Shown in pieces: positions 1 to 59,427 of a stretch of 59,427 bases of DNA. Below the pieces are notes generated by a model. It saw only the letters and a list, made by a program, of their open reading frames with translations, ran no database searches and was not told the DNA's origin. Location: NCBI RefSeq assembly GCF_003170075.1, contig NZ_PMZU01000061.1:2481-61907 (forward strand). Reading direction: 5' to 3'. Each line of letters begins with the position of its first letter. Position 1 is the first letter of the stretch. Made by a program: the position numbers and the translations under genes. Source of the DNA: Methanoregula sp. (GTDB taxonomy: Archaea; Halobacteriota; Methanomicrobia; Methanomicrobiales; Methanospirillaceae).

Positions 1-354
<354 letters not shown>

Positions 355-535
355 TCAAATTGTACATCTGTACGCACACTAATATCTGAACCTTAATTTC
401 GAGGAATTAGCGGTTACTAAACAAATTTCCGCATTGCCAGTATCAACGTCAGAACCAACTCCGGTCAAGCCGGGTCTTGTTGGATCTCCATCAAAGAATG
501 CTTGTGTTCGTCGTGTTTGTTCACTTGAACACGGG
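355..535 (-). other. 16S rRNA leader (pre-rRNA 5' spacer)
   Basis: This is the stretch between the nearest rRNA promoter (TATA at 558-567, start predicted near 537) and the 16S 5' end. It holds no credible gene. On the minus strand a short hairpin (AACACG at 528-533 against CGTGTT at 512-517) lies at the predicted start of the transcript. A processing stem flanking 16S is expected here, but its other half lies outside the window. Confidence 0.6.
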
Positions 536-557
536 CTCATAATGTATGTCTCAAGGA

Positions 558-570
558 TATTTATACCTTG
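558..570 (-). promoter_or_regulatory. rRNA promoter P3 (TATA box nearest 16S)
   Basis: The minus strand reads AAGGTATAAATATCC here, a good archaeal TATA box, with a purine-rich start (ATTATGAG) about 25 nt downstream near 537. The surrounding block is repeated 135 bp further upstream as P2. Confidence 0.7.
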
Positions 571-693
571 TTACATGCAGTGTTTGTATTCGGAACCGAG
601 CCCCGGGATCTGCCGGTTTTGTTGGTTCTTCATCACACGCCTTTCGTCGTGTTTTTGATGTAAACACGGGCTTACAATGTAGGTTACAGGATT

Positions 694-705
694 ATTTATA
701 CCTTG
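694..705 (-). promoter_or_regulatory. rRNA promoter P2
   Basis: The minus strand reads AAGGTATAAATAATCC, nearly identical to P3 and offset by exactly 135 bp. The predicted start (ATTGTAAG) lies near 672. The transcript would begin with a 7-bp hairpin (CGTG plus TTT at 668-662 pairing with 654-648). Confidence 0.7.
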
Positions 706-786
706 TTGCCTGCATCGTGCCCACTTCGGACCCGATACGTCCCTTGCGGGCAGTTTTCGTCGGGTCTTCATCAGAAATTGTGGATT

Positions 787-797
787 ACATTATACCA
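787..797 (-). promoter_or_regulatory. Probable rRNA promoter P1 (distal)
   Basis: The minus strand reads GTGGTATAATGTAATCC. It is weaker than P2 and P3 but shares the GGTATAA core. It is followed by the same TGATGAAGA block that follows each of the other promoters, so it looks like a third, more degraded copy of the promoter unit. Confidence 0.45.
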
Positions 798-819
798 CAC
801 TCTAGCATTTAAGGATTAC

Positions 820-1820
820 TCCCCTTTTACCTCATTTTCAAACCCTGTAACAATTGCCGGGATTATATCTGAGGGCCAGATACCACTTCAAAACGGCAAG
901 AATTGCATTTCAAATCCGTACATCCCGATTTCAGGTTTGAGGGACCGTCCCGGCCGGATCATACGGCGCGACTGCCACCGGGTCCCCAGGATCGATTCCG
1001 AAACACCGCTGAAATCAGGAGCCAATGCAGGAAATGACGCACATTTGCACGGGAACGATACCCTTGAGAACTACCGGCCGGAACGGGTCGCGCAGGAAAT
1101 ACCATGAACCCGGCCCCACCCTGCCGCATCTTACACATGAGCATGCGCCCCTTCCCCTGCACCGTTTTGCAGTACCGGGTGCCCAATAATATCTGTCCTG
1201 CCGCGCACCATTCTCTATCCTGATGCCCACAACTCTGCACAATCGCACAAACTCCGGAAATGAGATCCCAAGGCTGGTTTGATCTATAATACTGGGATCA
1301 GGTCCACACTATCGCACATGGTTTTCTGGGCCGGGGCGCTCTAAACCAGGGCGGATACGCCACAACCCTTCTGCGATGTAGTTGTACCCATGCAACCCGC
1401 TTCCACCCATAAGCTCAGCTGAATTGCCTTTTATCGGGAATATACCGTCATAAAATTGTATTTTTTATACGCAAAACCTGGGCGGGCATGAAGGATGTTT
1501 GAGGGGGTCGCATGGGTACAAATGAAATCCTGGCAATCCGGCGCATGTGCCCCGGACCTGTAAAGACCGGGTCAGATCATTTCCATCGCGAGGGTAAATC
1601 AGACAATACCGAAGCGGGACAAGGAACACGGTGTAGCAGGTATCAGAACAAATGTACCTGCATGACCCCTCTGCAACCAATAAGGATTTCTCCGTCCCCC
1701 GCATTCTCCTTGATTAAGATCCTTACCTTCCCCATGCCTTTGGCGCTGTGCAACGGGATGGGGCGGTGCAGGGGATTCTGTCGCAGGTACTCCTGCGGCA
1801 GATCCCCCTTGAGGTTACCC
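820..1820. other. Gene-poor region between rRNA promoters and first gene
   Basis: No open frame here has family resemblance or a ribosome site; the frames present look random. Visible structure: a 7-bp inverted repeat GATCCCA (1264-1270) and TGGGATC (1293-1299) around a TATA-like CTATAATAC, and the long inverted repeat 1382-1398/1505-1521 described separately. A frame beginning at 1512 runs into the real gene at 1821, but its N-terminal hundred residues look like non-coding translation. Confidence 0.5.
1382..1521. repeat. Inverted repeat pair with CATGGGTACAA core
   Basis: TTGTACCCATGCAACCC at 1382-1398 is the reverse complement of GGGTCGCATGGGTACAA at 1505-1521 with one mismatch in 17. The arms enclose about 106 bp with no gene. 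The same core, GGGTCACATGGGTACAA, occurs at 40624-40640 inside a perfect hairpin, so this is a small dispersed repeat family rather than chance. Confidence 0.6.
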
Positions 1821-2318
1821 ATGACACAATTTCGCCAGAGACCAGGAACCAAGAGTGCAGTCCGCATTCTTCCAGACCCGTTTCCGGATATAACTGCATT
1901 TGACGCAATCATCCGGTCGTTGATCCTGAAAAATGCGCTCGGATGCACACCCTACAGGAGTGCAAAGGTCAACCACCCGCCGGTCCAGAGAGTAAGGGAA
2001 ATGTACACGGCAAAATTCGTTTATAGGGATACGAACGGAAAACAGATCGGGAGAGGGTCTGAGGTGTACAACACTATAGAAGGCTACCAGAACGGTATTG
2101 CCGCGGTGATCTCGAACATGGCAAACAGAGCAGCGCATGGCGGGAAGGTCAAACACTTACTAAGTGCCGATTTATTTTCCGTGACCCTGAAGTGCCATGA
2201 TCCCAATGGCGAACTGTATTTCCTGAGTGTCGCACGGGACCGGCTGACCCTTTCATCCTTTAGCGATGACGAAATCCGGAAACGTGTCGAGATATGGGCA
2301 GATGGTGTGTCGGGATAA
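1821..2318 (+). CDS. Conserved-looking hypothetical protein, 165 aa
   Basis: The protein starts MTQFRQRPGTKSAVRILPD. The start at 1821 has a GAGGT ribosome site six bases before it, and upstream codons look non-coding. The C-terminal half (about residues 60-165) reads as a compact globular domain with alternating hydrophobic strands (TAKFVYRDTNGKQIGRG, FSVTLKCHDPNGELYFLSV). No signal peptide or membrane helix is seen. I do not recognise the family. It stands alone between a gene-poor region and the convergent scpA. Translation quality supports a real gene, but no function can be assigned. Confidence 0.65.
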   Translation: MTQFRQRPGTKSAVRILPDPFPDITAFDAIIRSLILKNALGCTPYRSAKVNHPPVQRVREMYTAKFVYRDTNGKQIGRGSEVYNTIEGYQNGIAAVISNMANRAAHGGKVKHLLSADLFSVTLKCHDPNGELYFLSVARDRLTLSSFSDDEIRKRVEIWADGVSG

Positions 2319-2508
2319 GACATTTTAGGTAATGCGGGAGAGGATCAAGCTGAATTACTTCTAATAATAGTATGATCCTGGTCCAGGCATACCTCAATGA
2401 ATGCCGGACAGTGATATCCCTTCGTGAACTCTACCCCTATCCTCGATTCGTCCGCTCACTTCTTCCCATGCTGGTGTCCGGATGTATCGGGATCACTCAA
2501 CCGATACA

Positions 2509-3432
2509 TCACTCCCCGTCCACTTTCACAACATGAACGTACACGTCCCCAAAGAACTCCTCCTGCCTGAGCGAACACTGGCCGTCCAGTGCTAAAAAGA
2601 GCAGCGGGATATAGACATCCGGGAGTCCCCACCCGAGGTCCTTGCAGAGCTCGTCGAGCGTGATCTCGGTGTCCGGGTCGGCATTTGCGAGGCACTCTTC
2701 GATGACCTGCCGGGCCGCGTCCTGGTACCCCTCCTCGTGGGCGATGCCCACGACATCATCGACCTCAATCAGGTAATCATCTGCGGGGGGAAGCCGGCGG
2801 CGCCTCCGCTCCTCTTTTTCGAGGTTCTTGAGCTCGATGATCAGCTCAAAGAGGGTGACCGGACTCTTTCGCAGGCTCTTCCTGTCGAGCCGGCGCTGGA
2901 TCTCCCGTTCCAGCCGTTCGATGGGCCCGAACCGGCTCTCGGCCTCGAAATCCAGGTCGCCCGCAAGATCGAAGTCTTCCCCTGTATCGCCTTCACTGTT
3001 GCTGTCGTCCTCATCTGACGCGAGATCCAGATGTTCGGACTTCATGCGCAGGAGCGTGGCCGCAAAAAAGAGTGTGCGCCCCGAGATCTGGAGGTTGAGC
3101 TGCCGGCACCGCTCCAGTTCGGAGAGGAACCGGTCGGTCACTTCGATGATGTCGATATTCCACGGGTCAATCTCGCCCCGTTCCGCAAGGCCAACGAGGA
3201 TCTCGACCGGGTCCTCGACGATCCCCGGCTCCGGTTCTCCTGGAGTGTCTCCTGCCGCAGGAGAGACTACATGGGCGGCAGCATCAGGAACTTCGGTGGG
3301 CCCTGCAGCGTCGGTATTTTCGGTTCCGGACCGCTCCCCGTCCGGGGCCTCTGTCAGGGCAGGTTCACCGGCCCTGCCTGCCTTTGCGCCCTTATCAGCC
3401 CGTCGCTTCCCGTTCCCGCCCGGTTCAGCCAT
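2509..3432 (-). CDS. scpA: Segregation and condensation protein ScpA (kleisin)
   Basis: ScpA is the kleisin subunit that bridges the Smc heads in chromosome condensation. The 307-residue protein has a low-complexity acidic/Ala-rich N-terminus (about 1-65), then the kleisin core beginning EDPVEILVGLAERGEIDPWN and continuing with FLSELERC, LFFAATLLRMKSEHL. A Glu/Asp-rich linker (about residues 140-160) leads to a C-terminal winged-helix region (about 225-305) that would contact the Smc head. Its ATG overlaps the end of smc by 8 nt, so the two are translationally coupled. The extended N-terminus is longer than in many bacterial ScpA proteins. No scpB follows. Confidence 0.9.
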   Translation of the reverse strand: MAEPGGNGKRRADKGAKAGRAGEPALTEAPDGERSGTENTDAAGPTEVPDAAAHVVSPAAGDTPGEPEPGIVEDPVEILVGLAERGEIDPWNIDIIEVTDRFLSELERCRQLNLQISGRTLFFAATLLRMKSEHLDLASDEDDSNSEGDTGEDFDLAGDLDFEAESRFGPIERLEREIQRRLDRKSLRKSPVTLFELIIELKNLEKEERRRRRLPPADDYLIEVDDVVGIAHEEGYQDAARQVIEECLANADPDTEITLDELCKDLGWGLPDVYIPLLFLALDGQCSLRQEEFFGDVYVHVVKVDGE

Positions 3433-6400
3433 GGACCTTGACTCCGGTAACGAGCGTGCTCTTGTCCGGCCGGCTCGTCACGCCCATGATCCGTTGCGCC
3501 GCGTCGATCATCGGTTTGCGCAGCGAGACGATAACAAACTGCGACGAGGGGGCGAGCTCCTGTATCATCGCCGCGATCCGTTCCACGTTCGAACCGTCAA
3601 GCGACATATCCACCTCATCGAACGCGTAGAAGGGCGCCGGAATGTAGTGCTGGATGGAGAAGATAAACGCGAGCGTGGTCAGCGACTTCTCCCCCCCCGA
3701 GAGGGATGAGAGAAGGTGGACTTTCTTGTCCCGGGGCTTGACCGCAAACGTGAGCCCGCCGGTGAAGGGGTCCTCCTCATTTTCGAGCACCAGGTTCCCG
3801 CTCCCGCTCGTAAGCCGGGCAAAGATCTCCCGGAAGTTGGTATCAATCGCCTTGAATGCGGTCATGAACGCCTCGAACTTCATCTGCTCGTACTGCTCGA
3901 TGCGCTCGATTAAGCTCGCCCGCTCCTTGGAGAGGGTGTCTTTCCTGTCCGTCCGCTCCTCTACCTGTCGCTGAATCTTTTCGTATTCCTCAATGGCGAG
4001 CATGTTGACGGCGCCTATTTTATGGAGCGCGAGTTCGGCATCGGCGATCTTCCCCTCAATCTCCGATATGGTGAGATCGGTCTTTGTCTCGCCGACCAGA
4101 GTCGTGAGTGCGGCGATCTCGGTCGCAAGTACCTGTGCCCGCTCCTCAAGGGCGGTCAGCTGGATCGTGAATCGTTCCTTGTCGGCATCGAACTTCATCA
4201 GTTTCGATTCCGAAGCGTGGATGTTCCCGGACACGTCAGTCCGCTTTTTCCGCAGCTCTTCAAGTTCCCCGGAAAACTCCTTCTGCTTCTCTTCGAGCTC
4301 GGCAATTACGTTCTTGTGGGCAGCGATCTGTTCGTTTGACCCGGCAATCTCCGCATCGATCTGCCGGTTGCGCTCGTCCAGCCGGGCGCGTTCCTCGCCC
4401 AGTTCCCCGATCCGGGCCGTGAAATGCTGGCGTTCGCGGGAGGCGTCGTTCATGTCTGCCTCCTTGTTGCGCAGGCGCCGTTCCGCCTCTTCAATCTCCT
4501 TTTTCTTCTTCTCCATCTGGTCGGTGAGCGCCGGGATATTGGTGTCGTCCAGCTTCTTTTTTATCCCGTCGATTTGGGCCGTGATCGCGTTCACCGCTTC
4601 GGTGACCTTGTCGAGTTCACCTTCGAGTGCGGATAGTTCCGCCGCACTGTTGCCGGTCTCCTCTTCCTGTCGGGCAACCGCGGCCTCGATGGTCTGTTTC
4701 TCGACCGTGATCGCCTCGAACCGGCGGGTGAATTCCTCGGTGAGCACCCCGGCCCGGGCCATATTCTGGTCGATCTCGTTACGGAGCGCCCGTTTCTGGT
4801 CGACCTCTTCGGTCATGCGCCTGACACCTGCTTCAAGCGTCGCGGCCTCTCCCGCGAGTTCGGCAAGGTGCGATCGGATCCGGACGATCTCGTCGTCCAC
4901 GGCAGCACCGAATCCCCGCACAGGCTTCTTTGCCGAACCACCGGTCATCGCCCCACTCTTTTCGAGCAGTTCGCCTTCGAGAGTGACCATCCGGTACTTC
5001 CCGATCAGTTTCCGTGCCCGTTCGAGCGTATCGACAACGACCGTCGCCCCGAGCGCCACGGCAAACGCCCGGTCGTACACGGGGTCGTAGTCGAGGAGGT
5101 TGACCGCATAATCAATGACGCCGGGCTCCTTGACAGGGGGGAGCGTGGGCGGCCTGAGTTTGTTTAACGGGAGAAATGTCACTCTGCCCAGCCGCTCGTC
5201 CTTTAAGTACCGGATTGCATCGGCGGCGATCTGGTCTGTGTCGCAGATCACAAAATGGACTTTGTTTCCCGCAGCGACATTGAGCGCCGTCGCGTATTCC
5301 GGGGGGGCCCGGCCCTGGTCCGCGATCGTGCCGTGGACGCCGTCCATGGCCCTGACCGCCTCGATCGCTTTTCCCCCGGACTCGCCCCGGGCCTGTTGTG
5401 CGGCTTCGAGCCGGATCGCATCCTGCTCGGCATCCTTCATCTCCCCGCGCAGGTGTTCGAGTGACGAGCGCTGGGCAAACATGCCGCCTTCCAGTTCCGA
5501 GAGGTTGCGGTCGAGTTCCTGTTTCTGGCCGGCGAGCGCTGCGACCGTCTTTTCGTTCCCGGACAACTGCTCCTGCTTTGCCGCGTACTCCTCGTCAAGC
5601 TGCTTCTGGAGCGCGGTGAGGCGTTCGAGCTCGCTTGTACGCATCCGGCTCTTTTCGATGAGCATGTCCTGCTGGTGGAGGATGGTGGATCGTTCACCTT
5701 TTTTTACCTCGACCTCCTCCATCAGGGCAAATAGTTTCTGCCGGGACTCCTCCGTGTCTGATGAGTGATGCCGGATCTCGGTCTCAACCTTCTCAAGCTG
5801 CGCCTTTGAGGTCGCCACTTCCATGGCAATGTTCGTGCGGTCGATGGTGAGCGTGCGGATCTTGTCGGAAAGCTCTGCGACCCGTGCCTCGGCACGTTTG
5901 GTGTCCGCAAAGACCCGGTTGATCGCTTCGAGATTTGCCTCCTTGTCTTTTCTGAGCCGGGCGATCGTCTGCTCCGCAAGCTTGATCCCGCTCTTTGCCT
6001 CTTCGAGATCCGCAATCAGCTTCAGGTAATCGGGCCCGCTTTTTTTGTTGATAAGCTCGTCCACATCTTTGAGATCGGCCTTGAGGTAGGAGAGTTCGTT
6101 CTCCTCCAATCCCCGGTCTGCCTCGACCCGGGAGATCTTAATCTTCTGCTCTTCAGCGGACGCTAAAAGCGTGGCCCGTTCCTTCTCCTTGTCGTGGAGC
6201 CGGGCGGCCGACCGGCATCCCTGGTAGAAACCGAGCTCTTTTTGCCATTTCTGGTATTCGAGCGCATGTTCGCGCTCTTTTTTGAGATCATTCGCCCGTT
6301 TGGTGAGCTCGATAAGCAGAAGTTCCTCGCGCTCGATCCGCTCCCGGACCACGTCAAGCTCGGAGAGCGACTGCTGCTTTTTCGTATCGAACTCGGAGAC

Positions 6401-6865
6401 CCCGGCGATCTCATCGATGATCTTCCGGCGCTCGTTGTCGCTCATCTCCATGATCCGGGTCACGTCACCCTGCATCACAACGTTGTAACCGTGCGGGATA
6501 ATACCGAACTTTGCAAGGTGGTCGACAATGTCGCTCTGTTTGCAGAGCCGGTCGTTTAAGTAATTATAACTATAATAGCCATTCCCCGTTCTTTTTATCC
6601 GGCGGCGGATCTTCGTCCCGTCGGAAAATTCGATGGCGACCTCGGCGGTGTTCTTCCCGGAGTTGAGGTTGATGAGATCGGTGAGTTTCTCGGCACGCAG
6701 GTTGCGGGAACTCGAAAGGGCGAGAACAAAAAGAACAGAATCGATGATATTACTCTTCCCGGAGCCGTTCGGGCCGGATATTACGGTGAAACCCTCTAAA
6801 AAGGGGATTTTTGTCTTTTTTGAAAAAGACTTGAAATTATCTATCTCCAGCTCTGTGATGTGCAA
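3425..6865 (-). CDS. smc: Chromosome segregation ATPase Smc
   Basis: This is a full-length 1146-residue Smc protein. The N-terminal head carries the Walker A motif GPNGSGKSN (about residues 32-40). Two long coiled-coil arms flank a hinge at about 510-650 (DGVHGTIADQG, DYAVNLLDYDPVYDRAFAVALG). The C-terminal head has the signature LSSLSGGEKSLTTLA and Walker B PFYAFDEVDMSLDG. It acts as a homodimer with ScpA to condense and segregate chromosomes. It lies between an upstream coiled-coil protein gene (21-nt gap) and scpA (8-nt overlap), forming one operon. Confidence 0.97.
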   Translation of the reverse strand: MHITELEIDNFKSFSKKTKIPFLEGFTVISGPNGSGKSNIIDSVLFVLALSSSRNLRAEKLTDLINLNSGKNTAEVAIEFSDGTKIRRRIKRTGNGYYSYNYLNDRLCKQSDIVDHLAKFGIIPHGYNVVMQGDVTRIMEMSDNERRKIIDEIAGVSEFDTKKQQSLSELDVVRERIEREELLLIELTKRANDLKKEREHALEYQKWQKELGFYQGCRSAARLHDKEKERATLLASAEEQKIKISRVEADRGLEENELSYLKADLKDVDELINKKSGPDYLKLIADLEEAKSGIKLAEQTIARLRKDKEANLEAINRVFADTKRAEARVAELSDKIRTLTIDRTNIAMEVATSKAQLEKVETEIRHHSSDTEESRQKLFALMEEVEVKKGERSTILHQQDMLIEKSRMRTSELERLTALQKQLDEEYAAKQEQLSGNEKTVAALAGQKQELDRNLSELEGGMFAQRSSLEHLRGEMKDAEQDAIRLEAAQQARGESGGKAIEAVRAMDGVHGTIADQGRAPPEYATALNVAAGNKVHFVICDTDQIAADAIRYLKDERLGRVTFLPLNKLRPPTLPPVKEPGVIDYAVNLLDYDPVYDRAFAVALGATVVVDTLERARKLIGKYRMVTLEGELLEKSGAMTGGSAKKPVRGFGAAVDDEIVRIRSHLAELAGEAATLEAGVRRMTEEVDQKRALRNEIDQNMARAGVLTEEFTRRFEAITVEKQTIEAAVARQEEETGNSAAELSALEGELDKVTEAVNAITAQIDGIKKKLDDTNIPALTDQMEKKKKEIEEAERRLRNKEADMNDASRERQHFTARIGELGEERARLDERNRQIDAEIAGSNEQIAAHKNVIAELEEKQKEFSGELEELRKKRTDVSGNIHASESKLMKFDADKERFTIQLTALEERAQVLATEIAALTTLVGETKTDLTISEIEGKIADAELALHKIGAVNMLAIEEYEKIQRQVEERTDRKDTLSKERASLIERIEQYEQMKFEAFMTAFKAIDTNFREIFARLTSGSGNLVLENEEDPFTGGLTFAVKPRDKKVHLLSSLSGGEKSLTTLAFIFSIQHYIPAPFYAFDEVDMSLDGSNVERIAAMIQELAPSSQFVIVSLRKPMIDAAQRIMGVTSRPDKSTLVTGVKVHG

Positions 6866-6886
6866 AGATCCGGCTCCCGATACAGC

Positions 6887-7402
6887 TTACTTCTTTGCAG
6901 AATCAGATGACTTGGACTTGTCTTCTTCAACAGCGTAGATGAGATCGCTCTGCTTGGGCTTGACCGAGATTCCTTTCTTGTTCCTGCCATAGCCGGCTGA
7001 AGCGACAATATAATCCTTTTCCCCGCGCCGGGGCTCAAGTTTCATCGTCCCGTCGGTCTGCATGATCATGTCCATCGCGGGCTCTGCCGGGGCCTCCGGT
7101 TCGGCATCCGCAGCCCGGGAACCTTTGCGGATAACAACCGTGCTTCCACCCTGCTGCGGCGCCGCACTGCCGGCGACTGAACCAGGAACCTGAGATCCCT
7201 GGACAATCGGCTGCATGCGTTTAAGTTCCTGACGGCTGCGTTCCTCGGTCTGCTTGGACATCTTCATCGCAATGGACTTGAGGTCGAGGAGCTCCTGGGT
7301 GAGCCCCTTGACGAGTGCTTCCATCTCGTTGACCTTCTTTTCGAGCGCTGCAACGCGGTCCTCGCCTGCACCGCTTCCTGAACTTTCCATCATTTTGATC
7401 AT
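6887..7402 (-). CDS. Coiled-coil protein encoded upstream of smc (unknown)
   Basis: This 171-residue protein has a predicted coiled coil at about residues 17-65 (heptad-like VAALEKKVNEMEALVKGL), a flexible Gln/Gly/Pro/Ala-rich middle (about 66-115), and a basic C-terminal segment (EKDYIVASAGYGRNKKG...). There is no signal peptide or membrane helix. An AAGGAG site precedes the ATG, and a TATA-like GATATATA lies at 7483-7490. It is the first gene of the smc-scpA operon, so it may assist condensation or take ScpB's place. That is inference from position only; I do not recognise a family. Confidence 0.75.
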   Translation of the reverse strand: MIKMMESSGSGAGEDRVAALEKKVNEMEALVKGLTQELLDLKSIAMKMSKQTEERSRQELKRMQPIVQGSQVPGSVAGSAAPQQGGSTVVIRKGSRAADAEPEAPAEPAMDMIMQTDGTMKLEPRRGEKDYIVASAGYGRNKKGISVKPKQSDLIYAVEEDKSKSSDSAKK

Positions 7403-7740
7403 TTTCTCCTTTTCATCGAGTTCGAACTCTAAGTACCTGATCTTTGCATCCGGTTACACCATGCCATACCTGTATATCTTGTGATATATACTGGTGCGGC
7501 GCACTCCTTATTAATAACAGTAGTGATCTGCAGATGAGGAAAAAAAGGTTTGTGCTTCTTTTTCTCTAAAAACAGGGGAAGGATCCGTGTAACCCGTCCG
7601 ATCCGGGCCTCACGCGCTTTCTGCGGCACGGCGTATTGCCGTGATAACCAGCATTTCTGCCTGACGGCACCTGTATTCCATTATCCCTGCGCTCATTTTT
7701 AAGAAAAGGTATTACCTGATCCAAGCCAACCTTTGTGCAT
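7403..7740. promoter_or_regulatory. Divergent promoter region, smc operon and glyA
   Basis: This 338-bp gap separates divergent genes. A TATA-like GATATATA at 7483-7490 suits the minus-strand smc operon (predicted start near 7460). An AT-rich TTTTTAAG at about 7696-7703 suits glyA, with a start close to its ATG and therefore a very short leader. No credible gene is seen between them. Confidence 0.5.
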
Positions 7741-8982
7741 ATGTCGTATCTTTCCCAAACTGATCCAGAGATAGCAGATATCATTGAGAAGGAACGGCTC
7801 CGCCAGACAAACGGTCTCGAACTGATCGCGTCCGAGAATATTGTCAGCCGTGCGGTGCTCGAGGCAATGGGGTCGATCATGACCAATAAGTATGCCGAGG
7901 GTTACCCGGGAAAGCGGTACTATGGCGGCTGCGAGTTCCATGATATGGCCGAAAATCTTGCCCGCAACCGGTTGAAAAAACTTTTTGGCGCGGAGCACGC
8001 AAATGTCCAGCCCCACTCGGGCACCCAGGCAAACATGGCGGTTTATTTTGCGTACATGAAACTGGGAGAGAAGATCCTGAGCATGAAGCTCAACCAGGGT
8101 GGCCACCTCTCGCATGGGTCGCCGGTCAGCTTCACTGGCAAGTTCTACCAGATCGCCCAGTATGGCGTCGACCCGAAGACCGAGATGCTCGATTACGGTG
8201 TTATCGGTGAGATGGCAAAGAAGGAGAAACCGCAGATCATCGTCTGCGGTGCGTCCGCCTACCCCCGTACGATCGAGTTTAAGGCGTTCCAGGAGATCGC
8301 CGATGATGTCGGTGCCTACTGTATGGCCGATATCGCACACATCGCCGGGCTCGTCGCATCGGGCATCCACCCGACATCTGTTGGCGTAACAAACTTCACC
8401 ACCACAACTACCCACAAGACCCTCCGTGGACCACGCGGTGGCGCGATCATGTGCAACAGCGAATACGCGCAGGCGATCGACAAGGCAGTCTTCCCGGGTA
8501 TGCAGGGCGGCCCCCTGATGCACACGATCACGGCAAAGGCGGTCTGTTTCAAGGAGGCCCTCCAGCCCTCGTTCAAAGAATACAACAAGCAGATCGTGAA
8601 AAACGCAAAAGTGCTCGCAGAAACCCTGATGAACAACGACATCCGGCTCGTCTCGGGCGGCACGGACAACCACCTGATGCTCATTGACCTCACCAACCAG
8701 CACCTCACCGGCCTTGAAGCGGAAGTAGCGCTGGGTAAAGCCGCTATCACGGTGAACAAGAACACGATCCCGAACGAGACCAAGAGCCCGTTTGTCACGA
8801 GCGGACTCCGGGTCGGCACTCCGGCTGTCACCTCACGGGGCATGAAAGAGGCCGAGATGCGCCGGATCGGGAACTGGATCTCTGCGGTGGTAAAAGACAT
8901 CAAGAACGAAACACTGATCCAGAAGGTCAACCGGGAAGTCACCGAGATGGCGCAGAAGTTCCCGATTTACCCGACAGTATAA
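7741..8982 (+). CDS. glyA: Serine hydroxymethyltransferase
   Basis: GlyA is a cytosolic PLP enzyme interconverting serine and glycine with transfer of the one-carbon unit to a tetrahydropterin (tetrahydromethanopterin/sarcinapterin or folate). The 413-residue protein has the N-terminal [10 protein letters not shown] block, the [10 protein letters not shown] block, and the PLP-lysine motif [15 protein letters not shown]. The ATG at 7741 is preferred over a GTG two codons upstream because it gives the usual N-terminus. It is followed after about 30 nt by folD, consistent with a one-carbon operon. Which pterin it uses cannot be read from the sequence. Confidence 0.97.
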
Positions 8983-9011
8983 TCTTACTCTCATTTTTTC
9001 GGGGTGCGGCA

Positions 9012-9845
9012 ATGGGTATCATTCTTGACGGGAAAGCGGTATCGGAAAAGCGGCTCGAACTCCTCAAGGAAGCGATCGGCGAATCCGGCCTGTATCCCCG
9101 GCTTGCCACCGTGATTGCAGGGAGCGACCCGGCCTCGCAGATGTACGTCCGTATGAAGCACCGGGCCTGCGAGCGGGTCGGCATCGGGTCGGTCGGGATC
9201 GAGTGCCCGGGCGACGCCACCACGCAGAAGGTGCTTGAAACAATAACACGGCTCAATGAGGACACGGAGATCAATGGTATCCTTGTCCAGCTCCCGCTCC
9301 CCAGACAGATCGATACCGACAAAGTCATCTCCTCATTGAAGATCGAGAAAGATGTGGACGGGTTCCACCCGACCAGCCTTGGCCTCCTGATGAGCGGGAA
9401 ACCCCGGTTTTCCCCCTGCACACCCAAAGGGATCATGACCCTGCTTGAGGAATACAAGATCCTCGTCGCCGGTGCCCGTGCAGTTGTTGTCGGGCGGAGC
9501 ATCGATGTCGGGCGTCCGATGGCGGCGCTCCTCACCAATGCCGATGCGACAGTGACCATCTGCCACAGTAAAACCCGTGACCTTCCGGCTGAACTCAAGC
9601 GGGCAGATATTCTGGTCTCCGCGATAGGAAAAGCCCATTTCATCACGTCGGAGATGGTAAAACCCGGCGCAGTTGTTATCGATGTCGGGATCAACCAGTT
9701 GAACGGGAAACTGGTCGGCGATGTGGACTTTGCTGCAGTAAAAGGTATCGCGTCGGCGATCACCCCGGTCCCCGGCGGAGTCGGACCCATGACCATTGCA
9801 ACACTCATGGAGAACACCTTCGCGGCAGCGACGAGGATGCAATGA
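9012..9845 (+). CDS. folD: Methylenetetrahydrofolate dehydrogenase/cyclohydrolase
   Basis: FolD is bifunctional: it oxidises 5,10-methylene-tetrahydrofolate with NAD(P) and hydrolyses the methenyl form. The 277-residue protein keeps the catalytic-lysine segment [15 protein letters not shown], the [12 protein letters not shown] block, the Rossmann segment [17 protein letters not shown] and the C-terminal [15 protein letters not shown]. Many methanogens use tetrahydromethanopterin enzymes instead, so folD suggests a folate-type one-carbon route for biosynthesis. Its stop overlaps the next gene's start (ATGA). Confidence 0.96.
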
Positions 9846-10651
9846 AGACCTGCCGGGTGAACAAACTGGACATCGGGGGGGACGCCCCGCCCCGGCTGAT
9901 GGGCGTCATCAACTGCAGCAATGAATCCTTTTATTCAGGTTCGTACGTCCCACTTGAAGAGGTACATGCCACCGCAGTGGCGATGATCGAGCAGGGCGCC
10001 GACATGATCGATATCGGGGCACGGAGCACGGCGCCGAACGTACAGGCGATCAGCGGCAAGACCGAGGCGGAGCGGATCGATGCCGCCTTAAAGGAACTGG
10101 ACGGGAGCGGGATTACCCTCTCGGTCGATACGATGCACCCGGGTGTGCTCGACGTATGCCTGAAGCATGACATCCACGCGGCCAACGACATCAGCGGATT
10201 TATCTATCCCGCATATGCACGAAAGGTCGCGGATGCCGGGATACCGGCATTTGTGATGGCGGCAAACCAGCAGCCCGGGGACCCGGTGGGCGTGGATGCG
10301 ACCCTTGCCTCGCTTGAGGGTGTCATGAAGCGATGCGAAACGGTCGGTGTAAAAGACTTCGTGCTTGACCCCGGGGTTGGCAGCTGGACACCTCTGCGCT
10401 CGCTTGAGGACGACTGGGAACTCTGTCGGCACTTCGACAAATTCCTGCGCTTTGACCGCCCGGTACTTGCTGCGGTATCGAGGAAAACGTTTATCGGGAT
10501 GCTTCTTGACCGCGAACCGGAAGACCGGCTGCCGGGCACCCTTGCCGTGACCATGGAACTCCTGAAAAAAGGCGCATCGATTGTCAGGGCACATGATGTG
10601 GCAGCCACCCGTGACCTCATGAAAGTGTACGAGCACATGGTGAAAGCGTAA
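9842..10651 (+). CDS. folP: Dihydropteroate synthase-like protein
   Basis: This is a 269-residue TIM-barrel protein of the pterin-binding family. It shows [16 protein letters not shown] (the DHPS first motif, in its archaeal form), [43 protein letters not shown] and [14 protein letters not shown] joins a pterin pyrophosphate to p-aminobenzoate. In methanogens related proteins may use the ribofuranosyl-aminobenzene phosphate of methanopterin instead. Position between folD and a cofE-like gene supports a pterin role, but the true arylamine substrate is uncertain. It overlaps folD by 4 nt. Confidence 0.88.
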
Positions 10652-11425
10652 ATGAACAGTTCCTACACTGTTTTCGGTCTCTCCACCGGGATCATCAAGC
10701 CCCACGATCCGTTCGCTGACAGGATCATCGCAGCGGCAACGACGGCCTGCGGGGGATTTAAAGACGGGGATATCCTTATCCTTGCCGAGACCGCGGTGGC
10801 GACGGCCGAGGGAAACATAGTCCAACTCGATACGGTCACCCCGTCCCCGCATGCAAAGGAACTGGCCGCCAGGTACCACATGGACCCCCGCACCGTTGAG
10901 GTTGTCTTAAGAGAGAGTGATTCGGTGGTCGGAGGTATCCCCGGTTTTCTGCTCTGCATGAAACATGGCACGCTCCTGCCGAATGCGGGTGTAGACGCCT
11001 CAAACGCCCCGCCGGGCTGCATCGTGCCCCTGCCTGCCGATCCCAACAAAAGCGCGATTCGTATCCGTAACGAGATCGAACAACAGTGCGGGATAAAAAT
11101 CGGGGTGCTTGTCATTGACAGCCGTACTCACGCGATGCGCCTCGGGTGTTCCGGGGTGGCCATCGGCAGTACCGGCATCACTTCGGTTATCGATGACCGG
11201 GGACGAAGCGACCTGTTCGGCCGCAAACTGGAAGTGACAAAAAGGGCGGTGGCGGACAATATTGCATCCGCCGCCGAACTCGTCATGGGCGAGGCAGACG
11301 AGTGTACTCCTGCGGTCATCGTCCGGGGCCTCGGAATGCCAATCGGGGATCAGGTCGGTGTCGATACCATTGATGCGGACGAGTGCCTCTTCATGGGCGT
11401 GTTCCGGAAGAGCCGGCAGAAATAA
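10652..11425 (+). CDS. cofE: CofE-family gamma-glutamyl ligase
   Basis: This is a CofE-family protein. The canonical enzyme adds gamma-linked glutamates to coenzyme F420-0 using GTP. The 257-residue protein has FKDGDILILAETAVATAEG, NAGVDASNAPPG, a DRGRSDLFGRKLEVT metal/nucleotide segment and ELVMGEADECTPAVIVRG. The usual D-T/S-x-G-R-x-x-R-x-G segment is altered to DSRTHAMRLGCSG. It starts directly after the folP stop and looks cotranscribed with glyA-folD-folP. It may be the F420 ligase, or a paralogue that glutamylates a pterin; the neighbourhood and altered motif make the second option worth testing. Confidence 0.8.
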   Translation: MNSSYTVFGLSTGIIKPHDPFADRIIAAATTACGGFKDGDILILAETAVATAEGNIVQLDTVTPSPHAKELAARYHMDPRTVEVVLRESDSVVGGIPGFLLCMKHGTLLPNAGVDASNAPPGCIVPLPADPNKSAIRIRNEIEQQCGIKIGVLVIDSRTHAMRLGCSGVAIGSTGITSVIDDRGRSDLFGRKLEVTKRAVADNIASAAELVMGEADECTPAVIVRGLGMPIGDQVGVDTIDADECLFMGVFRKSRQK

Positions 11426-11534
11426 ACGCATGCAGCCGTAAACAGACGCCAACCCTGCTTTTTTAAACAACCAGAAGAACGACAGCTGCGGTATTCCCTG
11501 GCTTTGAATCCGGAACCCGGATGATCGCAACCTG

Positions 11535-11918
11535 TCAGTACCACTCCTGATCCGAAGTCACGGAAAAGGTGAAGTTATATGCGCAGTCCATGTCGGCAAA
11601 CTCAGAGAACGATATCTGCTCGGTCTTTTTTTCTTTGGGGGCAAGGGAAGGGATCTCGAATGTTGCAGACTGCGCATGGCAGAACGCCGTCAACGGGTTC
11701 AAGGTGACATGCACCTCGATATTCTCAAACGTCCAGTTGGAGGGGTTCTCGATCCGGAAGTCGGTGGTGTAAAAATCGACCGAACCGGTGTTAACAGGGG
11801 TAAAAGAGTCGAGATCATCGCTCGTGACGGTGATTGCAGTATTCGGGGCTTTGGAGACGCAGCCGACACCAAGCATACACAAGCATAACGCCAGCACGAT
11901 CCAGCCATACCATCTCAT
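11535..11918 (-). CDS. Putative membrane lipoprotein, 127 aa
   Basis: The protein begins MRWYGWIVLALCLCMLGVGC, a signal peptide ending in a lipobox (LGVGC), so it is probably lipid-anchored outside the membrane. The remainder is a small beta-rich domain (about residues 25-127: DFYTTDFRIENPSNWTFENIEVHVTL), of the kind seen in extracytoplasmic FxLYD-like or immunoglobulin-like domains. The start at 11918 is chosen because the lipobox then falls at residue 20; an AGGGGAC site precedes it. It stands alone and is divergent from the DJ-1 gene. Function unknown. Confidence 0.75.
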   Translation of the reverse strand: MRWYGWIVLALCLCMLGVGCVSKAPNTAITVTSDDLDSFTPVNTGSVDFYTTDFRIENPSNWTFENIEVHVTLNPLTAFCHAQSATFEIPSLAPKEKKTEQISFSEFADMDCAYNFTFSVTSDQEWY

Positions 11919-12162
11919 ACCGTCAGTCCCCTGTATTTTTTTGGTTAAAATTCTCTTGAAGTATTGTAGCTGCAAACAGAGAAAAAGCAGACGATTCCGG
12001 CGAATTCTAGGCATCCCGTTGGATCAGGATCGTGGTGAGGCTTGGCTTAACCCGCAAGGGAATGCCGTGGTTTTTCCTAGAGGGACTCGCCATTTTCCTG
12101 ACGCAGGACGCAGGGCAACAGACATAACGCTCCACACACTAAAAAAAGATTGGGAAGACACC

Positions 12163-12753
12163 GTGAAGATCGCATTTGTTCTCTATGATGGCGTCACGCT
12201 CCTTGACTTTGCCGGGGCATATGACCCGCTCAGCCGGCTTAAAACCATGGGGTTTGTACCGGATCTGGAGTGCCAGACTTGTGCCCAAAAGGAGTGGATA
12301 CTATCATCAGAAGGCACTGCACTGAAAGCGAATTTAGTCAGCCCAAACCTTTCGGAGTATGATTACGTGGTAATTCCGGGAGGAGACGGTGTCATGGGCC
12401 TTATGAGGGACAACGTGTTCCTTTCCTGGATTGCGGTTCGCCCGGGAAGGACAACCGTTGCTGCTGTGTGCGGGGGCACGCTCCTGATCGGGGCAACAGG
12501 GATGCTCCGCGACCGACGGGCAACCACGCATCCCGGTTTACAGGAAGTCCTGAAGCGTTTCGCACGAGAAGTATCCCGCGATAGGATCGTTGAGGATGAC
12601 TATGTCATCACGGCAGGGGGAGTTACCGCCGCCATCGATATGGGGCTATACCTCTGCGAGAAGATCGCCGGCCACGAAGTCCGGGAGAAGATTCAGAAAC
12701 AGATGGACTACCCGTATTATCCGCCGACAGATGGGCCGACGCCGACACGGTGA
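12163..12753 (+). CDS. DJ-1/PfpI family protein
   Basis: This 196-residue class I glutamine-amidotransferase-like protein starts VKIAFVLYDGVTLLDFAGAYDPLSRL, typical of the isonitrile hydratase/DJ-1 group. YVVIPGGDGVMGLM and the nucleophile elbow VAAVCGGTLLIGATG contain the conserved cysteine (about residue 104). Substrates of this family vary widely (glyoxal, isonitriles, regulatory ligands), so none is assigned. GTG at 12163 is the best start because the frame upstream reads as non-coding. It overlaps or abuts the acetyltransferase gene that follows. Confidence 0.87.
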   Translation: MKIAFVLYDGVTLLDFAGAYDPLSRLKTMGFVPDLECQTCAQKEWILSSEGTALKANLVSPNLSEYDYVVIPGGDGVMGLMRDNVFLSWIAVRPGRTTVAAVCGGTLLIGATGMLRDRRATTHPGLQEVLKRFAREVSRDRIVEDDYVITAGGVTAAIDMGLYLCEKIAGHEVREKIQKQMDYPYYPPTDGPTPTR

Positions 12754-12758
12754 TCACG

Positions 12759-13319
12759 ATGGCAACCCCGCGTATCCGGACAGAACGGCTCGACCTGATC
12801 CCGGCAACCGTGGAGATCCTGAAAAGCGATCTCCACGACCATGCAGCGCTCGCCCGGCTGCTGGATGCCACGGTCCCCGCCGCATGGCCACCCGATGAGA
12901 TGAACGACGAGATGCTCACTGAGTTTATCCGGATGGCATCTGATACGGCCGATCCGTTCTTTGCCTGCTGGTACTGGGTGAGGGATACGCCAAACAAGGT
13001 TGGGCGTGTCCTTATCGGATGTGGCGGGATCGCCTCGGCCTCATACACATCGGACACTGTTCTCGTTGGGTATTCGGTGCTGGACGAGTACCAGGGTCAG
13101 GGCTATGCAACCGAGGCGGTCCGGCACCTGATCCCGGTGATCTTTGCAGACCATCATATCACACGGATCATGGCAACGACCTACCCGGAGCTCGGGGCAT
13201 CTATCCGGGTCCTTGAGAAAACCGGGTTTGTCTGCACCGGTACGACCCTCCCCGGAGAGGGTCTTCTTGAGGGGACGCTCGGGTACGTGCTGAAGAGAAA
13301 TGATACAGGGCACCGGTGA
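12759..13319 (+). CDS. GNAT acetyltransferase, RimJ/RimL type
   Basis: This 186-residue N-acetyltransferase begins MATPRIRTERLDLIPAT, the usual opening of the RimJ/RimL class. It has the acetyl-CoA binding segment VLDEYQGQGYATEAVRHL (about residues 108-125) and the late motif ASIRVLEKTGFVCTGT. The ATG at 12759 is preferred because GGTGAT sits 4 nt before it; a GTG at 12750 overlapping the previous stop is the alternative. It probably acetylates a protein N-terminus, an amino acid or a small molecule; the substrate cannot be told. It forms a pair with the DJ-1 gene. Confidence 0.88.
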   Translation: MATPRIRTERLDLIPATVEILKSDLHDHAALARLLDATVPAAWPPDEMNDEMLTEFIRMASDTADPFFACWYWVRDTPNKVGRVLIGCGGIASASYTSDTVLVGYSVLDEYQGQGYATEAVRHLIPVIFADHHITRIMATTYPELGASIRVLEKTGFVCTGTTLPGEGLLEGTLGYVLKRNDTGHR

Positions 13320-13364
13320 ACGGTTGTTTCATCTGGTGCGTGAACAATTTTGTAAGGAAGACCC

Positions 13365-14018
13365 ATGGGAACTCCTCCACCCGAACCACGAAAAGACCCC
13401 GACAAGCCATTTCTCACCGGCCCGCCATTCTATCTCAAGGAGTTCGAGCAGTCCTACCGGTACATCATCGACGAGTACGAGGTGCAGCCAAAGGACATTG
13501 CGATCTTCATGCCCTGCGCCGTGCGGAAACCCTACAGCACGAGCCCGAGCCACCAGATCATCAGGATGATCATCTCGCAGGTGTTTGACGAATCCCAGTA
13601 CCATATCGTTATCTTTGGTACCTGCGGGATCGTCCCGTCCGAGCTCGAAACGATGTACCCCTATGCGCACTATAAGTACATGCTCGGGAAATGCAACGAT
13701 GACAAGGTGATGGAGGATTTTCTCACCATCGAGACCGACCGGGTGGCTGGGTACCTGGAGAAGACCCGGCATGTGTATAACTATCGGATCGCATACTGCA
13801 TCGGCCTCTTCCGCGAAGCCCTGATCCGGGGTTCGGAGAAATCCGGGGTAAAGATCGATCTCCTGCTTCCCACAAAGGACATGATCAACCGGGTGATCGA
13901 AGAAGAAGAGTGCCGGTTCCAGGAGGGGAGCCTCTCGATGGACGAGTACCTCGGCGAGTTCTGCGACGGGTTGATCCGGTTCCGAAATGCGCATTCCGAT
14001 CTTATGAAAGATGCATAG
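13365..14018 (+). CDS. Stand-alone DUF5591 (ArcS-like) domain protein
   Basis: This 217-residue protein carries IFMPCAVRKPYSTSPSH, the motif (PCS-x-x-KPYS-x-S-x-SH type) found in the DUF5591 domain of archaeosine synthase ArcS, which modifies tRNA position 15. The full ArcS catalytic, zinc and PUA domains are missing, so this is the separate domain form. A GGAAG ribosome site precedes the ATG. A role in archaeosine formation is possible from the family, but nothing else in the window is in that pathway. Confidence 0.75.
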   Translation: MGTPPPEPRKDPDKPFLTGPPFYLKEFEQSYRYIIDEYEVQPKDIAIFMPCAVRKPYSTSPSHQIIRMIISQVFDESQYHIVIFGTCGIVPSELETMYPYAHYKYMLGKCNDDKVMEDFLTIETDRVAGYLEKTRHVYNYRIAYCIGLFREALIRGSEKSGVKIDLLLPTKDMINRVIEEEECRFQEGSLSMDEYLGEFCDGLIRFRNAHSDLMKDA

Positions 14019-14316
14019 GGGGAGTTTTAAGGGATCCGGCTGGCCCGATATATGTTTTCCGGCCTGACGGGAGTTCCTCCTGGACAAAACTTCCCTGACC
14101 GACACAGATGGAATCAAACCATCATACTATACGTTGGGACAACCAATATCTGGTACACAAACGGTTTTGGGCATACCTACGATCGCGCCCGTTCTTGATC
14201 AAACGTAACGGCGATCCATCACCTCCCTTAAGAAACCATTTTTGTAGTATCGAACGATTAAAATCCAGAGACCGTTATTTTTCGCTCTGGTCTACCAACA
14301 ATTAAAGAATGAAACA
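14019..14316. other. Intergenic, no gene seen
   Basis: About 300 bp lie between the DUF5591 gene and the small zinc-ribbon gene. A short frame at 14108-14305 has no ribosome site or convincing composition. The AT-rich stretch at about 14255-14310 (CGATTAAAATCC, ACAATTAAAG) could hold the promoter of the gene at 14317. Confidence 0.4.
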
Positions 14317-14514
14317 ATGGCGAAGCAATCCTTAAAATCGGTGATTATGGGAACACGCTCCGGGTACGTTATCCGGTGGACCTGTCCTGACTGTTATTCG
14401 GAAAATGTGATTATCAACAGAACCCCGTCGGAGTTCTTCAAGGCATCCCGGGATTCCTCATGCCGGCACTGCAGGAAACGTTCAACCATTTCGACGCCCG
14501 GCCTTCATCATTAA
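14317..14514 (+). CDS. Small zinc-ribbon protein, 65 aa
   Basis: This short basic protein has two cysteine pairs, CPDC at about residues 23-26 and CRHC at about 49-52, spaced as in a single zinc ribbon. Basic residues surround the pairs, so a nucleic-acid or protein contact is plausible. It stands alone and lies convergent to the small membrane-protein gene. The tail after the second knuckle looks poorly conserved. Whether it is a true gene rests on the cysteine pattern and upstream AT-rich promoter-like sequence. Confidence 0.5.
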   Translation: MAKQSLKSVIMGTRSGYVIRWTCPDCYSENVIINRTPSEFFKASRDSSCRHCRKRSTISTPGLHH

Positions 14515-14610
14515 CCGGTATTCCCCTTTTTTATTTTACATCCTTTGAATGCAAAACCTGGATAAACCCGCGATGGCGCATTCATTATGCTTTTTCATTC
14601 CGCCTTAACA

Positions 14611-14636
14611 GGGAGACCGGCACTTGGCCGGTATCC
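14611..14636. terminator. Hairpin between convergent genes
   Basis: GGGAGACCGGC, a 5-nt loop, then GCCGGTATCCC forms a stem of 6 plus 3 pairs around a 2-nt internal loop. It lies between the small zinc-ribbon gene (ending 14514) and the membrane-protein gene (ending 14671 from the other side), a place suited to a bidirectional terminator. It has no adjacent long T-run. Confidence 0.4.
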
Positions 14637-14670
14637 CTATCGCTTCCAGAAAGGGGTGGGATCACTTCCC

Positions 14671-14934
14671 TCATGACGGTAGTGATTTCACGAGCAGGTA
14701 AAAGGCGCAGAGCGCTGATGCAAGACCTGCCACAGAAATGACCAGCGCGAGCACAGGGGGCAGAGTTATCCCGTTGTACGGCAGCACCTCTTTTACGCCA
14801 AATAAAAAGAACGCAAGCGCAAGGAACCAGCCATAGGTTTTTTTCTCCGTGACAGCCACCCGGAGGCCGTAGATCACCACCAGCACATCAATCCCGATAA
14901 GAACCGGGGTAAACCACTCAGGCAGGATCATCAC
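14671..14934 (-). CDS. Small integral membrane protein, 87 aa
   Basis: Three hydrophobic helices are visible: about residues 9-25 (FTPVLIGIDVLVVIYGL), 35-50 (YGWFLALAFFLFGVKE) and 58-82 (LPPVLALVISVAGLASALCAF). Charged residues are few and concentrated between helices 1 and 2 (TEKK). There is no signal peptide. I do not recognise the family. It stands alone, followed by the hairpin at 14611-14636. Confidence 0.7.
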   Translation of the reverse strand: MMILPEWFTPVLIGIDVLVVIYGLRVAVTEKKTYGWFLALAFFLFGVKEVLPYNGITLPPVLALVISVAGLASALCAFYLLVKSLPS

Positions 14935-15094
14935 GTACTGATTAACGCCGTACGTTTAAAGGAGTGCGCTGCATGCCGCATTCATTTATCACCGGCCAGA
15001 TCTGTAGCACCGGGCGAAAAAAAAGTCCAAGGCAAAAAAGGATAATGGTTTCCTAAAAGGGGAGGGCCGGGCGCAGACCGCCATCATGATCCCG

Positions 15095-15526
15095 TCACTT
15101 CACTACAAGCACTTTACAGGGTGCTGATCGTATGATCTCTTCTGCAACGCTCCCGAGAAGCAGGCGCTCCAGCCCCTTTTTTCCCTGCGTGCCGATCACG
15201 ATCATATCAATCTTTTTTGCGAGAGCAAACTTCACAATCTCGGCCGCTGGATGCCCCTCAAGGATCGAGGTCTCAACCTTCACATCACCAGCCTGGGATT
15301 TTATCCGGGCAAATGCCTGTTCTGCCTCGGTATGGAAGACAGTGTAGGTATCCCCGAGCGGGATGTCCCCTGACATCGATGAGAACGTACCCGTATCGAT
15401 CACATATACCGCATACACAATCGACCCGAACGCACGGGCAATTATTATTCCCTCATCAAGGGCAGCACGGTTCTTCTCCGAACCGTCCGTGGCAATCAGG
15501 ATCCTGCCGAGCAATATTTCTGTCAT
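15095..15526 (-). CDS. Universal stress protein, UspA family
   Basis: This is a 143-residue single-domain UspA protein, beginning MTEILLGRILIATDGSEKNR. It carries the ATP-binding pattern GTQGKKGLERLLLGS (G-x2-G-x9-G-S) near residues 117-131 and the terminal APCKVLVVK. The ATG at 15526 has a strong GGAGGAA site seven bases upstream, which rules out a start six codons earlier. Such proteins bind nucleotides and respond to stress. It follows the MFS transporter gene on the same strand, 36 nt after it, and may be cotranscribed with it. Confidence 0.93.
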   Translation of the reverse strand: MTEILLGRILIATDGSEKNRAALDEGIIIARAFGSIVYAVYVIDTGTFSSMSGDIPLGDTYTVFHTEAEQAFARIKSQAGDVKVETSILEGHPAAEIVKFALAKKIDMIVIGTQGKKGLERLLLGSVAEEIIRSAPCKVLVVK

Positions 15527-15562
15527 TGTACGATTCCTCCCCACTTTTTGTATGGACAGTTC

Positions 15563-17425
15563 CTACTTCACATTCTCCACTGATACCTGTTGCGGACCGG
15601 CGCTACTGTCGTCATCCCGGCCGGTCCCGTCGATCTCCTCCACGTACTTGTCTCCCCGCATCGCACAGAGCAGTGCGGCGATAAATGAGATGGCTGCCCC
15701 GATGTAGAATGACAGGGCAAGCGAGGGCATGAATGCCTGAGCAAGCGTCGTCGGGAACCAGACCACACCGGTGATGGTTGCAATGGTTGCAGGTGCGACT
15801 GTTGCAAGCAACGCAGGGGAGAGCCCGGCAAGGATCATCTGGACCGGGTTGTAGCCAAGGAACGCCGCGAACAATGCGCCGGTCGGGGGTATCGCACTCA
15901 TCGCGGGGATAAGCTGCGTCGCATTGGCAGCCGACAACGCCGCAGATAAATCCGGGGGAAACGCACTCGTAAGTCCCACGACGATGATTGTAAAGAACAT
16001 CCCCATAGAGAGGACAAAACCAGAGTTGAACAGAGTCGACATCATGCCGGAGGAAACACCCCGCTCTTCAGGGGGAACAGCGTTCATGATCGCCGCAGCG
16101 TTGGGCGAGGAAAACATCCCGTTTCCGAGACCCATAATCAGGAGCGCCAGTGCGAAGGGCAGGTAATCGAAGCTGTACGGCAGGACGGCGAGGATCAAAA
16201 ACGAGATCCCGACGAGCACCATGCCAAGCGTACTGATCCACCGGGCACCGTACTTGTCGGAGATGATGCCAGAGATGGGGCCCATCACCACAAAGCCGAT
16301 GGTGAGCGGCAGCATGTAGACACCGGCCCAGAACGGTGTCGATTCGAAACTATAGCCGTGCAGGGGCAGCCAGATCCCCTGGAGCAGGATGATCAAAATG
16401 ATCATCACGCCGCCCCGGGCAAGGGCGGAGAGGAAGCCGGCTGCATTCCCGAACGCAAAGTTGCGGATCTTAAAGAGATCCAGACGGAACATTGGATCCT
16501 TCACCCGTGTCTCAATAATGGGGAAGGCAATAAGGAGCAGGATACCACAAAAGAGCGTAGCGATGACCCACGGGTTTCCCCAGCCCATGGATGCGCTCCC
16601 ATACGGGAGCAGCGCGTAGGTGATGCCGACAAGAAAGAGGGTCAGGCCGCAGATAAAGGAGAGGTTCCCCCAGATATCGATTTTCTGGGACCGTTTCTGG
16701 TAGGCCGGCTCTTTGAGTTTCATAAATGCCCAGATGGTCCCGATAACCCCGAACGGCACGCTGATCAAAAAGACATACCGCCAGTGGAAGACTGCAAGGA
16801 TCCCTCCGATGATGAGACCGACAAACTGGCCCGAGAGCGCCGCTACCTGGTTGAGGCCGAGCGCCTTCCCCCGCTCATCGGGAGGGAATGCATCGGTAAG
16901 GATCGCGGCACTGTTGGAGAAGATGAACGCTGCGCCGACCGCTTGTATGAGCCGGAAGACAATGAGTTCGATTGCACCGGCATCACCGGTACTGGGTGTT
17001 AAAAAGAGGAGGATGGAACCGGCCGTAAAAATTGCAAACCCGACATTATAGAGGCGGACTCTGCCATAGATATCCGAAAGCCGTCCGAAACTGAGGAGGA
17101 GGGTGGCGGTCACGATCCCGTATCCCATCAGGATCCAGAGAAGATACTGGAACGAGGTGAGCGGGTCGATGTTAATGCCGTTGAAGATGGCGGGAAGGGA
17201 GATTAAAATAATGCTCCCGTTGACCGTGGCCATGAACGTGGCAATGGTCGTGTTCGAGAGGGCCACCCATTTGTAATGGGGGTCCCGGACAGGGGCTGCC
17301 GGTTCACCGGCAGGTGTCCCGGGTGCTGGTACCGGTTGTGGTGCTGTATCCAAGGTTTTCACCGGATCTGCGGGGTATCCCGGATTATTTCTTCTGATAC
17401 TCCATTTATAGGAAACACTGGGCAT
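15563..17425 (-). CDS. MFS drug:proton antiporter, DHA2 family (14 TM)
   Basis: This membrane transporter of about 620 residues resembles the QacA/EmrB group. After a Pro-rich cytoplasmic N-terminus (about 40 residues) it has [24 protein letters not shown] (first helix with the D/N-x-T-x-V-x-x-A-x-P type motif), [14 protein letters not shown] (MFS motif A) and about 14 helices, ending in an acidic tail. It should export cationic or hydrophobic compounds; the substrate is unknown. The start at 17425 is preferred to one 18 codons upstream whose extra residues look random. The protein is longer than typical because of an extended extracellular loop near the C-terminus. Confidence 0.88.
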
Positions 17426-17563
17426 TTTAGCATATGTATCTTCGGGCACAGCGATGCATGATGACGAACAGAACGTCATTGGGCAATTAATAATACGGCC
17501 AGGCGTAGCAGGAACACCGGATCAGGGCACGTGGGAGAGGCGCCTCTGAAAAATAATCTGACC

Positions 17564-18202
17564 TTATTGAGGGGGGGCAGCCTTCCGCTCCACCCCGACC
17601 CGCCCGTTCTCTGCGGAGAGTGCAAAGCCGAGCTGTTCGAGATACGCCCGGCTCTTCCCTGTCCCGTGGGTCAGGAGTTCCACCAGATCGTCTTTCTCAT
17701 CGATGTCCGTATGGAGCAAAAACGAGTCGATCACCTCGCAGGAGAGCCCGGCCTTCTCTGCGATCTTCATGTGCTTTAAGAAACTCATCCCGTAATAATC
17801 GACGTGGAACTTTGCCGGTTCCTTAAGGAATATCGCGTTCGTCCCCCCGCCCCGGCCAGGGACGATGGCCATATCGCTATTTGTGGAGATCACCCGTTTT
17901 ATTGCGGCGCCGGTGGCAAGCGGGAGATCGGCCATAAGGATCAGGATCGACCCCACTGACTGGGGGAGCACCTCGTTCAAGGTGCCGCTCAGATCCTTAT
18001 CGGCGATGGTGATCTGGATGTCCTCGCTGTCAAAGAGCTCGGTCGCGACGATCACCGGGCTGCAGTTCGCATCCTTTGCAGCAGCGATCACATCCTCGAG
18101 CATCGCACGGGCAAACGCCTCCCGTTCCTCAGGTGAAAGTATCCCGGCAAGCCGGCTCTTGGGACTCGCGGGCTTAAAGGGAATCATTGCATGGGGACAC
18201 AT
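17564..18202 (-). CDS. cofC: 2-phospho-L-lactate guanylyltransferase CofC
   Basis: CofC activates 2-phospholactate (or a related three-carbon acid) with GTP for F420 synthesis. The 212-residue protein has IPFKPASPKSRLAGILS (the nucleotidyltransferase opening K-x-x-x-x-K-S-R-L), ILILMADLPLATGAAI with the metal-binding Asp, VPGRGGGTNAIFL, and the C-terminal DIDEKDDLVELL. The ATG at 18202 lies about 27 nt after a TATA box (TTTTTTAAAATT at 18225-18237), suggesting a leaderless transcript. Five codons later is an alternative ATG. cofE-like and cofG genes lie within 7 kb. Confidence 0.93.
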   Translation of the reverse strand: MCPHAMIPFKPASPKSRLAGILSPEEREAFARAMLEDVIAAAKDANCSPVIVATELFDSEDIQITIADKDLSGTLNEVLPQSVGSILILMADLPLATGAAIKRVISTNSDMAIVPGRGGGTNAIFLKEPAKFHVDYYGMSFLKHMKIAEKAGLSCEVIDSFLLHTDIDEKDDLVELLTHGTGKSRAYLEQLGFALSAENGRVGVERKAAPPQ

Positions 18203-18224
18203 GTGATACGCTCATACGCAGGAC

Positions 18225-18237
18225 AATTTTAAAAAAG
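18225..18237 (-). promoter_or_regulatory. TATA box of cofC
   Basis: The minus strand reads CTTTTTTAAAATTG, centred about 28 nt before the cofC ATG at 18202. The spacing places the predicted start at or next to the ATG, implying a leaderless mRNA. Confidence 0.55.
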
Positions 18238-18311
18238 GTACTGATTTCTCTTTTTAAGGCAACACGAAAGAAACAGGGTTTAACAAGGGTGGCCGGCAAA
18301 CAGAATAGGTA

Positions 18312-18791
18312 ATGGACGATCTTCCGTACACGGTAGAGAAGATCCCGGCACGGATCGCCGTCGGGATCGAGCGGCGCACCTGCAATGCTGACGGGCGGAG
18401 CCTTCAGGATATCCCTGCCTGCTGGCAGGAGTATCTTTCAACAAAAGCGGCGGCACGTACCCCCAACCGGGCCAGGCCCACGGTCATGTATGCCATATAT
18501 GCAGACTATGAGACCGACTGGACCGGGGAATACTCGTACCTCCTCGGCTGCGGTGTGACGAAAGCGGACAAACTCCCAAAAGGCCTTGTGACCCGGCACA
18601 TCCCGGCCCAGACGTATGCACATTTCAGGGCACAGGGTCCGATGCCGGACGCAGTGGTCGGTGTCTGGGCAGGGATCTGGGGATCTGACCTGCCCCGGAC
18701 GTACCTGTGCGATTTTGAAGTATACGATGCCAGGTTTACCGACAAGAAGAACCCGGAAGTGGACGTTTACGTCGGCATAAAGGACGAATAA
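18312..18791 (+). CDS. GyrI-like effector-binding domain protein
   Basis: This 159-residue protein consists only of a GyrI/AraC-type small-molecule binding domain: PYTVEKIPARIAVGIERRT, YAIYADYETDWTGEYSYLLGCGV and the late LCDFEVYD segment. No DNA-binding domain is attached, so it may be a ligand-binding or ligand-hydrolysing stand-alone member rather than a regulator by itself. It has a promoter-like CTCTTTTTAAGG at about 18250-18261. Neighbours are unrelated, and no ligand can be proposed. Confidence 0.85.
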   Translation: MDDLPYTVEKIPARIAVGIERRTCNADGRSLQDIPACWQEYLSTKAAARTPNRARPTVMYAIYADYETDWTGEYSYLLGCGVTKADKLPKGLVTRHIPAQTYAHFRAQGPMPDAVVGVWAGIWGSDLPRTYLCDFEVYDARFTDKKNPEVDVYVGIKDE

Positions 18792-18850
18792 AAAAAATTG
18801 CTGCCCTGTTTTTTGGCAACCGGAGAAACCGCGATACGGCGTTGCTCTTT

Positions 18851-19885
18851 TCAGGAGCACTCTTTCCTATAAGATTCGGCGGGGACATGGATCTCGAACC
18901 GTGCACCCTTCCCCGGCTCCCCGGACTCGGCAATGATCATGCCGGTAATCGCAAGAATCTCACGGACCAGAAAAAGTCCCCAGCCGGTATGCTTGCCAAA
19001 TCCGCGCTCGAAGATCCGCTCCTTGTCGGCAGCAGGAATACCGATGCCGTTATCCTCAACAATGAGTACCACCCCGTTCTCACCGTCATGAACGGAGATG
19101 CCGATACGCGAGACGCTGTGGCCGTGGCGGATCGCATTGTCCAGCAGCTGAGCCACGGCCTTTTCAAGCAACGGATCTGCGTACACGGAGGCGTTCCCGC
19201 AGGTCTCCGCGATCGTGACCCCTTTTAAGGTAACCGTATCCCCGGCACGGCGGATCACGGAAACCAGCGGCTGCCAGCAGGGTGGTTCGGTCGCGAGGTT
19301 CTGGTAGTCCTTCGCAAACTGGAACTGCCGCCGGATTTTATCCAGAGCAAACCTTTCCTTTTCAATATACGATTTCATTTGCGGGTCTTCGACCACCATC
19401 TCCAGCAGTTCGGTATAACCGCTGACCGCCGTAAGCTGGTTGAGCACATCATGGCGGGTGGCGCTTCCCACAAGGTTGAGTTTCTTGTTGAGGAACATCA
19501 CTCCATCCTTTGCCCGCCGGATCGCCGATACCTTCTCAATCAGCTGCACGAGCACCGGGTACCAGGTATCCGCAGGCCCTGCCATGACAAGGTACTCCGC
19601 ACGGTTTGCCACCGCATCGCGGAAAACGTCCGGATCATACCCTGCGGCAAGAATAATCACCGGGAGATCGATCTCCCGTTCCCGTAGTTTCTTTAAAAAC
19701 AAAAGACCGTTCTGATCTACTTCATGCACGGCAATAACAACCGCCGGCGATTCAATCAGGTTCCGGCTGAACGTTACCTCTGATGATGCGGAAGCCATCA
19801 CACGGTAGGCACCGGTACCGGTAAGGTATCGCCCAAGCACGGTACAGCGGTCTGTCTTTTCATCGATAACAATGAGGGGGATCAT
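18851..19885 (-). CDS. Hybrid histidine kinase with degenerate receiver domain
   Basis: This 344-residue cytosolic sensor kinase has an N-terminal CheY-like domain (about 1-120) lacking the phospho-acceptor Asp (the strand reads AVVIAVHEVDQNG). A dimerisation helix with His in ATRHDVLNQLTAVSGYTELL (about 142-160) follows, then an ATPase domain with LLDNAIRHG, VEDNGIGIP and HTGWGLFLVREI. It probably autophosphorylates on the His and passes the phosphate to a separate regulator. The receiver-like domain may be a ligand- or protein-binding module. No partner regulator is beside it. It is divergent from cofG. Confidence 0.87.
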   Translation of the reverse strand: MIPLIVIDEKTDRCTVLGRYLTGTGAYRVMASASSEVTFSRNLIESPAVVIAVHEVDQNGLLFLKKLREREIDLPVIILAAGYDPDVFRDAVANRAEYLVMAGPADTWYPVLVQLIEKVSAIRRAKDGVMFLNKKLNLVGSATRHDVLNQLTAVSGYTELLEMVVEDPQMKSYIEKERFALDKIRRQFQFAKDYQNLATEPPCWQPLVSVIRRAGDTVTLKGVTIAETCGNASVYADPLLEKAVAQLLDNAIRHGHSVSRIGISVHDGENGVVLIVEDNGIGIPAADKERIFERGFGKHTGWGLFLVREILAITGMIIAESGEPGKGARFEIHVPAESYRKECS

Positions 19886-20027
19886 ACCGTATCACAGGAG
19901 GCTTTCGTTTCCCAGTACCATTCTATTTCCTCCGGATCCTATAAAGGCCATTCAACGAAGTACCAACGCTGGCAGCCCGCCAGATCTGCCGCCAGAGTTT
20001 AACATGTACAAAAAGGAACTGTACTTT

Positions 20028-21017
20028 ATGGAGCCACGGGTGATCACCTTCTCGAAAAACGTCTTCCTGCCACTCACCAGCGTATGCCGGAACCGTTGCG
20101 GGTACTGCTCGTTCCGCACGCCGGTGCAGGATGGGTGTGTCATGCTGCCGGATGAGGTCGAGATGATCCTGCGACGTGGAAAAGAGTTTGGGTGTACAGA
20201 GGCGCTCTTTACTTTCGGCGAGCACCCGGAGGAAGAGCCCGGGTTTTCTATGTACCTGAAAAAAACCGGTTACGATACTATCCTCGATTACTGCGAGGCG
20301 ATGTGTAAGCTGAGCATCAGGATCGGGATCCTGCCCCACACGAATGCCGGCATCCTCACGTACGATGAGATGAAACGGCTGCGTAAAGTGAATGCAAGCA
20401 TGGGGCTGATGCTCGAAACCACTGCACGTATACCGGCGCATAACAGGTCCAAGGGGAAGGCCCCTGAGGTGCGCCTCGCTATGATGAAGGACGCGGGAAA
20501 ACTCAAAATCCCGTTTACCACCGGCCTGCTCCTTGGCATCGGCGAGACGGTGACCGATCGGGAGGAGTCTCTTGAGGCTATCCGGGACATCCACCGTAAG
20601 TACGGGCACATCCAGGAGATCATCCTCCAGAACTTCTGCCCCAAGGACAACACCCCCATGGCCGCGTTCCGGGTGCCAGAAACAGAGGAGATCTGCGACA
20701 CGATCCGCATGGCGCGCCGGATCCTGCCCGCGGAGATCGCGATCCAGATAGCCCCGAACCTCATCGACGCGTCCCGGTTTATCGGGTGCGGGGTTGACGA
20801 CCTGGGAGGCGTATCACCGGTCACCATTGACTACGTGAACCCCGAGCACCCGTGGCCGGCGATCACGGAGCTCAAAAATATCACCGGCAACGCGACGCTG
20901 CGCGAGCGCCTCTGCATCTACCCCAGGTTTATCCGCATGGGCTGGTACGACCCCGGCCTGCAACCCCTAATAAACCGGCTCGATCAACGTATTACCACAG
21001 GGAGCAGGGAACCGTGA
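20028..21017 (+). CDS. cofG: FO synthase subunit 1 (radical SAM) CofG
   Basis: CofG works with CofH to make 7,8-didemethyl-8-hydroxy-5-deazariboflavin, the F420 chromophore. The 329-residue protein has the radical-SAM cluster motif C-x3-C-x2-C in SVCRNRCGYCSFR (about residues 23-30). Family blocks follow: EALFTFGEHPEE, ILPHTNAGILTYDEM, GLMLETTA, GLLLGIGETVTDR and PNLIDASRFIGCGVDDLGG. ATG at 20028 (MEPRVITFSKN) is preferred; an in-frame ATG eight codons earlier is possible. Its stop overlaps the purC start (GTGA). The partner cofH is not in the window. Confidence 0.94.
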   Translation: MEPRVITFSKNVFLPLTSVCRNRCGYCSFRTPVQDGCVMLPDEVEMILRRGKEFGCTEALFTFGEHPEEEPGFSMYLKKTGYDTILDYCEAMCKLSIRIGILPHTNAGILTYDEMKRLRKVNASMGLMLETTARIPAHNRSKGKAPEVRLAMMKDAGKLKIPFTTGLLLGIGETVTDREESLEAIRDIHRKYGHIQEIILQNFCPKDNTPMAAFRVPETEEICDTIRMARRILPAEIAIQIAPNLIDASRFIGCGVDDLGGVSPVTIDYVNPEHPWPAITELKNITGNATLRERLCIYPRFIRMGWYDPGLQPLINRLDQRITTGSREP

Positions 21018-21778
21018 AGCAGAAAAAACTCCTGTATACCGGCAAGGCCAAATCGGTCTACCGTACCGATGTGAAAGGAAAACTGATCGTCGAGTTCCGC
21101 GATGACATCACCGCGTTTGACGGCGGCAAGAAAGATACGCTCAAGAACAAGGGCAGTTACAATGCCGGCGTTTCCGCATTCATCTTTTCCTGCCTCGAAA
21201 AGAACGGAGTGAAAACGCATTTCCTCGAGATGCTGGACGAAAAGAGAATGGTCGTCCGTGAACTTTCCATGATCCCGCTCGAAGTGATCGTAAGAAACCT
21301 CGCGGCCGGCTCGATCGTCCGAAATTACCCGTTTAAAGAGGGCACCCCCTTAAAACCTCCGGTGATCGTGATCGACTACAAGGACGATTCCCGGCACGAT
21401 CCGATGATCAATGACGATCTCATCGTTGCGCTCAGGATTGCAACACCGGCGGGACTTAAGAAAATAAAAACAATCGCGCTCCGGGTTAATGCGCTCCTTT
21501 CTGGCCTGCTCGCCAAACAGGGCATTGCGCTCGTGGATTTCAAGATGGAGTTTGGCTGGCAGGGGAAAACGATCTATCTCGGCGATGAGATCAGCATGGA
21601 TTCGATGCGCCTCTGGGACAAAAAGACCGGTGAGTCCCTTGATAAGGATGTATACCGGTTCAACAAGGGCGATGTGATGGCGACCTACAACCAGGTGGCA
21701 GCACGGATCACAAAAACACTCGGCGTTGCAAAAAAGACAGTGGCAACCCCAAAGAAGACCAGAATGCAGGCCCGGTAA
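21014..21778 (+). CDS. purC: SAICAR synthetase PurC
   Basis: PurC condenses CAIR with aspartate, using ATP, in purine synthesis. The 254-residue protein begins with GTG: MKQKKLLYTGKAKSVYRTD. It has FRDDITAFDGGKKDTLKNKG, VVRELSMIPLEVIVRNLAAGS, the Asp-rich substrate segment VDFKMEFG and the DEISMDSMRLWD motif, all typical. The GTG at 21014 overlaps the TGA of cofG, so translation is coupled with F420 chromophore synthesis, an uncommon pairing. The C-terminal tail is Lys/Arg/Thr-rich. Confidence 0.96.
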   Translation: MKQKKLLYTGKAKSVYRTDVKGKLIVEFRDDITAFDGGKKDTLKNKGSYNAGVSAFIFSCLEKNGVKTHFLEMLDEKRMVVRELSMIPLEVIVRNLAAGSIVRNYPFKEGTPLKPPVIVIDYKDDSRHDPMINDDLIVALRIATPAGLKKIKTIALRVNALLSGLLAKQGIALVDFKMEFGWQGKTIYLGDEISMDSMRLWDKKTGESLDKDVYRFNKGDVMATYNQVAARITKTLGVAKKTVATPKKTRMQAR

Positions 21779-21871
21779 CGGCCAGCCGGTCATACCGGTT
21801 TTTCATCACCGGACACAAAACATAAGGTATCAGAGAAAAATACTCGTACCACCGAAGTTTGGCGGACTATC

Positions 21872-22153
21872 ATGGCACAGGACTCCCAGGATGAAGCGGA
21901 TATGCTCAAATGGGCGCAGGGTATCGCCCGCAAGAACGGATGGGTGCTCAATCCCGATGAAAAACACCTGAGTACCGTGATCCGGGGGCTTGTCCGGAAC
22001 AAGGAGAAGTTTGGGAGACCCTTCTGCCCCTGCCGGATCAGGAGCGGCGACGAGGAGCGCGACCGCGCTATCGAATGCCCGTGCATCTACCACAAGGACG
22101 AGATCGCGCACGACGGGCACTGCCACTGCCTGCTTTACTATAAAAAACCATAA
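21872..22153 (+). CDS. Ferredoxin-thioredoxin reductase, catalytic subunit-like
   Basis: This 93-residue iron-sulphur protein has cysteines arranged CPC (52-54), CPC (69-71) and CHC (84-86), the pattern of the FTR catalytic (beta) chain with its 4Fe-4S cluster and redox-active disulphide. It passes electrons from ferredoxin to thioredoxin-like disulphides. Methanogen homologues usually lack the alpha subunit of chloroplasts, and none is seen here. It is followed 33 nt later by a DNA glycosylase gene on the same strand. Confidence 0.93.
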   Translation: MAQDSQDEADMLKWAQGIARKNGWVLNPDEKHLSTVIRGLVRNKEKFGRPFCPCRIRSGDEERDRAIECPCIYHKDEIAHDGHCHCLLYYKKP

Positions 22154-22186
22154 AGAAAAGCACCTTTTTTAGCCCGAACGCCCCGT

Positions 22187-22693
22187 ATGACCACGACGGT
22201 ATGTAATCTCCCAGAAAAACCCGGTCTTGCACCGATCGCCGGCAGTGATCCGGAGATCCTCATTCTCGGTAGTTGCCCCAGCCGCCAGTCGCTTCTTAAG
22301 GGCGAGTATTACGGCAACCCGCAGAACCAGTTCTGGAAGATTGTGGAGATGATTTTTGGGATCGACCGCACCCTTCCCTATACCGCCCGCACCTCCCTGC
22401 TTGTGGAGCACCGGATCGCCCTCTGGGACGTTCTTGCGACCTGTACACGCGACGGGAGCGCGGATACCGCGATCAGGGACCCGGTCCCAAACGATATCAG
22501 GGAATTTCTTACTGCACACCCGACAATCCGTTGCATTGCGCTCAACGGGAACACCGCCGGCCGTTACTATGCCCGGATGAACATTGGTGTTTCCTGTACG
22601 ATCCTGCCATCGACAAGTCCTGCATATGCTAGCATGACACTTGCAAAAAAAGCGCAGACATGGGCGTGCATCCGCACGCGGCACATTCAATAA
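22187..22693 (+). CDS. DNA-deoxyinosine/uracil glycosylase (UDG superfamily, family 6-like)
   Basis: This 168-residue base-excision repair enzyme has the signature ILGSCPSRQSLLKGEYYGNP followed by NQFWKIVEMIFG. This is the UDG-superfamily motif 1 in the form seen in hypoxanthine-DNA glycosylases (family 6). A later IALNGNTAGRYY segment and the end PSTSPAYASM resemble motif 2. It probably removes deaminated bases such as hypoxanthine. Family membership is clear; substrate preference is inferred. The ATG has no strong ribosome site and lies close to the FTR gene end. Confidence 0.88.
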   Translation: MTTTVCNLPEKPGLAPIAGSDPEILILGSCPSRQSLLKGEYYGNPQNQFWKIVEMIFGIDRTLPYTARTSLLVEHRIALWDVLATCTRDGSADTAIRDPVPNDIREFLTAHPTIRCIALNGNTAGRYYARMNIGVSCTILPSTSPAYASMTLAKKAQTWACIRTRHIQ

Positions 22694-22720
22694 AAAGAGA
22701 GAGAAAATCGACCCCGGGGC

Positions 22721-24376
22721 TTACCGTTCGAGCCGCATTTTCAGGAAAACGACGTGGTAGATCGCATAGAACCCGCAGAGCACCGCAGCGGTGTACCCGA
22801 GCACGGCAACCCACATAACTTCCTTTGGCATGCTGACAGGCGAGGCCTGTAGCACCAGGGACGACCCGACCACGAGCGCGGCTACAATGAGGCCCACAAT
22901 GATCTTGTCGCTTGCCCGGTCAAGTGCCATCTCGAATTTTTTTAAATCACTTTCGACAATACCCAACCTGATTGTCCCCGTCGAGACGTGCTTTAACATG
23001 AGATTGATATTGCGCGGCAGGTCAAACGCTGCGTCGACCGCCTCCAGCAGGGAGTTTGAAGCCCTCTTTGCGTACCCGGCCGAGAGGATGCTCGAATCGG
23101 AGAGTTTGCGCAGGTAGGGAGTGATCTCCGAGCCGAAGCTGAACTTCGGGTCGAGACGGACAGCATCATCCAGTACCATCACGAGCGTCTTCAACAGGAG
23201 CATCAGGCTCATCGGCACCTTGAGACTGTACCGGCGCATCACCTCCGTGAGCTCGTTGATCATGAGGCCGAAATTGAACTGAATGATCTCGTCCCCTCCG
23301 CCGAAATCATGCAGCATGATGTAGAGGTCGTCCCTGAGCGCCTCACGGTTTTCCTCGGCGACAACTATGCCAAAGCCCTCAAGTGCCTTGAGGATCATGT
23401 CGACATCATCGGTTGTCAGGGCGATGAGCAGGGTGATGAAGAGCTGCTTTTTCTCCGGGCGCAATAATCCGACGATACCGAAGTCAAGGAAGACCAGATC
23501 CCCCATGTCTGAAACGAGAAGGTTGCCCGGATGGGGATCTCCGTGGAAAAACCCGTCCTCGAAGATCATCTTCAGGTACGCATAGAATCCCCGGACCGCG
23601 ATATCGTGCGGGTCACATCCCTGTGCGGTGATCGCTTCGACATTGTCGATCCTGACCCCTTTTACAAATTCCATGACGAGCAGATTGGGGGATGAATATT
23701 CCCAGTAAATTTTCGGGAAATGAATGCCGGGCACGTTTTGGAAGTTGCGTGCCATCCGTTCCGCGTTCCTGCCGTCGCGGGTGAAGTCCAGTTCTTTTCG
23801 GATCTGGGTGGCAAAGTCCTGCACGAGACCAGTCGGATTGTACATCCGGCTCTCGGGAAAGACTGCCTCGATCCTCTCTGCCATGGACTGGAGGATGGCA
23901 AGATCGTTCTCAATGAGATCCGGGATGCCGGGGCGCTGGACCTTGAGGGCGACAACCGTCCCGTCTTTGAGCACTGCGCGGTGGACCTGTCCGATTGATG
24001 CTGATGCGACCGGAGTCTCGTCGACCTCACAGAACCAGTCTTCCAGTTTCGGGCAGGTCTGCTGGATCACCCCGAGAACTTCTGAGAACGGCAGCGGTTT
24101 TGCATGATCCTGAAGTTTCTTGAGCTGCACGATCAATTCGGGAGGGAAGATCTCCGTCCTCGTGCTCATGATCTGGCCGAACTTAACAAACGTGGGCCCG
24201 AGTTCTTCGAGGGCAAGCCGCACCCGTTCGTACACGGTGGACTGATCCGGCGCCTGTTCTGTACCCGGAAGACGGAACCGGGTCTTACCCGGGAATGCCT
24301 GCTCCAGTACAATACCAAAACCGTACTTCCCCAAAATATCGATGATCTGCGCATACCGCCCGATACGGGTGACCAT
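22721..24376 (-). CDS. ABC1/UbiB family protein kinase-like protein
   Basis: This 551-residue UbiB/ABC1 (ADCK-like) protein has the KxGQ region GPTFVKFGQIMSTRTEIFP (about 53-71), the Ala-rich nucleotide loop ASASIGQVHRA, VALKVQRPG, the catalytic HGDPHPGNLL and metal-binding LDFGIVG, then two C-terminal membrane helices (about 495-515 and 525-545: IIVGLIVAALVVGSSLVL). Family members are ATPases linked to isoprenoid lipid/quinone metabolism; in archaea the role is unclear. It stands alone. Confidence 0.92.
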   Translation of the reverse strand: MVTRIGRYAQIIDILGKYGFGIVLEQAFPGKTRFRLPGTEQAPDQSTVYERVRLALEELGPTFVKFGQIMSTRTEIFPPELIVQLKKLQDHAKPLPFSEVLGVIQQTCPKLEDWFCEVDETPVASASIGQVHRAVLKDGTVVALKVQRPGIPDLIENDLAILQSMAERIEAVFPESRMYNPTGLVQDFATQIRKELDFTRDGRNAERMARNFQNVPGIHFPKIYWEYSSPNLLVMEFVKGVRIDNVEAITAQGCDPHDIAVRGFYAYLKMIFEDGFFHGDPHPGNLLVSDMGDLVFLDFGIVGLLRPEKKQLFITLLIALTTDDVDMILKALEGFGIVVAEENREALRDDLYIMLHDFGGGDEIIQFNFGLMINELTEVMRRYSLKVPMSLMLLLKTLVMVLDDAVRLDPKFSFGSEITPYLRKLSDSSILSAGYAKRASNSLLEAVDAAFDLPRNINLMLKHVSTGTIRLGIVESDLKKFEMALDRASDKIIVGLIVAALVVGSSLVLQASPVSMPKEVMWVAVLGYTAAVLCGFYAIYHVVFLKMRLER

Positions 24377-24502
24377 GGATACAGTTTGGCACTGGGGATA
24401 CTTAACACTGGCTTTTTCTGCTCAAAGTCGGCCCGTCTGATAAGGAAATCTGAGCCGCAAAACGGCAGGAGACAAAGGAGATTAAAAAAGAGGGAGTTAC
24501 TC

Positions 24503-25741
24503 TCATTCAGACTTGGAAAAGACTACGATCCGGTTCGTGTTGGTGCCGGATTCGTTATTTCCGATCCCCCATATGTTGGAGGTTTTCGAAAAGACCTGCT
24601 GGTTGATGATGATACTCTCACAGGTAAACCCGGCGGCAAGACCGAGAGGGACGACATGTTCTTCAAGTCTGACGGTTTTTTTTCGTACCTCACCCACCTC
24701 AAAGGCAACCCAGCCTCCGGGGGCGGTGATCCGGAACAGTTCCCGGAATACCGCACCCATCACCGTCTCCCATTCCGCGATCGTCCTCGCCATCGTGATG
24801 GTGTGACCGATGGCGTCCCCGTCAAGGCCACAGAACCAGCACCGAAGCCAGTTGTCCTCCCGGTACTGGACGATATCCAGAAACGGCGGCGAAGTCACGG
24901 TGAGTCGCACCGTATTGGATTCAATCCCCGGTGTCGCCCGTGCGTCACCGGTGAAAAAACGGGCACCTGCGCCGGCGCGGTTCAGGTCTGCCCGTTCAGC
25001 AGAGGACAGGCCGGCAAGTAAGCTCTTTGTCTTGCGCATGATGAGCCGGTGGGTATCCCGGTATTCCGGTACCTGGTGGCGTTTGCGGTTGATCCGTTCC
25101 TGGCTTTTCTGAGATACTGCCTGGTTAGGGGGAAGGGTGTACACCGAGAAAAACCCGCTTGAATGCCCGGTCAGCCGGTTTGTCGCCACCATCCGGATCC
25201 AACGATCAACAGCATCGGAGGTACCGTCTTCCCATCGTCCTAAAAGGTACCGGCGCAGGGCGATGATCTCGCGTTCGGTGTCGGGATAATAGAACATGGA
25301 GAGATCGCGATCTGCCCGGTCACCGTCCCGGGGGATGATCTCAAGCCGTGTGGCCGCCTCCTCCGCTGTGGGCGGGAAGAACCGTGGTTCGGTGAGGATC
25401 CAGGAGAGCGGGTTGGCGTCGTTTGCGATCACCTGCCGGCCGCGAAGCCCGGCCTCAATCGCAGTCGTTCCCCTTCCGCTGAACGGATCATACACGATAT
25501 CGCCTGCCTGCGTCAGGAGATCGATAAAAAACCCGGGCAGCTGCGGCTTGAAGCAGGCGCGGTAGGAGATCTCGTGGAGTGACGATGCCTGACGCTGGCG
25601 GGACGTCCAGAACTCGTTAATGTATCTGGGCAGAGAGGCAGTACCACTTTCTACCGTATCCACAATAGTTGCCTGACCGGCCGGTCCTGAAAACGTCTTC
25701 AGGTACCTGTCGAGATTATTGCCGTCCCGGTCTGGTGTCAT
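24503..25741 (-). CDS. DNA methyltransferase, N4/N6 type (orphan)
   Basis: This methyltransferase of about 412 residues has the SAM-binding motif DPFSGRGTTAIEAGLRGRQV (about 84-103, with ANDANPLS following) and the catalytic TSPPFLDIVQYREDNWL (about 285-300). The TSPP[F] form fits amino methylation of cytosine (N4) or adenine (N6). The middle region (about 130-270) would recognise the target. ATG at 25741 is chosen because GGAGG lies eight bases upstream. No restriction gene is next to it, and the hsd locus is 30 kb away, so it may be an orphan methylase. Confidence 0.85.
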   Translation of the reverse strand: MTPDRDGNNLDRYLKTFSGPAGQATIVDTVESGTASLPRYINEFWTSRQRQASSLHEISYRACFKPQLPGFFIDLLTQAGDIVYDPFSGRGTTAIEAGLRGRQVIANDANPLSWILTEPRFFPPTAEEAATRLEIIPRDGDRADRDLSMFYYPDTEREIIALRRYLLGRWEDGTSDAVDRWIRMVATNRLTGHSSGFFSVYTLPPNQAVSQKSQERINRKRHQVPEYRDTHRLIMRKTKSLLAGLSSAERADLNRAGAGARFFTGDARATPGIESNTVRLTVTSPPFLDIVQYREDNWLRCWFCGLDGDAIGHTITMARTIAEWETVMGAVFRELFRITAPGGWVAFEVGEVRKKTVRLEEHVVPLGLAAGFTCESIIINQQVFSKTSNIWGIGNNESGTNTNRIVVFSKSE

Positions 25742-25826
25742 CAATGGCGCCTCCATACTAAAATGTTGGGAGAGGCCGGGTAATATGCTCTTTTCTTCCG
25801 CATTTTTACGACAATGACGAGAACGC

Positions 25827-26363
25827 TTAACCGGCGTGTGCCCCTTCCGCATCAAACGCCGGGGGATACCGGACGGTGCCATGGATACCGTCAAGCGCCC
25901 CGGGAACAAGGGGACATACCATGAACACTTCATTTTTGCAGGGAAACGGCGCGTTGATCCCCAGTGCCGGCGCAGTGGTGAACCCGAACCGGGGGTAATA
26001 AGTGGGGTGCCCGACCACGATCACAATCCGGTGCCCCAGCTGGCGGCAGGCCCTGAGCCCTTCCTCAACAAGGCTCGAACCCACACCCTGGCATTGATGC
26101 TCCTGACATACGGAAAGCGGTGCAAGAGCAATAGCAGGTACGTGGGCATGATCGGATTCAATCGTTATTGGGACAAAGAGTATATGCCCGATAATCTTGT
26201 TTTCATACACGGCAACGAGCGAGAGCCCGGGGATATAATCTCCATCATTTCTGAGGGCGCGGACAAGCCGGGCTTCACCGTCCTCGCCGAATGCCTGAAG
26301 ATTGACAGCAAAAATTGCGGGAATATCAGCAGGAATTTCAGATCGGATAAAAAAAGAATCCAT
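25827..26363 (-). CDS. GNAT N-acetyltransferase (YhbS-like)
   Basis: This 178-residue acetyltransferase has the opening FFIRSEIPADIPAIFAVN, the acetyl-CoA segment CQGVGSSLVEEGLRAC (about 92-107), and VVGHPTYYPRFGFTTAPALG (about 117-136), typical of the YhbS group. Substrate unknown. It lies on the same strand as the DNA methyltransferase gene downstream, but with an intervening 85 bp, so cotranscription is uncertain. Confidence 0.9.
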   Translation of the reverse strand: MDSFFIRSEIPADIPAIFAVNLQAFGEDGEARLVRALRNDGDYIPGLSLVAVYENKIIGHILFVPITIESDHAHVPAIALAPLSVCQEHQCQGVGSSLVEEGLRACRQLGHRIVIVVGHPTYYPRFGFTTAPALGINAPFPCKNEVFMVCPLVPGALDGIHGTVRYPPAFDAEGAHAG

Positions 26364-26455
26364 CCTGTTCTATAGGATGCCGAAGTAAAAGAAGGAGACT
26401 ATTACAGATACCGCCATAGACCGGGATGGATTTGCCCCGGGCTTACCTTAAAAAA

Positions 26456-28147
26456 TTATGTGTGCGTGAAATATGCAAGAACGCCGGATTCGCTGACCGT
26501 ATCGATCCGGACAAACCCGATCCGCTCGAACTGCACGACTTTTCCCTGCTCTTTTGCCACGGCAGGTTCGCACACGCCCTGCATCTTCCCATCCATCGTA
26601 AGGAGCGTGCAGGGCAGGGTCTGCCGTGCCGGCAGCCACTGGATGATGTGCGCCTTTGCTGTGCGGGCATCGGCAAGTGAGTCCCCACCGTAGGAGAACG
26701 AAGGTGAAGAACCGGCCCACGCAATCTTCACGTTGAAGAGATCCTTCAAGCGGACCATCGCCGCATCCGGCACAATCTCGGATTTTGGCAGCACGACTGT
26801 CCCTTCAAACGGAAGCTCCCGGTTCCCTTTCGACGGATCGCCGGGATGGAGCATCGCATGCGCCATGCGGCGCGGGGCTCCCTCAACCACCGCGGTGACA
26901 GGTTCCGGCACGAAGAAGTACCGGTTTGCGACCGGGTCGACCAATTTCTTGTTCTCCGCATAGAGGTTGTCCCACGAGAACGAGATGTCCACGTCGCCAA
27001 TCCCGATCGCGACCATCGCGTTCTTCACGGCATCGGGGCTGATCCCCCGGCGGGCAAGCGCCCGAAGCGTCCCGAGACGGATGTCATCCCAGCCGGTATA
27101 CTTCCCCTCATTTATCCCCAGACGCATCTGGGAGGTGGAGAGCACAACACCCTCGATACCCATCCTTCCGTAGTGCCGGTACACCGGCACCTTCCAGCCG
27201 AAATGGTCATAGATATACCGCTGGCGCCGGGTATTGGCGATATGATCCTTGCCCCGGATCACGTGCGTTACACCGAGAAGGTGGTCATCGGCCACCACCG
27301 AGAAGTTCATGAGCGGGTAGATGCGTGCCTCGACTTTCGGGTGCGGGGGGGCATCGAGGATCCGGAAGATCGGGAAGTCACGCATCGCCGGGTCGGGGTG
27401 CAGGAGATCGGTCTTGACCCGAACCGAGGCCTCGCCTTCCGCGAAGCCGCCGTCAAGCATCTTCTCCCAGAGGGACAGTGCCGTCTCTACCGGCTGATCG
27501 CGGCAGGGGCAGGCTTTCTTCGCATCCTTGAGCGCCTTGAAGTGCTCGTTCTCGCACGTGCAGATGTATGCCCCACCACGTTCGATCAGCTGTTTGCAGA
27601 GATCGTAGTAGAGAGGAAGCCGGTCGCTCTGGGTCACGGTCTCGGTGATCCCGAGGCGCAACCATTCGATATCCTCCTTTACCATCTCGTATGCGTCAGG
27701 GTCGACCCGTTTTGGATCAGTGTCCTCGATCCGGAGGATATACCGCCCACCGTACTGCTTCACGTAGGCATCGTTGAGCGCTGCGGCCCGGGCGTGCCCG
27801 ATGTGGAGAGGACCCGAGGGATTCGGTGCAAACCGCATGACCACGCCGTGCTCCGCTCCTTCGAGATCGGGGAGCACCTTTTTGTGCTCGTGCTTCTCGT
27901 GGAGCGCCGCAAACATCTCCGGGGAAAGAGACTGGAGTTTTACGACCCGCTCCTCCGGGGAAAGTGCCGCCACATCGGCAATCGCTTCCTTTGCCGCAGC
28001 AGAGACTTCCTTTGCCTGCTTGCGCAGCCCGGGGTGCGCTCCCATCACCATACCAATAACCGCCCCGCTCTGCGGTACCCCGCCATGCTTTACCGCGTTC
28101 TGGAGTGCGCACAAAAACAGGGCTGACTTAATGTCGTCCCCTGCCAT
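26456..28147 (-). CDS. gltX: Glutamyl-tRNA synthetase (archaeal type)
   Basis: GltX charges tRNA with glutamate; archaeal forms are usually non-discriminating and also make Glu-tRNA-Gln. The 563-residue protein has a helical N-terminal region (about 1-100), the class I motif RFAPNPSGPLHIGHARAAAL (HIGH form), ILRIEDTDPKRVDPDAY, and VLSTSQMRLGINEGK at the KMSKS-like position (the lysine position reads Gln). The C-terminus is the beta-barrel anticodon domain as in GlnRS. It is the last gene of the long superoperon, beginning two bases after the polyprenyl synthase stop. Confidence 0.96.
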   Translation of the reverse strand: MAGDDIKSALFLCALQNAVKHGGVPQSGAVIGMVMGAHPGLRKQAKEVSAAAKEAIADVAALSPEERVVKLQSLSPEMFAALHEKHEHKKVLPDLEGAEHGVVMRFAPNPSGPLHIGHARAAALNDAYVKQYGGRYILRIEDTDPKRVDPDAYEMVKEDIEWLRLGITETVTQSDRLPLYYDLCKQLIERGGAYICTCENEHFKALKDAKKACPCRDQPVETALSLWEKMLDGGFAEGEASVRVKTDLLHPDPAMRDFPIFRILDAPPHPKVEARIYPLMNFSVVADDHLLGVTHVIRGKDHIANTRRQRYIYDHFGWKVPVYRHYGRMGIEGVVLSTSQMRLGINEGKYTGWDDIRLGTLRALARRGISPDAVKNAMVAIGIGDVDISFSWDNLYAENKKLVDPVANRYFFVPEPVTAVVEGAPRRMAHAMLHPGDPSKGNRELPFEGTVVLPKSEIVPDAAMVRLKDLFNVKIAWAGSSPSFSYGGDSLADARTAKAHIIQWLPARQTLPCTLLTMDGKMQGVCEPAVAKEQGKVVQFERIGFVRIDTVSESGVLAYFTHT

Positions 28148-28148
28148 C

Positions 28149-29114
28149 CTAGAAGCTCCGTGTCACAAAAAATTCGCCGACATCCATGAGGAGCTGGCGC
28201 TCCTTTGTGGCCGGGAGGACCGAGAGCAGCCGATTGCTGTCCGCAACCAGCCCCAGAGCCTTGTTCTTCACCTCATCGATGACACCCGCATCGGTGAGTT
28301 CCTGTATTGCCGCTTTGATATCAGCAGGAGAAAGTTTGCGCCGGTACTTCAGGAGATCGACGCCTTTTTTGCGCGCCATGATCATAATCAGGGTCTGCTT
28401 TCCTTCCCGAAGATCCGAACCCTGGTCCTTACCGCTCTTGTCGGCCGGTGTCAGGAGATCGATGAGATCGTCCTGGATCTGGAACGCGATGCCGGTATTG
28501 AGCCCGAACTGGTAGAGCGCCTGCACCTGCCGCTCATTCCCACCTGCAAGAGTGCCGCCGATCGCAGCTGCCGCCGCGTAGAGCACGCCGGTCTTCTTCT
28601 CCACCATCTGCAGGTATTCCTCTTCGGTCACATCGGTCCGGTGCTCAAATGACATATCCATGTGCTGGCCTTCGCAGATGTCGGCGCAGGCACGGGCAAG
28701 CAGGGATGTCGCCCGCACCTTCGCTGCATCTCCGGCCTTTGCCTGCGAGATGAACTCAAACGCCCGGGCGTACAGGACATCGCCGGCAAGGATGCCGGTC
28801 GGCATATCCCACTTCGTATGAACCGTCGGAACCCCGCGCCGCAGCGAGTCGCCGTCCATGATATCGTCATGGATGAGGGTGAACGTATGGGTCACTTCGA
28901 GCGCGAGTGCCGCTGGCATAACATCGGAGGAACTCCCGTGTCTTACCGATTCTGCCGCGAGCATGACGACCGCAGGCCGGAGTCGTTTCCCACCGGCATT
29001 GAGCAGGTGGGCAGACGCCTCGTTAAGTTCCCCGGGCATGTGGTTGAAATACCGGTCGATCATGCCATCAATCTGGTGCGCAACCGATTTCAGGTACGGT
29101 GACAGTTCCGACAT
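28149..29114 (-). CDS. Isoprenyl diphosphate synthase (GGPP/FPP synthase)
   Basis: This 321-residue all-helical prenyltransferase elongates dimethylallyl diphosphate with isopentenyl diphosphate for archaeal lipids. The first Asp-rich motif is LIHDDIMDGDSLRRGVPTVH (DDxxD), the second FQIQDDLIDLL. GGKRLRPAVVML and the late GSDLREGKQTLI are also family marks. Chain length (C15, C20 or C25) is not obvious; the residues before the first motif (THTF) include an aromatic that may limit it. Cotranscribed with RNase J upstream and gltX downstream. Confidence 0.93.
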   Translation of the reverse strand: MSELSPYLKSVAHQIDGMIDRYFNHMPGELNEASAHLLNAGGKRLRPAVVMLAAESVRHGSSSDVMPAALALEVTHTFTLIHDDIMDGDSLRRGVPTVHTKWDMPTGILAGDVLYARAFEFISQAKAGDAAKVRATSLLARACADICEGQHMDMSFEHRTDVTEEEYLQMVEKKTGVLYAAAAAIGGTLAGGNERQVQALYQFGLNTGIAFQIQDDLIDLLTPADKSGKDQGSDLREGKQTLIMIMARKKGVDLLKYRRKLSPADIKAAIQELTDAGVIDEVKNKALGLVADSNRLLSVLPATKERQLLMDVGEFFVTRSF

Positions 29115-29127
29115 CGTGATTCCTCGT

Positions 29128-30465
29128 TTAATTTAATTTGAGCCGCTGGCCGTTCTGCATGAGATGCACGTCATTACCCAGCGTGTACCCGAGCTCGCCG
29201 GCAAACTCCGCGTATGAGGCAGTCATTTTGACGTTCCCGTGGGCCGGGATAATGTGTTGTGGATGTAAGAGGCTGACAAACTCGTAATGATCCTCGCGGA
29301 ACGCGTGCCCGCTCACGTGGAGATCCTCAAAGAGCCGGGCGCCTGCCATTTTCAGGTGCGCCTCGACCATGTACCGCTGACCGAAGTTCATGGGGTTGGG
29401 GATCACGTTTGCGGAGAAGAGCATCTTGTCGCCCTTTGCAAGCTGGTACGGGGTGTCGCCGAGGGCCATCCGGGTCAGGATGGAACCCGGCTCTCCCTGG
29501 TGACCGGTGATGATGGGGAGGAACTTTTCTTTTCCCGCCTTCATTATCCGACGCAGGGTACGGTCGACCGTCCGCCGGTTCCCAAAGACACTTGTGTCCT
29601 GGGGAAACGAGACGAGTTTCATCTGCTCGGCGGTAACCGAGTACTTCTCCATCGAGCGGCCGAGAAGCACCGGCTTACGGCCGATCTCGTGCGCACACTC
29701 CGCGATGGTCTTGACACGGGCGATATGGGACGAGAACGTCGAGACCATAATGGCACTCTTGTCATCCTCGTAACTGGTCATAACGTCCCGGACAAGGTCC
29801 CGTGCGATCCGCTCGCTCGGGCACCGGCCGGGCCGGTCAATGTACGTGCTCTCCACGATAAGCGCGAGCACGCCTTCCTTTCCGATCTGGCGGAACCGGG
29901 CAAAGTCCGGGGGTTCGCCGATGACCGGGGTCCGGTCGAGCTTGAAATCGCAGGCATAGACGATTGCACCATGCGGGGTGTGGAGCACCGGCGTCACGGT
30001 ATCGATGATCGAGTGCTGGGTCCGGACAAATTCGAGCACCAGGTGCTGCGAGATCGTGTACCGCTGCCCGGGTTTGAGCGCGAAGATCTTGTTATTAACC
30101 CCGAACTTCTGCTCGCCCGAGATCTGCTGCCGGATCAGTTCCGCCGCGTAGGGCGCGGCGATGATCGGCGCATTGTACCGGTGCGCGAGCTTCGGGATCG
30201 CCCCGATATGGTCGAGGTGCCCGTGGGAGCAGACGATCGCCTTTACGGTTCCCTCGACCGAGTTCATCATGGTGTCATCAGGTATCGCCCCGATCTTGAT
30301 CAGATCGAGGGAGTGCATATTCTCGAGTTCTGCATCCTCGTGGATCATCATCTGATCCAGGCGGAGTCCCATGTCAAAAATGACAATCTCTTTTCCGCAG
30401 CGGACAGCGGTCATATTTCGCCCGACCTCGTTATATCCGCCCACTGCAATAATTTCTATATCCAT
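29128..30465 (-). CDS. rnj: Ribonuclease J (beta-CASP, aRNase J)
   Basis: This 445-residue metallo-beta-lactamase/beta-CASP exonuclease is the archaeal RNase J type (5'-3' RNA decay). Metal-binding CSHGHLDHIGAIPKLAHRY and the later ACDFKLDRTPV, the beta-CASP motifs ITGHQGEPGSILTRMA and HVSGHAFREDHYEF, and the terminal LLHPQHIIPAHGN are all present. Start MDIEIIAVGGYNEVGRNM follows an AGGAGA ribosome site. It sits inside the isoprenoid operon, a widespread archaeal arrangement. Confidence 0.94.
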   Translation of the reverse strand: MDIEIIAVGGYNEVGRNMTAVRCGKEIVIFDMGLRLDQMMIHEDAELENMHSLDLIKIGAIPDDTMMNSVEGTVKAIVCSHGHLDHIGAIPKLAHRYNAPIIAAPYAAELIRQQISGEQKFGVNNKIFALKPGQRYTISQHLVLEFVRTQHSIIDTVTPVLHTPHGAIVYACDFKLDRTPVIGEPPDFARFRQIGKEGVLALIVESTYIDRPGRCPSERIARDLVRDVMTSYEDDKSAIMVSTFSSHIARVKTIAECAHEIGRKPVLLGRSMEKYSVTAEQMKLVSFPQDTSVFGNRRTVDRTLRRIMKAGKEKFLPIITGHQGEPGSILTRMALGDTPYQLAKGDKMLFSANVIPNPMNFGQRYMVEAHLKMAGARLFEDLHVSGHAFREDHYEFVSLLHPQHIIPAHGNVKMTASYAEFAGELGYTLGNDVHLMQNGQRLKLN

Positions 30466-30546
30466 GTTTTTTCTCCTGTTTGGTGTTGTCGTACAGGTAT
30501 TTTTTTAGAAAAACCTGTTGTTGTTTTCCACATTTTTCGTGGTCTG
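30466..30546 (-). promoter_or_regulatory. Inter-gene spacer with hairpin before rnj
   Basis: This 81-bp gap holds an imperfect hairpin (minus strand ACAGGTTTTTC then AAAATACCTGT). The AT-rich interior could be a terminator for fni, a processing site, or a promoter element for rnj. The remainder of the operon has much tighter gaps. Confidence 0.35.
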
Positions 30547-31644
30547 TCAAGGTTTGTCCTGCATCACGCGAGGATTCCCGTCATCCATCATCTGCCGGGT
30601 CTTCCCTGTAATAAAGAGCCGGGCCCTGCGCAGATCGCATACCCGTGCAGCGCCGCACAGGAACATCGAACCCACCAGTTCGCGGTGGATCGTCTCGACC
30701 TTGCAGGCAAGCGCCTCGTCGCTCTCAAGGGCCGGCTTTAACAGCGGAAGCGCCATACCGCAGAGATCGGCCCCGAGGGCAAGGCACTTTGCGATGTCAA
30801 TGCCGTTCCTGATGCCCCCCGATGCGATCACCGGGCTTCCGGTACCTGCCACTTCAGCAAGGCTCACGGCCGTGGGGATACCCCAGCCGGCAAAGTCCTC
30901 GCCAAGTGTTTTGAGACGCTTGTCCTGTGCATTCCTGCTCTCGTCGGCGCGGACGCTCTCGACTGCTGCCCACGAGGTGCCGCCCCAGCCACCGATATCG
31001 ATGGCCCGGGCGCCTGCTCCCCAGCACTGGCGGGCGACCTCTTTTGAGATCCCACATCCGGTCTCCTTTACGATCACCGGGGTTTTTATCTCCGCACAGA
31101 GCGTGGCAATCGCAGCAAAGCAGCCGGTCGCGTTATGGTCGCCCTCCGGCTGGATGGCCTCCTGCAGGAAATTGAGGTGGATTGCAATCGCGTCCGCCCC
31201 GATCATCCTGACAGCCTCTTTGGCCCACTCCACCCCGTGATCACGGAGCTGTACGGCGCCGAGGTTTGCAACAAGAAACGCGTGAGGCGCCTCGTCACGG
31301 ACGACCGAAAACGTATCCGCAAGTTCAGGGTTCTCAAGGGCAGCCCTCTGGGAGCCGACGCCCATCCCCAGACCAAATCGTTCGGCGATCCGGGCAAGAC
31401 GGGCGTTTACTTCCTTTGTTCCCGGATGACCACCGGTCATTGCCGAGATAAAGAGGGGGGATGAGAGGGTGTGGCCGAGGAAGCGGGTGGACAGGTCAAT
31501 CGTGCGCATGTCGCATTCCGGCAGCGCATTATGGACCAGCCTGACATCACCAAACCCTGTGTCACCGGACTCGACATCCTTTTCCGCGCAGATGCGCAGG
31601 TGGTCGAGCTTGCGCGATGACGTGAACCGTTTCTTATCGGCCAT
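30547..31644 (-). CDS. fni: Isopentenyl-diphosphate delta-isomerase, type 2
   Basis: This FMN-dependent isomerase interconverts IPP and DMAPP. The 365-residue TIM barrel has RKLDHLRICAEKDV, FISAMTGGHPGTKEVN, GLGMGVGSQRAALENP, the substrate segment HLNFLQEAIQPEGDHN, VKETGCGIS and the phosphate/FMN loops IDIGGWGGTSWAAVE and ASGGIRNGIDIAKCLALGA. It lies downstream of isopentenyl phosphate kinase, which supplies its substrate. Confidence 0.96.
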   Translation of the reverse strand: MADKKRFTSSRKLDHLRICAEKDVESGDTGFGDVRLVHNALPECDMRTIDLSTRFLGHTLSSPLFISAMTGGHPGTKEVNARLARIAERFGLGMGVGSQRAALENPELADTFSVVRDEAPHAFLVANLGAVQLRDHGVEWAKEAVRMIGADAIAIHLNFLQEAIQPEGDHNATGCFAAIATLCAEIKTPVIVKETGCGISKEVARQCWGAGARAIDIGGWGGTSWAAVESVRADESRNAQDKRLKTLGEDFAGWGIPTAVSLAEVAGTGSPVIASGGIRNGIDIAKCLALGADLCGMALPLLKPALESDEALACKVETIHRELVGSMFLCGAARVCDLRRARLFITGKTRQMMDDGNPRVMQDKP

Positions 31645-31649
31645 ACCCT

Positions 31650-32405
31650 TTACTCTCCCCTTACTTTTGTCCCGCCATGGTCGTTTCCGGCAAGGAAATC
31701 CCCAAGACGCGAGACCTGAAATATATCTGCCCCGATACCTGCCGTGGCAAGCCCGAGCAGTTCATCAATTTTCCCTTTCATTCCACCGGTTACATCGGTA
31801 TGTGACGAGTTGCCGATCTGGAGTGTATGCGCTGTCTCCGGAGTAATCTCCGGAACAACACGTCCCCCATCCAGCACTCCCGGTACATCGGTGGCGAGTC
31901 CCACGCGGGTACATTTCAGTGCAACCGCGAGATACCGCACGAGCTGGTCGCCCGATACGATGCAGGCTCCGCGTGAAAGGTCCATCACCACGTCGCCATG
32001 GATCACAGGAACCATGCCGAGCCCGAGCATCTGTTCGAGATGCCTGCTCTCGAACGCGACAAGCCTGCCGTTGTCGGCGACTCCGACATGGAGCGGGTGG
32101 ACGCCCAGCGCCGGCACGCCGGCTTCCCGCAGGGTACTGACAACCGCTTCGTTTAAGGCGCTGACGGCACGGTGGGTGACATAGATCCCTTCTGTCTGGC
32201 CGGCCGCTGCACCCTTGTCAAGGTGGTATCGGTGCGCTTCCGGATGCCCGCAGGAACCGGCACCGTGGACAACGACGATCTGATCTGTGGGTGCCCCGGC
32301 AATGGCCGTTGCAATCCCGACAAGCGCTGCCCGGTTGACGGTGCAGTCTGTACCCTTGTCCGTGATCACGCTGCCGCCCAGCTTGAGAATGACGCGGTCA
32401 GACAT
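31650..32405 (-). CDS. Isopentenyl phosphate kinase
   Basis: IPK phosphorylates isopentenyl phosphate to IPP in the archaeal mevalonate variant. The 251-residue amino-acid-kinase-fold protein begins MSDRVILKLGGSVITDKGTD and has the family-specific HGAGSCGHPEAHRY with its catalytic histidine, plus DVTGGMKGKIDELLGLA near the C-terminus. ATG at 32405 overlaps the mevalonate kinase end by 8 nt; an upstream in-frame start would lengthen it with unrelated residues. Presence with mevalonate kinase points to the archaeal pathway. Confidence 0.95.
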   Translation of the reverse strand: MSDRVILKLGGSVITDKGTDCTVNRAALVGIATAIAGAPTDQIVVVHGAGSCGHPEAHRYHLDKGAAAGQTEGIYVTHRAVSALNEAVVSTLREAGVPALGVHPLHVGVADNGRLVAFESRHLEQMLGLGMVPVIHGDVVMDLSRGACIVSGDQLVRYLAVALKCTRVGLATDVPGVLDGGRVVPEITPETAHTLQIGNSSHTDVTGGMKGKIDELLGLATAGIGADIFQVSRLGDFLAGNDHGGTKVRGE

Positions 32406-33267
32406 TCTTCTCCTTCCGTACTCCCTCGGTATCAATACCGGTCACAATCGCCCTTGCATCGCAGGCCTGGATCGCGTGGGCGACACGGTGCAGGATCGGC
32501 TTTGCGCAGAGTGCCACCATGCAGCCCCCCCCGCCGGCACCCGTGATCTTTGCACCAAACGCCCCGGCCGAACGGGCAGCGAGCACAAGCCGGGAGAGCT
32601 GCGGGTGCCCGACGCCCAGAGCATCAAGCAGTGCGTGGTTCATGTTCATGTACCTGCCCAGTTCCTTCGGGTTATTCAGGTGGTGGATGGCCGCAAGGCT
32701 CACCCCCTCTATCGCGTCCAGGATCGGGTCGACAATCTTCGGATTGCTCTTTTTGAGGTCCGCAACCTGCTCGACCATCTTTGACGTGCTGTGCGAGACC
32801 ATCGAGTCGCCGATCACCAGATGCATGCTCTGGGGAGGGAGACGCCGGCGCGATCCGCCGGTGATGAGCACGATCCCCCCGAATGCGGAGACCGTGGTAT
32901 CCGTTGGGCTCGCCCGCCCTTTTTGCACCGTTTTCTCGATCTCAAATGCCATGTTTGCAATATCTTCCCGGCTTTTGCCGACGGCGAACTCGTCGTTTAT
33001 GGCCGACAGCGTTGCGACCGTTACCGCCGCAGATGACCCGAGACCCGAGGAACTGGGGATCTGCGAGTTGATGTACACGCTCCCGATGACGCCCATCGCG
33101 TCAAAGCACCCGTCGATATAGGGGGATTTTGCCCGCTGGGGGCGCCGGGTCTTCCTGACCGTCACAAAGACACGGGGCTTGATTGCCATGGCGATGCCGG
33201 GCTTTCCGTACACCACTGCATGCTCGCCGAACAGAAATACCTTGCCCGGCGCACTCCACGTTGCCAA
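32398..33267 (-). CDS. mvk: Mevalonate kinase
   Basis: This GHMP kinase phosphorylates mevalonate at the 5-hydroxyl. The 289-residue protein has SAPGKVFLFGEHAVVYGKPG, the ATP loop PSSSGLGSSAAVTVA and GITGAGGGGCMVAL-like late segment (actual KITGAGGGGCMVAL). Phosphomevalonate kinase and diphosphomevalonate decarboxylase are not in the window, as expected for the archaeal route. Its end overlaps the IPK start and its start lies two bases from the MEMO gene stop. Confidence 0.95.
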   Translation of the reverse strand: MATWSAPGKVFLFGEHAVVYGKPGIAMAIKPRVFVTVRKTRRPQRAKSPYIDGCFDAMGVIGSVYINSQIPSSSGLGSSAAVTVATLSAINDEFAVGKSREDIANMAFEIEKTVQKGRASPTDTTVSAFGGIVLITGGSRRRLPPQSMHLVIGDSMVSHSTSKMVEQVADLKKSNPKIVDPILDAIEGVSLAAIHHLNNPKELGRYMNMNHALLDALGVGHPQLSRLVLAARSAGAFGAKITGAGGGGCMVALCAKPILHRVAHAIQACDARAIVTGIDTEGVRKEKNV

Positions 33268-33268
33268 C

Positions 33269-34060
33269 CTACATCACCGCAATGGCTGCGTACCCCACGA
33301 CCTGACTATGGTCGCCCGAAACATCGCCGCTGGTCCCATAGCGAATCAGGCTCCCTGATCGTGCACCCATACACATGCATGCTGAGACCATGGCGCTGAT
33401 CGGGCCGTACCCGCAGGCTGTGACGTGCTTCTCCCGGATCCGCCGGTAGAATTCCTTCACGTCGAGCGTTGTAAGCGCATCGATCGCGTAGAGATCGCCG
33501 TCCTTTGCCTGTGCCTCGGGTACGTAGTGCGAGAAATCACTGGATGCGACGATCCGGATCTCCCGTTTCGTCAGCCGCTGTGCAGCGACAATCTTTTCTG
33601 CGACGGCCGCGGCATGAGCGGGATCCTGCTCCCCCATCATCACGGGCACGACCCTTGATCTCGGGAACCGGTACTTGATAAACGGCATCTGCACTTCGAT
33701 CGAATGCTCATCCACATGGGAGCGCTCATCGATCCCGATATCCAGCGCCCCGATAAACTCCGTATCTGTATCGACAATCCCAAGAGGGGTCTCCCACGGG
33801 ATTGCGGATACGCTCGTGAGATACCCGTGATGGGATGGGCCAATCACAACAAACGTGCCGGAAAAATCAGGGGCAATGGTGGAAAATGCGTGGGCTGCGA
33901 CCTGCCCGGAGTAGACGTACCCGGCATGCGGACAGACAATCCCAAGGGAGTTCCCCCCCCCAGGGACGGTTCTGGAAAAGAAGCTTTCCAGCAGCTGCCC
34001 GAGATGGGAGGGATCCTCCGGATAGAACATCCCTGCAACTGCGCATGAACGCGTCTTCAT
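33269..34060 (-). CDS. MEMO1 family protein (AmmeMemoRadiSam B-like)
   Basis: This 263-residue dioxygenase-fold protein of the MEMO family has CPHAGYVYSGQVAAHAF, the metal-ligand segment VIGPSHHGYLTS and ASSDFSHYV. The gene is conserved inside archaeal mevalonate operons, but its chemistry is unsettled. A TATA box GTTAAATATAAC (34085-34095) lies just upstream, so the MEMO-mvk-ipk part can probably be transcribed separately from the ribosomal genes. Confidence 0.92.
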   Translation of the reverse strand: MKTRSCAVAGMFYPEDPSHLGQLLESFFSRTVPGGGNSLGIVCPHAGYVYSGQVAAHAFSTIAPDFSGTFVVIGPSHHGYLTSVSAIPWETPLGIVDTDTEFIGALDIGIDERSHVDEHSIEVQMPFIKYRFPRSRVVPVMMGEQDPAHAAAVAEKIVAAQRLTKREIRIVASSDFSHYVPEAQAKDGDLYAIDALTTLDVKEFYRRIREKHVTACGYGPISAMVSACMCMGARSGSLIRYGTSGDVSGDHSQVVGYAAIAVM

Positions 34061-34084
34061 CGGATCAACCCTCTGGTCGTTCTG

Positions 34085-34096
34085 TTATATTTAACG
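34085..34096 (-). promoter_or_regulatory. Internal TATA box, isoprenoid sub-operon
   Basis: The minus strand reads CGTTAAATATAACAG about 30 nt before the MEMO ATG at 34060. It is an internal promoter, predicted to give a very short leader for the MEMO-mvk-ipk-fni part. Confidence 0.55.
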
Positions 34097-34129
34097 ATCG
34101 ATCCAAAAAGGGGATCGAAGGGTATCGCA

Positions 34130-34741
34130 TCAGATCTCGGATTCGAAATCTTCCAGGGTAAGAGCCGTCGAGATTCCACGCAGGTGGAGCATCTCACGGG
34201 TCAGGAGGAAGTATATCATCGAGAGCGCTTTCCGGCCCTTGTTGTTTGTCGGGATCACGAGATCGACGAACTTGGTCATGTTGTTCGTGTCGCAGAGCGC
34301 GACAACCGGGATACCGCACTGGACGGCCTCGTTGATGACCTGTGCGTCCCCGATCGGGTCGGTCACGACAATGACCTTCGGCTCGATATAGCCGTCAAGG
34401 ACAGGGTTTGTTAAGAGGCCCGGGATGAACCGGCCGGTCGCGGACATCGCGCCGATAGTGTCGGCAAACTTCTTTGCCGGGTACTGGCCGTACTGCCGGG
34501 AGGTGACGATAAGGACATCGGGTGCCTCGTACTGGTTTAAGAATTTTGCAACGGTCTTGATCCGGGCGTCGGTCTCGCGGATATCAAGGATATAGAGCCC
34601 GTCACCGCGGACGCGGTAGATGAACTTCTTCATGTCCTCGCTTTTCTGCTGGGTGCCGATGTGGATACCGGCTGCCAGGTACTCCTCAACGGGGACGAGC
34701 GGTTCCTTTAATTCGATTTCCATCTCGTTTACTGGGGTCAT
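34130..34741 (-). CDS. rpsB: Small ribosomal subunit protein S2 (uS2)
   Basis: S2 binds the head/body junction of the small subunit. The 203-residue protein has the opening [40 protein letters not shown], the family block [10 protein letters not shown] and [25 protein letters not shown]. Its ATG overlaps the enolase stop (ATGA), so the two are coupled. An upstream in-frame extension reads non-coding and is rejected. Confidence 0.97.
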
Positions 34742-35925
34742 AGTTGTTCCTCTATGCGAATGAGTTCGTTTAATTTGGCAATGCGTTCGCCGCCTACCAC
34801 TCCGCATTTTAAGAATACGCAGGAAAACGCGGTGGCGAGGTGTGCAATGGTGGTATCCGTGGTCTCGCCGGACCGGTGACTCATCACCGTGTCCAGACCA
34901 TGGGCGTGAGCGAGGCGGACCGCCTCGAAGGTGTCGGTCAGTGTCCCGACCTGGTTTGGCTTGATGAGGACGCAGTTTGCAGAGCCGGTCTCGATGCCCT
35001 TTTCGATGCGGTCGACCTGGGTAACAAAGAGGTCGTCCCCGCACAGCAGGCACCGGTCACCGATCTGGTGGTTGAGTTCTGCAAACGCATCGAAGTCGTT
35101 CTCGTGGAGTGGATCCTCGACATAGACAAGGTTGTATTTGTCGACGAGTTCGGTGATATACGCGATCTGGTCCTCGGTCGAGCGGACACGGTCGCGGTAC
35201 TTGTACCCTTCTCCCGTCCACATCTGGCTCGACGCAACGTCGATACCCATATCGACCGAGACATTCATCTCGTCGGCCACACGTCCGGTTGCCTCAGCAA
35301 TGAGCTCAAATGCGAGGGCATCGTCAATCTGCGGTGCCCATGCACCCTCATCACCCTTGCCGGCGGCAATTCCCTTTTTCTTCAGGAGATCCTTGACATT
35401 TTTGTGGACGGCGGCATTCGCAAAGACTGCCTCCTCGACATCCGCTGCGCCTCCCGGGACAATCAGGAATTCCTGGATCTCGGTCGCGTTTGCCGCGTGC
35501 GCACCGCCGCCGATAACGTTACCGAGCGGGAAGGGCATCTCACTCGCAAACGCCCCGCCAAGGTAGCGGAAGAGCGGAAGCCCCAGCGCCGATGCGGCGG
35601 CCTTTGCATTTGCAAGGGAGAGTGCGACTGCCACGTTTGCACCGATCCCGGAGAAATCGGCCGTTCCGTCAATATCCCGGAGCTGGTCGTCAAAACATTC
35701 CTGGTCGGCCGAGTCCATGCCGATAAGGGCAGGGATCAGGTTCTGGATGGCGTTGTCTATTGCCTTTCTGGGGGGCAGGACTTTTGCTTCCGCCGCACCG
35801 GTGCTTGCACCGCTCGGGGCTGCTGCCCGGCCAAAACCGCCTGCCGTGGAGATCTCGGCTTCAACAGTCGGGTTTCCCCGGCTGTCAAGGATCGTCCGCA
35901 GCTCGATTGCCTCAATGATCGTCAT
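34738..35925 (-). CDS. eno: Enolase
   Basis: Enolase interconverts 2-phosphoglycerate and phosphoenolpyruvate. The 395-residue protein has [32 protein letters not shown], the catalytic [17 protein letters not shown]-like block ([11 protein letters not shown]), [22 protein letters not shown] and [16 protein letters not shown]. It is slightly shorter than many bacterial enolases at both ends. Its position between RpoK and S2 is typical of archaea. Confidence 0.97.
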
Positions 35926-35938
35926 AAAGCCGTTCCTC

Positions 35939-36136
35939 TCATTTTCTCTTTACGGTAATGGGGATAATGTTCGCGTTGAATTCCTCGATTGCGATCTCAA
36001 GGGGATCGATTCGGGAAGTAGTGATAAGTAAGGGAGCACCCATTGATATCTGCAGAGCCCTTGCTCCAATAATCCTCGCCCGTTCATACCGGGTGTAAAC
36101 CTGCGTCTGCATTCCTGTCCTCGAAAATTGTTCCAT
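35939..36136 (-). CDS. rpoK: RNA polymerase subunit K (Rpb6 homologue)
   Basis: This 65-residue subunit stabilises the polymerase clamp. [24 protein letters not shown] and the acidic [10 protein letters not shown] segment are the Rpb6/omega family core. The ATG at 36136 (MEQFSRTG) follows the tRNA-Pro gene 3' end by 17 bp; an in-frame upstream start would run through the tRNA and is rejected. Confidence 0.94.
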
Positions 36137-36153
36137 TGCGTACAATTGGAAAA

Positions 36154-36228
36154 TGGGGTCGCTGAGATTCGAACTCAGGTCACTGCGTCCCGAACGCAAT
36201 AGGATAGACCAGGCTACCCCACGACCCC
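36154..36228 (-). tRNA. tRNA-Pro (anticodon CGG)
   Basis: A complete cloverleaf can be folded: acceptor GGGGTCG pairs with CGACCCC and discriminator A. The anticodon stem-loop TTGCGTTCGGGACGCAG has CGG after T33, followed by G37 as in proline tRNAs. The T-arm GTTCGAATC is canonical. It lies between rpoN and rpoK in the superoperon. No encoded CCA is seen. Confidence 0.96.
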
Positions 36229-36237
36229 TCGGTCATA

Positions 36238-36426
36238 TTACTGGTACGGGTTGAGCTCATCAATGATCTCTTTATGAGTCAGAAGCATACGCCGGCAGCA
36301 GTATCTGGTGATACCGAGATCGTCGAGGATCTTTTTAGGATCCTCGCCTTTCTCCCGACGCGCCTTAAATTCTTCCCACGCTGTGGAAATTGGTTTTCCA
36401 CAGGTGAAACATCGTACTGGTATCAA
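36238..36426 (-). CDS. rpoN: RNA polymerase subunit N (Rpb10 homologue)
   Basis: This 62-residue zinc protein has the diagnostic N-terminus [13 protein letters not shown] (CxxC pair) and the second pair in [11 protein letters not shown]. The start is a TTG at 36426 with GAGAGGT a few bases upstream; the nearest ATG upstream is out of frame. Correct annotation depends on this non-ATG start; a longer frame reaching back over S9 is spurious. Confidence 0.95.
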
Positions 36427-36455
36427 GATTTTCGACCTCTCATATATCTTTTGGT

Positions 36456-36857
36456 TTAACGATAAGACTTTTGGAACTTCTTGCGTGCGCCACGGCCGTG
36501 GGGCTTCTTGGCTTCTTTCTGACGGGAATCGTTGACAAGAAGCGTCCTGTCGTACGCCAGGTAGACATCCTTGATCGCGGGATCGTTTGTCCACTCAAGG
36601 ATCCCTCTGGCGAGCGCGGTGCGCACTGCCTCTGCCTGTCCCATGACCCCGCCGCCGGAGACGTCGATGGTCACGTCAATTTCACTCGTCGCGCTGGGGA
36701 CAAGGAGGAGCGGTTCGGCGATCTTCATCCGGGTTGTCTCGGTGCCGTACTTCTCTAACGGCACGGAGTTGACCCGGATCACGCCTTTCCCGGCCTTTAT
36801 GGTCGCCCGTGCGATCGCCGTCTTGCGTTTTCCGCTTGTGTTTATGATCTTTGCCAT
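36456..36857 (-). CDS. rpsI: Small ribosomal subunit protein S9 (uS9)
   Basis: The 133-residue S9 protein has [23 protein letters not shown] near the start, the [20 protein letters not shown] core and the conserved basic C-terminus [11 protein letters not shown], which reaches the P-site tRNA. ATG at 36857 is fixed by similarity to the family N-terminus and directly follows L13. Confidence 0.98.
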
Positions 36858-36867
36858 AGTGACCACC

Positions 36868-37296
36868 TTAGAACTTGGCTCCGAGGGCCGTGCAGACCGC
36901 TGCAAGCGTGACAAACTGCGGGTTGTTGAGCCGATCCATGTGGACTTCCTCGGGGACTTCCATCGTTGCGCCGACAAACTCCACCGGGACACCGACGTAG
37001 CATTTGATACGCTTCATCGCATCGACGCCACGGGGGCGCTTGTAGGGGAGCATGCCACGGATGGTCCGCTTCATGAGATGGTCCGGCCGGCGCGGGACGA
37101 ACGGTCCCCAGCGGTCGCCGGAGGCGCCGCGGACGCGCTTGTGGAAGTAGTTGGCAAGAACACGTGCTCGGCTGCCGGAGATAATGGTCTTTTCGACGTT
37201 CACGATCGCGATCTCTTCACCGGCAATGGCACGCCGGGCTGTAATGCTTGCAAGCCTGCCAAGGATGAGCCCGTCTCCGTTGATTACGGTAACCAT
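36868..37296 (-). CDS. rplM: Large ribosomal subunit protein L13 (uL13)
   Basis: The 142-residue archaeal L13 begins [20 protein letters not shown], with [19 protein letters not shown] and a final basic region typical of the family. It is an early assembly protein of the large subunit. It lies between L18e and S9, with gaps under 12 bases. Confidence 0.98.
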
Positions 37297-37303
37297 GTTA
37301 TGT

Positions 37304-37669
37304 TCACCTCAGGATCCGGACACCGCTTCCCTTGGGGTTGTCCTTTAACAGTTGCTCGATAGTCATGCACTGCCCGTTTGCGTCCCTGATCTTGCACGTT
37401 GCTGATTCGGAAAAATTCAGCGCTGCAATCTTCACGGACTGCTCCAGCATACCGCTGCCCAGTACCTTTCCCGGGACGAGAATTGTCTCGCCGTTCTGGG
37501 CGTAGCGGTTGATCTTGGACAGGTTGACCTCAGCGTAGTTCCGGTTGGGGGTCTCCAGCCTGCCTGCAATTTCGCGCCAGATCTTTGCCTCATTCTCTCG
37601 TGATGTGTTCTTTAAGAGTAAAATGAGGTTGGTAAGACGGGGGTTCGTCTTCTCCACTTGTCGTGTCAT
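37304..37669 (-). CDS. rpl18e: Large ribosomal subunit protein L18e (eL18)
   Basis: The 121-residue archaeal-type L18e begins [19 protein letters not shown] and has the family block [25 protein letters not shown]. It overlaps the end of rpoD by 4 bases (ATGA-type), supporting coupled translation. Confidence 0.97.
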
Positions 37670-38496
37670 TTCTTTTCCTCCCCTGAAATCTCGCTTGTCT
37701 GTCTCTCCAGCTCGTTTGCCCGCTCTTTTATAACGGAAAGCGCCTGGACCATGATCTCTTTTGTCGGTAGCGACCCGTCTCCCTCGACCACAAAAATATA
37801 CCGGTCGGGCGCGGCGGTAATCTTGATCGCGGGCTCGTCCCCGATGCCGCTCGCAATGCAGGCCTTTTCACAGAGCTTGCACATGGAGCAGTCGGGAAGC
37901 TTGCCCTCGATAACCTCGACCTTTTTACCCTTTACAGCAAGGATGCTGCGGGGGCATTCGTCCACGCAGTTCCCGCACGCGTCGCAGGTGGTGCTGATCG
38001 TGATTTCCGGGTGGTTCTTGTACCCGCACACGAGAGTCGGCTGCCATTTTGCGTGCACTTTGCCCGTGTTGAGGACGGCACGCGCTTCGATAACCAGTTT
38101 CTGTCCCTTCGTGAGTTTCACGATGGGGATGTTGTCGTACACGGGCGCAGCCTTGGGATCCTGCGGGATGAGGTCGCTTGAGGTGACCAGTTTGGGGCCC
38201 TCAACGCTGAGCGTGTAGGTTGACGTGCAGGACGGGCAGCCTGCCCCTCCGCACGTACAGGTTTCATGAGTCGAATAACTGGAAAGATCGGTCCTGATGG
38301 GTATAAGCCCAAGGCGGTGCGCCAGCATTTCGTCGAAAAGTGCGCTCGTGTTGTCGTAGATGCGCACGTCTTCAATGGCAAGGGTCGGCACCTCGCCGAT
38401 CATTGCCCGCCGAAACGCGTTTGCAAAGCCGGGCTTCGCTCCTGAGAGCGTGAATCGTGCAAGGTTGTCGTCCAGACTCGCGAATTCGATCTCCAT
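37666..38496 (-). CDS. rpoD: RNA polymerase subunit D with two 4Fe-4S motifs
   Basis: Subunit D (Rpb3/alpha-like) forms the polymerase assembly platform with L. The 276-residue protein has AFRRAMIGEVPTLAIEDV, a zinc-like loop CTCGGAGCPSC (about 85-95), and an inserted ferredoxin-like domain with two C-x2-C-x2-C-x3-C sets (CDACGNCVDEC about 175 and CSMCKLCEKAC about 207). It therefore probably binds two 4Fe-4S clusters, known from methanogen subunit D. ATG at 38496 shares one base with the S11 stop. Confidence 0.97.
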   Translation of the reverse strand: MEIEFASLDDNLARFTLSGAKPGFANAFRRAMIGEVPTLAIEDVRIYDNTSALFDEMLAHRLGLIPIRTDLSSYSTHETCTCGGAGCPSCTSTYTLSVEGPKLVTSSDLIPQDPKAAPVYDNIPIVKLTKGQKLVIEARAVLNTGKVHAKWQPTLVCGYKNHPEITISTTCDACGNCVDECPRSILAVKGKKVEVIEGKLPDCSMCKLCEKACIASGIGDEPAIKITAAPDRYIFVVEGDGSLPTKEIMVQALSVIKERANELERQTSEISGEEKK

Positions 38497-38894
38497 CACA
38501 CTCTCCTTCCCCGTCTGCCACCCTTTGGACGGCATGAGTCGTGCGGGACAGGTGTGACGTCTTCGATCCGTCCGATACGCATGCCAGCCCGGGCGAGCGC
38601 ACGGATTGCTGCCTGTGCACCGGGTCCGGGGCTGCGCTGTTTGGCCTGGCCGGGTGCACGTACCTTCACATGGACACCGACGATACCCTTTTCGCGGGCG
38701 ATGGCGGCGACGTTTCCGGCCATCTGCATAGCCGCGTACGGGGAACTCTCGTTCCGGTCCTGCTTGACGACCATGCCGCCGCTGCTCTTGGTGATGGTCT
38801 CGGCACCGGAGAGATCAGTGACGGTGATGATCGTGTTGTTAAAGGAGGCAAAGATGTGTGCGATGCCCCACTTTTCCTTGTCGTTTGCCGCCAT
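38496..38894 (-). CDS. rpsK: Small ribosomal subunit protein S11 (uS11)
   Basis: This 132-residue S11 begins [20 protein letters not shown] and has the family core [14 protein letters not shown] and the C-terminal [21 protein letters not shown]. It lines the platform near the mRNA exit. It is the fourth gene after the tRNA-Ser in the ribosomal cluster. Confidence 0.98.
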
Positions 38895-38895
38895 C

Positions 38896-39459
38896 TTAAT
38901 TCACTCCTGAGCCTGCACCGGCAGGCTTGGTAATCCGGGTGCGCTCTGCATGAGCGGCATCCACGAACGGAGAGTTGCCATAGTAGGCGATATCATGCTC
39001 CTCATTGCTGTGTACAAGATATCCCGGGATGGTGACACGCCGGCCGGCAATTGCGATATGACCGTGCGTGACGAGCTGGCGTGCCTGCTTCGGTGAGCGG
39101 GCGAGTCCCTTCCTGTAGACAATGGTCTGGAGCCGGCGTTCGAGATGTGCCTGAATCTTGAGCGCAAGCACGTTGTCGATGTCCGCATCGGGGCCGAGAA
39201 GGCCGATACGCTGCATGTGGCTGATGAGTTCGGTCTTTTTTGCGTCAAAAACCGCCTGATCGGCGCTGTTGGACATGAGAACGAGCAGTTCCCGGGCAGC
39301 CTTGCGGTACTTCCTTAAGTGGCTCTGGGCCTTCCAGACCTCGCGCTTGTTGCGCAGGCCATATTCGATAACAAGCCGGGTCTCTTCCTCGATCCGGGTC
39401 TTCTCCCACGGGCGCTTGGGCGTCTGGTAGGACTTGTGATTCTTCCCTGGGTATCCCAT
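38896..39459 (-). CDS. rpsD: Small ribosomal subunit protein S4 (uS4)
   Basis: This 187-residue archaeal S4 has the primary rRNA-binding opening [19 protein letters not shown] and an S4 RNA-binding domain (about 100-160: [40 protein letters not shown]). It nucleates small-subunit assembly. It lies one base from S11 and three bases from S13. Confidence 0.98.
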
Positions 39460-39462
39460 GGC

Positions 39463-39924
39463 TTACTGGCTCCCTTCCTTGGTCTTCTTGACGCCGACCG
39501 TCATGCCGGTCCTGCCGGTTGACTTGGTGCGCTGCCCACGGACTTTCTGGCCGGTTTCGTGCCGTATGCCCTTGTAGCAGCGGATCTTCCGCATCGTGTT
39601 GACGTCTTCGTCGCGGGCGAGCGCGACGTCCCCGCCAACAAGGTGCTTAGTCTCGCCGGTGTAGAGGTCTTTTGGCCGGTTTGCCATCCACATCGGGATG
39701 TTCCCGGAGTATTTCTCAACTGCGGCGCGAATCCGGTTGACGGACACCTCGTCCATGAGGCCGAGTTTTGCGTACTCGTCAACTTCGGCCATACGAGATA
39801 TAACCATGGCGGTATGCTTACCGACACCAGTGATGCCGGTCAGTGCTACCCGCACTGACTTCGTGCCGTCCAGATCGGTTGTGCCAATCCGTACAAAGTA
39901 TTTTATTTCTTGTTCCTGTGCCAT
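39463..39924 (-). CDS. rpsM: Small ribosomal subunit protein S13 (uS13)
   Basis: This 153-residue S13 begins [20 protein letters not shown], with [19 protein letters not shown] and the C-terminal [20 protein letters not shown]. It contacts tRNA and the large subunit. The ATG at 39924 is fixed by the family N-terminus; an upstream frame through the tRNA is spurious. It follows the tRNA-Ser. Confidence 0.98.
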
Positions 39925-39959
39925 CCAATCCCCTCGATTTTGAGATTGTCTCTTTGAAG

Positions 39960-40044
39960 CGCTGAGGGAGGGATTTGAACCCTCGAGTCCCAAGGGGACA
40001 CAGGTTTAGCAAACCTGCGCCATACCAAGCTTGGCTACCTCAAC
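39960..40044 (-). tRNA. tRNA-Ser (anticodon GCT)
   Basis: The 85-nt sequence folds as a class II tRNA. Acceptor GTTGAGG pairs with CCTCAGC (one G-T pair) with discriminator G as expected for serine. The anticodon stem-loop CAGGTTTGCTAAACCTG reads GCT. A long variable arm follows, and the T-arm is GGTTCAAATCC. It heads the ribosomal superoperon. No CCA is encoded. Confidence 0.96.
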
Positions 40045-40723
40045 AGAGGAATCTCGCATCTTCTCAGACACTCGCAACGGATATTCCGCTGCTCCATGAA
40101 TGGTGCTTTATACTATGGTAGGGTTGGGGTAATAAGTGTTTGGGGGGATGAAACCCCCATGACCTGATCGCGATGGGGTGTGTGAGACCTGGGTTGTATA
40201 TTATATATGTGCGAACCCGGGAGCTTGTCACTCTCAGTATAGGTTCTGTACTATATCATGTTAGAGTGCGGGGGGCAAGGGTTACGACCTGATTGCAGTA
40301 ACCCACAGGGTACCCGGATCCCCACCTTCCCTTTTTCGGCACCGGTTCATGGAACATGTGTCGCAATTTCATGATTGCATTTCGGCGTAAGGGGGGGGTC
40401 GGACAGGTACATCCACTCTATAAAAAACAGGGGATTCGTAGCAGGTTCCGTCGTAATTTTTCATTGCAGCCACGCTTCCATACCCCGTATCCGCACGAAA
40501 AAAGGAGCCCGACCCCCTCCGACCCTCCATGTGTCTGGCCCGGTTCCGGATGCGGAATTTGACATTTTTCTAACAGTAAAATACCATTACCGGGAGGGGA
40601 AGTACCCCTCATAGAGGTTGGGGGGGTCACATGGGTACAACATGTGACCCCCCGCATCCACCCTGTTCCCGGCCAGCACACAATCCTTATTACCGCATCA
40701 CCTTCTGTATTAGATGATCATCC
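40045..40723. promoter_or_regulatory. Long upstream region of the ribosomal superoperon
   Basis: About 680 bp contain no credible gene. Visible elements: a minus-strand TATA box in GCTTTATACTATG (40106-40118) suited to the tRNA-Ser operon; a GGGGG/CCCCC hairpin at about 40143-40158; two copies of GACCTGATYGC (40161-40171 and 40286-40296, 125 bp apart), the second in the loop of a 7-bp hairpin (GGGTTAC 40279-40285, GTAACCC 40298-40304); an inverted repeat CCTGGGTT/AACCCGGG around a TATATTATATAT core (about 40188-40222). The hairpin at 40621-40653 lies at the far end. Confidence 0.5.
40621..40653. repeat. Perfect 13-bp hairpin with GGTACAA loop
   Basis: GGGGGGTCACATG pairs perfectly with CATGTGACCCCCC around the 7-nt loop GGTACAA. 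The left arm plus loop share GGGTCACATGGGTACAA with the repeat at 1505-1521 (GGGTCGCATGGGTACAA). It lies about 70 bp upstream of the hydrolase gene at 40724. It could be a terminator, a regulatory RNA hairpin, or a copy of a small mobile repeat. Confidence 0.6.
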
Positions 40724-41290
40724 ATGGAACATCCCGCACTGCTGATCATCGATATGCAGAACGATTTTGTCCGTGAAGGGGCCCGGCTCAGCGTGGCCCA
40801 GGCACGGGCTGTCATCCCGAAAATCCAGGACGTTCTCGGGTACTTCCGGGAAAAGAACCTCCCGGTTTTCCATATCCTGCGGATCCACCGCAGGGACGGG
40901 GCTGACGTCGAGATCACCCGCAGGGTTCTCTTTTTTCAGCACCCGTTTGCCGTTGAGGGCACACCGGGCGCACAAGAGATCGAAAAACTTGCACCGCTTC
41001 CGGGGGAGTACGTGATCGAAAAGACCCGGATGAGTGCGTTTATCGGCACCGAACTCGATCTCATGCTCCGGAGCTTGGGCATCACGGAGCTTGTCGTCAC
41101 CGGGGTCCAGACCCCCAACTGCATCCGCACCACGGTCTTTGACGCCATCGCGTACAACTACCCGGTGATCCTTGTGGACGATGCGACCGGCGCACAATCG
41201 GATGAGATTCACCGGGCAAACGTCCGCGACATGGCAAACATCGGGGTCCAGATCATGACTGCACAGGCATTCATCACGCTGCAGCAATAA
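40724..41290 (+). CDS. Isochorismatase-family cysteine hydrolase
   Basis: This 188-residue hydrolase has the family triad: Asp in LLIIDMQNDFV (about residue 9), Lys in YVIEKTRMSAFIG, and Cys in VVTGVQTPNCIRTTVFDA (about residue 130). Members act on isochorismate, nicotinamide or related amides; the true substrate is not evident. It is followed 50 bp later by a permease of the TSUP family, possibly cotranscribed. Confidence 0.9.
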   Translation: MEHPALLIIDMQNDFVREGARLSVAQARAVIPKIQDVLGYFREKNLPVFHILRIHRRDGADVEITRRVLFFQHPFAVEGTPGAQEIEKLAPLPGEYVIEKTRMSAFIGTELDLMLRSLGITELVVTGVQTPNCIRTTVFDAIAYNYPVILVDDATGAQSDEIHRANVRDMANIGVQIMTAQAFITLQQ

Positions 41291-41340
41291 CACATATCTG
41301 CCGGGGTACACCGCAGGAAATCACACAGGACTCTAAAAGC

Positions 41341-42114
41341 ATGCTGCCCGGATCGGAACTTGCACTTGCAGGACTTGCCGCTGCTGCCGCAGGGATGGTA
41401 AACGCCCTTGCCGGTGGGGGAACCCTTATCTCGTTTCCTGCCCTCGTGGCGCTCGGGGTGCCCGAGGTCGCTGCAAATATTACCAATACCGTGGCGCTCT
41501 GCCCGGGCTATCTCGGCGGTGCGCTCGCCCAGAAAAAAGATCTTGCGGGACAGAAAAAACGCCTGCTGCTGCTTGTCCCGGCCGGTATCATCGGCGGTAT
41601 TGTCGGGGGCATCCTGCTGCTGTGCATCAGCGAACAGGTCTTCCACCTTCTCGTCCCCGTATTAATCCTGCTTGCCGCCGTCCTGCTGGCAGTCCAGGAC
41701 CGGATCCGGGACTGGATCCGCCGGCACACCGGACCTGACGGGGCCGATGACAGGAGGAGCAGGATCGCGGCCCTTCCGGTCGGCCTGTCTGCCGTCTACG
41801 GGGGGTATTTCGGGCCGGGGCTTTCCGTGATCGTCCTTGCCGTGCTCGGGCTCTTCTTTGACGACTCCTTAACCCGGCTCAATGCGCTCAAGCAGTGCAT
41901 ATCGCTTGGCGCCAATGTCGCGGCAGCGGTATTCTTCCTCTTCTCAGGACTCGTCCTGTGGCCCTTCGCGCTGGTGATGGCGGCGAGCGCATTAATTGGG
42001 GGAGCGATCGGTGGGCGCATTGTCAGCAGGATCGATCCGGGCCGACTCCGGTGGACCATTGTCGCCATCGGAATTACGATCGGGCTGTACTTCCTGATCC
42101 GGTTGTTCATCTGA
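41341..42114 (+). CDS. TSUP/TauE-SafE family permease
   Basis: This is a 257-residue membrane protein with about eight helices. It has AGMVNALAGGGTLISFPALVALG in the first repeat, IAALPVGLSAVYGGYFGPGLSV in the second, and a final hydrophobic helix. The GGGTLISFPAL and GGYFGPG motifs mark the TSUP (DUF81) family, which exports or imports sulphur-containing or organic anions. Substrate unknown. Short cytosolic loops are rich in Lys/Arg. Confidence 0.9.
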   Translation: MLPGSELALAGLAAAAAGMVNALAGGGTLISFPALVALGVPEVAANITNTVALCPGYLGGALAQKKDLAGQKKRLLLLVPAGIIGGIVGGILLLCISEQVFHLLVPVLILLAAVLLAVQDRIRDWIRRHTGPDGADDRRSRIAALPVGLSAVYGGYFGPGLSVIVLAVLGLFFDDSLTRLNALKQCISLGANVAAAVFFLFSGLVLWPFALVMAASALIGGAIGGRIVSRIDPGRLRWTIVAIGITIGLYFLIRLFI

Positions 42115-42203
42115 TCCCCACGCAGGGAAGAGGGCACCGGGGGATACAAAGGACCCGTTCTTCTCTCTCGTACGCCAAAAAGGGATTTTTCCGGGCTGGC
42201 CGT

Positions 42204-42980
42204 TTAAAGGGCGTGGACAAGCGACCGGCGGGTCACAAGGCCGGCCAGTTTTCCCTTGTCGGTGATCGGCACCGTGCTGATATTCTTTGCAACCATCAGG
42301 TCGACCACTTCCTGGTAATCCGTGCCGAGCTCAAGCGAGATCAGCGGAGCGCTCATGATATCCCTGACGAGCAGGTTGCGGATCCGGTGATCCTGGTGCT
42401 GGTCTTTTACTGTCTCCCGGAACTTCCGCATCGCAACCGCCACGTCAGTCTCGGTCACGATGCCGGTGATCTTGTCGTTGGTGGTCACGACAAACCGGGA
42501 GATCGCATCGTCCAGCATCCGGCGCCGGAGGTGGACGACACGCTCATCCGCTTCGATGGTGACCGCCCGTTCCATCGCTCCGTTGATGCTGCCCTCGTGC
42601 GGGTACTTCTTTAACAGGTCAATCGCCGTCACCTGCCCGATGAGATTGTGGTCGCTGTCGTACACGACCACCAGTTTATACCGCTGGAGCAGGGGGACGA
42701 GCACGTTCGTGCTCTCGTCGGGATAGACACTCGTGAAATCCTCCTCGACGACGCTTGCCACGTGGATGGCGGTCGGTGCAAGGGCGGTATTCTGCTTGCT
42801 GCCCAGTTTCTCCGCGATGGCCTGCCGGGATACCGTGCCGACAACCGACGCATTGTTGAGCGCGATGAGGGGATCGATTCCCTCATCAAGCATCTTATCG
42901 AGCGCCTCGGTAATCTTTGCCGATTTGGATATAGTCGTTGGTTTTGCCATGATATCTTTAACAAACAGTTCTTTTGTCAT
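42204..42980 (-). CDS. CBS-domain protein 1 (four CBS motifs)
   Basis: This 258-residue soluble protein consists of two CBS pairs and little else. It begins FVKDIMAKPTTISKSAKITEAL, and internal units end in TAIDLLKKYP, ETDVAVAMRK and the C-terminal TRRSLVHAL. CBS pairs bind adenosyl nucleotides such as AMP, ATP or S-adenosylmethionine. The stop-codon end of its upstream neighbour overlaps its start (ATGA), so it is the last gene of a CBS operon. Ligand and partner are unknown. Confidence 0.92.
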   Translation of the reverse strand: MTKELFVKDIMAKPTTISKSAKITEALDKMLDEGIDPLIALNNASVVGTVSRQAIAEKLGSKQNTALAPTAIHVASVVEEDFTSVYPDESTNVLVPLLQRYKLVVVYDSDHNLIGQVTAIDLLKKYPHEGSINGAMERAVTIEADERVVHLRRRMLDDAISRFVVTTNDKITGIVTETDVAVAMRKFRETVKDQHQDHRIRNLLVRDIMSAPLISLELGTDYQEVVDLMVAKNISTVPITDKGKLAGLVTRRSLVHAL

Positions 42981-43831
42981 TTCGCCACTTCCTTTAGGAT
43001 ATCATCACGTCTTATTATCCCCACGATGGTGTCGTTTTCGACGACAACCAGGTTGTTGACCTGTTCTTTTTGCATGAGTCCGACTGCATACGGGAGCGAT
43101 CTTTCCGGGGCAACAGTGATCACCGGGCTGGTCATCACGTCACCTGCGGTCACCGGGACATTCTCCGGAGAATCCGATCCGCTCCCGATACTGGTATTTT
43201 CATGTCTTCTGAGAGGTACGTCTTCCTGTATCACCCCGGATCGTTTCCGGTCTTCATCATGGAACGCCAGGTTGGTCTCCGTGATGATACCGGCCATAGA
43301 TCCATCGTTATTGATCACCACCAGTTTCTCGTCCCGCTCCTTCATGAGTGTGATCACGTGGGCGAGCGAGTGCCAGCGGTTGACTGTCACTGCATCCTCC
43401 ATCACGTCATGGACCGTGCCTTTGAGGCTCGCGGCCAGGGCGGACTTCATCAGATCGGTTCTCGTGACGATACCGGCAACTGTGCCGTGATCCACCACTG
43501 GCACGCAGCCGATGTTTTTTGCGAGGAAGATCCCGGCGATAGTCCGAAGCAGGGTTTCAGGCGCGACGACCACCGGGCCGGGTGTCGCATATTCGGATAC
43601 CGGGATCTGATCGGGCGGGCGCCTCCGCCACGCCGCTCCCTGCTGCTGCAGGTGGTACCCGATATCTTTTTTCGTGAGTATCCCGGTGAGTTTTTTCGCA
43701 TCTATGACAAGAACCCTCGAAATCCCGTGCCGCACCATCAGGTTCCGGGCATGGGCCACGGTGTCCCCGGGGGTAACGGCAAAGACCGGCGTACTCATCA
43801 CGTCGCGTGCGGTAAGGAAACTGGCTGACAT
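42977..43831 (-). CDS. CBS-domain protein 2 (four CBS motifs)
   Basis: This 284-residue protein has four CBS units (ARDVMSTPVFAVTPGDTVAHA, NIGCVPVVDHGTVAGIVTRTDL, AGIITETNLAFHD, and GDVMTSPVITVAPERSLPYA near the end). A hydrophilic linker (about 190-225) divides the two pairs. AGGAG precedes its ATG, and only five bases separate it from the upstream gene. Its end overlaps the next CBS gene by four bases. Confidence 0.92.
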   Translation of the reverse strand: MSASFLTARDVMSTPVFAVTPGDTVAHARNLMVRHGISRVLVIDAKKLTGILTKKDIGYHLQQQGAAWRRRPPDQIPVSEYATPGPVVVAPETLLRTIAGIFLAKNIGCVPVVDHGTVAGIVTRTDLMKSALAASLKGTVHDVMEDAVTVNRWHSLAHVITLMKERDEKLVVINNDGSMAGIITETNLAFHDEDRKRSGVIQEDVPLRRHENTSIGSGSDSPENVPVTAGDVMTSPVITVAPERSLPYAVGLMQKEQVNNLVVVENDTIVGIIRRDDILKEVAK

Positions 43832-43836
43832 AACAG

Positions 43837-44781
43837 TTACTCCTCTGAAAACGCACGCACGAGGTCGAATTCTGTTACAAGACCGACAAGGTGAGAGTTC
43901 TCGATGACCGGCAGTGCCCCGATATTTTTCTTCAGCATCTCCCGTGCAGCCTCGTTAACCGGTGTCCCGGGGGTGGTGGTGAACAGGCCACCGGCCATGA
44001 GTGTCCGCACCGGGAGGGCCATGACCTCTGCGATGTTTCCGGTGGTGAGGCGGGCAAATACCTCCCTGCTTCCCAGGTACCGCATGATGTCAGTCGCGGT
44101 GATGATGCCAAAGAGCACGTCGTTACTTACGACGGGCAACCGGCGGAACCGGAACTTTGTCATGTCCCGTGTCGCGACCGCGATTGGACTGTCGGGAGCA
44201 GTCACCTGCAGGGAGGAACTCATTACGTTCTCGACAAAGAGCGGGCTGTGCTCTGCTGCAAGCATCCTGAGCACGTCCCGCTCGGTCACGATACCGGCGA
44301 GCACACCATTATCGTCCACAATCGGGAGCCCCCCGATCTTTTTACCCACGATAATTTTCAGTGCATCAATGATATGGGCATCGCAAGGGAGTGTCTCGGG
44401 TTTCGCGGTCATGATCGTGCGAACGCTTTCGTTGACCGCTGCGGAAAGGTTCCCCTGGTGCCGGATCCTGACCAGCTGGTACTTGTCACCCCCGCCCATG
44501 AAGTTGATCACATCGCCTGAGGTAACGATTCCCTGAAGTTTCTTTGTACCGGCATCGGTAACCGGCAGCCGGCGGAACCCACATTCCGTCATCGTGGCCA
44601 CCGCACTGATGATGCTCTGGGTGGGCGGCACGGAAATGACGTCCCGTGTCGCGAATGCCAGAACCTCCCCCTCTTTCTGTACGATATGGGATTTGAACTC
44701 GACCGGGCCCCGATCGAATTTCCCCTGCATTTTTAAGAGCCGGTCACCCTGCTTGGTGGCCCGCCCGTTCTGGTGCGTCAA
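43837..44781 (-). CDS. CBS-domain protein 3 (four CBS motifs, TTG start)
   Basis: This 314-residue protein has an N-terminal basic extension (about 1-40) and four CBS units: FATRDVISVPPTQSIISAV, IGGLPIVDDNGVLAGIVTERDV, FRRLPVVSNDVLFGIITATDI and IGALPVIENSHLVGLVTEFDL. The start is TTG at 44781, backed by GGAGG four bases upstream; an in-frame ATG at 44730 lacks this. A TATA-like CTGTATAATCC (about 44845) lies upstream, so this gene probably begins the second CBS transcript. Confidence 0.9.
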   Translation of the reverse strand: MTHQNGRATKQGDRLLKMQGKFDRGPVEFKSHIVQKEGEVLAFATRDVISVPPTQSIISAVATMTECGFRRLPVTDAGTKKLQGIVTSGDVINFMGGGDKYQLVRIRHQGNLSAAVNESVRTIMTAKPETLPCDAHIIDALKIIVGKKIGGLPIVDDNGVLAGIVTERDVLRMLAAEHSPLFVENVMSSSLQVTAPDSPIAVATRDMTKFRFRRLPVVSNDVLFGIITATDIMRYLGSREVFARLTTGNIAEVMALPVRTLMAGGLFTTTPGTPVNEAAREMLKKNIGALPVIENSHLVGLVTEFDLVRAFSEE

Positions 44782-45028
44782 CGTTCCTCCGTTTTTTTTC
44801 GTCGTCTGCGCCGACCCAGTGCCGCACCCGTCATCCGTACGGATTATACAGGTGCTGCATCATGGCCGGCTTTTTTTACCCTGTTCGTTTCCGGCCCGTT
44901 TGATTCTGGGATTGGTTGTCCAAATGGTTTCTTGTGCATCGTGCCTTTTCGTGATTTTTGTATCGTGCCTTCGTCACGTGCCGATCCCGGTTGCATCGTT
45001 ATCTCCTTATCCGGGAATATCGCATGTA
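44782..45028 (-). promoter_or_regulatory. Promoter gap inside the CBS cluster
   Basis: This 247-bp gap is the only sizeable break between the five CBS genes. It carries a TATA-like element near 44845 and, further upstream, a short direct repeat (ATCGTGCCTT at about 44938 and 44960). The region probably separates two transcripts. No gene is seen. Confidence 0.4.
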
Positions 45029-45778
45029 TTACGCGAGCCCGACAAGGACATCGTGCCTGTCGAGGATTCCAACAAGGGTCAGACCGTCAAGGACAGGAAG
45101 CCGGCTTACATCGTTGTCAACCATGAGCCGGGCCGCATCGGACAGCGGCGCCCCCCCCGAGATCGTAACGACCTCCTGTGCCATCACATCCTCAACCGTC
45201 ATGGTACTGCTCTGGGCAATCGCCGACCGCACCCCGCCCGACCGGATCAGGTCGCGGCGGGAGATCAGGCCGACAAGCCGCTTCTTTTTGATGACCGGGA
45301 ATGCCGTAAACCCACTTTCCACGATCTTCATGTAAACCTGCTGGAGCGTGTCCGCCGGCTTTACGGTCGTGATCTGCTTTGACATGTGGGTGCTGACCCG
45401 GCCCGAAAGTTCGTTCCGCGAGATGATGACCGGGAACAGGTCGGAGAGAAGCACCCCGCCAAGGATATGGCGGCCGGGATCGATGATCGCGGCGCTGTCG
45501 GTCCGGAACTCCCGCATGGCCTTTGCCACGCTCTCAATGGAGGCTTCCGGGCCGGCGCATGCCGCATCCTTCACGAACCCTTCGACGGTCACGTTCGATT
45601 TCGTGGCGGTCACCCGCAGGGCATCCGTGATATCGACATATCCCAGCAGATCCTTTCTGGTGCCGGTAACGTAGACTTCGCGGAACCGGTCATCTCGTAA
45701 GATCTGCCGTGCTTTTGTTATCCCGTCATGACAGTTGAGCACAGGAATCTCGAGCATGAAATCCCGTGCTGTTTTCAT
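45029..45778 (-). CDS. CBS-domain protein 4 (four CBS motifs)
   Basis: This 249-residue protein has four CBS units, including KDLLGYVDITDALRV, DSAAIIDPGRHILGGVLLSDLF, FTAFPVIKKKRLVGLISRRDL and VSRLPVLDGLTLVGILDRHDV. It resembles CBS protein 1 in layout but is not a recent duplicate, as few identical stretches remain. It is coupled to CBS protein 5 by an ATGA overlap. Confidence 0.92.
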   Translation of the reverse strand: MKTARDFMLEIPVLNCHDGITKARQILRDDRFREVYVTGTRKDLLGYVDITDALRVTATKSNVTVEGFVKDAACAGPEASIESVAKAMREFRTDSAAIIDPGRHILGGVLLSDLFPVIISRNELSGRVSTHMSKQITTVKPADTLQQVYMKIVESGFTAFPVIKKKRLVGLISRRDLIRSGGVRSAIAQSSTMTVEDVMAQEVVTISGGAPLSDAARLMVDNDVSRLPVLDGLTLVGILDRHDVLVGLA

Positions 45779-46341
45779 GTAAGGGTGTCCTCCTCACGGC
45801 AGCGGGGGCAGAGCAGGAGGCTGTCCACACGCTTAAGATCATCAGACATCTGACTGCATCGACTGCACACGCCCACCTCGATATGCTCCTCCCGGTTGAT
45901 CTCGATGAGATCGGTGAGGATCTCGTTTTGTTCGTTTGATACGGTCAGGAGATCCCGGACGGTCACAATACCAATGACCTTGCCGCTCTTGTCGACCACG
46001 GGAAGTCTCCGGACCTTATGCTTGACCATCATCTGGGCTGCGTCGATTACCGTCTTGTCCGCACTCACCGTAATGAGTGGCGTACTCATGATTGTACTTA
46101 CCTGAACTGTACTTGGCTTGAGATCTTTTGCCACCACCTTGCAGTTGATATCCTCCTCGGTAACAATGCCGATGGGCTTGTTCCTCTGGAGGATGATGAC
46201 GCTCCCGACTTCTTCACAGCACATGGCTTTTGCTGCCTTTGCGACATTTGCCTCCATGCTGATCATGGTCGGGTTGCGTTTCATCACTTCGCTCAACGGG
46301 ACACGGGTCTCAAACCGGATCGTGTTAGTTGTCTTTTTCAT
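45775..46341 (-). CDS. CBS-domain protein 5 with C-terminal zinc ribbon
   Basis: This 188-residue protein has one CBS pair (VPLSEVMKRNPTMISMEANV, KPIGIVTEEDINCK, STIMSTPLITVSADKTVIDA, GKVIGIVTVRDLL) followed by a two-knuckle zinc ribbon (CSRC about 158, CPRC about 179). The ribbon may bind nucleic acid or protein and turn the CBS pair into a regulator. A perfect AGGAGGTGA site precedes the ATG, and a palindromic TATA (TTGTATAAATACAA at 46399-46412) lies upstream. It is the first gene of the CBS cluster. Confidence 0.92.
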   Translation of the reverse strand: MKKTTNTIRFETRVPLSEVMKRNPTMISMEANVAKAAKAMCCEEVGSVIILQRNKPIGIVTEEDINCKVVAKDLKPSTVQVSTIMSTPLITVSADKTVIDAAQMMVKHKVRRLPVVDKSGKVIGIVTVRDLLTVSNEQNEILTDLIEINREEHIEVGVCSRCSQMSDDLKRVDSLLLCPRCREEDTLT

Positions 46342-46398
46342 GAGTCACCTCCTAAAAAGTGCCTGGCTGATGATTACAATTAGCATCCTTTCCACCCT

Positions 46399-46412
46399 TT
46401 GTATAAATACAA
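46399..46412 (-). promoter_or_regulatory. Palindromic TATA box of the CBS cluster
   Basis: TTGTATAAATACAA is nearly self-complementary (TTGTAT and ATACAA arms around AA). On the minus strand it reads TTGTATTTATACAA. It lies about 60 nt before the gene for CBS protein 5. It may serve as a TATA box, an operator, or both. Confidence 0.5.
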
Positions 46413-46591
46413 TTTGGCTGCGGCGAAAACCGATGCGGCCGGGTAATAGGAAAAATATCCCGGAAGAATATCATGGGAGCACCCAGACGGGCGGTACAAG
46501 AAACATAATAAAGAACCGTCTCTAAACATTACTAACGATTGATGGTGAATCGATTGTACCAGCATACCATACAGACAAAACGAGGGGCCCT

Positions 46592-47245
46592 ATGACGACA
46601 TTTTCCAAGAGATTAGGGAATGCAAAAAAGAAATTATCCGTATTTCTCAAGCGGTTTTTCAAGAAGAAGCGGACCCGGATCGGGATCTACGGGCCGCCAA
46701 ACGCCGGCAAGACAACACTTGCAAACCGGATCGCCCGGGACTGGACCGGAGATGCGGTCGGGCCGGTGAGCGAGATCCCGCACGAGACCCGGAGGGCACG
46801 CAAGCGCGAAGATATCGTGATCTCGGGGGCTAACGGTCATACGGTAACGATCGATATCGTAGATACCCCGGGAGTTACGACGAAGATCGATTACCACGAG
46901 TTTCTGGAATTCGGGATGGAGAAAGATGAGGCGATCATCCGGGCCCGGGAAGCGACCGAGGGAGTTGCCGAAGCGATGCACTGGCTGCGCGAGGATATCG
47001 ACGGGGTCATCTACATGCTGGACGCGACGCTTGATCCCTTCATGCAGGTCAATATCATGATGGTGGGGATCATCGAGAGCCGGGATCTGCCGGTGATCAT
47101 TGTTGCAAACAAGATCGACCTGCCCGAGGCTGCCCCGTCACGGATCCGGAGCGCCTTCCCCCAGCACCCGGTCGTTGCGATCTCAGGCCTTGAGGGCCGG
47201 AACACGGAAGAGCTGTACGAGAAGATGATCCATAACTTCTCCTGA
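46592..47245 (+). CDS. Era-like GTPase (OapA type)
   Basis: This 217-residue GTPase has a basic N-terminus (about 1-27, RFFKKKRTR), the P-loop IGIYGPPNAGKTTLANRIA (about 30-48), switch region T in HETRRARKREDI, G3 IDIVDTPGVTT and G4 VIIVANKIDLPE. It is of the archaeal Era-like type called OapA in haloarchaea, where the gene lies by the main replication origin. An aspartate/lysine specificity box for guanine is present. It is followed after 14 bases by the Zn-ribbon gene. Confidence 0.9.
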   Translation: MTTFSKRLGNAKKKLSVFLKRFFKKKRTRIGIYGPPNAGKTTLANRIARDWTGDAVGPVSEIPHETRRARKREDIVISGANGHTVTIDIVDTPGVTTKIDYHEFLEFGMEKDEAIIRAREATEGVAEAMHWLREDIDGVIYMLDATLDPFMQVNIMMVGIIESRDLPVIIVANKIDLPEAAPSRIRSAFPQHPVVAISGLEGRNTEELYEKMIHNFS

Positions 47246-47259
47246 TTGCTGGAGGAATC

Positions 47260-47673
47260 ATGCCACACAAGTGTACGAAATGCGGCAGGGAATATAAGGA
47301 CGGGTCAACCGAGATCCTCAAAGGCTGCGCGAGCTGCGGCGGCAAAAAATTCCTCTACGTCAAGGAGTCCGAGATCAACAAAGACGTACTCGAAGAGAAG
47401 TCGATTGACGAGATCGCAGGCGAGTCAAAGGAAGAAGTCCTCGAAGTTGTCGAACCCAGAGTTAAGGGCAAGGCAAAAAAGGAAGTGGAGATGTTTGACC
47501 GGGTCGAGACGATCCGGATCGTGGGACCCGGTTCCTACGAGCTCAACATCGATAAGATGGCAAAGAGCGACGAGCGGATCGTGAGCGTCGGCGGCGAAGA
47601 GGGCAATTACATCATCGATCTGATGTCAATGGCAAAGGACACACCAAAGAAGAAGAGGGCAAAAAAGCGGTAA
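47260..47673 (+). CDS. Zn-ribbon protein, OapC type
   Basis: This 137-residue protein begins MPHKCTKCGREYKDGSTEI, with CxxC knuckles at about 5-8 and 27-30 (GCASCGGKKFLYV), then an acidic linker (about 50-75) and a beta-rich C-terminal domain (EMFDRVETIRIVGPGSYELNID...). It is of the archaeal OapC type that pairs with the Era-like GTPase. The usual third partner, a DUF2073 gene, is not between them in this window. A T-rich terminator follows. Confidence 0.85.
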   Translation: MPHKCTKCGREYKDGSTEILKGCASCGGKKFLYVKESEINKDVLEEKSIDEIAGESKEEVLEVVEPRVKGKAKKEVEMFDRVETIRIVGPGSYELNIDKMAKSDERIVSVGGEEGNYIIDLMSMAKDTPKKKRAKKR

Positions 47674-47700
47674 GGACCCCGGGCATGGCAGCGGGGGACT

Positions 47701-47715
47701 CTTTTTTTTAATAGT
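47701..47715 (+). terminator. T-rich terminator after GTPase/Zn-ribbon pair
   Basis: CTTTTTTTTTAATAGTTTTT directly follows the Zn-ribbon gene by about 27 bases. Archaeal transcription commonly ends at such oligo-T runs. Confidence 0.6.
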
Positions 47716-47844
47716 TTTTGATCAGCCTTCATGCAGATTTTCCCGTACACAATGATTACCTGATGTATCAGTTGTCTGGAACGCATCTCACAATAGGGGA
47801 CTCCCGACAGGGAGAGCCTGCAAAGATCCGGTATCCCTGCACGG

Positions 47845-48582
47845 TCACCGTGTCAGCAGTTCGTTTTTTATCCCGTCGTACGGGGCGGGCAGGTCAAGGT
47901 TTTTAAAAAACCGGTCCGTGAACGAAAGACTGGTGGTTACCGCCCATTCAGCACACCCGTGACCGAGACACCGGTCCGGGAAGAACGGGAGGTTTTTGGG
48001 GGCGAATGGGTTCTCGGCAAACCGGTTTTTAAGAAGATGTTCAAATTTTTCCGCATGGGTCTCCGTGTGGGCACCGGGAGTCTGGCCCGCCTTTATGACC
48101 ACCCATTCGCGGCGGTAATGCATCAGGTAATTGCGGATCCCGATCAGGTCCTTTATACCGGAGAAGACCGGGTCGTCCTCATCGAACAGGGATTTGTTAC
48201 CGGTTTCAAGAATCTTCTGGTACTTAACCGGTAACGGGGTGCGGTCAAAATAATTCTCGTTGTTCCATTTCTCCCCGATCGCCTGCAATAGTGTCTCACT
48301 ATCTTTATCGGAAAAGAAATACGCGTTGTCTGCTGCGTCGGACCAGAGCTCGTTGATGGTGGATTCAAGGAATGCAACCGAAGAGAAGAGCGCGTTGAGG
48401 ATGAACGCTTCGTGCCTGAGCCGCTGCTCTGCATAGAGGGTGCCGGTTACGGCATAGTCTTGTTCTATCCGGTATCCCAGCCGGCTGAAGAGGGCGGCGG
48501 ACTGGATGTATTTCACCGAGAAACAGTCCCGGAACCGGATAAGATCCTCATCCTCCTGAAGATCCCGGGCAGGGTCGTCCAT
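47845..48582 (-). CDS. HEPN-like protein, possible RNase
   Basis: This 245-residue helical protein begins MDDPARDLQEDEDLIRFRD. It contains the motif IRNYLMHYRREW (about residues 147-158), which matches the HEPN ribonuclease pattern R-N-x-x-x-H. Aromatic/acidic helices (ALFSSVAFLESTINELW) lie before the motif, as in HEPN folds. The C-terminal domain has Cys/His residues (CLGHGCAEW). No MNT nucleotidyltransferase partner or phage gene is adjacent. Function is inferred from one motif only. Confidence 0.65.
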   Translation of the reverse strand: MDDPARDLQEDEDLIRFRDCFSVKYIQSAALFSRLGYRIEQDYAVTGTLYAEQRLRHEAFILNALFSSVAFLESTINELWSDAADNAYFFSDKDSETLLQAIGEKWNNENYFDRTPLPVKYQKILETGNKSLFDEDDPVFSGIKDLIGIRNYLMHYRREWVVIKAGQTPGAHTETHAEKFEHLLKNRFAENPFAPKNLPFFPDRCLGHGCAEWAVTTSLSFTDRFFKNLDLPAPYDGIKNELLTR

Positions 48583-48710
48583 CGTACCATCCCGTTTTGT
48601 TTCGTAGAGTAAAAAGATGAGGGAACCGTGCGGGAATCCGGCAACCTACACCACTGATGCTGCAGCCGGATCACAGATACCCTTAATATTTGTGGCCGTC
48701 AATAGTAAGA

Positions 48711-48832
48711 CAGCACTTTTAAATTGGTGCTGACAGATGTAAGTCCGACGTGCCTTTTTTGGCACGGCCTCAAAACTTGGCTTTGGGATTACAGAGAGTC
48801 AGTAAGCATACTGCACTTTTCTGGACTTACAT
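48711..48832 (+). ncRNA. Predicted structured RNA or leader before S15
   Basis: A closed fold is visible. P1 ATGTAAGTCC (48737-48746) pairs perfectly with GGACTTACAT (48823-48832). Inside are three hairpins: CGTGCC/GGCACG (48749-48766, loop T6), CTCAAA/TTTGGG (4869-type stem at 48769-48787, one G-T) and CAGTA/TACTG (48800-48813). A separate CAGCAC/GTGCTG inverted repeat (48711-48732) surrounds the TATA-like TTTTAAATT. P1 ends eight bases before the GGAGGT site of S15. It may be an autoregulatory leader or an independent RNA. I do not match it to a known family. Confidence 0.55.
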
Positions 48833-48851
48833 ATTAACCGGAGGTATAACT

Positions 48852-49310
48852 ATGGCACGAATGCACACCAGAAGAAGAGGACAGTCATGCTCTGTGCGGC
48901 CTGCGCGGAATGAGGCGCCTTCATGGTCCAACACGGACAAGGCAGCGATCGAGAAACTTATTGTCGATCTCCGCAAGGAAGGCACATCGAGCAGCATGAT
49001 CGGCCTGATCCTGCGGGACCGCCACGGCGTCCCTGATGTCAAGATGGTCACCGGCAAAAGCATCGGCGACATCTTAGTAGAGAACAAGATCAGTTCCGAG
49101 ATCCCCGAGGATCTCCGCGACCTCATGGTCAAGGCGCTAGGCTTACGCAAGCACCTGGAAGACAACAAGAAGGACCTGCACAACAAGCGGCAGCTCCACC
49201 TTGTCGAGGCCAAGATCCGCCGGCTCGTGAAGTACTACGTAGGCACAAAGAAACTGCCCGCAGGTTTCACCTACAAGCCGGAGACCACCGAGATCCTGTT
49301 GTCCAGATAA
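48852..49310 (+). CDS. rpsO: Small ribosomal subunit protein S15 (uS15)
   Basis: This 152-residue archaeal S15 has an N-terminal extension (MARMHTRRRGQSCSVRPA) and the core LVEAKIRRLVKYYVGTKKLP near the C-terminus that binds the 16S three-way junction. ATG at 48852 follows GGAGGT by six bases; upstream residues in the same frame are non-coding. It starts a conserved archaeal group with GAN, Pcc1 and S3Ae. The folded sequence just upstream may control it. Confidence 0.97.
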   Translation: MARMHTRRRGQSCSVRPARNEAPSWSNTDKAAIEKLIVDLRKEGTSSSMIGLILRDRHGVPDVKMVTGKSIGDILVENKISSEIPEDLRDLMVKALGLRKHLEDNKKDLHNKRQLHLVEAKIRRLVKYYVGTKKLPAGFTYKPETTEILLSR

Positions 49311-49337
49311 TTCAAGTAATATCGTCTACCGATCCCC

Positions 49338-50555
49338 ATGTCACTTGAAGAAGCCGCAAAAACCGTCGCGGACCAGATCCGCCGCCAGCAGTACGTCGAG
49401 GTATATGCACACCACGACGCTGACGGCATCGCAGCCGGGGCTATCCTCTGCCATGCGATGTTAAGGACCGGGATCCGGTTCCGGATGAGAATCTGTGCGG
49501 AAGTCCCTTCCGCCAGCCTCTCCCACGACGCGGCCTCGCTCCTGTGCGATCTCGGGTCCGGCATGGAGAACCTGCCCCCTGAAACGATGGTGGTGGACCA
49601 CCACCTCCCGCTCTTTACCGGGCAGTTCCATGCAAACCCGAGGCTCGAAAAGATCGATGGCGACCGGGAACTCTCCGCCGCCGGCATGGCGTACATTGTC
49701 GCCCAGGAAATGGGTGACAACCGCGACCTTGCCGGCCTCGTGATACCCGGCATCATCGGCGACGGCCAGGTATTTGCCGGCAGGAACCTTGAGATCTTCA
49801 ACGAAGGTGTGGCAAACGGGATTATCGTCCCGGACCGGGGCATGATGCTTCCAGGGCGCGACATGGCAGAGAAGTGGCTGCTTGCCACTTGCCCGTATCT
49901 CGAAGGGATCAGCGGCGACGATTCTGCTGTCGCTGACCTGCTCACCGGGGCGCAGGGCGCAAACGGCTTTCGGCTTGATACGCTCATGAGCCTTGCGGTG
50001 CTCAAATCCGCCCCGCAGACATCCGCGGAAGGGCTTGCAAGGCTCTACGGCGACACCCTGCACCTCCAGCGCGAGGTAATAGAGGACGCCCACGCACTCA
50101 CCGCCGTCATCGACGCCTGCGGTAAATCCGGGCACGGCGACCTTGCGGTTGCACTCTGTCTTCGCTCGTCAGCGGAGATCGAACGGGCGTGGGAAATTAC
50201 CCGAAGGTACCACCTCGATGTGATCGGTGCCCTGAAAACGGCGCATCCCGCAAAAGAGGGCGAAGCGGTCTACGAGTGCCAGAATGCAACGCTCGCAAGC
50301 GACATCGCCGACGTGCTCTCCCGGGACCGGGTGCACCAGGTACCGGTGCTCGTGTATGCACGGTCGGGGGAAGCCTGCCGGATCTCGGCACGATCCCCCC
50401 ACGGTGTCACGACCGATCTCGGGCCGCTCGTCCGGAACCTTGCCGCCGCTTGCGGCGGGAACGGCGGGGGGCACCACTCCCGTGCAGGGGCAACGATTCC
50501 CTGCGACCAGCTTGAGACATTCGTGAAAGGGTGGCAGGAGGCGCTTGCTGCATGA
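49338..50555 (+). CDS. DHH/RecJ-like nuclease (GAN type)
   Basis: This 405-residue DHH-family single-strand nuclease is of the archaeal GINS-associated/RecJ-like type. It has YAHHDADGIAAG (about 22-33), the DHH motif VVDHHLPLF (about 82-90) and a DHHA1 end GNGGGHHSRAGATIP (about 376-390), all needed for two-metal catalysis. It may process Okazaki-fragment or tRNA-like ends and works with the replication machinery. It lies between S15 and Pcc1, overlapping the latter by four bases. Confidence 0.93.
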   Translation: MSLEEAAKTVADQIRRQQYVEVYAHHDADGIAAGAILCHAMLRTGIRFRMRICAEVPSASLSHDAASLLCDLGSGMENLPPETMVVDHHLPLFTGQFHANPRLEKIDGDRELSAAGMAYIVAQEMGDNRDLAGLVIPGIIGDGQVFAGRNLEIFNEGVANGIIVPDRGMMLPGRDMAEKWLLATCPYLEGISGDDSAVADLLTGAQGANGFRLDTLMSLAVLKSAPQTSAEGLARLYGDTLHLQREVIEDAHALTAVIDACGKSGHGDLAVALCLRSSAEIERAWEITRRYHLDVIGALKTAHPAKEGEAVYECQNATLASDIADVLSRDRVHQVPVLVYARSGEACRISARSPHGVTTDLGPLVRNLAAACGGNGGGHHSRAGATIPCDQLETFVKGWQEALAA

Positions 50556-50821
50556 TGCAGGTAAGCGGTCTCATCACCACCGTCCACACGGACGCCGGGA
50601 GTGTGGCATCGTCACTGGCACCGGACAACCTTAAGGGCATGATCACCATCGCAGAAGGCGACCAGGTCACGACGGTGATCAACGGCACGCAGATCCGGTC
50701 TGTCATCGCATCGGTAGACGACTACCTGATGAATCTGGCAATTGCGGACGAGACAACAACGCTCCCGCGAAAAAAGACAGGAAACAAACGAAACGAGGGA
50801 ATGAAAAAATTAGAGAGTTGA
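50552..50821 (+). CDS. pcc1: KEOPS complex subunit Pcc1-like protein
   Basis: This 89-residue protein has the small alpha/beta Pcc1 pattern: SVASSLAPDNLKGMITIAEGD, then VNGTQIRSVIASVDDYLMNLAIADE. Pcc1 dimerises the KEOPS complex, which makes t6A at tRNA position 37. Its ATG overlaps the nuclease stop (ATGA). A Lys/Arg-rich tail follows the core, and S3Ae begins four bases after its stop. Other KEOPS genes are outside the window. Confidence 0.82.
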   Translation: MMQVSGLITTVHTDAGSVASSLAPDNLKGMITIAEGDQVTTVINGTQIRSVIASVDDYLMNLAIADETTTLPRKKTGNKRNEGMKKLES

Positions 50822-50825
50822 TACT

Positions 50826-51431
50826 ATGGCAAAGAAAAAACAGGTTGGAAGAAGAGTTGAAGGCTGGAAAGCCAAGAGCTGGTTCAAGGTATACACCCCC
50901 GATAACCTCGGCAAGGCATATATCGGCGACACCATTGCAAACGATGCTGAGTCCGTCAGGGGCAGGATCATGCAGTCGACCCTTGGCGAGATCACCAATG
51001 ACTACGCCAAGCAGCACATCAAGATGAGCTTCAAGATCGCAGAAGTCACCGGCGACGCGGCATACACCGAGTTTGTCGGCCACGAAGTGACCCGTGACTA
51101 TCTGAGGTCCCTTGTCAAGCGCCGCAGCACCCGCGTTGACTGCCACACGCTTGTTGTCACAAAAGATAACAAGAAAGTCCGGCTCACGATCAGCTGCTAC
51201 ACCTTTGCACGGGCAAATATCGCACAGGAGCACGCGCTCAGAAACGCGATCCTCTCAAGCCTTGCAACCCAGACACAGGCATGGGACTTAACGACGCTGG
51301 TGAACGCGATTGTCTCGGGTGAGCTCTCCCGCGACCTCTTTAAAGTCATAAAGACCCTCTACCCCACCCGCCGGGTCGAGATCACCAAGTCCAAGGTCGA
51401 GCAGGTCGCAGCACCTGTCTCTACAAAGTAA
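50826..51431 (+). CDS. rps3ae: Small ribosomal subunit protein S3Ae (eS1)
   Basis: This 201-residue archaeal/eukaryotic-type S3Ae (eS1) begins MAKKKQVGRRVEGWKAKSWF and has VYTPDNLGKAYIGDTIAND and the basic strand RRSTRVDCHTLVVTKD. It sits near the mRNA exit. It is the fourth gene of the S15 group and is followed by a T-rich terminator. Confidence 0.97.
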   Translation: MAKKKQVGRRVEGWKAKSWFKVYTPDNLGKAYIGDTIANDAESVRGRIMQSTLGEITNDYAKQHIKMSFKIAEVTGDAAYTEFVGHEVTRDYLRSLVKRRSTRVDCHTLVVTKDNKKVRLTISCYTFARANIAQEHALRNAILSSLATQTQAWDLTTLVNAIVSGELSRDLFKVIKTLYPTRRVEITKSKVEQVAAPVSTK

Positions 51432-51447
51432 ATTTTTTTGTTTTTTC
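51432..51447 (+). terminator. T-rich terminator after S3Ae
   Basis: AATTTTTTTGTTTTTTCG begins at the S3Ae stop codon. The long oligo-T run, without a strong hairpin, is typical of archaeal termination and should end the S15-GAN-Pcc1-S3Ae transcript. Confidence 0.65.
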
Positions 51448-51570
51448 GTGATTATTATCGGGTTATTATTCGTCCGGACGACGCCGGTTCATAGTTATGG
51501 GTTTATTCCGCCCGCGGATTTTTTTACCCGGGCCGGTTACGACGTACTGTTTCCCGAACCGTAACCAAGA

Positions 51571-51585
51571 AACATAATTAATCCG
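51571..51585 (+). promoter_or_regulatory. TATA box of apgM
   Basis: ACATAATTAATCC is centred about 28 bases before the apgM ATG at 51607. The spacing predicts transcription starting at or within a few bases of the ATG, so the mRNA is probably leaderless. Confidence 0.5.
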
Positions 51586-51606
51586 CGCGTCCAACAATCC
51601 ATAAGA

Positions 51607-52842
51607 ATGACCGCTCATAAGATCCTGTTTCTCGTTATTGATGGTCTGTCCGACCGGCCCTGTCCGGAACTCGGAAATCTTACACCCCTTGAAGCGGCGC
51701 ACCGCCCCACGCTCAACCGGCTTGCAGCAGAAGGCGTATGCGGGATCATGGATACGATAGCGACCGGTATCCGGCCCGGGTCAGACACCGCACATCTCGC
51801 CCTTCTGGGCTACGATCCTCATACCTATTACACCGGCCGGGGCCCGCTCGAATGCGAGGGCTCGGGCATCCACATGGAGCCGGGCATGATCGGCTTCCGG
51901 TGCAACTACGCGACACTTTCACCCGAAGGTCTCGTAACCGACCGGCGGGCCGGGCGGATCCATGACACGGCTGCTCTTTCGAGGGCGATCCAGAACGGGG
52001 TCGACCTCTCGAAGTTCGGTGTGGAGTTCGTGTTCCGGTCCGGGGCAGGACACCGGGCGGCACTCGCTCTCAAAGGCGAAGGACTCGGCCACTGCGTCTC
52101 CTCGAACGATCCGAAAAAGGATCATGTGGCACCCCTCACTATCACCCCGGTCAGGGAACTCGAAAAAGACAAAAAGACCGCAGAGGTCTGCAACGAGTTC
52201 GTGCGGCAGTCAAAAAAGATCCTCTTTGACCAGCCGGTGAACAGAGATCGCCTCAAACAGGGTCTCAACCCGGCAAACATCGTGCTGATGCGGGGCGCCG
52301 GTGAGATGGGCCACTTCGAGCCGTTCGATAAAAAATACGGACTGTCAGGAAGCGTGATTGCCGCTGCAAGTCTCATCACCGGCATCGGGAGCGCAGTCGG
52401 GCTTACCCGGGTGCCGGTCGAGGGGATCACCGGGTCGCAGGACAGCAATATCAAGGGGAAGATCACCGCAGCGGTCAATGAACTGAAAACGAAGGACTTC
52501 GTCCTCGTGAATATCAAGGGAGCGGACGAGTCAGGCCACGACGGGCTTGCATCACAGAAAAAAGCCTTTATCGAGAAGGTTGATGTCGTGCTTGAACCGT
52601 TCCTTGATCTCAAAGACTGCATCATTGTCATCTGCGCCGACCACTCCACACCCTGCTGCATCAAGGATCACAGCGCCGACCCGGTACCGGTGCTGATCCA
52701 CGGGGAGGGTGTCCGGGTGGACGATGTCACCGAATTCGGGGAACGCTCCTGTGCGAAAGGCGGCCTCTGCCGGATCACGGGCGCCGGGCTCCTGCCGACA
52801 GCAATCGACCTCATAAACCAGGCACACAAGTACGGGGCATGA
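51607..52842 (+). CDS. apgM: 2,3-bisphosphoglycerate-independent phosphoglycerate mutase (archaeal)
   Basis: This 411-residue alkaline-phosphatase-superfamily mutase interconverts 3- and 2-phosphoglycerate. It begins KILFLVIDGLSDRPCPELGN with the metal Asp, and has GSDTAHLALLGYDPHTYYTGRGPLE, NIKGADESGHDG and the late IVICADHSTPCC metal site. Enolase, the next step, is in the superoperon 16 kb away. It is followed after 28 bases by the bactofilin-like gene. Confidence 0.95.
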   Translation: MTAHKILFLVIDGLSDRPCPELGNLTPLEAAHRPTLNRLAAEGVCGIMDTIATGIRPGSDTAHLALLGYDPHTYYTGRGPLECEGSGIHMEPGMIGFRCNYATLSPEGLVTDRRAGRIHDTAALSRAIQNGVDLSKFGVEFVFRSGAGHRAALALKGEGLGHCVSSNDPKKDHVAPLTITPVRELEKDKKTAEVCNEFVRQSKKILFDQPVNRDRLKQGLNPANIVLMRGAGEMGHFEPFDKKYGLSGSVIAAASLITGIGSAVGLTRVPVEGITGSQDSNIKGKITAAVNELKTKDFVLVNIKGADESGHDGLASQKKAFIEKVDVVLEPFLDLKDCIIVICADHSTPCCIKDHSADPVPVLIHGEGVRVDDVTEFGERSCAKGGLCRITGAGLLPTAIDLINQAHKYGA

Positions 52843-52870
52843 CACGGATGCTGGCGTGGATGGCGGATCG

Positions 52871-53716
52871 ATGAGCGGGGACTCGGTAAAGAACTGGCAC
52901 AAGCACTGTATCCTTCCCGACGGGACGGAACTCCAGGAGCACAGCATCAAGACCGATCGGGACATCGTAGTCGGTGAGTTCTGCCAGATCGATTACGGGC
53001 TGCGGGGTGCGGACATCTACGTGGGCGAATCGACAAAGATCCATGAGTATGTCTGGGCAAGCGGCGATGCACGGATAGGAAACCTCTGCGAGATCGGAAG
53101 CGACGTGATTGCAAAACAGGACGCGTATATTGGCGAGGGCGTGAAGATCAACGGCAAACTGGTGGTGAGCGGGACACTCGATATCGGCGAGAAGGTGGAG
53201 ATTGCAGAGGGTTTCGAGGCGACCGGCGAGATCGCGGTGAGAAACCCGATGCCGGTGCTCGTCTTCATCCTCATCTACCTCATGACGATGCTCAGGATCG
53301 AGAATGAGAAGGATCTCGACCAGATCCTTGACGACCTCTTTACCGAAGACGAGGAGGCTGTGGAAGTCCCGCTCATGATCCCTGCCCGTTCCCGGCTGAA
53401 CATGAAGGTTTTCTCGGTTCCTTCCTCGATGAAGATCGGGAGAAAATGCCGGCTGCACGGCAACATCCGGGCCGGTTCGATCGATGTCCTTGAAGATACC
53501 GTGATCTTCGGCAGCCTCCGGGCACGGAGCAGGATCAGTGTCTCAGGCGGGGTCACCGTGCACGGGAACGTCGAAGGCGGCGGCAAGGTGTTCGTGAAAT
53601 GTGGCGCCCATATCCTCGGCGATGTGATCGCAAAGGAGATCTTCCTGCACGAGGATGCAAAGATTGACGGTACCATCGAGGCCCCCCACGGGATGCACAT
53701 CGAGCGGGGGGAGTAA
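52871..53716 (+). CDS. Bactofilin-like polymer-forming protein with central hydrophobic segment
   Basis: This 281-residue protein has two beta-helical repeat regions: about 25-125 (hexapeptide-like IVVGEFCQIDYGLRGADIYVG) and about 185-278 (MKIGRKCRLHGNIRAGSIDVLEDTVIFG). Between them lies a hydrophobic helix (about 127-144, VLVFILIYLMTMLRI) and an acidic linker (DEEAVEVPLMIP). The repeats resemble bactofilins, which polymerise without nucleotide. The ATG at 52871 is chosen over a GTG five codons upstream. A membrane-anchored filament is possible. Its partner methyltransferase gene begins five bases later. Confidence 0.82.
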   Translation: MSGDSVKNWHKHCILPDGTELQEHSIKTDRDIVVGEFCQIDYGLRGADIYVGESTKIHEYVWASGDARIGNLCEIGSDVIAKQDAYIGEGVKINGKLVVSGTLDIGEKVEIAEGFEATGEIAVRNPMPVLVFILIYLMTMLRIENEKDLDQILDDLFTEDEEAVEVPLMIPARSRLNMKVFSVPSSMKIGRKCRLHGNIRAGSIDVLEDTVIFGSLRARSRISVSGGVTVHGNVEGGGKVFVKCGAHILGDVIAKEIFLHEDAKIDGTIEAPHGMHIERGE

Positions 53717-53721
53717 CACCC

Positions 53722-54558
53722 ATGAAGGCCGCTACAATCCTCGAAGTGGACGCTCTCGCGTTTATCGAACCATCATTTGCTGCTCTTACCGACCCGTTAT
53801 ACACAGACCTGCTTGCCACCGACAACGGTGACGAGGGCCGGATGCTCGTGGACGAACACGATGACCCGATCGCGGTCGCCTTCCACGAGAAGTCCGGCTG
53901 GATAGCGGGCTCGTTTCTCTGCCGGCATCCCAGTGTTGCCCTGATCGATGCGTTCGAGCAGGTCAACGGCGAGATCTACCAGGAGGACCGGGCCGTGTGG
54001 GCGGCGGCAGTCAGGGAATATTTCTTCCTGCTGCTCGCAAAGGAGGTGCCCCCGGCCATGGAGGACCTCAACCCGGTCCGGAAGGGTATCCTCACGGACG
54101 TGATCGAAGGGGTCTGGGGGAAGGGTTCGGGAGAGACCTGCATCGACTGCGGCTGCGGTTCGGGCGTCGGTTCGCTCGTGCTCCGGGAACTTGGGTTTAC
54201 CCCGCTCTCGTACGACAACGACCCGACGCTTCTTACGCTCGGTTTTGAGAAGAGCCGGCTGCTCCCGGAGGAGACAATGTGTCTTGACGCAACGCAGGTA
54301 TCCCGGTATATCGACACGGTGCCCAAAGGTATCGGGATCATGATGGGCGAGATCAACACGTTTTCCGAAGACATGTGGCACCGGATCGCGGCCGGGCTTT
54401 TCGCGGTGAGCCGTGAGACTCTAATCACGGTCGGGACCGAACCAGAGACGCACCTGATCAAGGAGTGGGGAGAGGAGGCGGGGCGGACAGTCGAGGTGCG
54501 CGAGAGTCCCGGCGATGCTTTTTACGATCACTGGGTGTGCGTGGCGCGGAAGGAATAA
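53722..54558 (+). CDS. Predicted SAM-dependent methyltransferase
   Basis: This 278-residue protein has the SAM-binding motif TCIDCGCGSGVGSLVLRELG (about 138-157) followed by YDNDPTLLTLG (acidic residue after strand 2) and a class I layout. The first 110 residues form a separate domain without a clear match. The substrate is unknown. It follows the bactofilin-like gene by five bases, so it may act in the same process, but this is inference. Confidence 0.82.
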   Translation: MKAATILEVDALAFIEPSFAALTDPLYTDLLATDNGDEGRMLVDEHDDPIAVAFHEKSGWIAGSFLCRHPSVALIDAFEQVNGEIYQEDRAVWAAAVREYFFLLLAKEVPPAMEDLNPVRKGILTDVIEGVWGKGSGETCIDCGCGSGVGSLVLRELGFTPLSYDNDPTLLTLGFEKSRLLPEETMCLDATQVSRYIDTVPKGIGIMMGEINTFSEDMWHRIAAGLFAVSRETLITVGTEPETHLIKEWGEEAGRTVEVRESPGDAFYDHWVCVARKE

Positions 54559-54982
54559 AAATTCCCGAAGGTGTGTGAATGGCCGGGTTGTGGCCCTGCG
54601 CCGTTTCATAGATTTATGTCCGGTCGAACGTTCCTTCCACCCTTGGTAACCCGCATTGGGATTGCCATCACCACCTCCCCCCAATCCGGGCTCGTTTTGA
54701 GCCCCGATTACCTTTTTCACATCCCAAAAGAAGCCCGTATCGGGCTCCGATTAAAAATAGCCTCAAATTAGCCGTATTTTTGGAAATTGGACAAATTTAA
54801 ACGGACCCAGTAATGCGGTTCTTTTGGCAGATCTCATGTGAAATTGCCTCTTGGACGATCCGGAAAATGACCGCTGCCAGAACGCGAATATGAGGCTGTG
54901 AAGGGCATTATATGGGGCTCAATTTAGACTTTGTTTTGAGATTGGGGGGATTTCAGAGGATTTTGATGTAGAAGGTGAGCTT
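54559..54982. other. Non-coding region before the restriction locus
   Basis: No ribosome-preceded gene of credible composition occurs here. It holds a strong near-perfect hairpin AATCCGGGCTC/GAGCCCCGATT (54683-54709, loop GTTTT, one C-C mismatch) followed by a T5 run, which may end the methyltransferase transcript, and a shorter GCCCG/CGGGC hairpin near 54734. An 11-bp inverted repeat spans 54676-54950. Confidence 0.45.
54676..54950. repeat. Inverted repeat pair, about 275 bp across
   Basis: TCCCCCCAATC at 54676-54686 is the exact reverse complement of GATTGGGGGGA at 54940-54950. Each arm also has a nearby GAGCCCC or GGGGCTC element in mirror order (spacing differs by about seven bases). The inside has no transposase. 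It could be a small non-autonomous mobile element or a remnant at the edge of the restriction locus. Confidence 0.4.
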
Positions 54983-55195
54983 ATGTTGCTGATCCCAGGC
55001 TGGAGGTCGGGGATCTTCCGGCGAGGGGATATGAATGTGGAAGTCAGTGTATCCCTTATGACGAGAGGGCTCGTGCCGCACCAGATCCTTGCGCCGTTTC
55101 CTGCTGAGGAGATGGAGGCGTGTGTAGTGTCGGAGCGGGGGAATAGTATGGCGGCAAATGATGAAAAGGTGATCGAGCGGGTGAGGAGGTTGTGA
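54983..55195 (+). CDS. Possible small protein or gene remnant, 70 aa
   Basis: The frame is open from about 54902 and reads protein-like throughout (ending SMAANDEKVIERVRRL). There is no clear start or ribosome site before its first ATG at 54983, and the reading upstream of that ATG continues without a stop. It may be a short gene starting at 54983, or the surviving end of a longer gene lost at the boundary. I recognise no family. Confidence 0.3.
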   Translation: MLLIPGWRSGIFRRGDMNVEVSVSLMTRGLVPHQILAPFPAEEMEACVVSERGNSMAANDEKVIERVRRL

Positions 55196-55276
55196 CTTTT
55201 TATTTTCTGCGTGATGGAACCCCTCCAACAAAAACCGCAACACATAACGTTACAGCATTTATAAAACACCTATAAT

Positions 55277-55289
55277 ACCGGTCACCGGT
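55277..55289 (+). promoter_or_regulatory. Promoter and ACCGGT direct repeat before hsdR
   Basis: ACCGGTCACCGGT is two copies of the palindrome ACCGGT one base apart, at 55277-55289. It sits 10 bases before the hsdR ATG and about where transcription should begin relative to a TATA-like ATTTATAAAAC (about 55258-55268). It could be an operator or ribosome-site region controlling the restriction subunit. Confidence 0.45.
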
Positions 55290-55299
55290 TTGATCATCC

Positions 55300-57981
55300 A
55301 TGACAAGCGAGAGCGAGCGGGTTACCCGTAAGAAGCGGATTGATCCCCAGCTGAAAGCCGCAGGCTGGGTCATCACACCTTACCAGACCGGGATGGATCT
55401 TTCCCGGTGTAACCGATATGCTCTCGAAGAATTCCCGACCGGGAACGGCCCGGCCGATTATGCTCTCTGTCTTGACGGGAAGATCGTTGCCGTGATCGAG
55501 GCAAAGAAGGTCACGCTCGGTCCGCAGAATGTTCTCACTCAGGCCGAACGGTACGCTACCGGGATCTCCGGTGGCCCGTTCAATTATTCCGGGTTCCGTG
55601 TCCCCTTCATTTATTCAACCAATGGCGAGATCATCTGGTACCACGATCTCCGTAACCCGTTAAACCGTTCCCGCACGGTGGCAAAGTTCCATACGCCGGA
55701 TGCACTTGCCGAACGACTGAAGGAAAAATTCGAGGCTTCATGCCAGCGCCTTCTCGAATGGGAAAATACGCACCCGATGATACGCCCCTACCAGGCCGAA
55801 GCGAATGCTGCAATCGAGCAGGCCATCCGTGACCGGAAGCGCCAGATGCTTGTTGCGATGGCGACCGGGACCGGCAAGACCTACACGATGGTAAACGAGA
55901 CGTTCCGGCTGATGGAATCCGGCGTGGCAAAACGGATTCTCTTTCTGGTGGATCGCCGGGCTCTTGCTGCGCAGGCAGTCAAGGCGTTTTCATCATTTGA
56001 AGCACGGCCGGGGCTGAAGTTCGACAAGTCGTATGAAGTCTACAGCCAGCGGTTCTTCCGGGAGGACTTTGAGGAGGATGAGAAGTTCGATCCAAAGGTG
56101 CTTCCCTCAAATTATCTTCTTGAACCCAAACCGGGTCTTGCGTTTGTCTATGTCTGCACCATCCAGCGGATGACGATCAACCTCTTCGGGCGCAGCGCGG
56201 TTTTTGGATCCGACGATGAACCGATTGATGAGGATGCCGAGCAGATGGATATCCCGATCCATGCGTTTGATCTCATCATCGCGGACGAATGCCACCGGGG
56301 ATATACCGCTGCGGAACAGTCGGTGTGGCGCAAGACGCTCGATCATTTCGATGCGATCAAGATCGGCCTGACCGCGACACCGGCAGCACACACGATGGCA
56401 TATTTCCGGGAGATCGTGTACCGGTACGATTATGCCCGGGCCGTGCGGGAAGGGTTCCTCGTCGATTACGACGCGGTTGCCCTCGATTCGAACGTGAGGA
56501 TGAATGGGATCTTCCTGCAGGCCGGGGAGCAGGTCGGGGTGATTGATGCTGCAAAAGGGACGCAGTCGTTCGATACTATGGAGGACGAACGGCAGTTCGA
56601 TACGGCTGAAGTTGAGCGATCGATCACCTCGCCGGATTCCAACCGGAAGATCCTCGCCGAGATCCGGAAGTACGCGGAAGTGCACGAGCAGCGGTTCGGG
56701 CGGTTCCCAAAGACCCTGATCTTTGCCGTGAATGACCTGTCGCATACCTCCCATGCTGACCAGCTCGTGGATATTGCCCGGGACGTGTTCGGGAAAGGAG
56801 ATTCGTTTGTCCAGAAGATCACGGGCAAGGTGGACCGGCCGCTCCAGCATATCCGCGAGTTCAGGAACCGGCCGATGCCGGCGGTTGTGGTGACGGTGGA
56901 TATGCTCTCAACCGGCGTGGATATTCCGGACCTTGAGTTTATTGTTTTCCTGCGGCCGGTGAAGTCCCGTATCCTCTTTGAGCAGATGCTCGGGCGGGGA
57001 ACCCGCAAAGGCGAGCGATGCCCGGACAAATCCCACTTCGTTGTCTTCGATTGTTTTGGGGGAACGCTGCTCGACTATTTCCGGCAGGCGACCGGGATCA
57101 CTGCAGAACCGCCCGAGAAAGAGACCCGTTCGATCGTCCAGGTGATCAAGGATATCTGGGACAACCGGGAACGGGATTACAATACCAAGGTACTGGTACG
57201 CCGGCTGCAGCGTATCGATAAAGAGATGGGTGGCGAAGCACGCGACCTGTTCGCTGCATATGTTCCGCTGGGTGACCTGAAACGCTATGCGAGCGATCTG
57301 CCGCACACCATCCGGCAGGACTTCACGGGTACGATGACGCTCCTCCGGAACCCGGCGTTCCAGGACCTGCTGCTCCACTATCCCCGGCCCCCGCGATCGA
57401 TACTGGTTGCGTATGAGAATGTGGATACGGTCAGTTCGCGGTATCTCATACGCGATTCGGCAGGCCACGAGTACAAGCCGGAGGATTATCTTCTTGCATT
57501 CTCGCAGTTCGTGAAAGAGAATCCGGAACATATTGATGCGATCCGGATCCTGCTGGACCGGCCAAAAGACTGGGGAACGGATGCACTCTTTGAACTCAAG
57601 CAGAAACTGGCAGCAACCCGGTACCGGTTCACGGTCGAGAACCTCCAGATGGCGCACAAGGTTCGATACGACAAGGCACTTGTGGATATTATCTCGATGG
57701 TAAAGCACGCCGCCCGCGAGGACGAGCCGCTCTATACGGCCGAGGAACGGATCCAGCGGGCGTTTGACCGGATGGCTCTTTTCTCATCGCTGACTGCCGA
57801 GCAGCAGCAGTGGCTGGACCGGATTCGAGCACATTTAATCGCAAACCTTTCAATCAGTAAGGACGATTTCGATATTATCCCCATCTTCGCAAACGAAGGC
57901 GGGTGGGGGATAGCGAACCGGGTTTTCAACGGTGACCTGCCGGCACTGATCCGGCAGTGGAACGAGACGATTGCAGCGTAA
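55300..57981 (+). CDS. hsdR: Type I restriction enzyme, R subunit
   Basis: HsdR supplies the ATP-driven translocase and nuclease of a type I system. The 893-residue protein has a PD-(D/E)xK nuclease (GPADYALCLDGKIVAVIEAKK, about 48-68), helicase motif I MATGTGKTYT (about 186-195), DECHRG (about 328), a motif III-like GLTATP and the late DMLSTGVDIPD and RGTRKG motifs. The length is near that of EcoEI-like R subunits. It is followed on the opposite strand by a toxin-antitoxin pair and then by hsdM. No hsdS is in the window. Confidence 0.95.
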   Translation: MTSESERVTRKKRIDPQLKAAGWVITPYQTGMDLSRCNRYALEEFPTGNGPADYALCLDGKIVAVIEAKKVTLGPQNVLTQAERYATGISGGPFNYSGFRVPFIYSTNGEIIWYHDLRNPLNRSRTVAKFHTPDALAERLKEKFEASCQRLLEWENTHPMIRPYQAEANAAIEQAIRDRKRQMLVAMATGTGKTYTMVNETFRLMESGVAKRILFLVDRRALAAQAVKAFSSFEARPGLKFDKSYEVYSQRFFREDFEEDEKFDPKVLPSNYLLEPKPGLAFVYVCTIQRMTINLFGRSAVFGSDDEPIDEDAEQMDIPIHAFDLIIADECHRGYTAAEQSVWRKTLDHFDAIKIGLTATPAAHTMAYFREIVYRYDYARAVREGFLVDYDAVALDSNVRMNGIFLQAGEQVGVIDAAKGTQSFDTMEDERQFDTAEVERSITSPDSNRKILAEIRKYAEVHEQRFGRFPKTLIFAVNDLSHTSHADQLVDIARDVFGKGDSFVQKITGKVDRPLQHIREFRNRPMPAVVVTVDMLSTGVDIPDLEFIVFLRPVKSRILFEQMLGRGTRKGERCPDKSHFVVFDCFGGTLLDYFRQATGITAEPPEKETRSIVQVIKDIWDNRERDYNTKVLVRRLQRIDKEMGGEARDLFAAYVPLGDLKRYASDLPHTIRQDFTGTMTLLRNPAFQDLLLHYPRPPRSILVAYENVDTVSSRYLIRDSAGHEYKPEDYLLAFSQFVKENPEHIDAIRILLDRPKDWGTDALFELKQKLAATRYRFTVENLQMAHKVRYDKALVDIISMVKHAAREDEPLYTAEERIQRAFDRMALFSSLTAEQQQWLDRIRAHLIANLSISKDDFDIIPIFANEGGWGIANRVFNGDLPALIRQWNETIAA

Positions 57982-57990
57982 GGGTCGTCA

Positions 57991-58260
57991 TCAGGTATTG
58001 CGGTAGACCGAGCTGCGGTGCTCGACCGTGATAACAAAGATCACAAGGATACCGTTATCGATGGTGAGAATGGCCCGGTACGTACCGATACGGCAGGAAT
58101 AGAGCGGCACCTGCTCGTGGCCTTTGAGTTTTTTGACGCAGGCCTGCGAATTCTGCTCGGCGGCAAGGTCATTTAAGGCCGTGCGGATCCGGCGGGCATC
58201 TTTTTTCGGGAGGGAGAGAAGGTCTTTCTGCGCCCTGCGGGACAGGTAGACGGAGTACAC
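57991..58260 (-). CDS. RelE-family toxin
   Basis: This 89-residue RelE/ParE-fold protein begins GTG: MYSVYLSRRAQKDLLSLPKK. It has basic residues in the usual places (RRIRTAL, KKLKGH) and the terminal YRAILTIDNGILVIFVITVEHRSSVY, where the His/Arg-rich end suits an mRNA interferase. Its start directly abuts the antitoxin stop. The end converges with hsdR, nine bases away. It should be an mRNA-cleaving toxin; activity is inferred. Confidence 0.9.
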   Translation of the reverse strand: MYSVYLSRRAQKDLLSLPKKDARRIRTALNDLAAEQNSQACVKKLKGHEQVPLYSCRIGTYRAILTIDNGILVIFVITVEHRSSVYRNT

Positions 58261-58491
58261 TTAAATCCCGTTGGTGTCGCAGAACTCGTTGAGCTCGCGG
58301 GTCTTTTTGTTCCGGATATCTGCAAGTCCTTCTTCGATTGCTTTTAAGGTTTCTTCGCTGACCGGTTCTCCGTCTACCTGTGATTCCATGAGCCGGTTGA
58401 TGACTTCATCATACGTCTCTCGCGGGTGCATCCGGAATTTCGTGAGCGATTCCTTGGTCTCTTTCCGGATCCTGATGGGAATGCTCTCCAT
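58261..58491 (-). CDS. Antitoxin partner of RelE
   Basis: This 76-residue protein begins MESIPIRIRKETKESLTKFR, then HPRETYDEVINRLMES, like the small ribbon-helix-helix-type antitoxins of archaea, with an acidic tail (ETLKAIEEGLADIRNK) that would wrap the toxin. The ATG at 58491 is preferred over a start further upstream that would overlap hsdM's leader. It precedes relE in the same transcript with no gap. Confidence 0.8.
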   Translation of the reverse strand: MESIPIRIRKETKESLTKFRMHPRETYDEVINRLMESQVDGEPVSEETLKAIEEGLADIRNKKTRELNEFCDTNGI

Positions 58492-58588
58492 GCGTACGTG
58501 TAGTCTTGTGTACCATATCAGGCTACTGGTGTATGCATGAAAAGGGACCGGAGCTGTTATGGCTCTCACGGTGCTATGATCCTGAAGA

Positions 58589-59427
58589 ATGACCGACATC
58601 GTCCAGAAGCTCTGGGGATTCTGCCACACGCTCCGGCACGACGGGATCGATTACGGGGATTACATCGAGCAGATCACGTATCTCCTGTTCATCAAGATGG
58701 CGGACGAGCGGGGCGTGAAACTTCCCAAGGGCTGCGACTGGAAAACCCTCATGGAGAAGTCCGGCACCGATCTTTCCGATCATTACGTGGACGTACTCCG
58801 GACGCTCGGGCAGCAGCCCGGTCTTCTTGGCGATATCTTTGCCGGCGCGCTTTCGCGGTTCACGAACCCGGTGAACTTAAAGAAACTGATCGGCCTGATC
58901 GATGAGACAGAATGGACCGAACTCAACGTAGATGTCAAGGCCGAGGCATTTGAGGGGCTTCTTGAAAAAGCGGCAAGCGAGGGGAAGAAGGGTGCCGGCC
59001 AGTACTTCACGCCGCGTATCCTGATCCAGTCGATTGTCCGGTGCGTGAAGCCCGATCCCCGGAAGAAACGCGACTTCACGATCTGCGACCCGGCGTGCGG
59101 GACCGGGGGGTTTCTGGTTTGCTCGTATGAGTGGCTCCTTGAACAGACCCATGGGGGAGCGTTCGAGCGTAAAATTAATGACAGGATCCGTAAGGGCACC
59201 CACTTCGGGCAGGACCTTGTCGCCCGCCCGCGCCGCTTAGCGCTGATGAACCTGTTCCTGCGCAACCTTGAGCCGGAGATCAAATTCGGGGACTCGATCT
59301 ACGAGAACCCGGACAGCCGGCGCTTCGATGTGGTGCTGACAAACCCGCCGTTTGGGACAAAAGGCGCAAACCAGGCACCGGACCGGGATGACTTCACGAT
59401 CTCGACCTCCAACAAGCAGCTCAATTT
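58589..59427 (+). CDS. hsdM: Type I restriction-modification M subunit (partial)
   Basis: The N-terminal 279 residues of HsdM are present; the gene runs off the window. It begins MTDIVQKLWGFCHTLRHDGIDY, and has the AGQYFTPRILIQSIVRCVKP hinge region, the SAM motif ICDPACGTGGFL (about 165-176) and the catalytic VVLTNPPFGTKG (about 249-260). It methylates adenine N6 with HsdS. Its start lies 97 bases from the antitoxin ATG, divergently, so the two promoters share a short region. Confidence 0.95.
   Translation, partial: MTDIVQKLWGFCHTLRHDGIDYGDYIEQITYLLFIKMADERGVKLPKGCDWKTLMEKSGTDLSDHYVDVLRTLGQQPGLLGDIFAGALSRFTNPVNLKKLIGLIDETEWTELNVDVKAEAFEGLLEKAASEGKKGAGQYFTPRILIQSIVRCVKPDPRKKRDFTICDPACGTGGFLVCSYEWLLEQTHGGAFERKINDRIRKGTHFGQDLVARPRRLALMNLFLRNLEPEIKFGDSIYENPDSRRFDVVLTNPPFGTKGANQAPDRDDFTISTSNKQLN

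Follow-up and report, generated by a model that had tools for sequence, protein, structure and literature searches.

To our knowledge, few cis-regulatory RNAs are known from archaea. The systems closest to the element described here are leaders of rpsO, the gene for ribosomal protein S15. In E. coli and mycobacteria, the rpsO leader takes up two exclusive conformations, two hairpins or a pseudoknot, of which S15 recognises one, and the protein represses its own translation (PMC8470358). S15 binds the rpsO leaders of Geobacillus/B. stearothermophilus and Thermus, which are also bacterial, at a three-way junction that resembles its site on 16S rRNA, in Thermus in direct competition with the ribosome. 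For archaea, the family S15-Methanomicrobia (Rfam RF03137) comes from the computational predictions of Eckert & Weinberg (2020; PMC7247131), whose main text gives rpsO, recJ, and rps3ae as the regulated genes and counts the two archaeal S15 leaders as its strongest candidates for rRNA mimicry. A literature search turned up no subsequent work on them.

The S15 leader and its 16S-like junction

The window (the whole stretch of Methanoregula sp. DNA that was analysed, 59,427 nucleotides) carries a member of this family directly upstream of rpsO. Positions 48712-48792 match RF03137 in cmscan at 75.9 bits against a cut-off of 42.2, covering model positions 1-74 of 74, and contain the same P1, P2, P3, and P4 with the same imitation of the 16S junction. 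The operon is that of RF03137 as well, since rpsO is followed by a RecJ-like gene (NF053576, score under the family cut-off) and the gene for S3ae (NF003142), and then by apgM. The nearest named relatives of the S15 protein are from Methanoregula and Methanoregulaceae MAGs. Within the order, 132 of 135 good genomes have a match to RF03137; among 295 sampled genomes of the phylum, none outside the order has one. The first-pass annotation had supposed that an archaeal S15 leader would be new, a claim that the 2020 prediction overtakes. Relative to the RF03137 model, which ends at 48792, and to the main text of that paper (PMC7247131), the new elements are an alternative fold, a helix P0, and a downstream strand Z; a further hairpin, P5, also lies outside the model. 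Elsewhere in the window, a gene for a 245-aa protein without an NCBIfam match (47845-48582, minus strand) runs divergently from rpsO, and a partial archaeal 16S rRNA gene (1-354, minus strand) is cut by the window edge.

The features of the locus are as follows, with A denoting the published fold and B the alternative one.

48682-48690, plus strand: TATA-like CTTAATATT, predicted promoter of the S15 operon, an AT-rich box found at a similar position across genera
48711-48732, plus strand: P1 hairpin (48711-48717 with 48726-48732), first stem of RF03137
48730-48746, plus strand: strand X, comprising linker CUGAC (48730-48734), AGAU, and arm GUAAGUCC (48739-48746), whose partner is Y in fold A or Z in fold B
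48747-48784, plus strand: core of the three-way junction, with GAC 48747-48749, P3 48750-48754 with 48761-48765, P4 48766-48769 with 48779-48782, and junction UUG, from the RF03137 alignment and the match to 16S
48785-48802, plus strand: strand Y, comprising GGGAUUAC (48785-48792, P2 with 48739-48746) and GUCAG (48798-48802, P0 with 48730-48734), from covariation
48797-48820, plus strand: P5 hairpin (48800-48804 with 48809-48813, and 48797-48799 with 48815-48817), which excludes P0, and U-tract 48817-48820
48823-48832, plus strand: strand Z, GGACUUACAU, forming P2' with 48737-48746 in fold B, which excludes P2
48840-48845, plus strand: Shine-Dalgarno (SD) sequence GGAGGU, read from the sequence
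48852-49310, plus strand: rpsO, ribosomal protein S15 (NF006331, 214.7 bits), start codon at 48852

We collected 148 leaders of the order; the block alignment comprises 59 distinct rows and spans 36 genera. In fold A, the arm pairs with GGGAUUAC to form P2 (GUAA..CC with GG..UUAC). In the block alignment, this published helix with its extension has 99.4% standard pairs and six pairs changed on both sides, a result matched by none of 500 shuffles. A further helix of fold A is P0, in which the linker (CUGRC) pairs with GUCAG; 98.6% of its positions are paired and all five pairs are changed on both sides, in registers picked partly by best complementarity. It is rebuilt from unrelated letters in genus g25 (GCACG with CGUGC) and in f2g7 (GACUA with UAGUC), while the preference of cognate over non-cognate arms is weaker for P0 than for the helix of fold B given below (25 of 36 genera, p = 0.008).

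Comparison with the 16S rRNA of six relatives places this fold at the S15 site. The junction GUCC-GAC-GUG / GGCU..GGGA is common to leader and rRNA, the leader sequence GGCUUUGGGA being the counterpart of 16S GGCUAGGGA. The likeness takes in the A x (C/G)U internal loop, with GG-A-CCG .. CGG-(C/G)U-CC-GAC-AGUG in 16S and GG-A-UUAC .. GUAA-GU-CC-GAC-GUG in the leader, in an alignment made by eye whose letters differ slightly between genera. The order of elements, a purine-rich internal loop and then a second helix, is by eye also that of 16S helix 22. Fold A thus reads as a three-way junction of the h20-h21-h22 type, and free S15 should recognise it.

Transcription is predicted to start near 48710, from the position of the TATA-like box; in most genera, the peak of the AT-rich box lies 28-30 nt upstream of the GCAC of P1. 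In many genera, P1 is also preceded at 6-10 nt by another AT-rich box, which in f4g4, f1g12, and f1g21 itself resembles a good TATA box. The predicted start precedes the fold; a start inside the fold was among the outcomes that the first-pass annotation named as refuting its reading. The same annotation saw the TATA box inside a CAGCAC/GTGCTG repeat and suggested a second control there, a view that we abandon. The repeat forms the RNA hairpin P1, whose loop is AU-rich and whose stem extensions vary among genera yet stay complementary. A DNA operator flanking a TATA box at constant spacing was considered and rejected, because the loop ranges from 3 to about 14 nt, the extensions are compensated, and the candidate promoter lies upstream.

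A downstream strand complementary to the arm

In fold B, the arm GUAAGUCC (48739-48746) pairs with GGACUUAC (48823-48830), a sequence outside the RF03137 model. This is the stem that the first-pass annotation had drawn, and the perfect complementarity of AUGUAAGUCC (48737-48746) with 48823-48832 over 10 bp is confirmed, as is the presence of GGAGGU within eight bases 3' of it, with the S15 start some 20 nt past the stem and NF006331 as the protein. The RNA from 48737 to 48832 folds at -37.7 kcal/mol, whereas 200 dinucleotide shuffles give -21.0 +- 3.3 (z = -5.1, no shuffle as good); for the wider leader, 48706-48870, z against shuffles is -4.1. Of the three hairpins drawn within the stem, the first (48749-48766) survives as P3 and the third (48800-48804 with 48809-48813) as the top of P5; in place of the second (48769-48774 with 48782-48787, drawn as 48769-48787), RF03137 has P4. 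The idea of a structured S15 leader built on a 16S-like three-way junction has comparative support, but the drawn fold is not the one that carries the junction, which needs 48739-48746 paired with 48785-48792 and is excluded by the drawn stem.

Because both folds use the 5' arm 48739-48746, they are mutually exclusive: X pairs with Y or with Z, and both pairings covary. P0 and P5 likewise both use GUC, so that fold A consists of P0 and P2 and fold B of P2' and P5. Across the 59 rows, P2' is 96.2% paired, compared with at most 43% in slid controls, with one bulged base removed in some genera for these counts. The test of cognate against non-cognate arms keeps such bulges, and in it X and Z of the same leader outpair non-cognate combinations in 30 of 36 genera (Wilcoxon p = 2e-5). 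The most telling pair is 48743-48826, which is G-C in 40 rows, A-U in 10, G-U in 9, and never mismatched, whereas 48743 is unpaired in RF03137. Its G-U and A-U forms both occur within genus g27 and within g23, and it is on differences inside these two genera that the independence of the changes rests. In g23, some leaders have GCAAGUCC or GCAAAUCC as the arm, and both partners have changed along with it (GGGAUUGC and GGAUUUUGC). P5 is 87.8% paired with five pairs changed on both sides, counts that lean towards structure because its register was picked by best complementarity.

By these comparisons, fold B is conserved and covarying across the order. Covariation across relatives had been set as a test of the leader, and its presence in both folds speaks in the leader's favour. 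Among the 148 leaders, Z is recognisable in all genera except g19, and is weakest in g14, g25, and f3g29. The g19 leader (L137), the sole one of the set in which Z is not recognisable, has an altered arm (GUACAUCC) and a different downstream layout, with the S15 start much further away. The five leaders of g25 (L144-L148) have the lowest family scores, 37-44 bits with three under the Rfam cut-off, and differ in the letters of P1 and the linker; their B helix is lengthened by CCG paired with CGG.

A similar arrangement is found in the S15-Halobacteria leader (RF03143). Its arm differs, GGAAC(N)GCACGRCCGC, and a downstream strand GCGGUC(N)GUGC(N)GUUCC, outside RF03143 and near the S15 start, is complementary to that arm over 15-16 positions. 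Leaders with this candidate competitor are L226 and L237-L266. The duplex of arm and downstream strand scores 39.5 on average, compared with 23.4 for shuffled targets; the strand is too conserved for strong covariation, although two rows have A-U in place of G-C. The layout of X, Y, and Z is thus the same, while arm and candidate competitor are made of other letters. The two leaders are alike in ligand logic, 16S mimicry, and a downstream strand complementary to the arm. They are unlike in the arm, Z, and junction-side stems, and the Halobacteria leaders have no conserved P5 or U-tract and, in those inspected, no recognisable SD.

Possible function of the two folds

We propose, with a probability of roughly 0.6, that the leader is a member of RF03137 with the P2' stem as its alternative fold, and that S15 captures fold A on the nascent transcript, failing which fold B removes the S15 site. 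During transcription, X (48730-48746) would pair first with Y (48785-48802) to give the h20-h21-h22-like junction. When S15 is scarce, Z (48823-48832), transcribed some 30 nt further on, would displace Y from X and P5 would form, so that the S15 site is lost and the mRNA committed to expression. When S15 is in excess, the nascent junction would be held, Z would stay unpaired, and S15 output would drop, most likely at translation initiation by analogy with characterised bacterial S15 leaders. That fold A should be the off state follows the general rule of ribosomal-protein feedback.

The energetics are consistent with such an order of events. Folding under constraint to one state or the other favours B over A by a mean of 7.2 kcal/mol, and B is the more stable in 98% of 144 leaders. 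For growing transcripts of the window, the probability of P2 is 0.9 at ends 48796-48820, and that of B is 0.53 at 48828 and 0.99 from 48832; these are equilibrium values at each length rather than kinetics, for a transcript with the predicted start at 48710. The calculation suggests that fold A comes first and is available for S15 to bind while about 35 nt are transcribed.

How fold A would lower translation is less easily drawn. The distance from Z to the start codon ranges from about 24 to more than 200 nt, so no single simple occlusion geometry fits all leaders. Averaged by genus, the initiation region is 1.4 kcal/mol harder to open in A than in B, but in 42 of 58 cases a shuffled segment between P2 and the SD costs as much or more; the effect is therefore generic, and dedicated burial of the SD in A was rejected. 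A CU-rich tract serving as anti-SD in A fails as a general rule (mean pairing probability 0.08), and pairing between the U-tract and early codons of S15, present in the A fold of the window, fails by eye in genera with other arginine codons. A pseudoknot of the E. coli type over the initiation region was also discarded, since the 16S-like fold here is a nested three-way junction that precedes the SD. In families f2 and f6 (for example L010, L056, L077, L102, L124, and L139) and in one f1 leader (L118), Z and the SD are separated by spacers of about 55-205 nt. Most are chains of hairpins more stable than shuffles, and these may shorten the effective distance from Z to the SD.

The output could instead be transcriptional, P5 and the U-tract acting as a pause or terminator (intrinsic or dependent on aCPSF1/FttA) when S15 holds A, while B lets transcription proceed. 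A run of at least four U before Z follows P5 in 32 of the 36 genera, making termination possible, poly-U after these leaders is already remarked on in the main text of Eckert & Weinberg (PMC7247131), and the spacing from P2 to Z is mostly 23-33 nt while that from Z to the SD is free. However, the U-run is missing in g11, g16, g25, and f3g10, Halobacteria do not have the layout of P5 and U-tract, and characterised S15 leaders act on translation. Moreover, Z is made after the U-tract and so cannot decide termination there. Both the position of Z and the Halobacteria leaders tell against termination at the U-tract as sole output, and we keep a transcriptional output as an unlikely but serious rival.

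It is improbable that the sense of the switch is reversed, with B, whose helix abuts the SD or start region, as the repressed state and A as the expressed one. The B helix does end about 7-25 nt before the AUG in most Methanomicrobiales and in Halobacteria, but it does not pair the SD itself, and since S15 should bind A, this arrangement would mean positive feedback, unlike known ribosomal-protein leaders. We give equally little weight to the view that fold A alone is functional, GGACUUAC being conserved for some other reason and its complementarity to X incidental. The RF03137 model and the main text of the 2020 paper (PMC7247131) need no downstream strand, and the arm positions tied to the 16S mimic would be conserved anyway. 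This view leaves unexplained the absence of mismatches at 48743-48826, a pair whose 5' base is unpaired in A, the two forms of that pair within each of g27 and g23, the cognate preference, and the unrelated X with matching Z in Halobacteria. That the four-helix fold B is itself the S15 site is scarcely credible: it is the most stable fold, but the 16S-like junction GAC/UUG-GG with its A x GU loop arises only in A, and Y, unpaired in B, is nevertheless conserved and covaries with X.

On the proposed capture of nascent fold A, the leader would resemble those of E. coli and mycobacteria in having mutually exclusive conformations, with unrelated sequences and a 16S-like junction instead of a pseudoknot. 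As in Geobacillus/B. stearothermophilus and Thermus, S15 would bind a 16S-like three-way junction; unlike the Thermus type, this junction lies upstream of the SD and would be dismantled by a distal strand. We see about an even chance that one and the same kinetic three-strand switch, made from different sequences, operates in the S15 leaders of Methanomicrobiales and of Halobacteria: the nascent X:Y pairing would be open to S15 until the start-proximal Z displaces it, so that free S15 is sampled once per transcript.

The S15 leaders of archaea have so far had a model of the binding site only, and the Rfam model stops short of the putative switch; the competitor strand is a candidate for the expression platform. 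A few compensatory mutants would be enough for a direct test of the mechanism. If the same competition does arise from different sequences in two archaeal groups, it would offer a clean comparison with the two-state rpsO leaders of bacteria.
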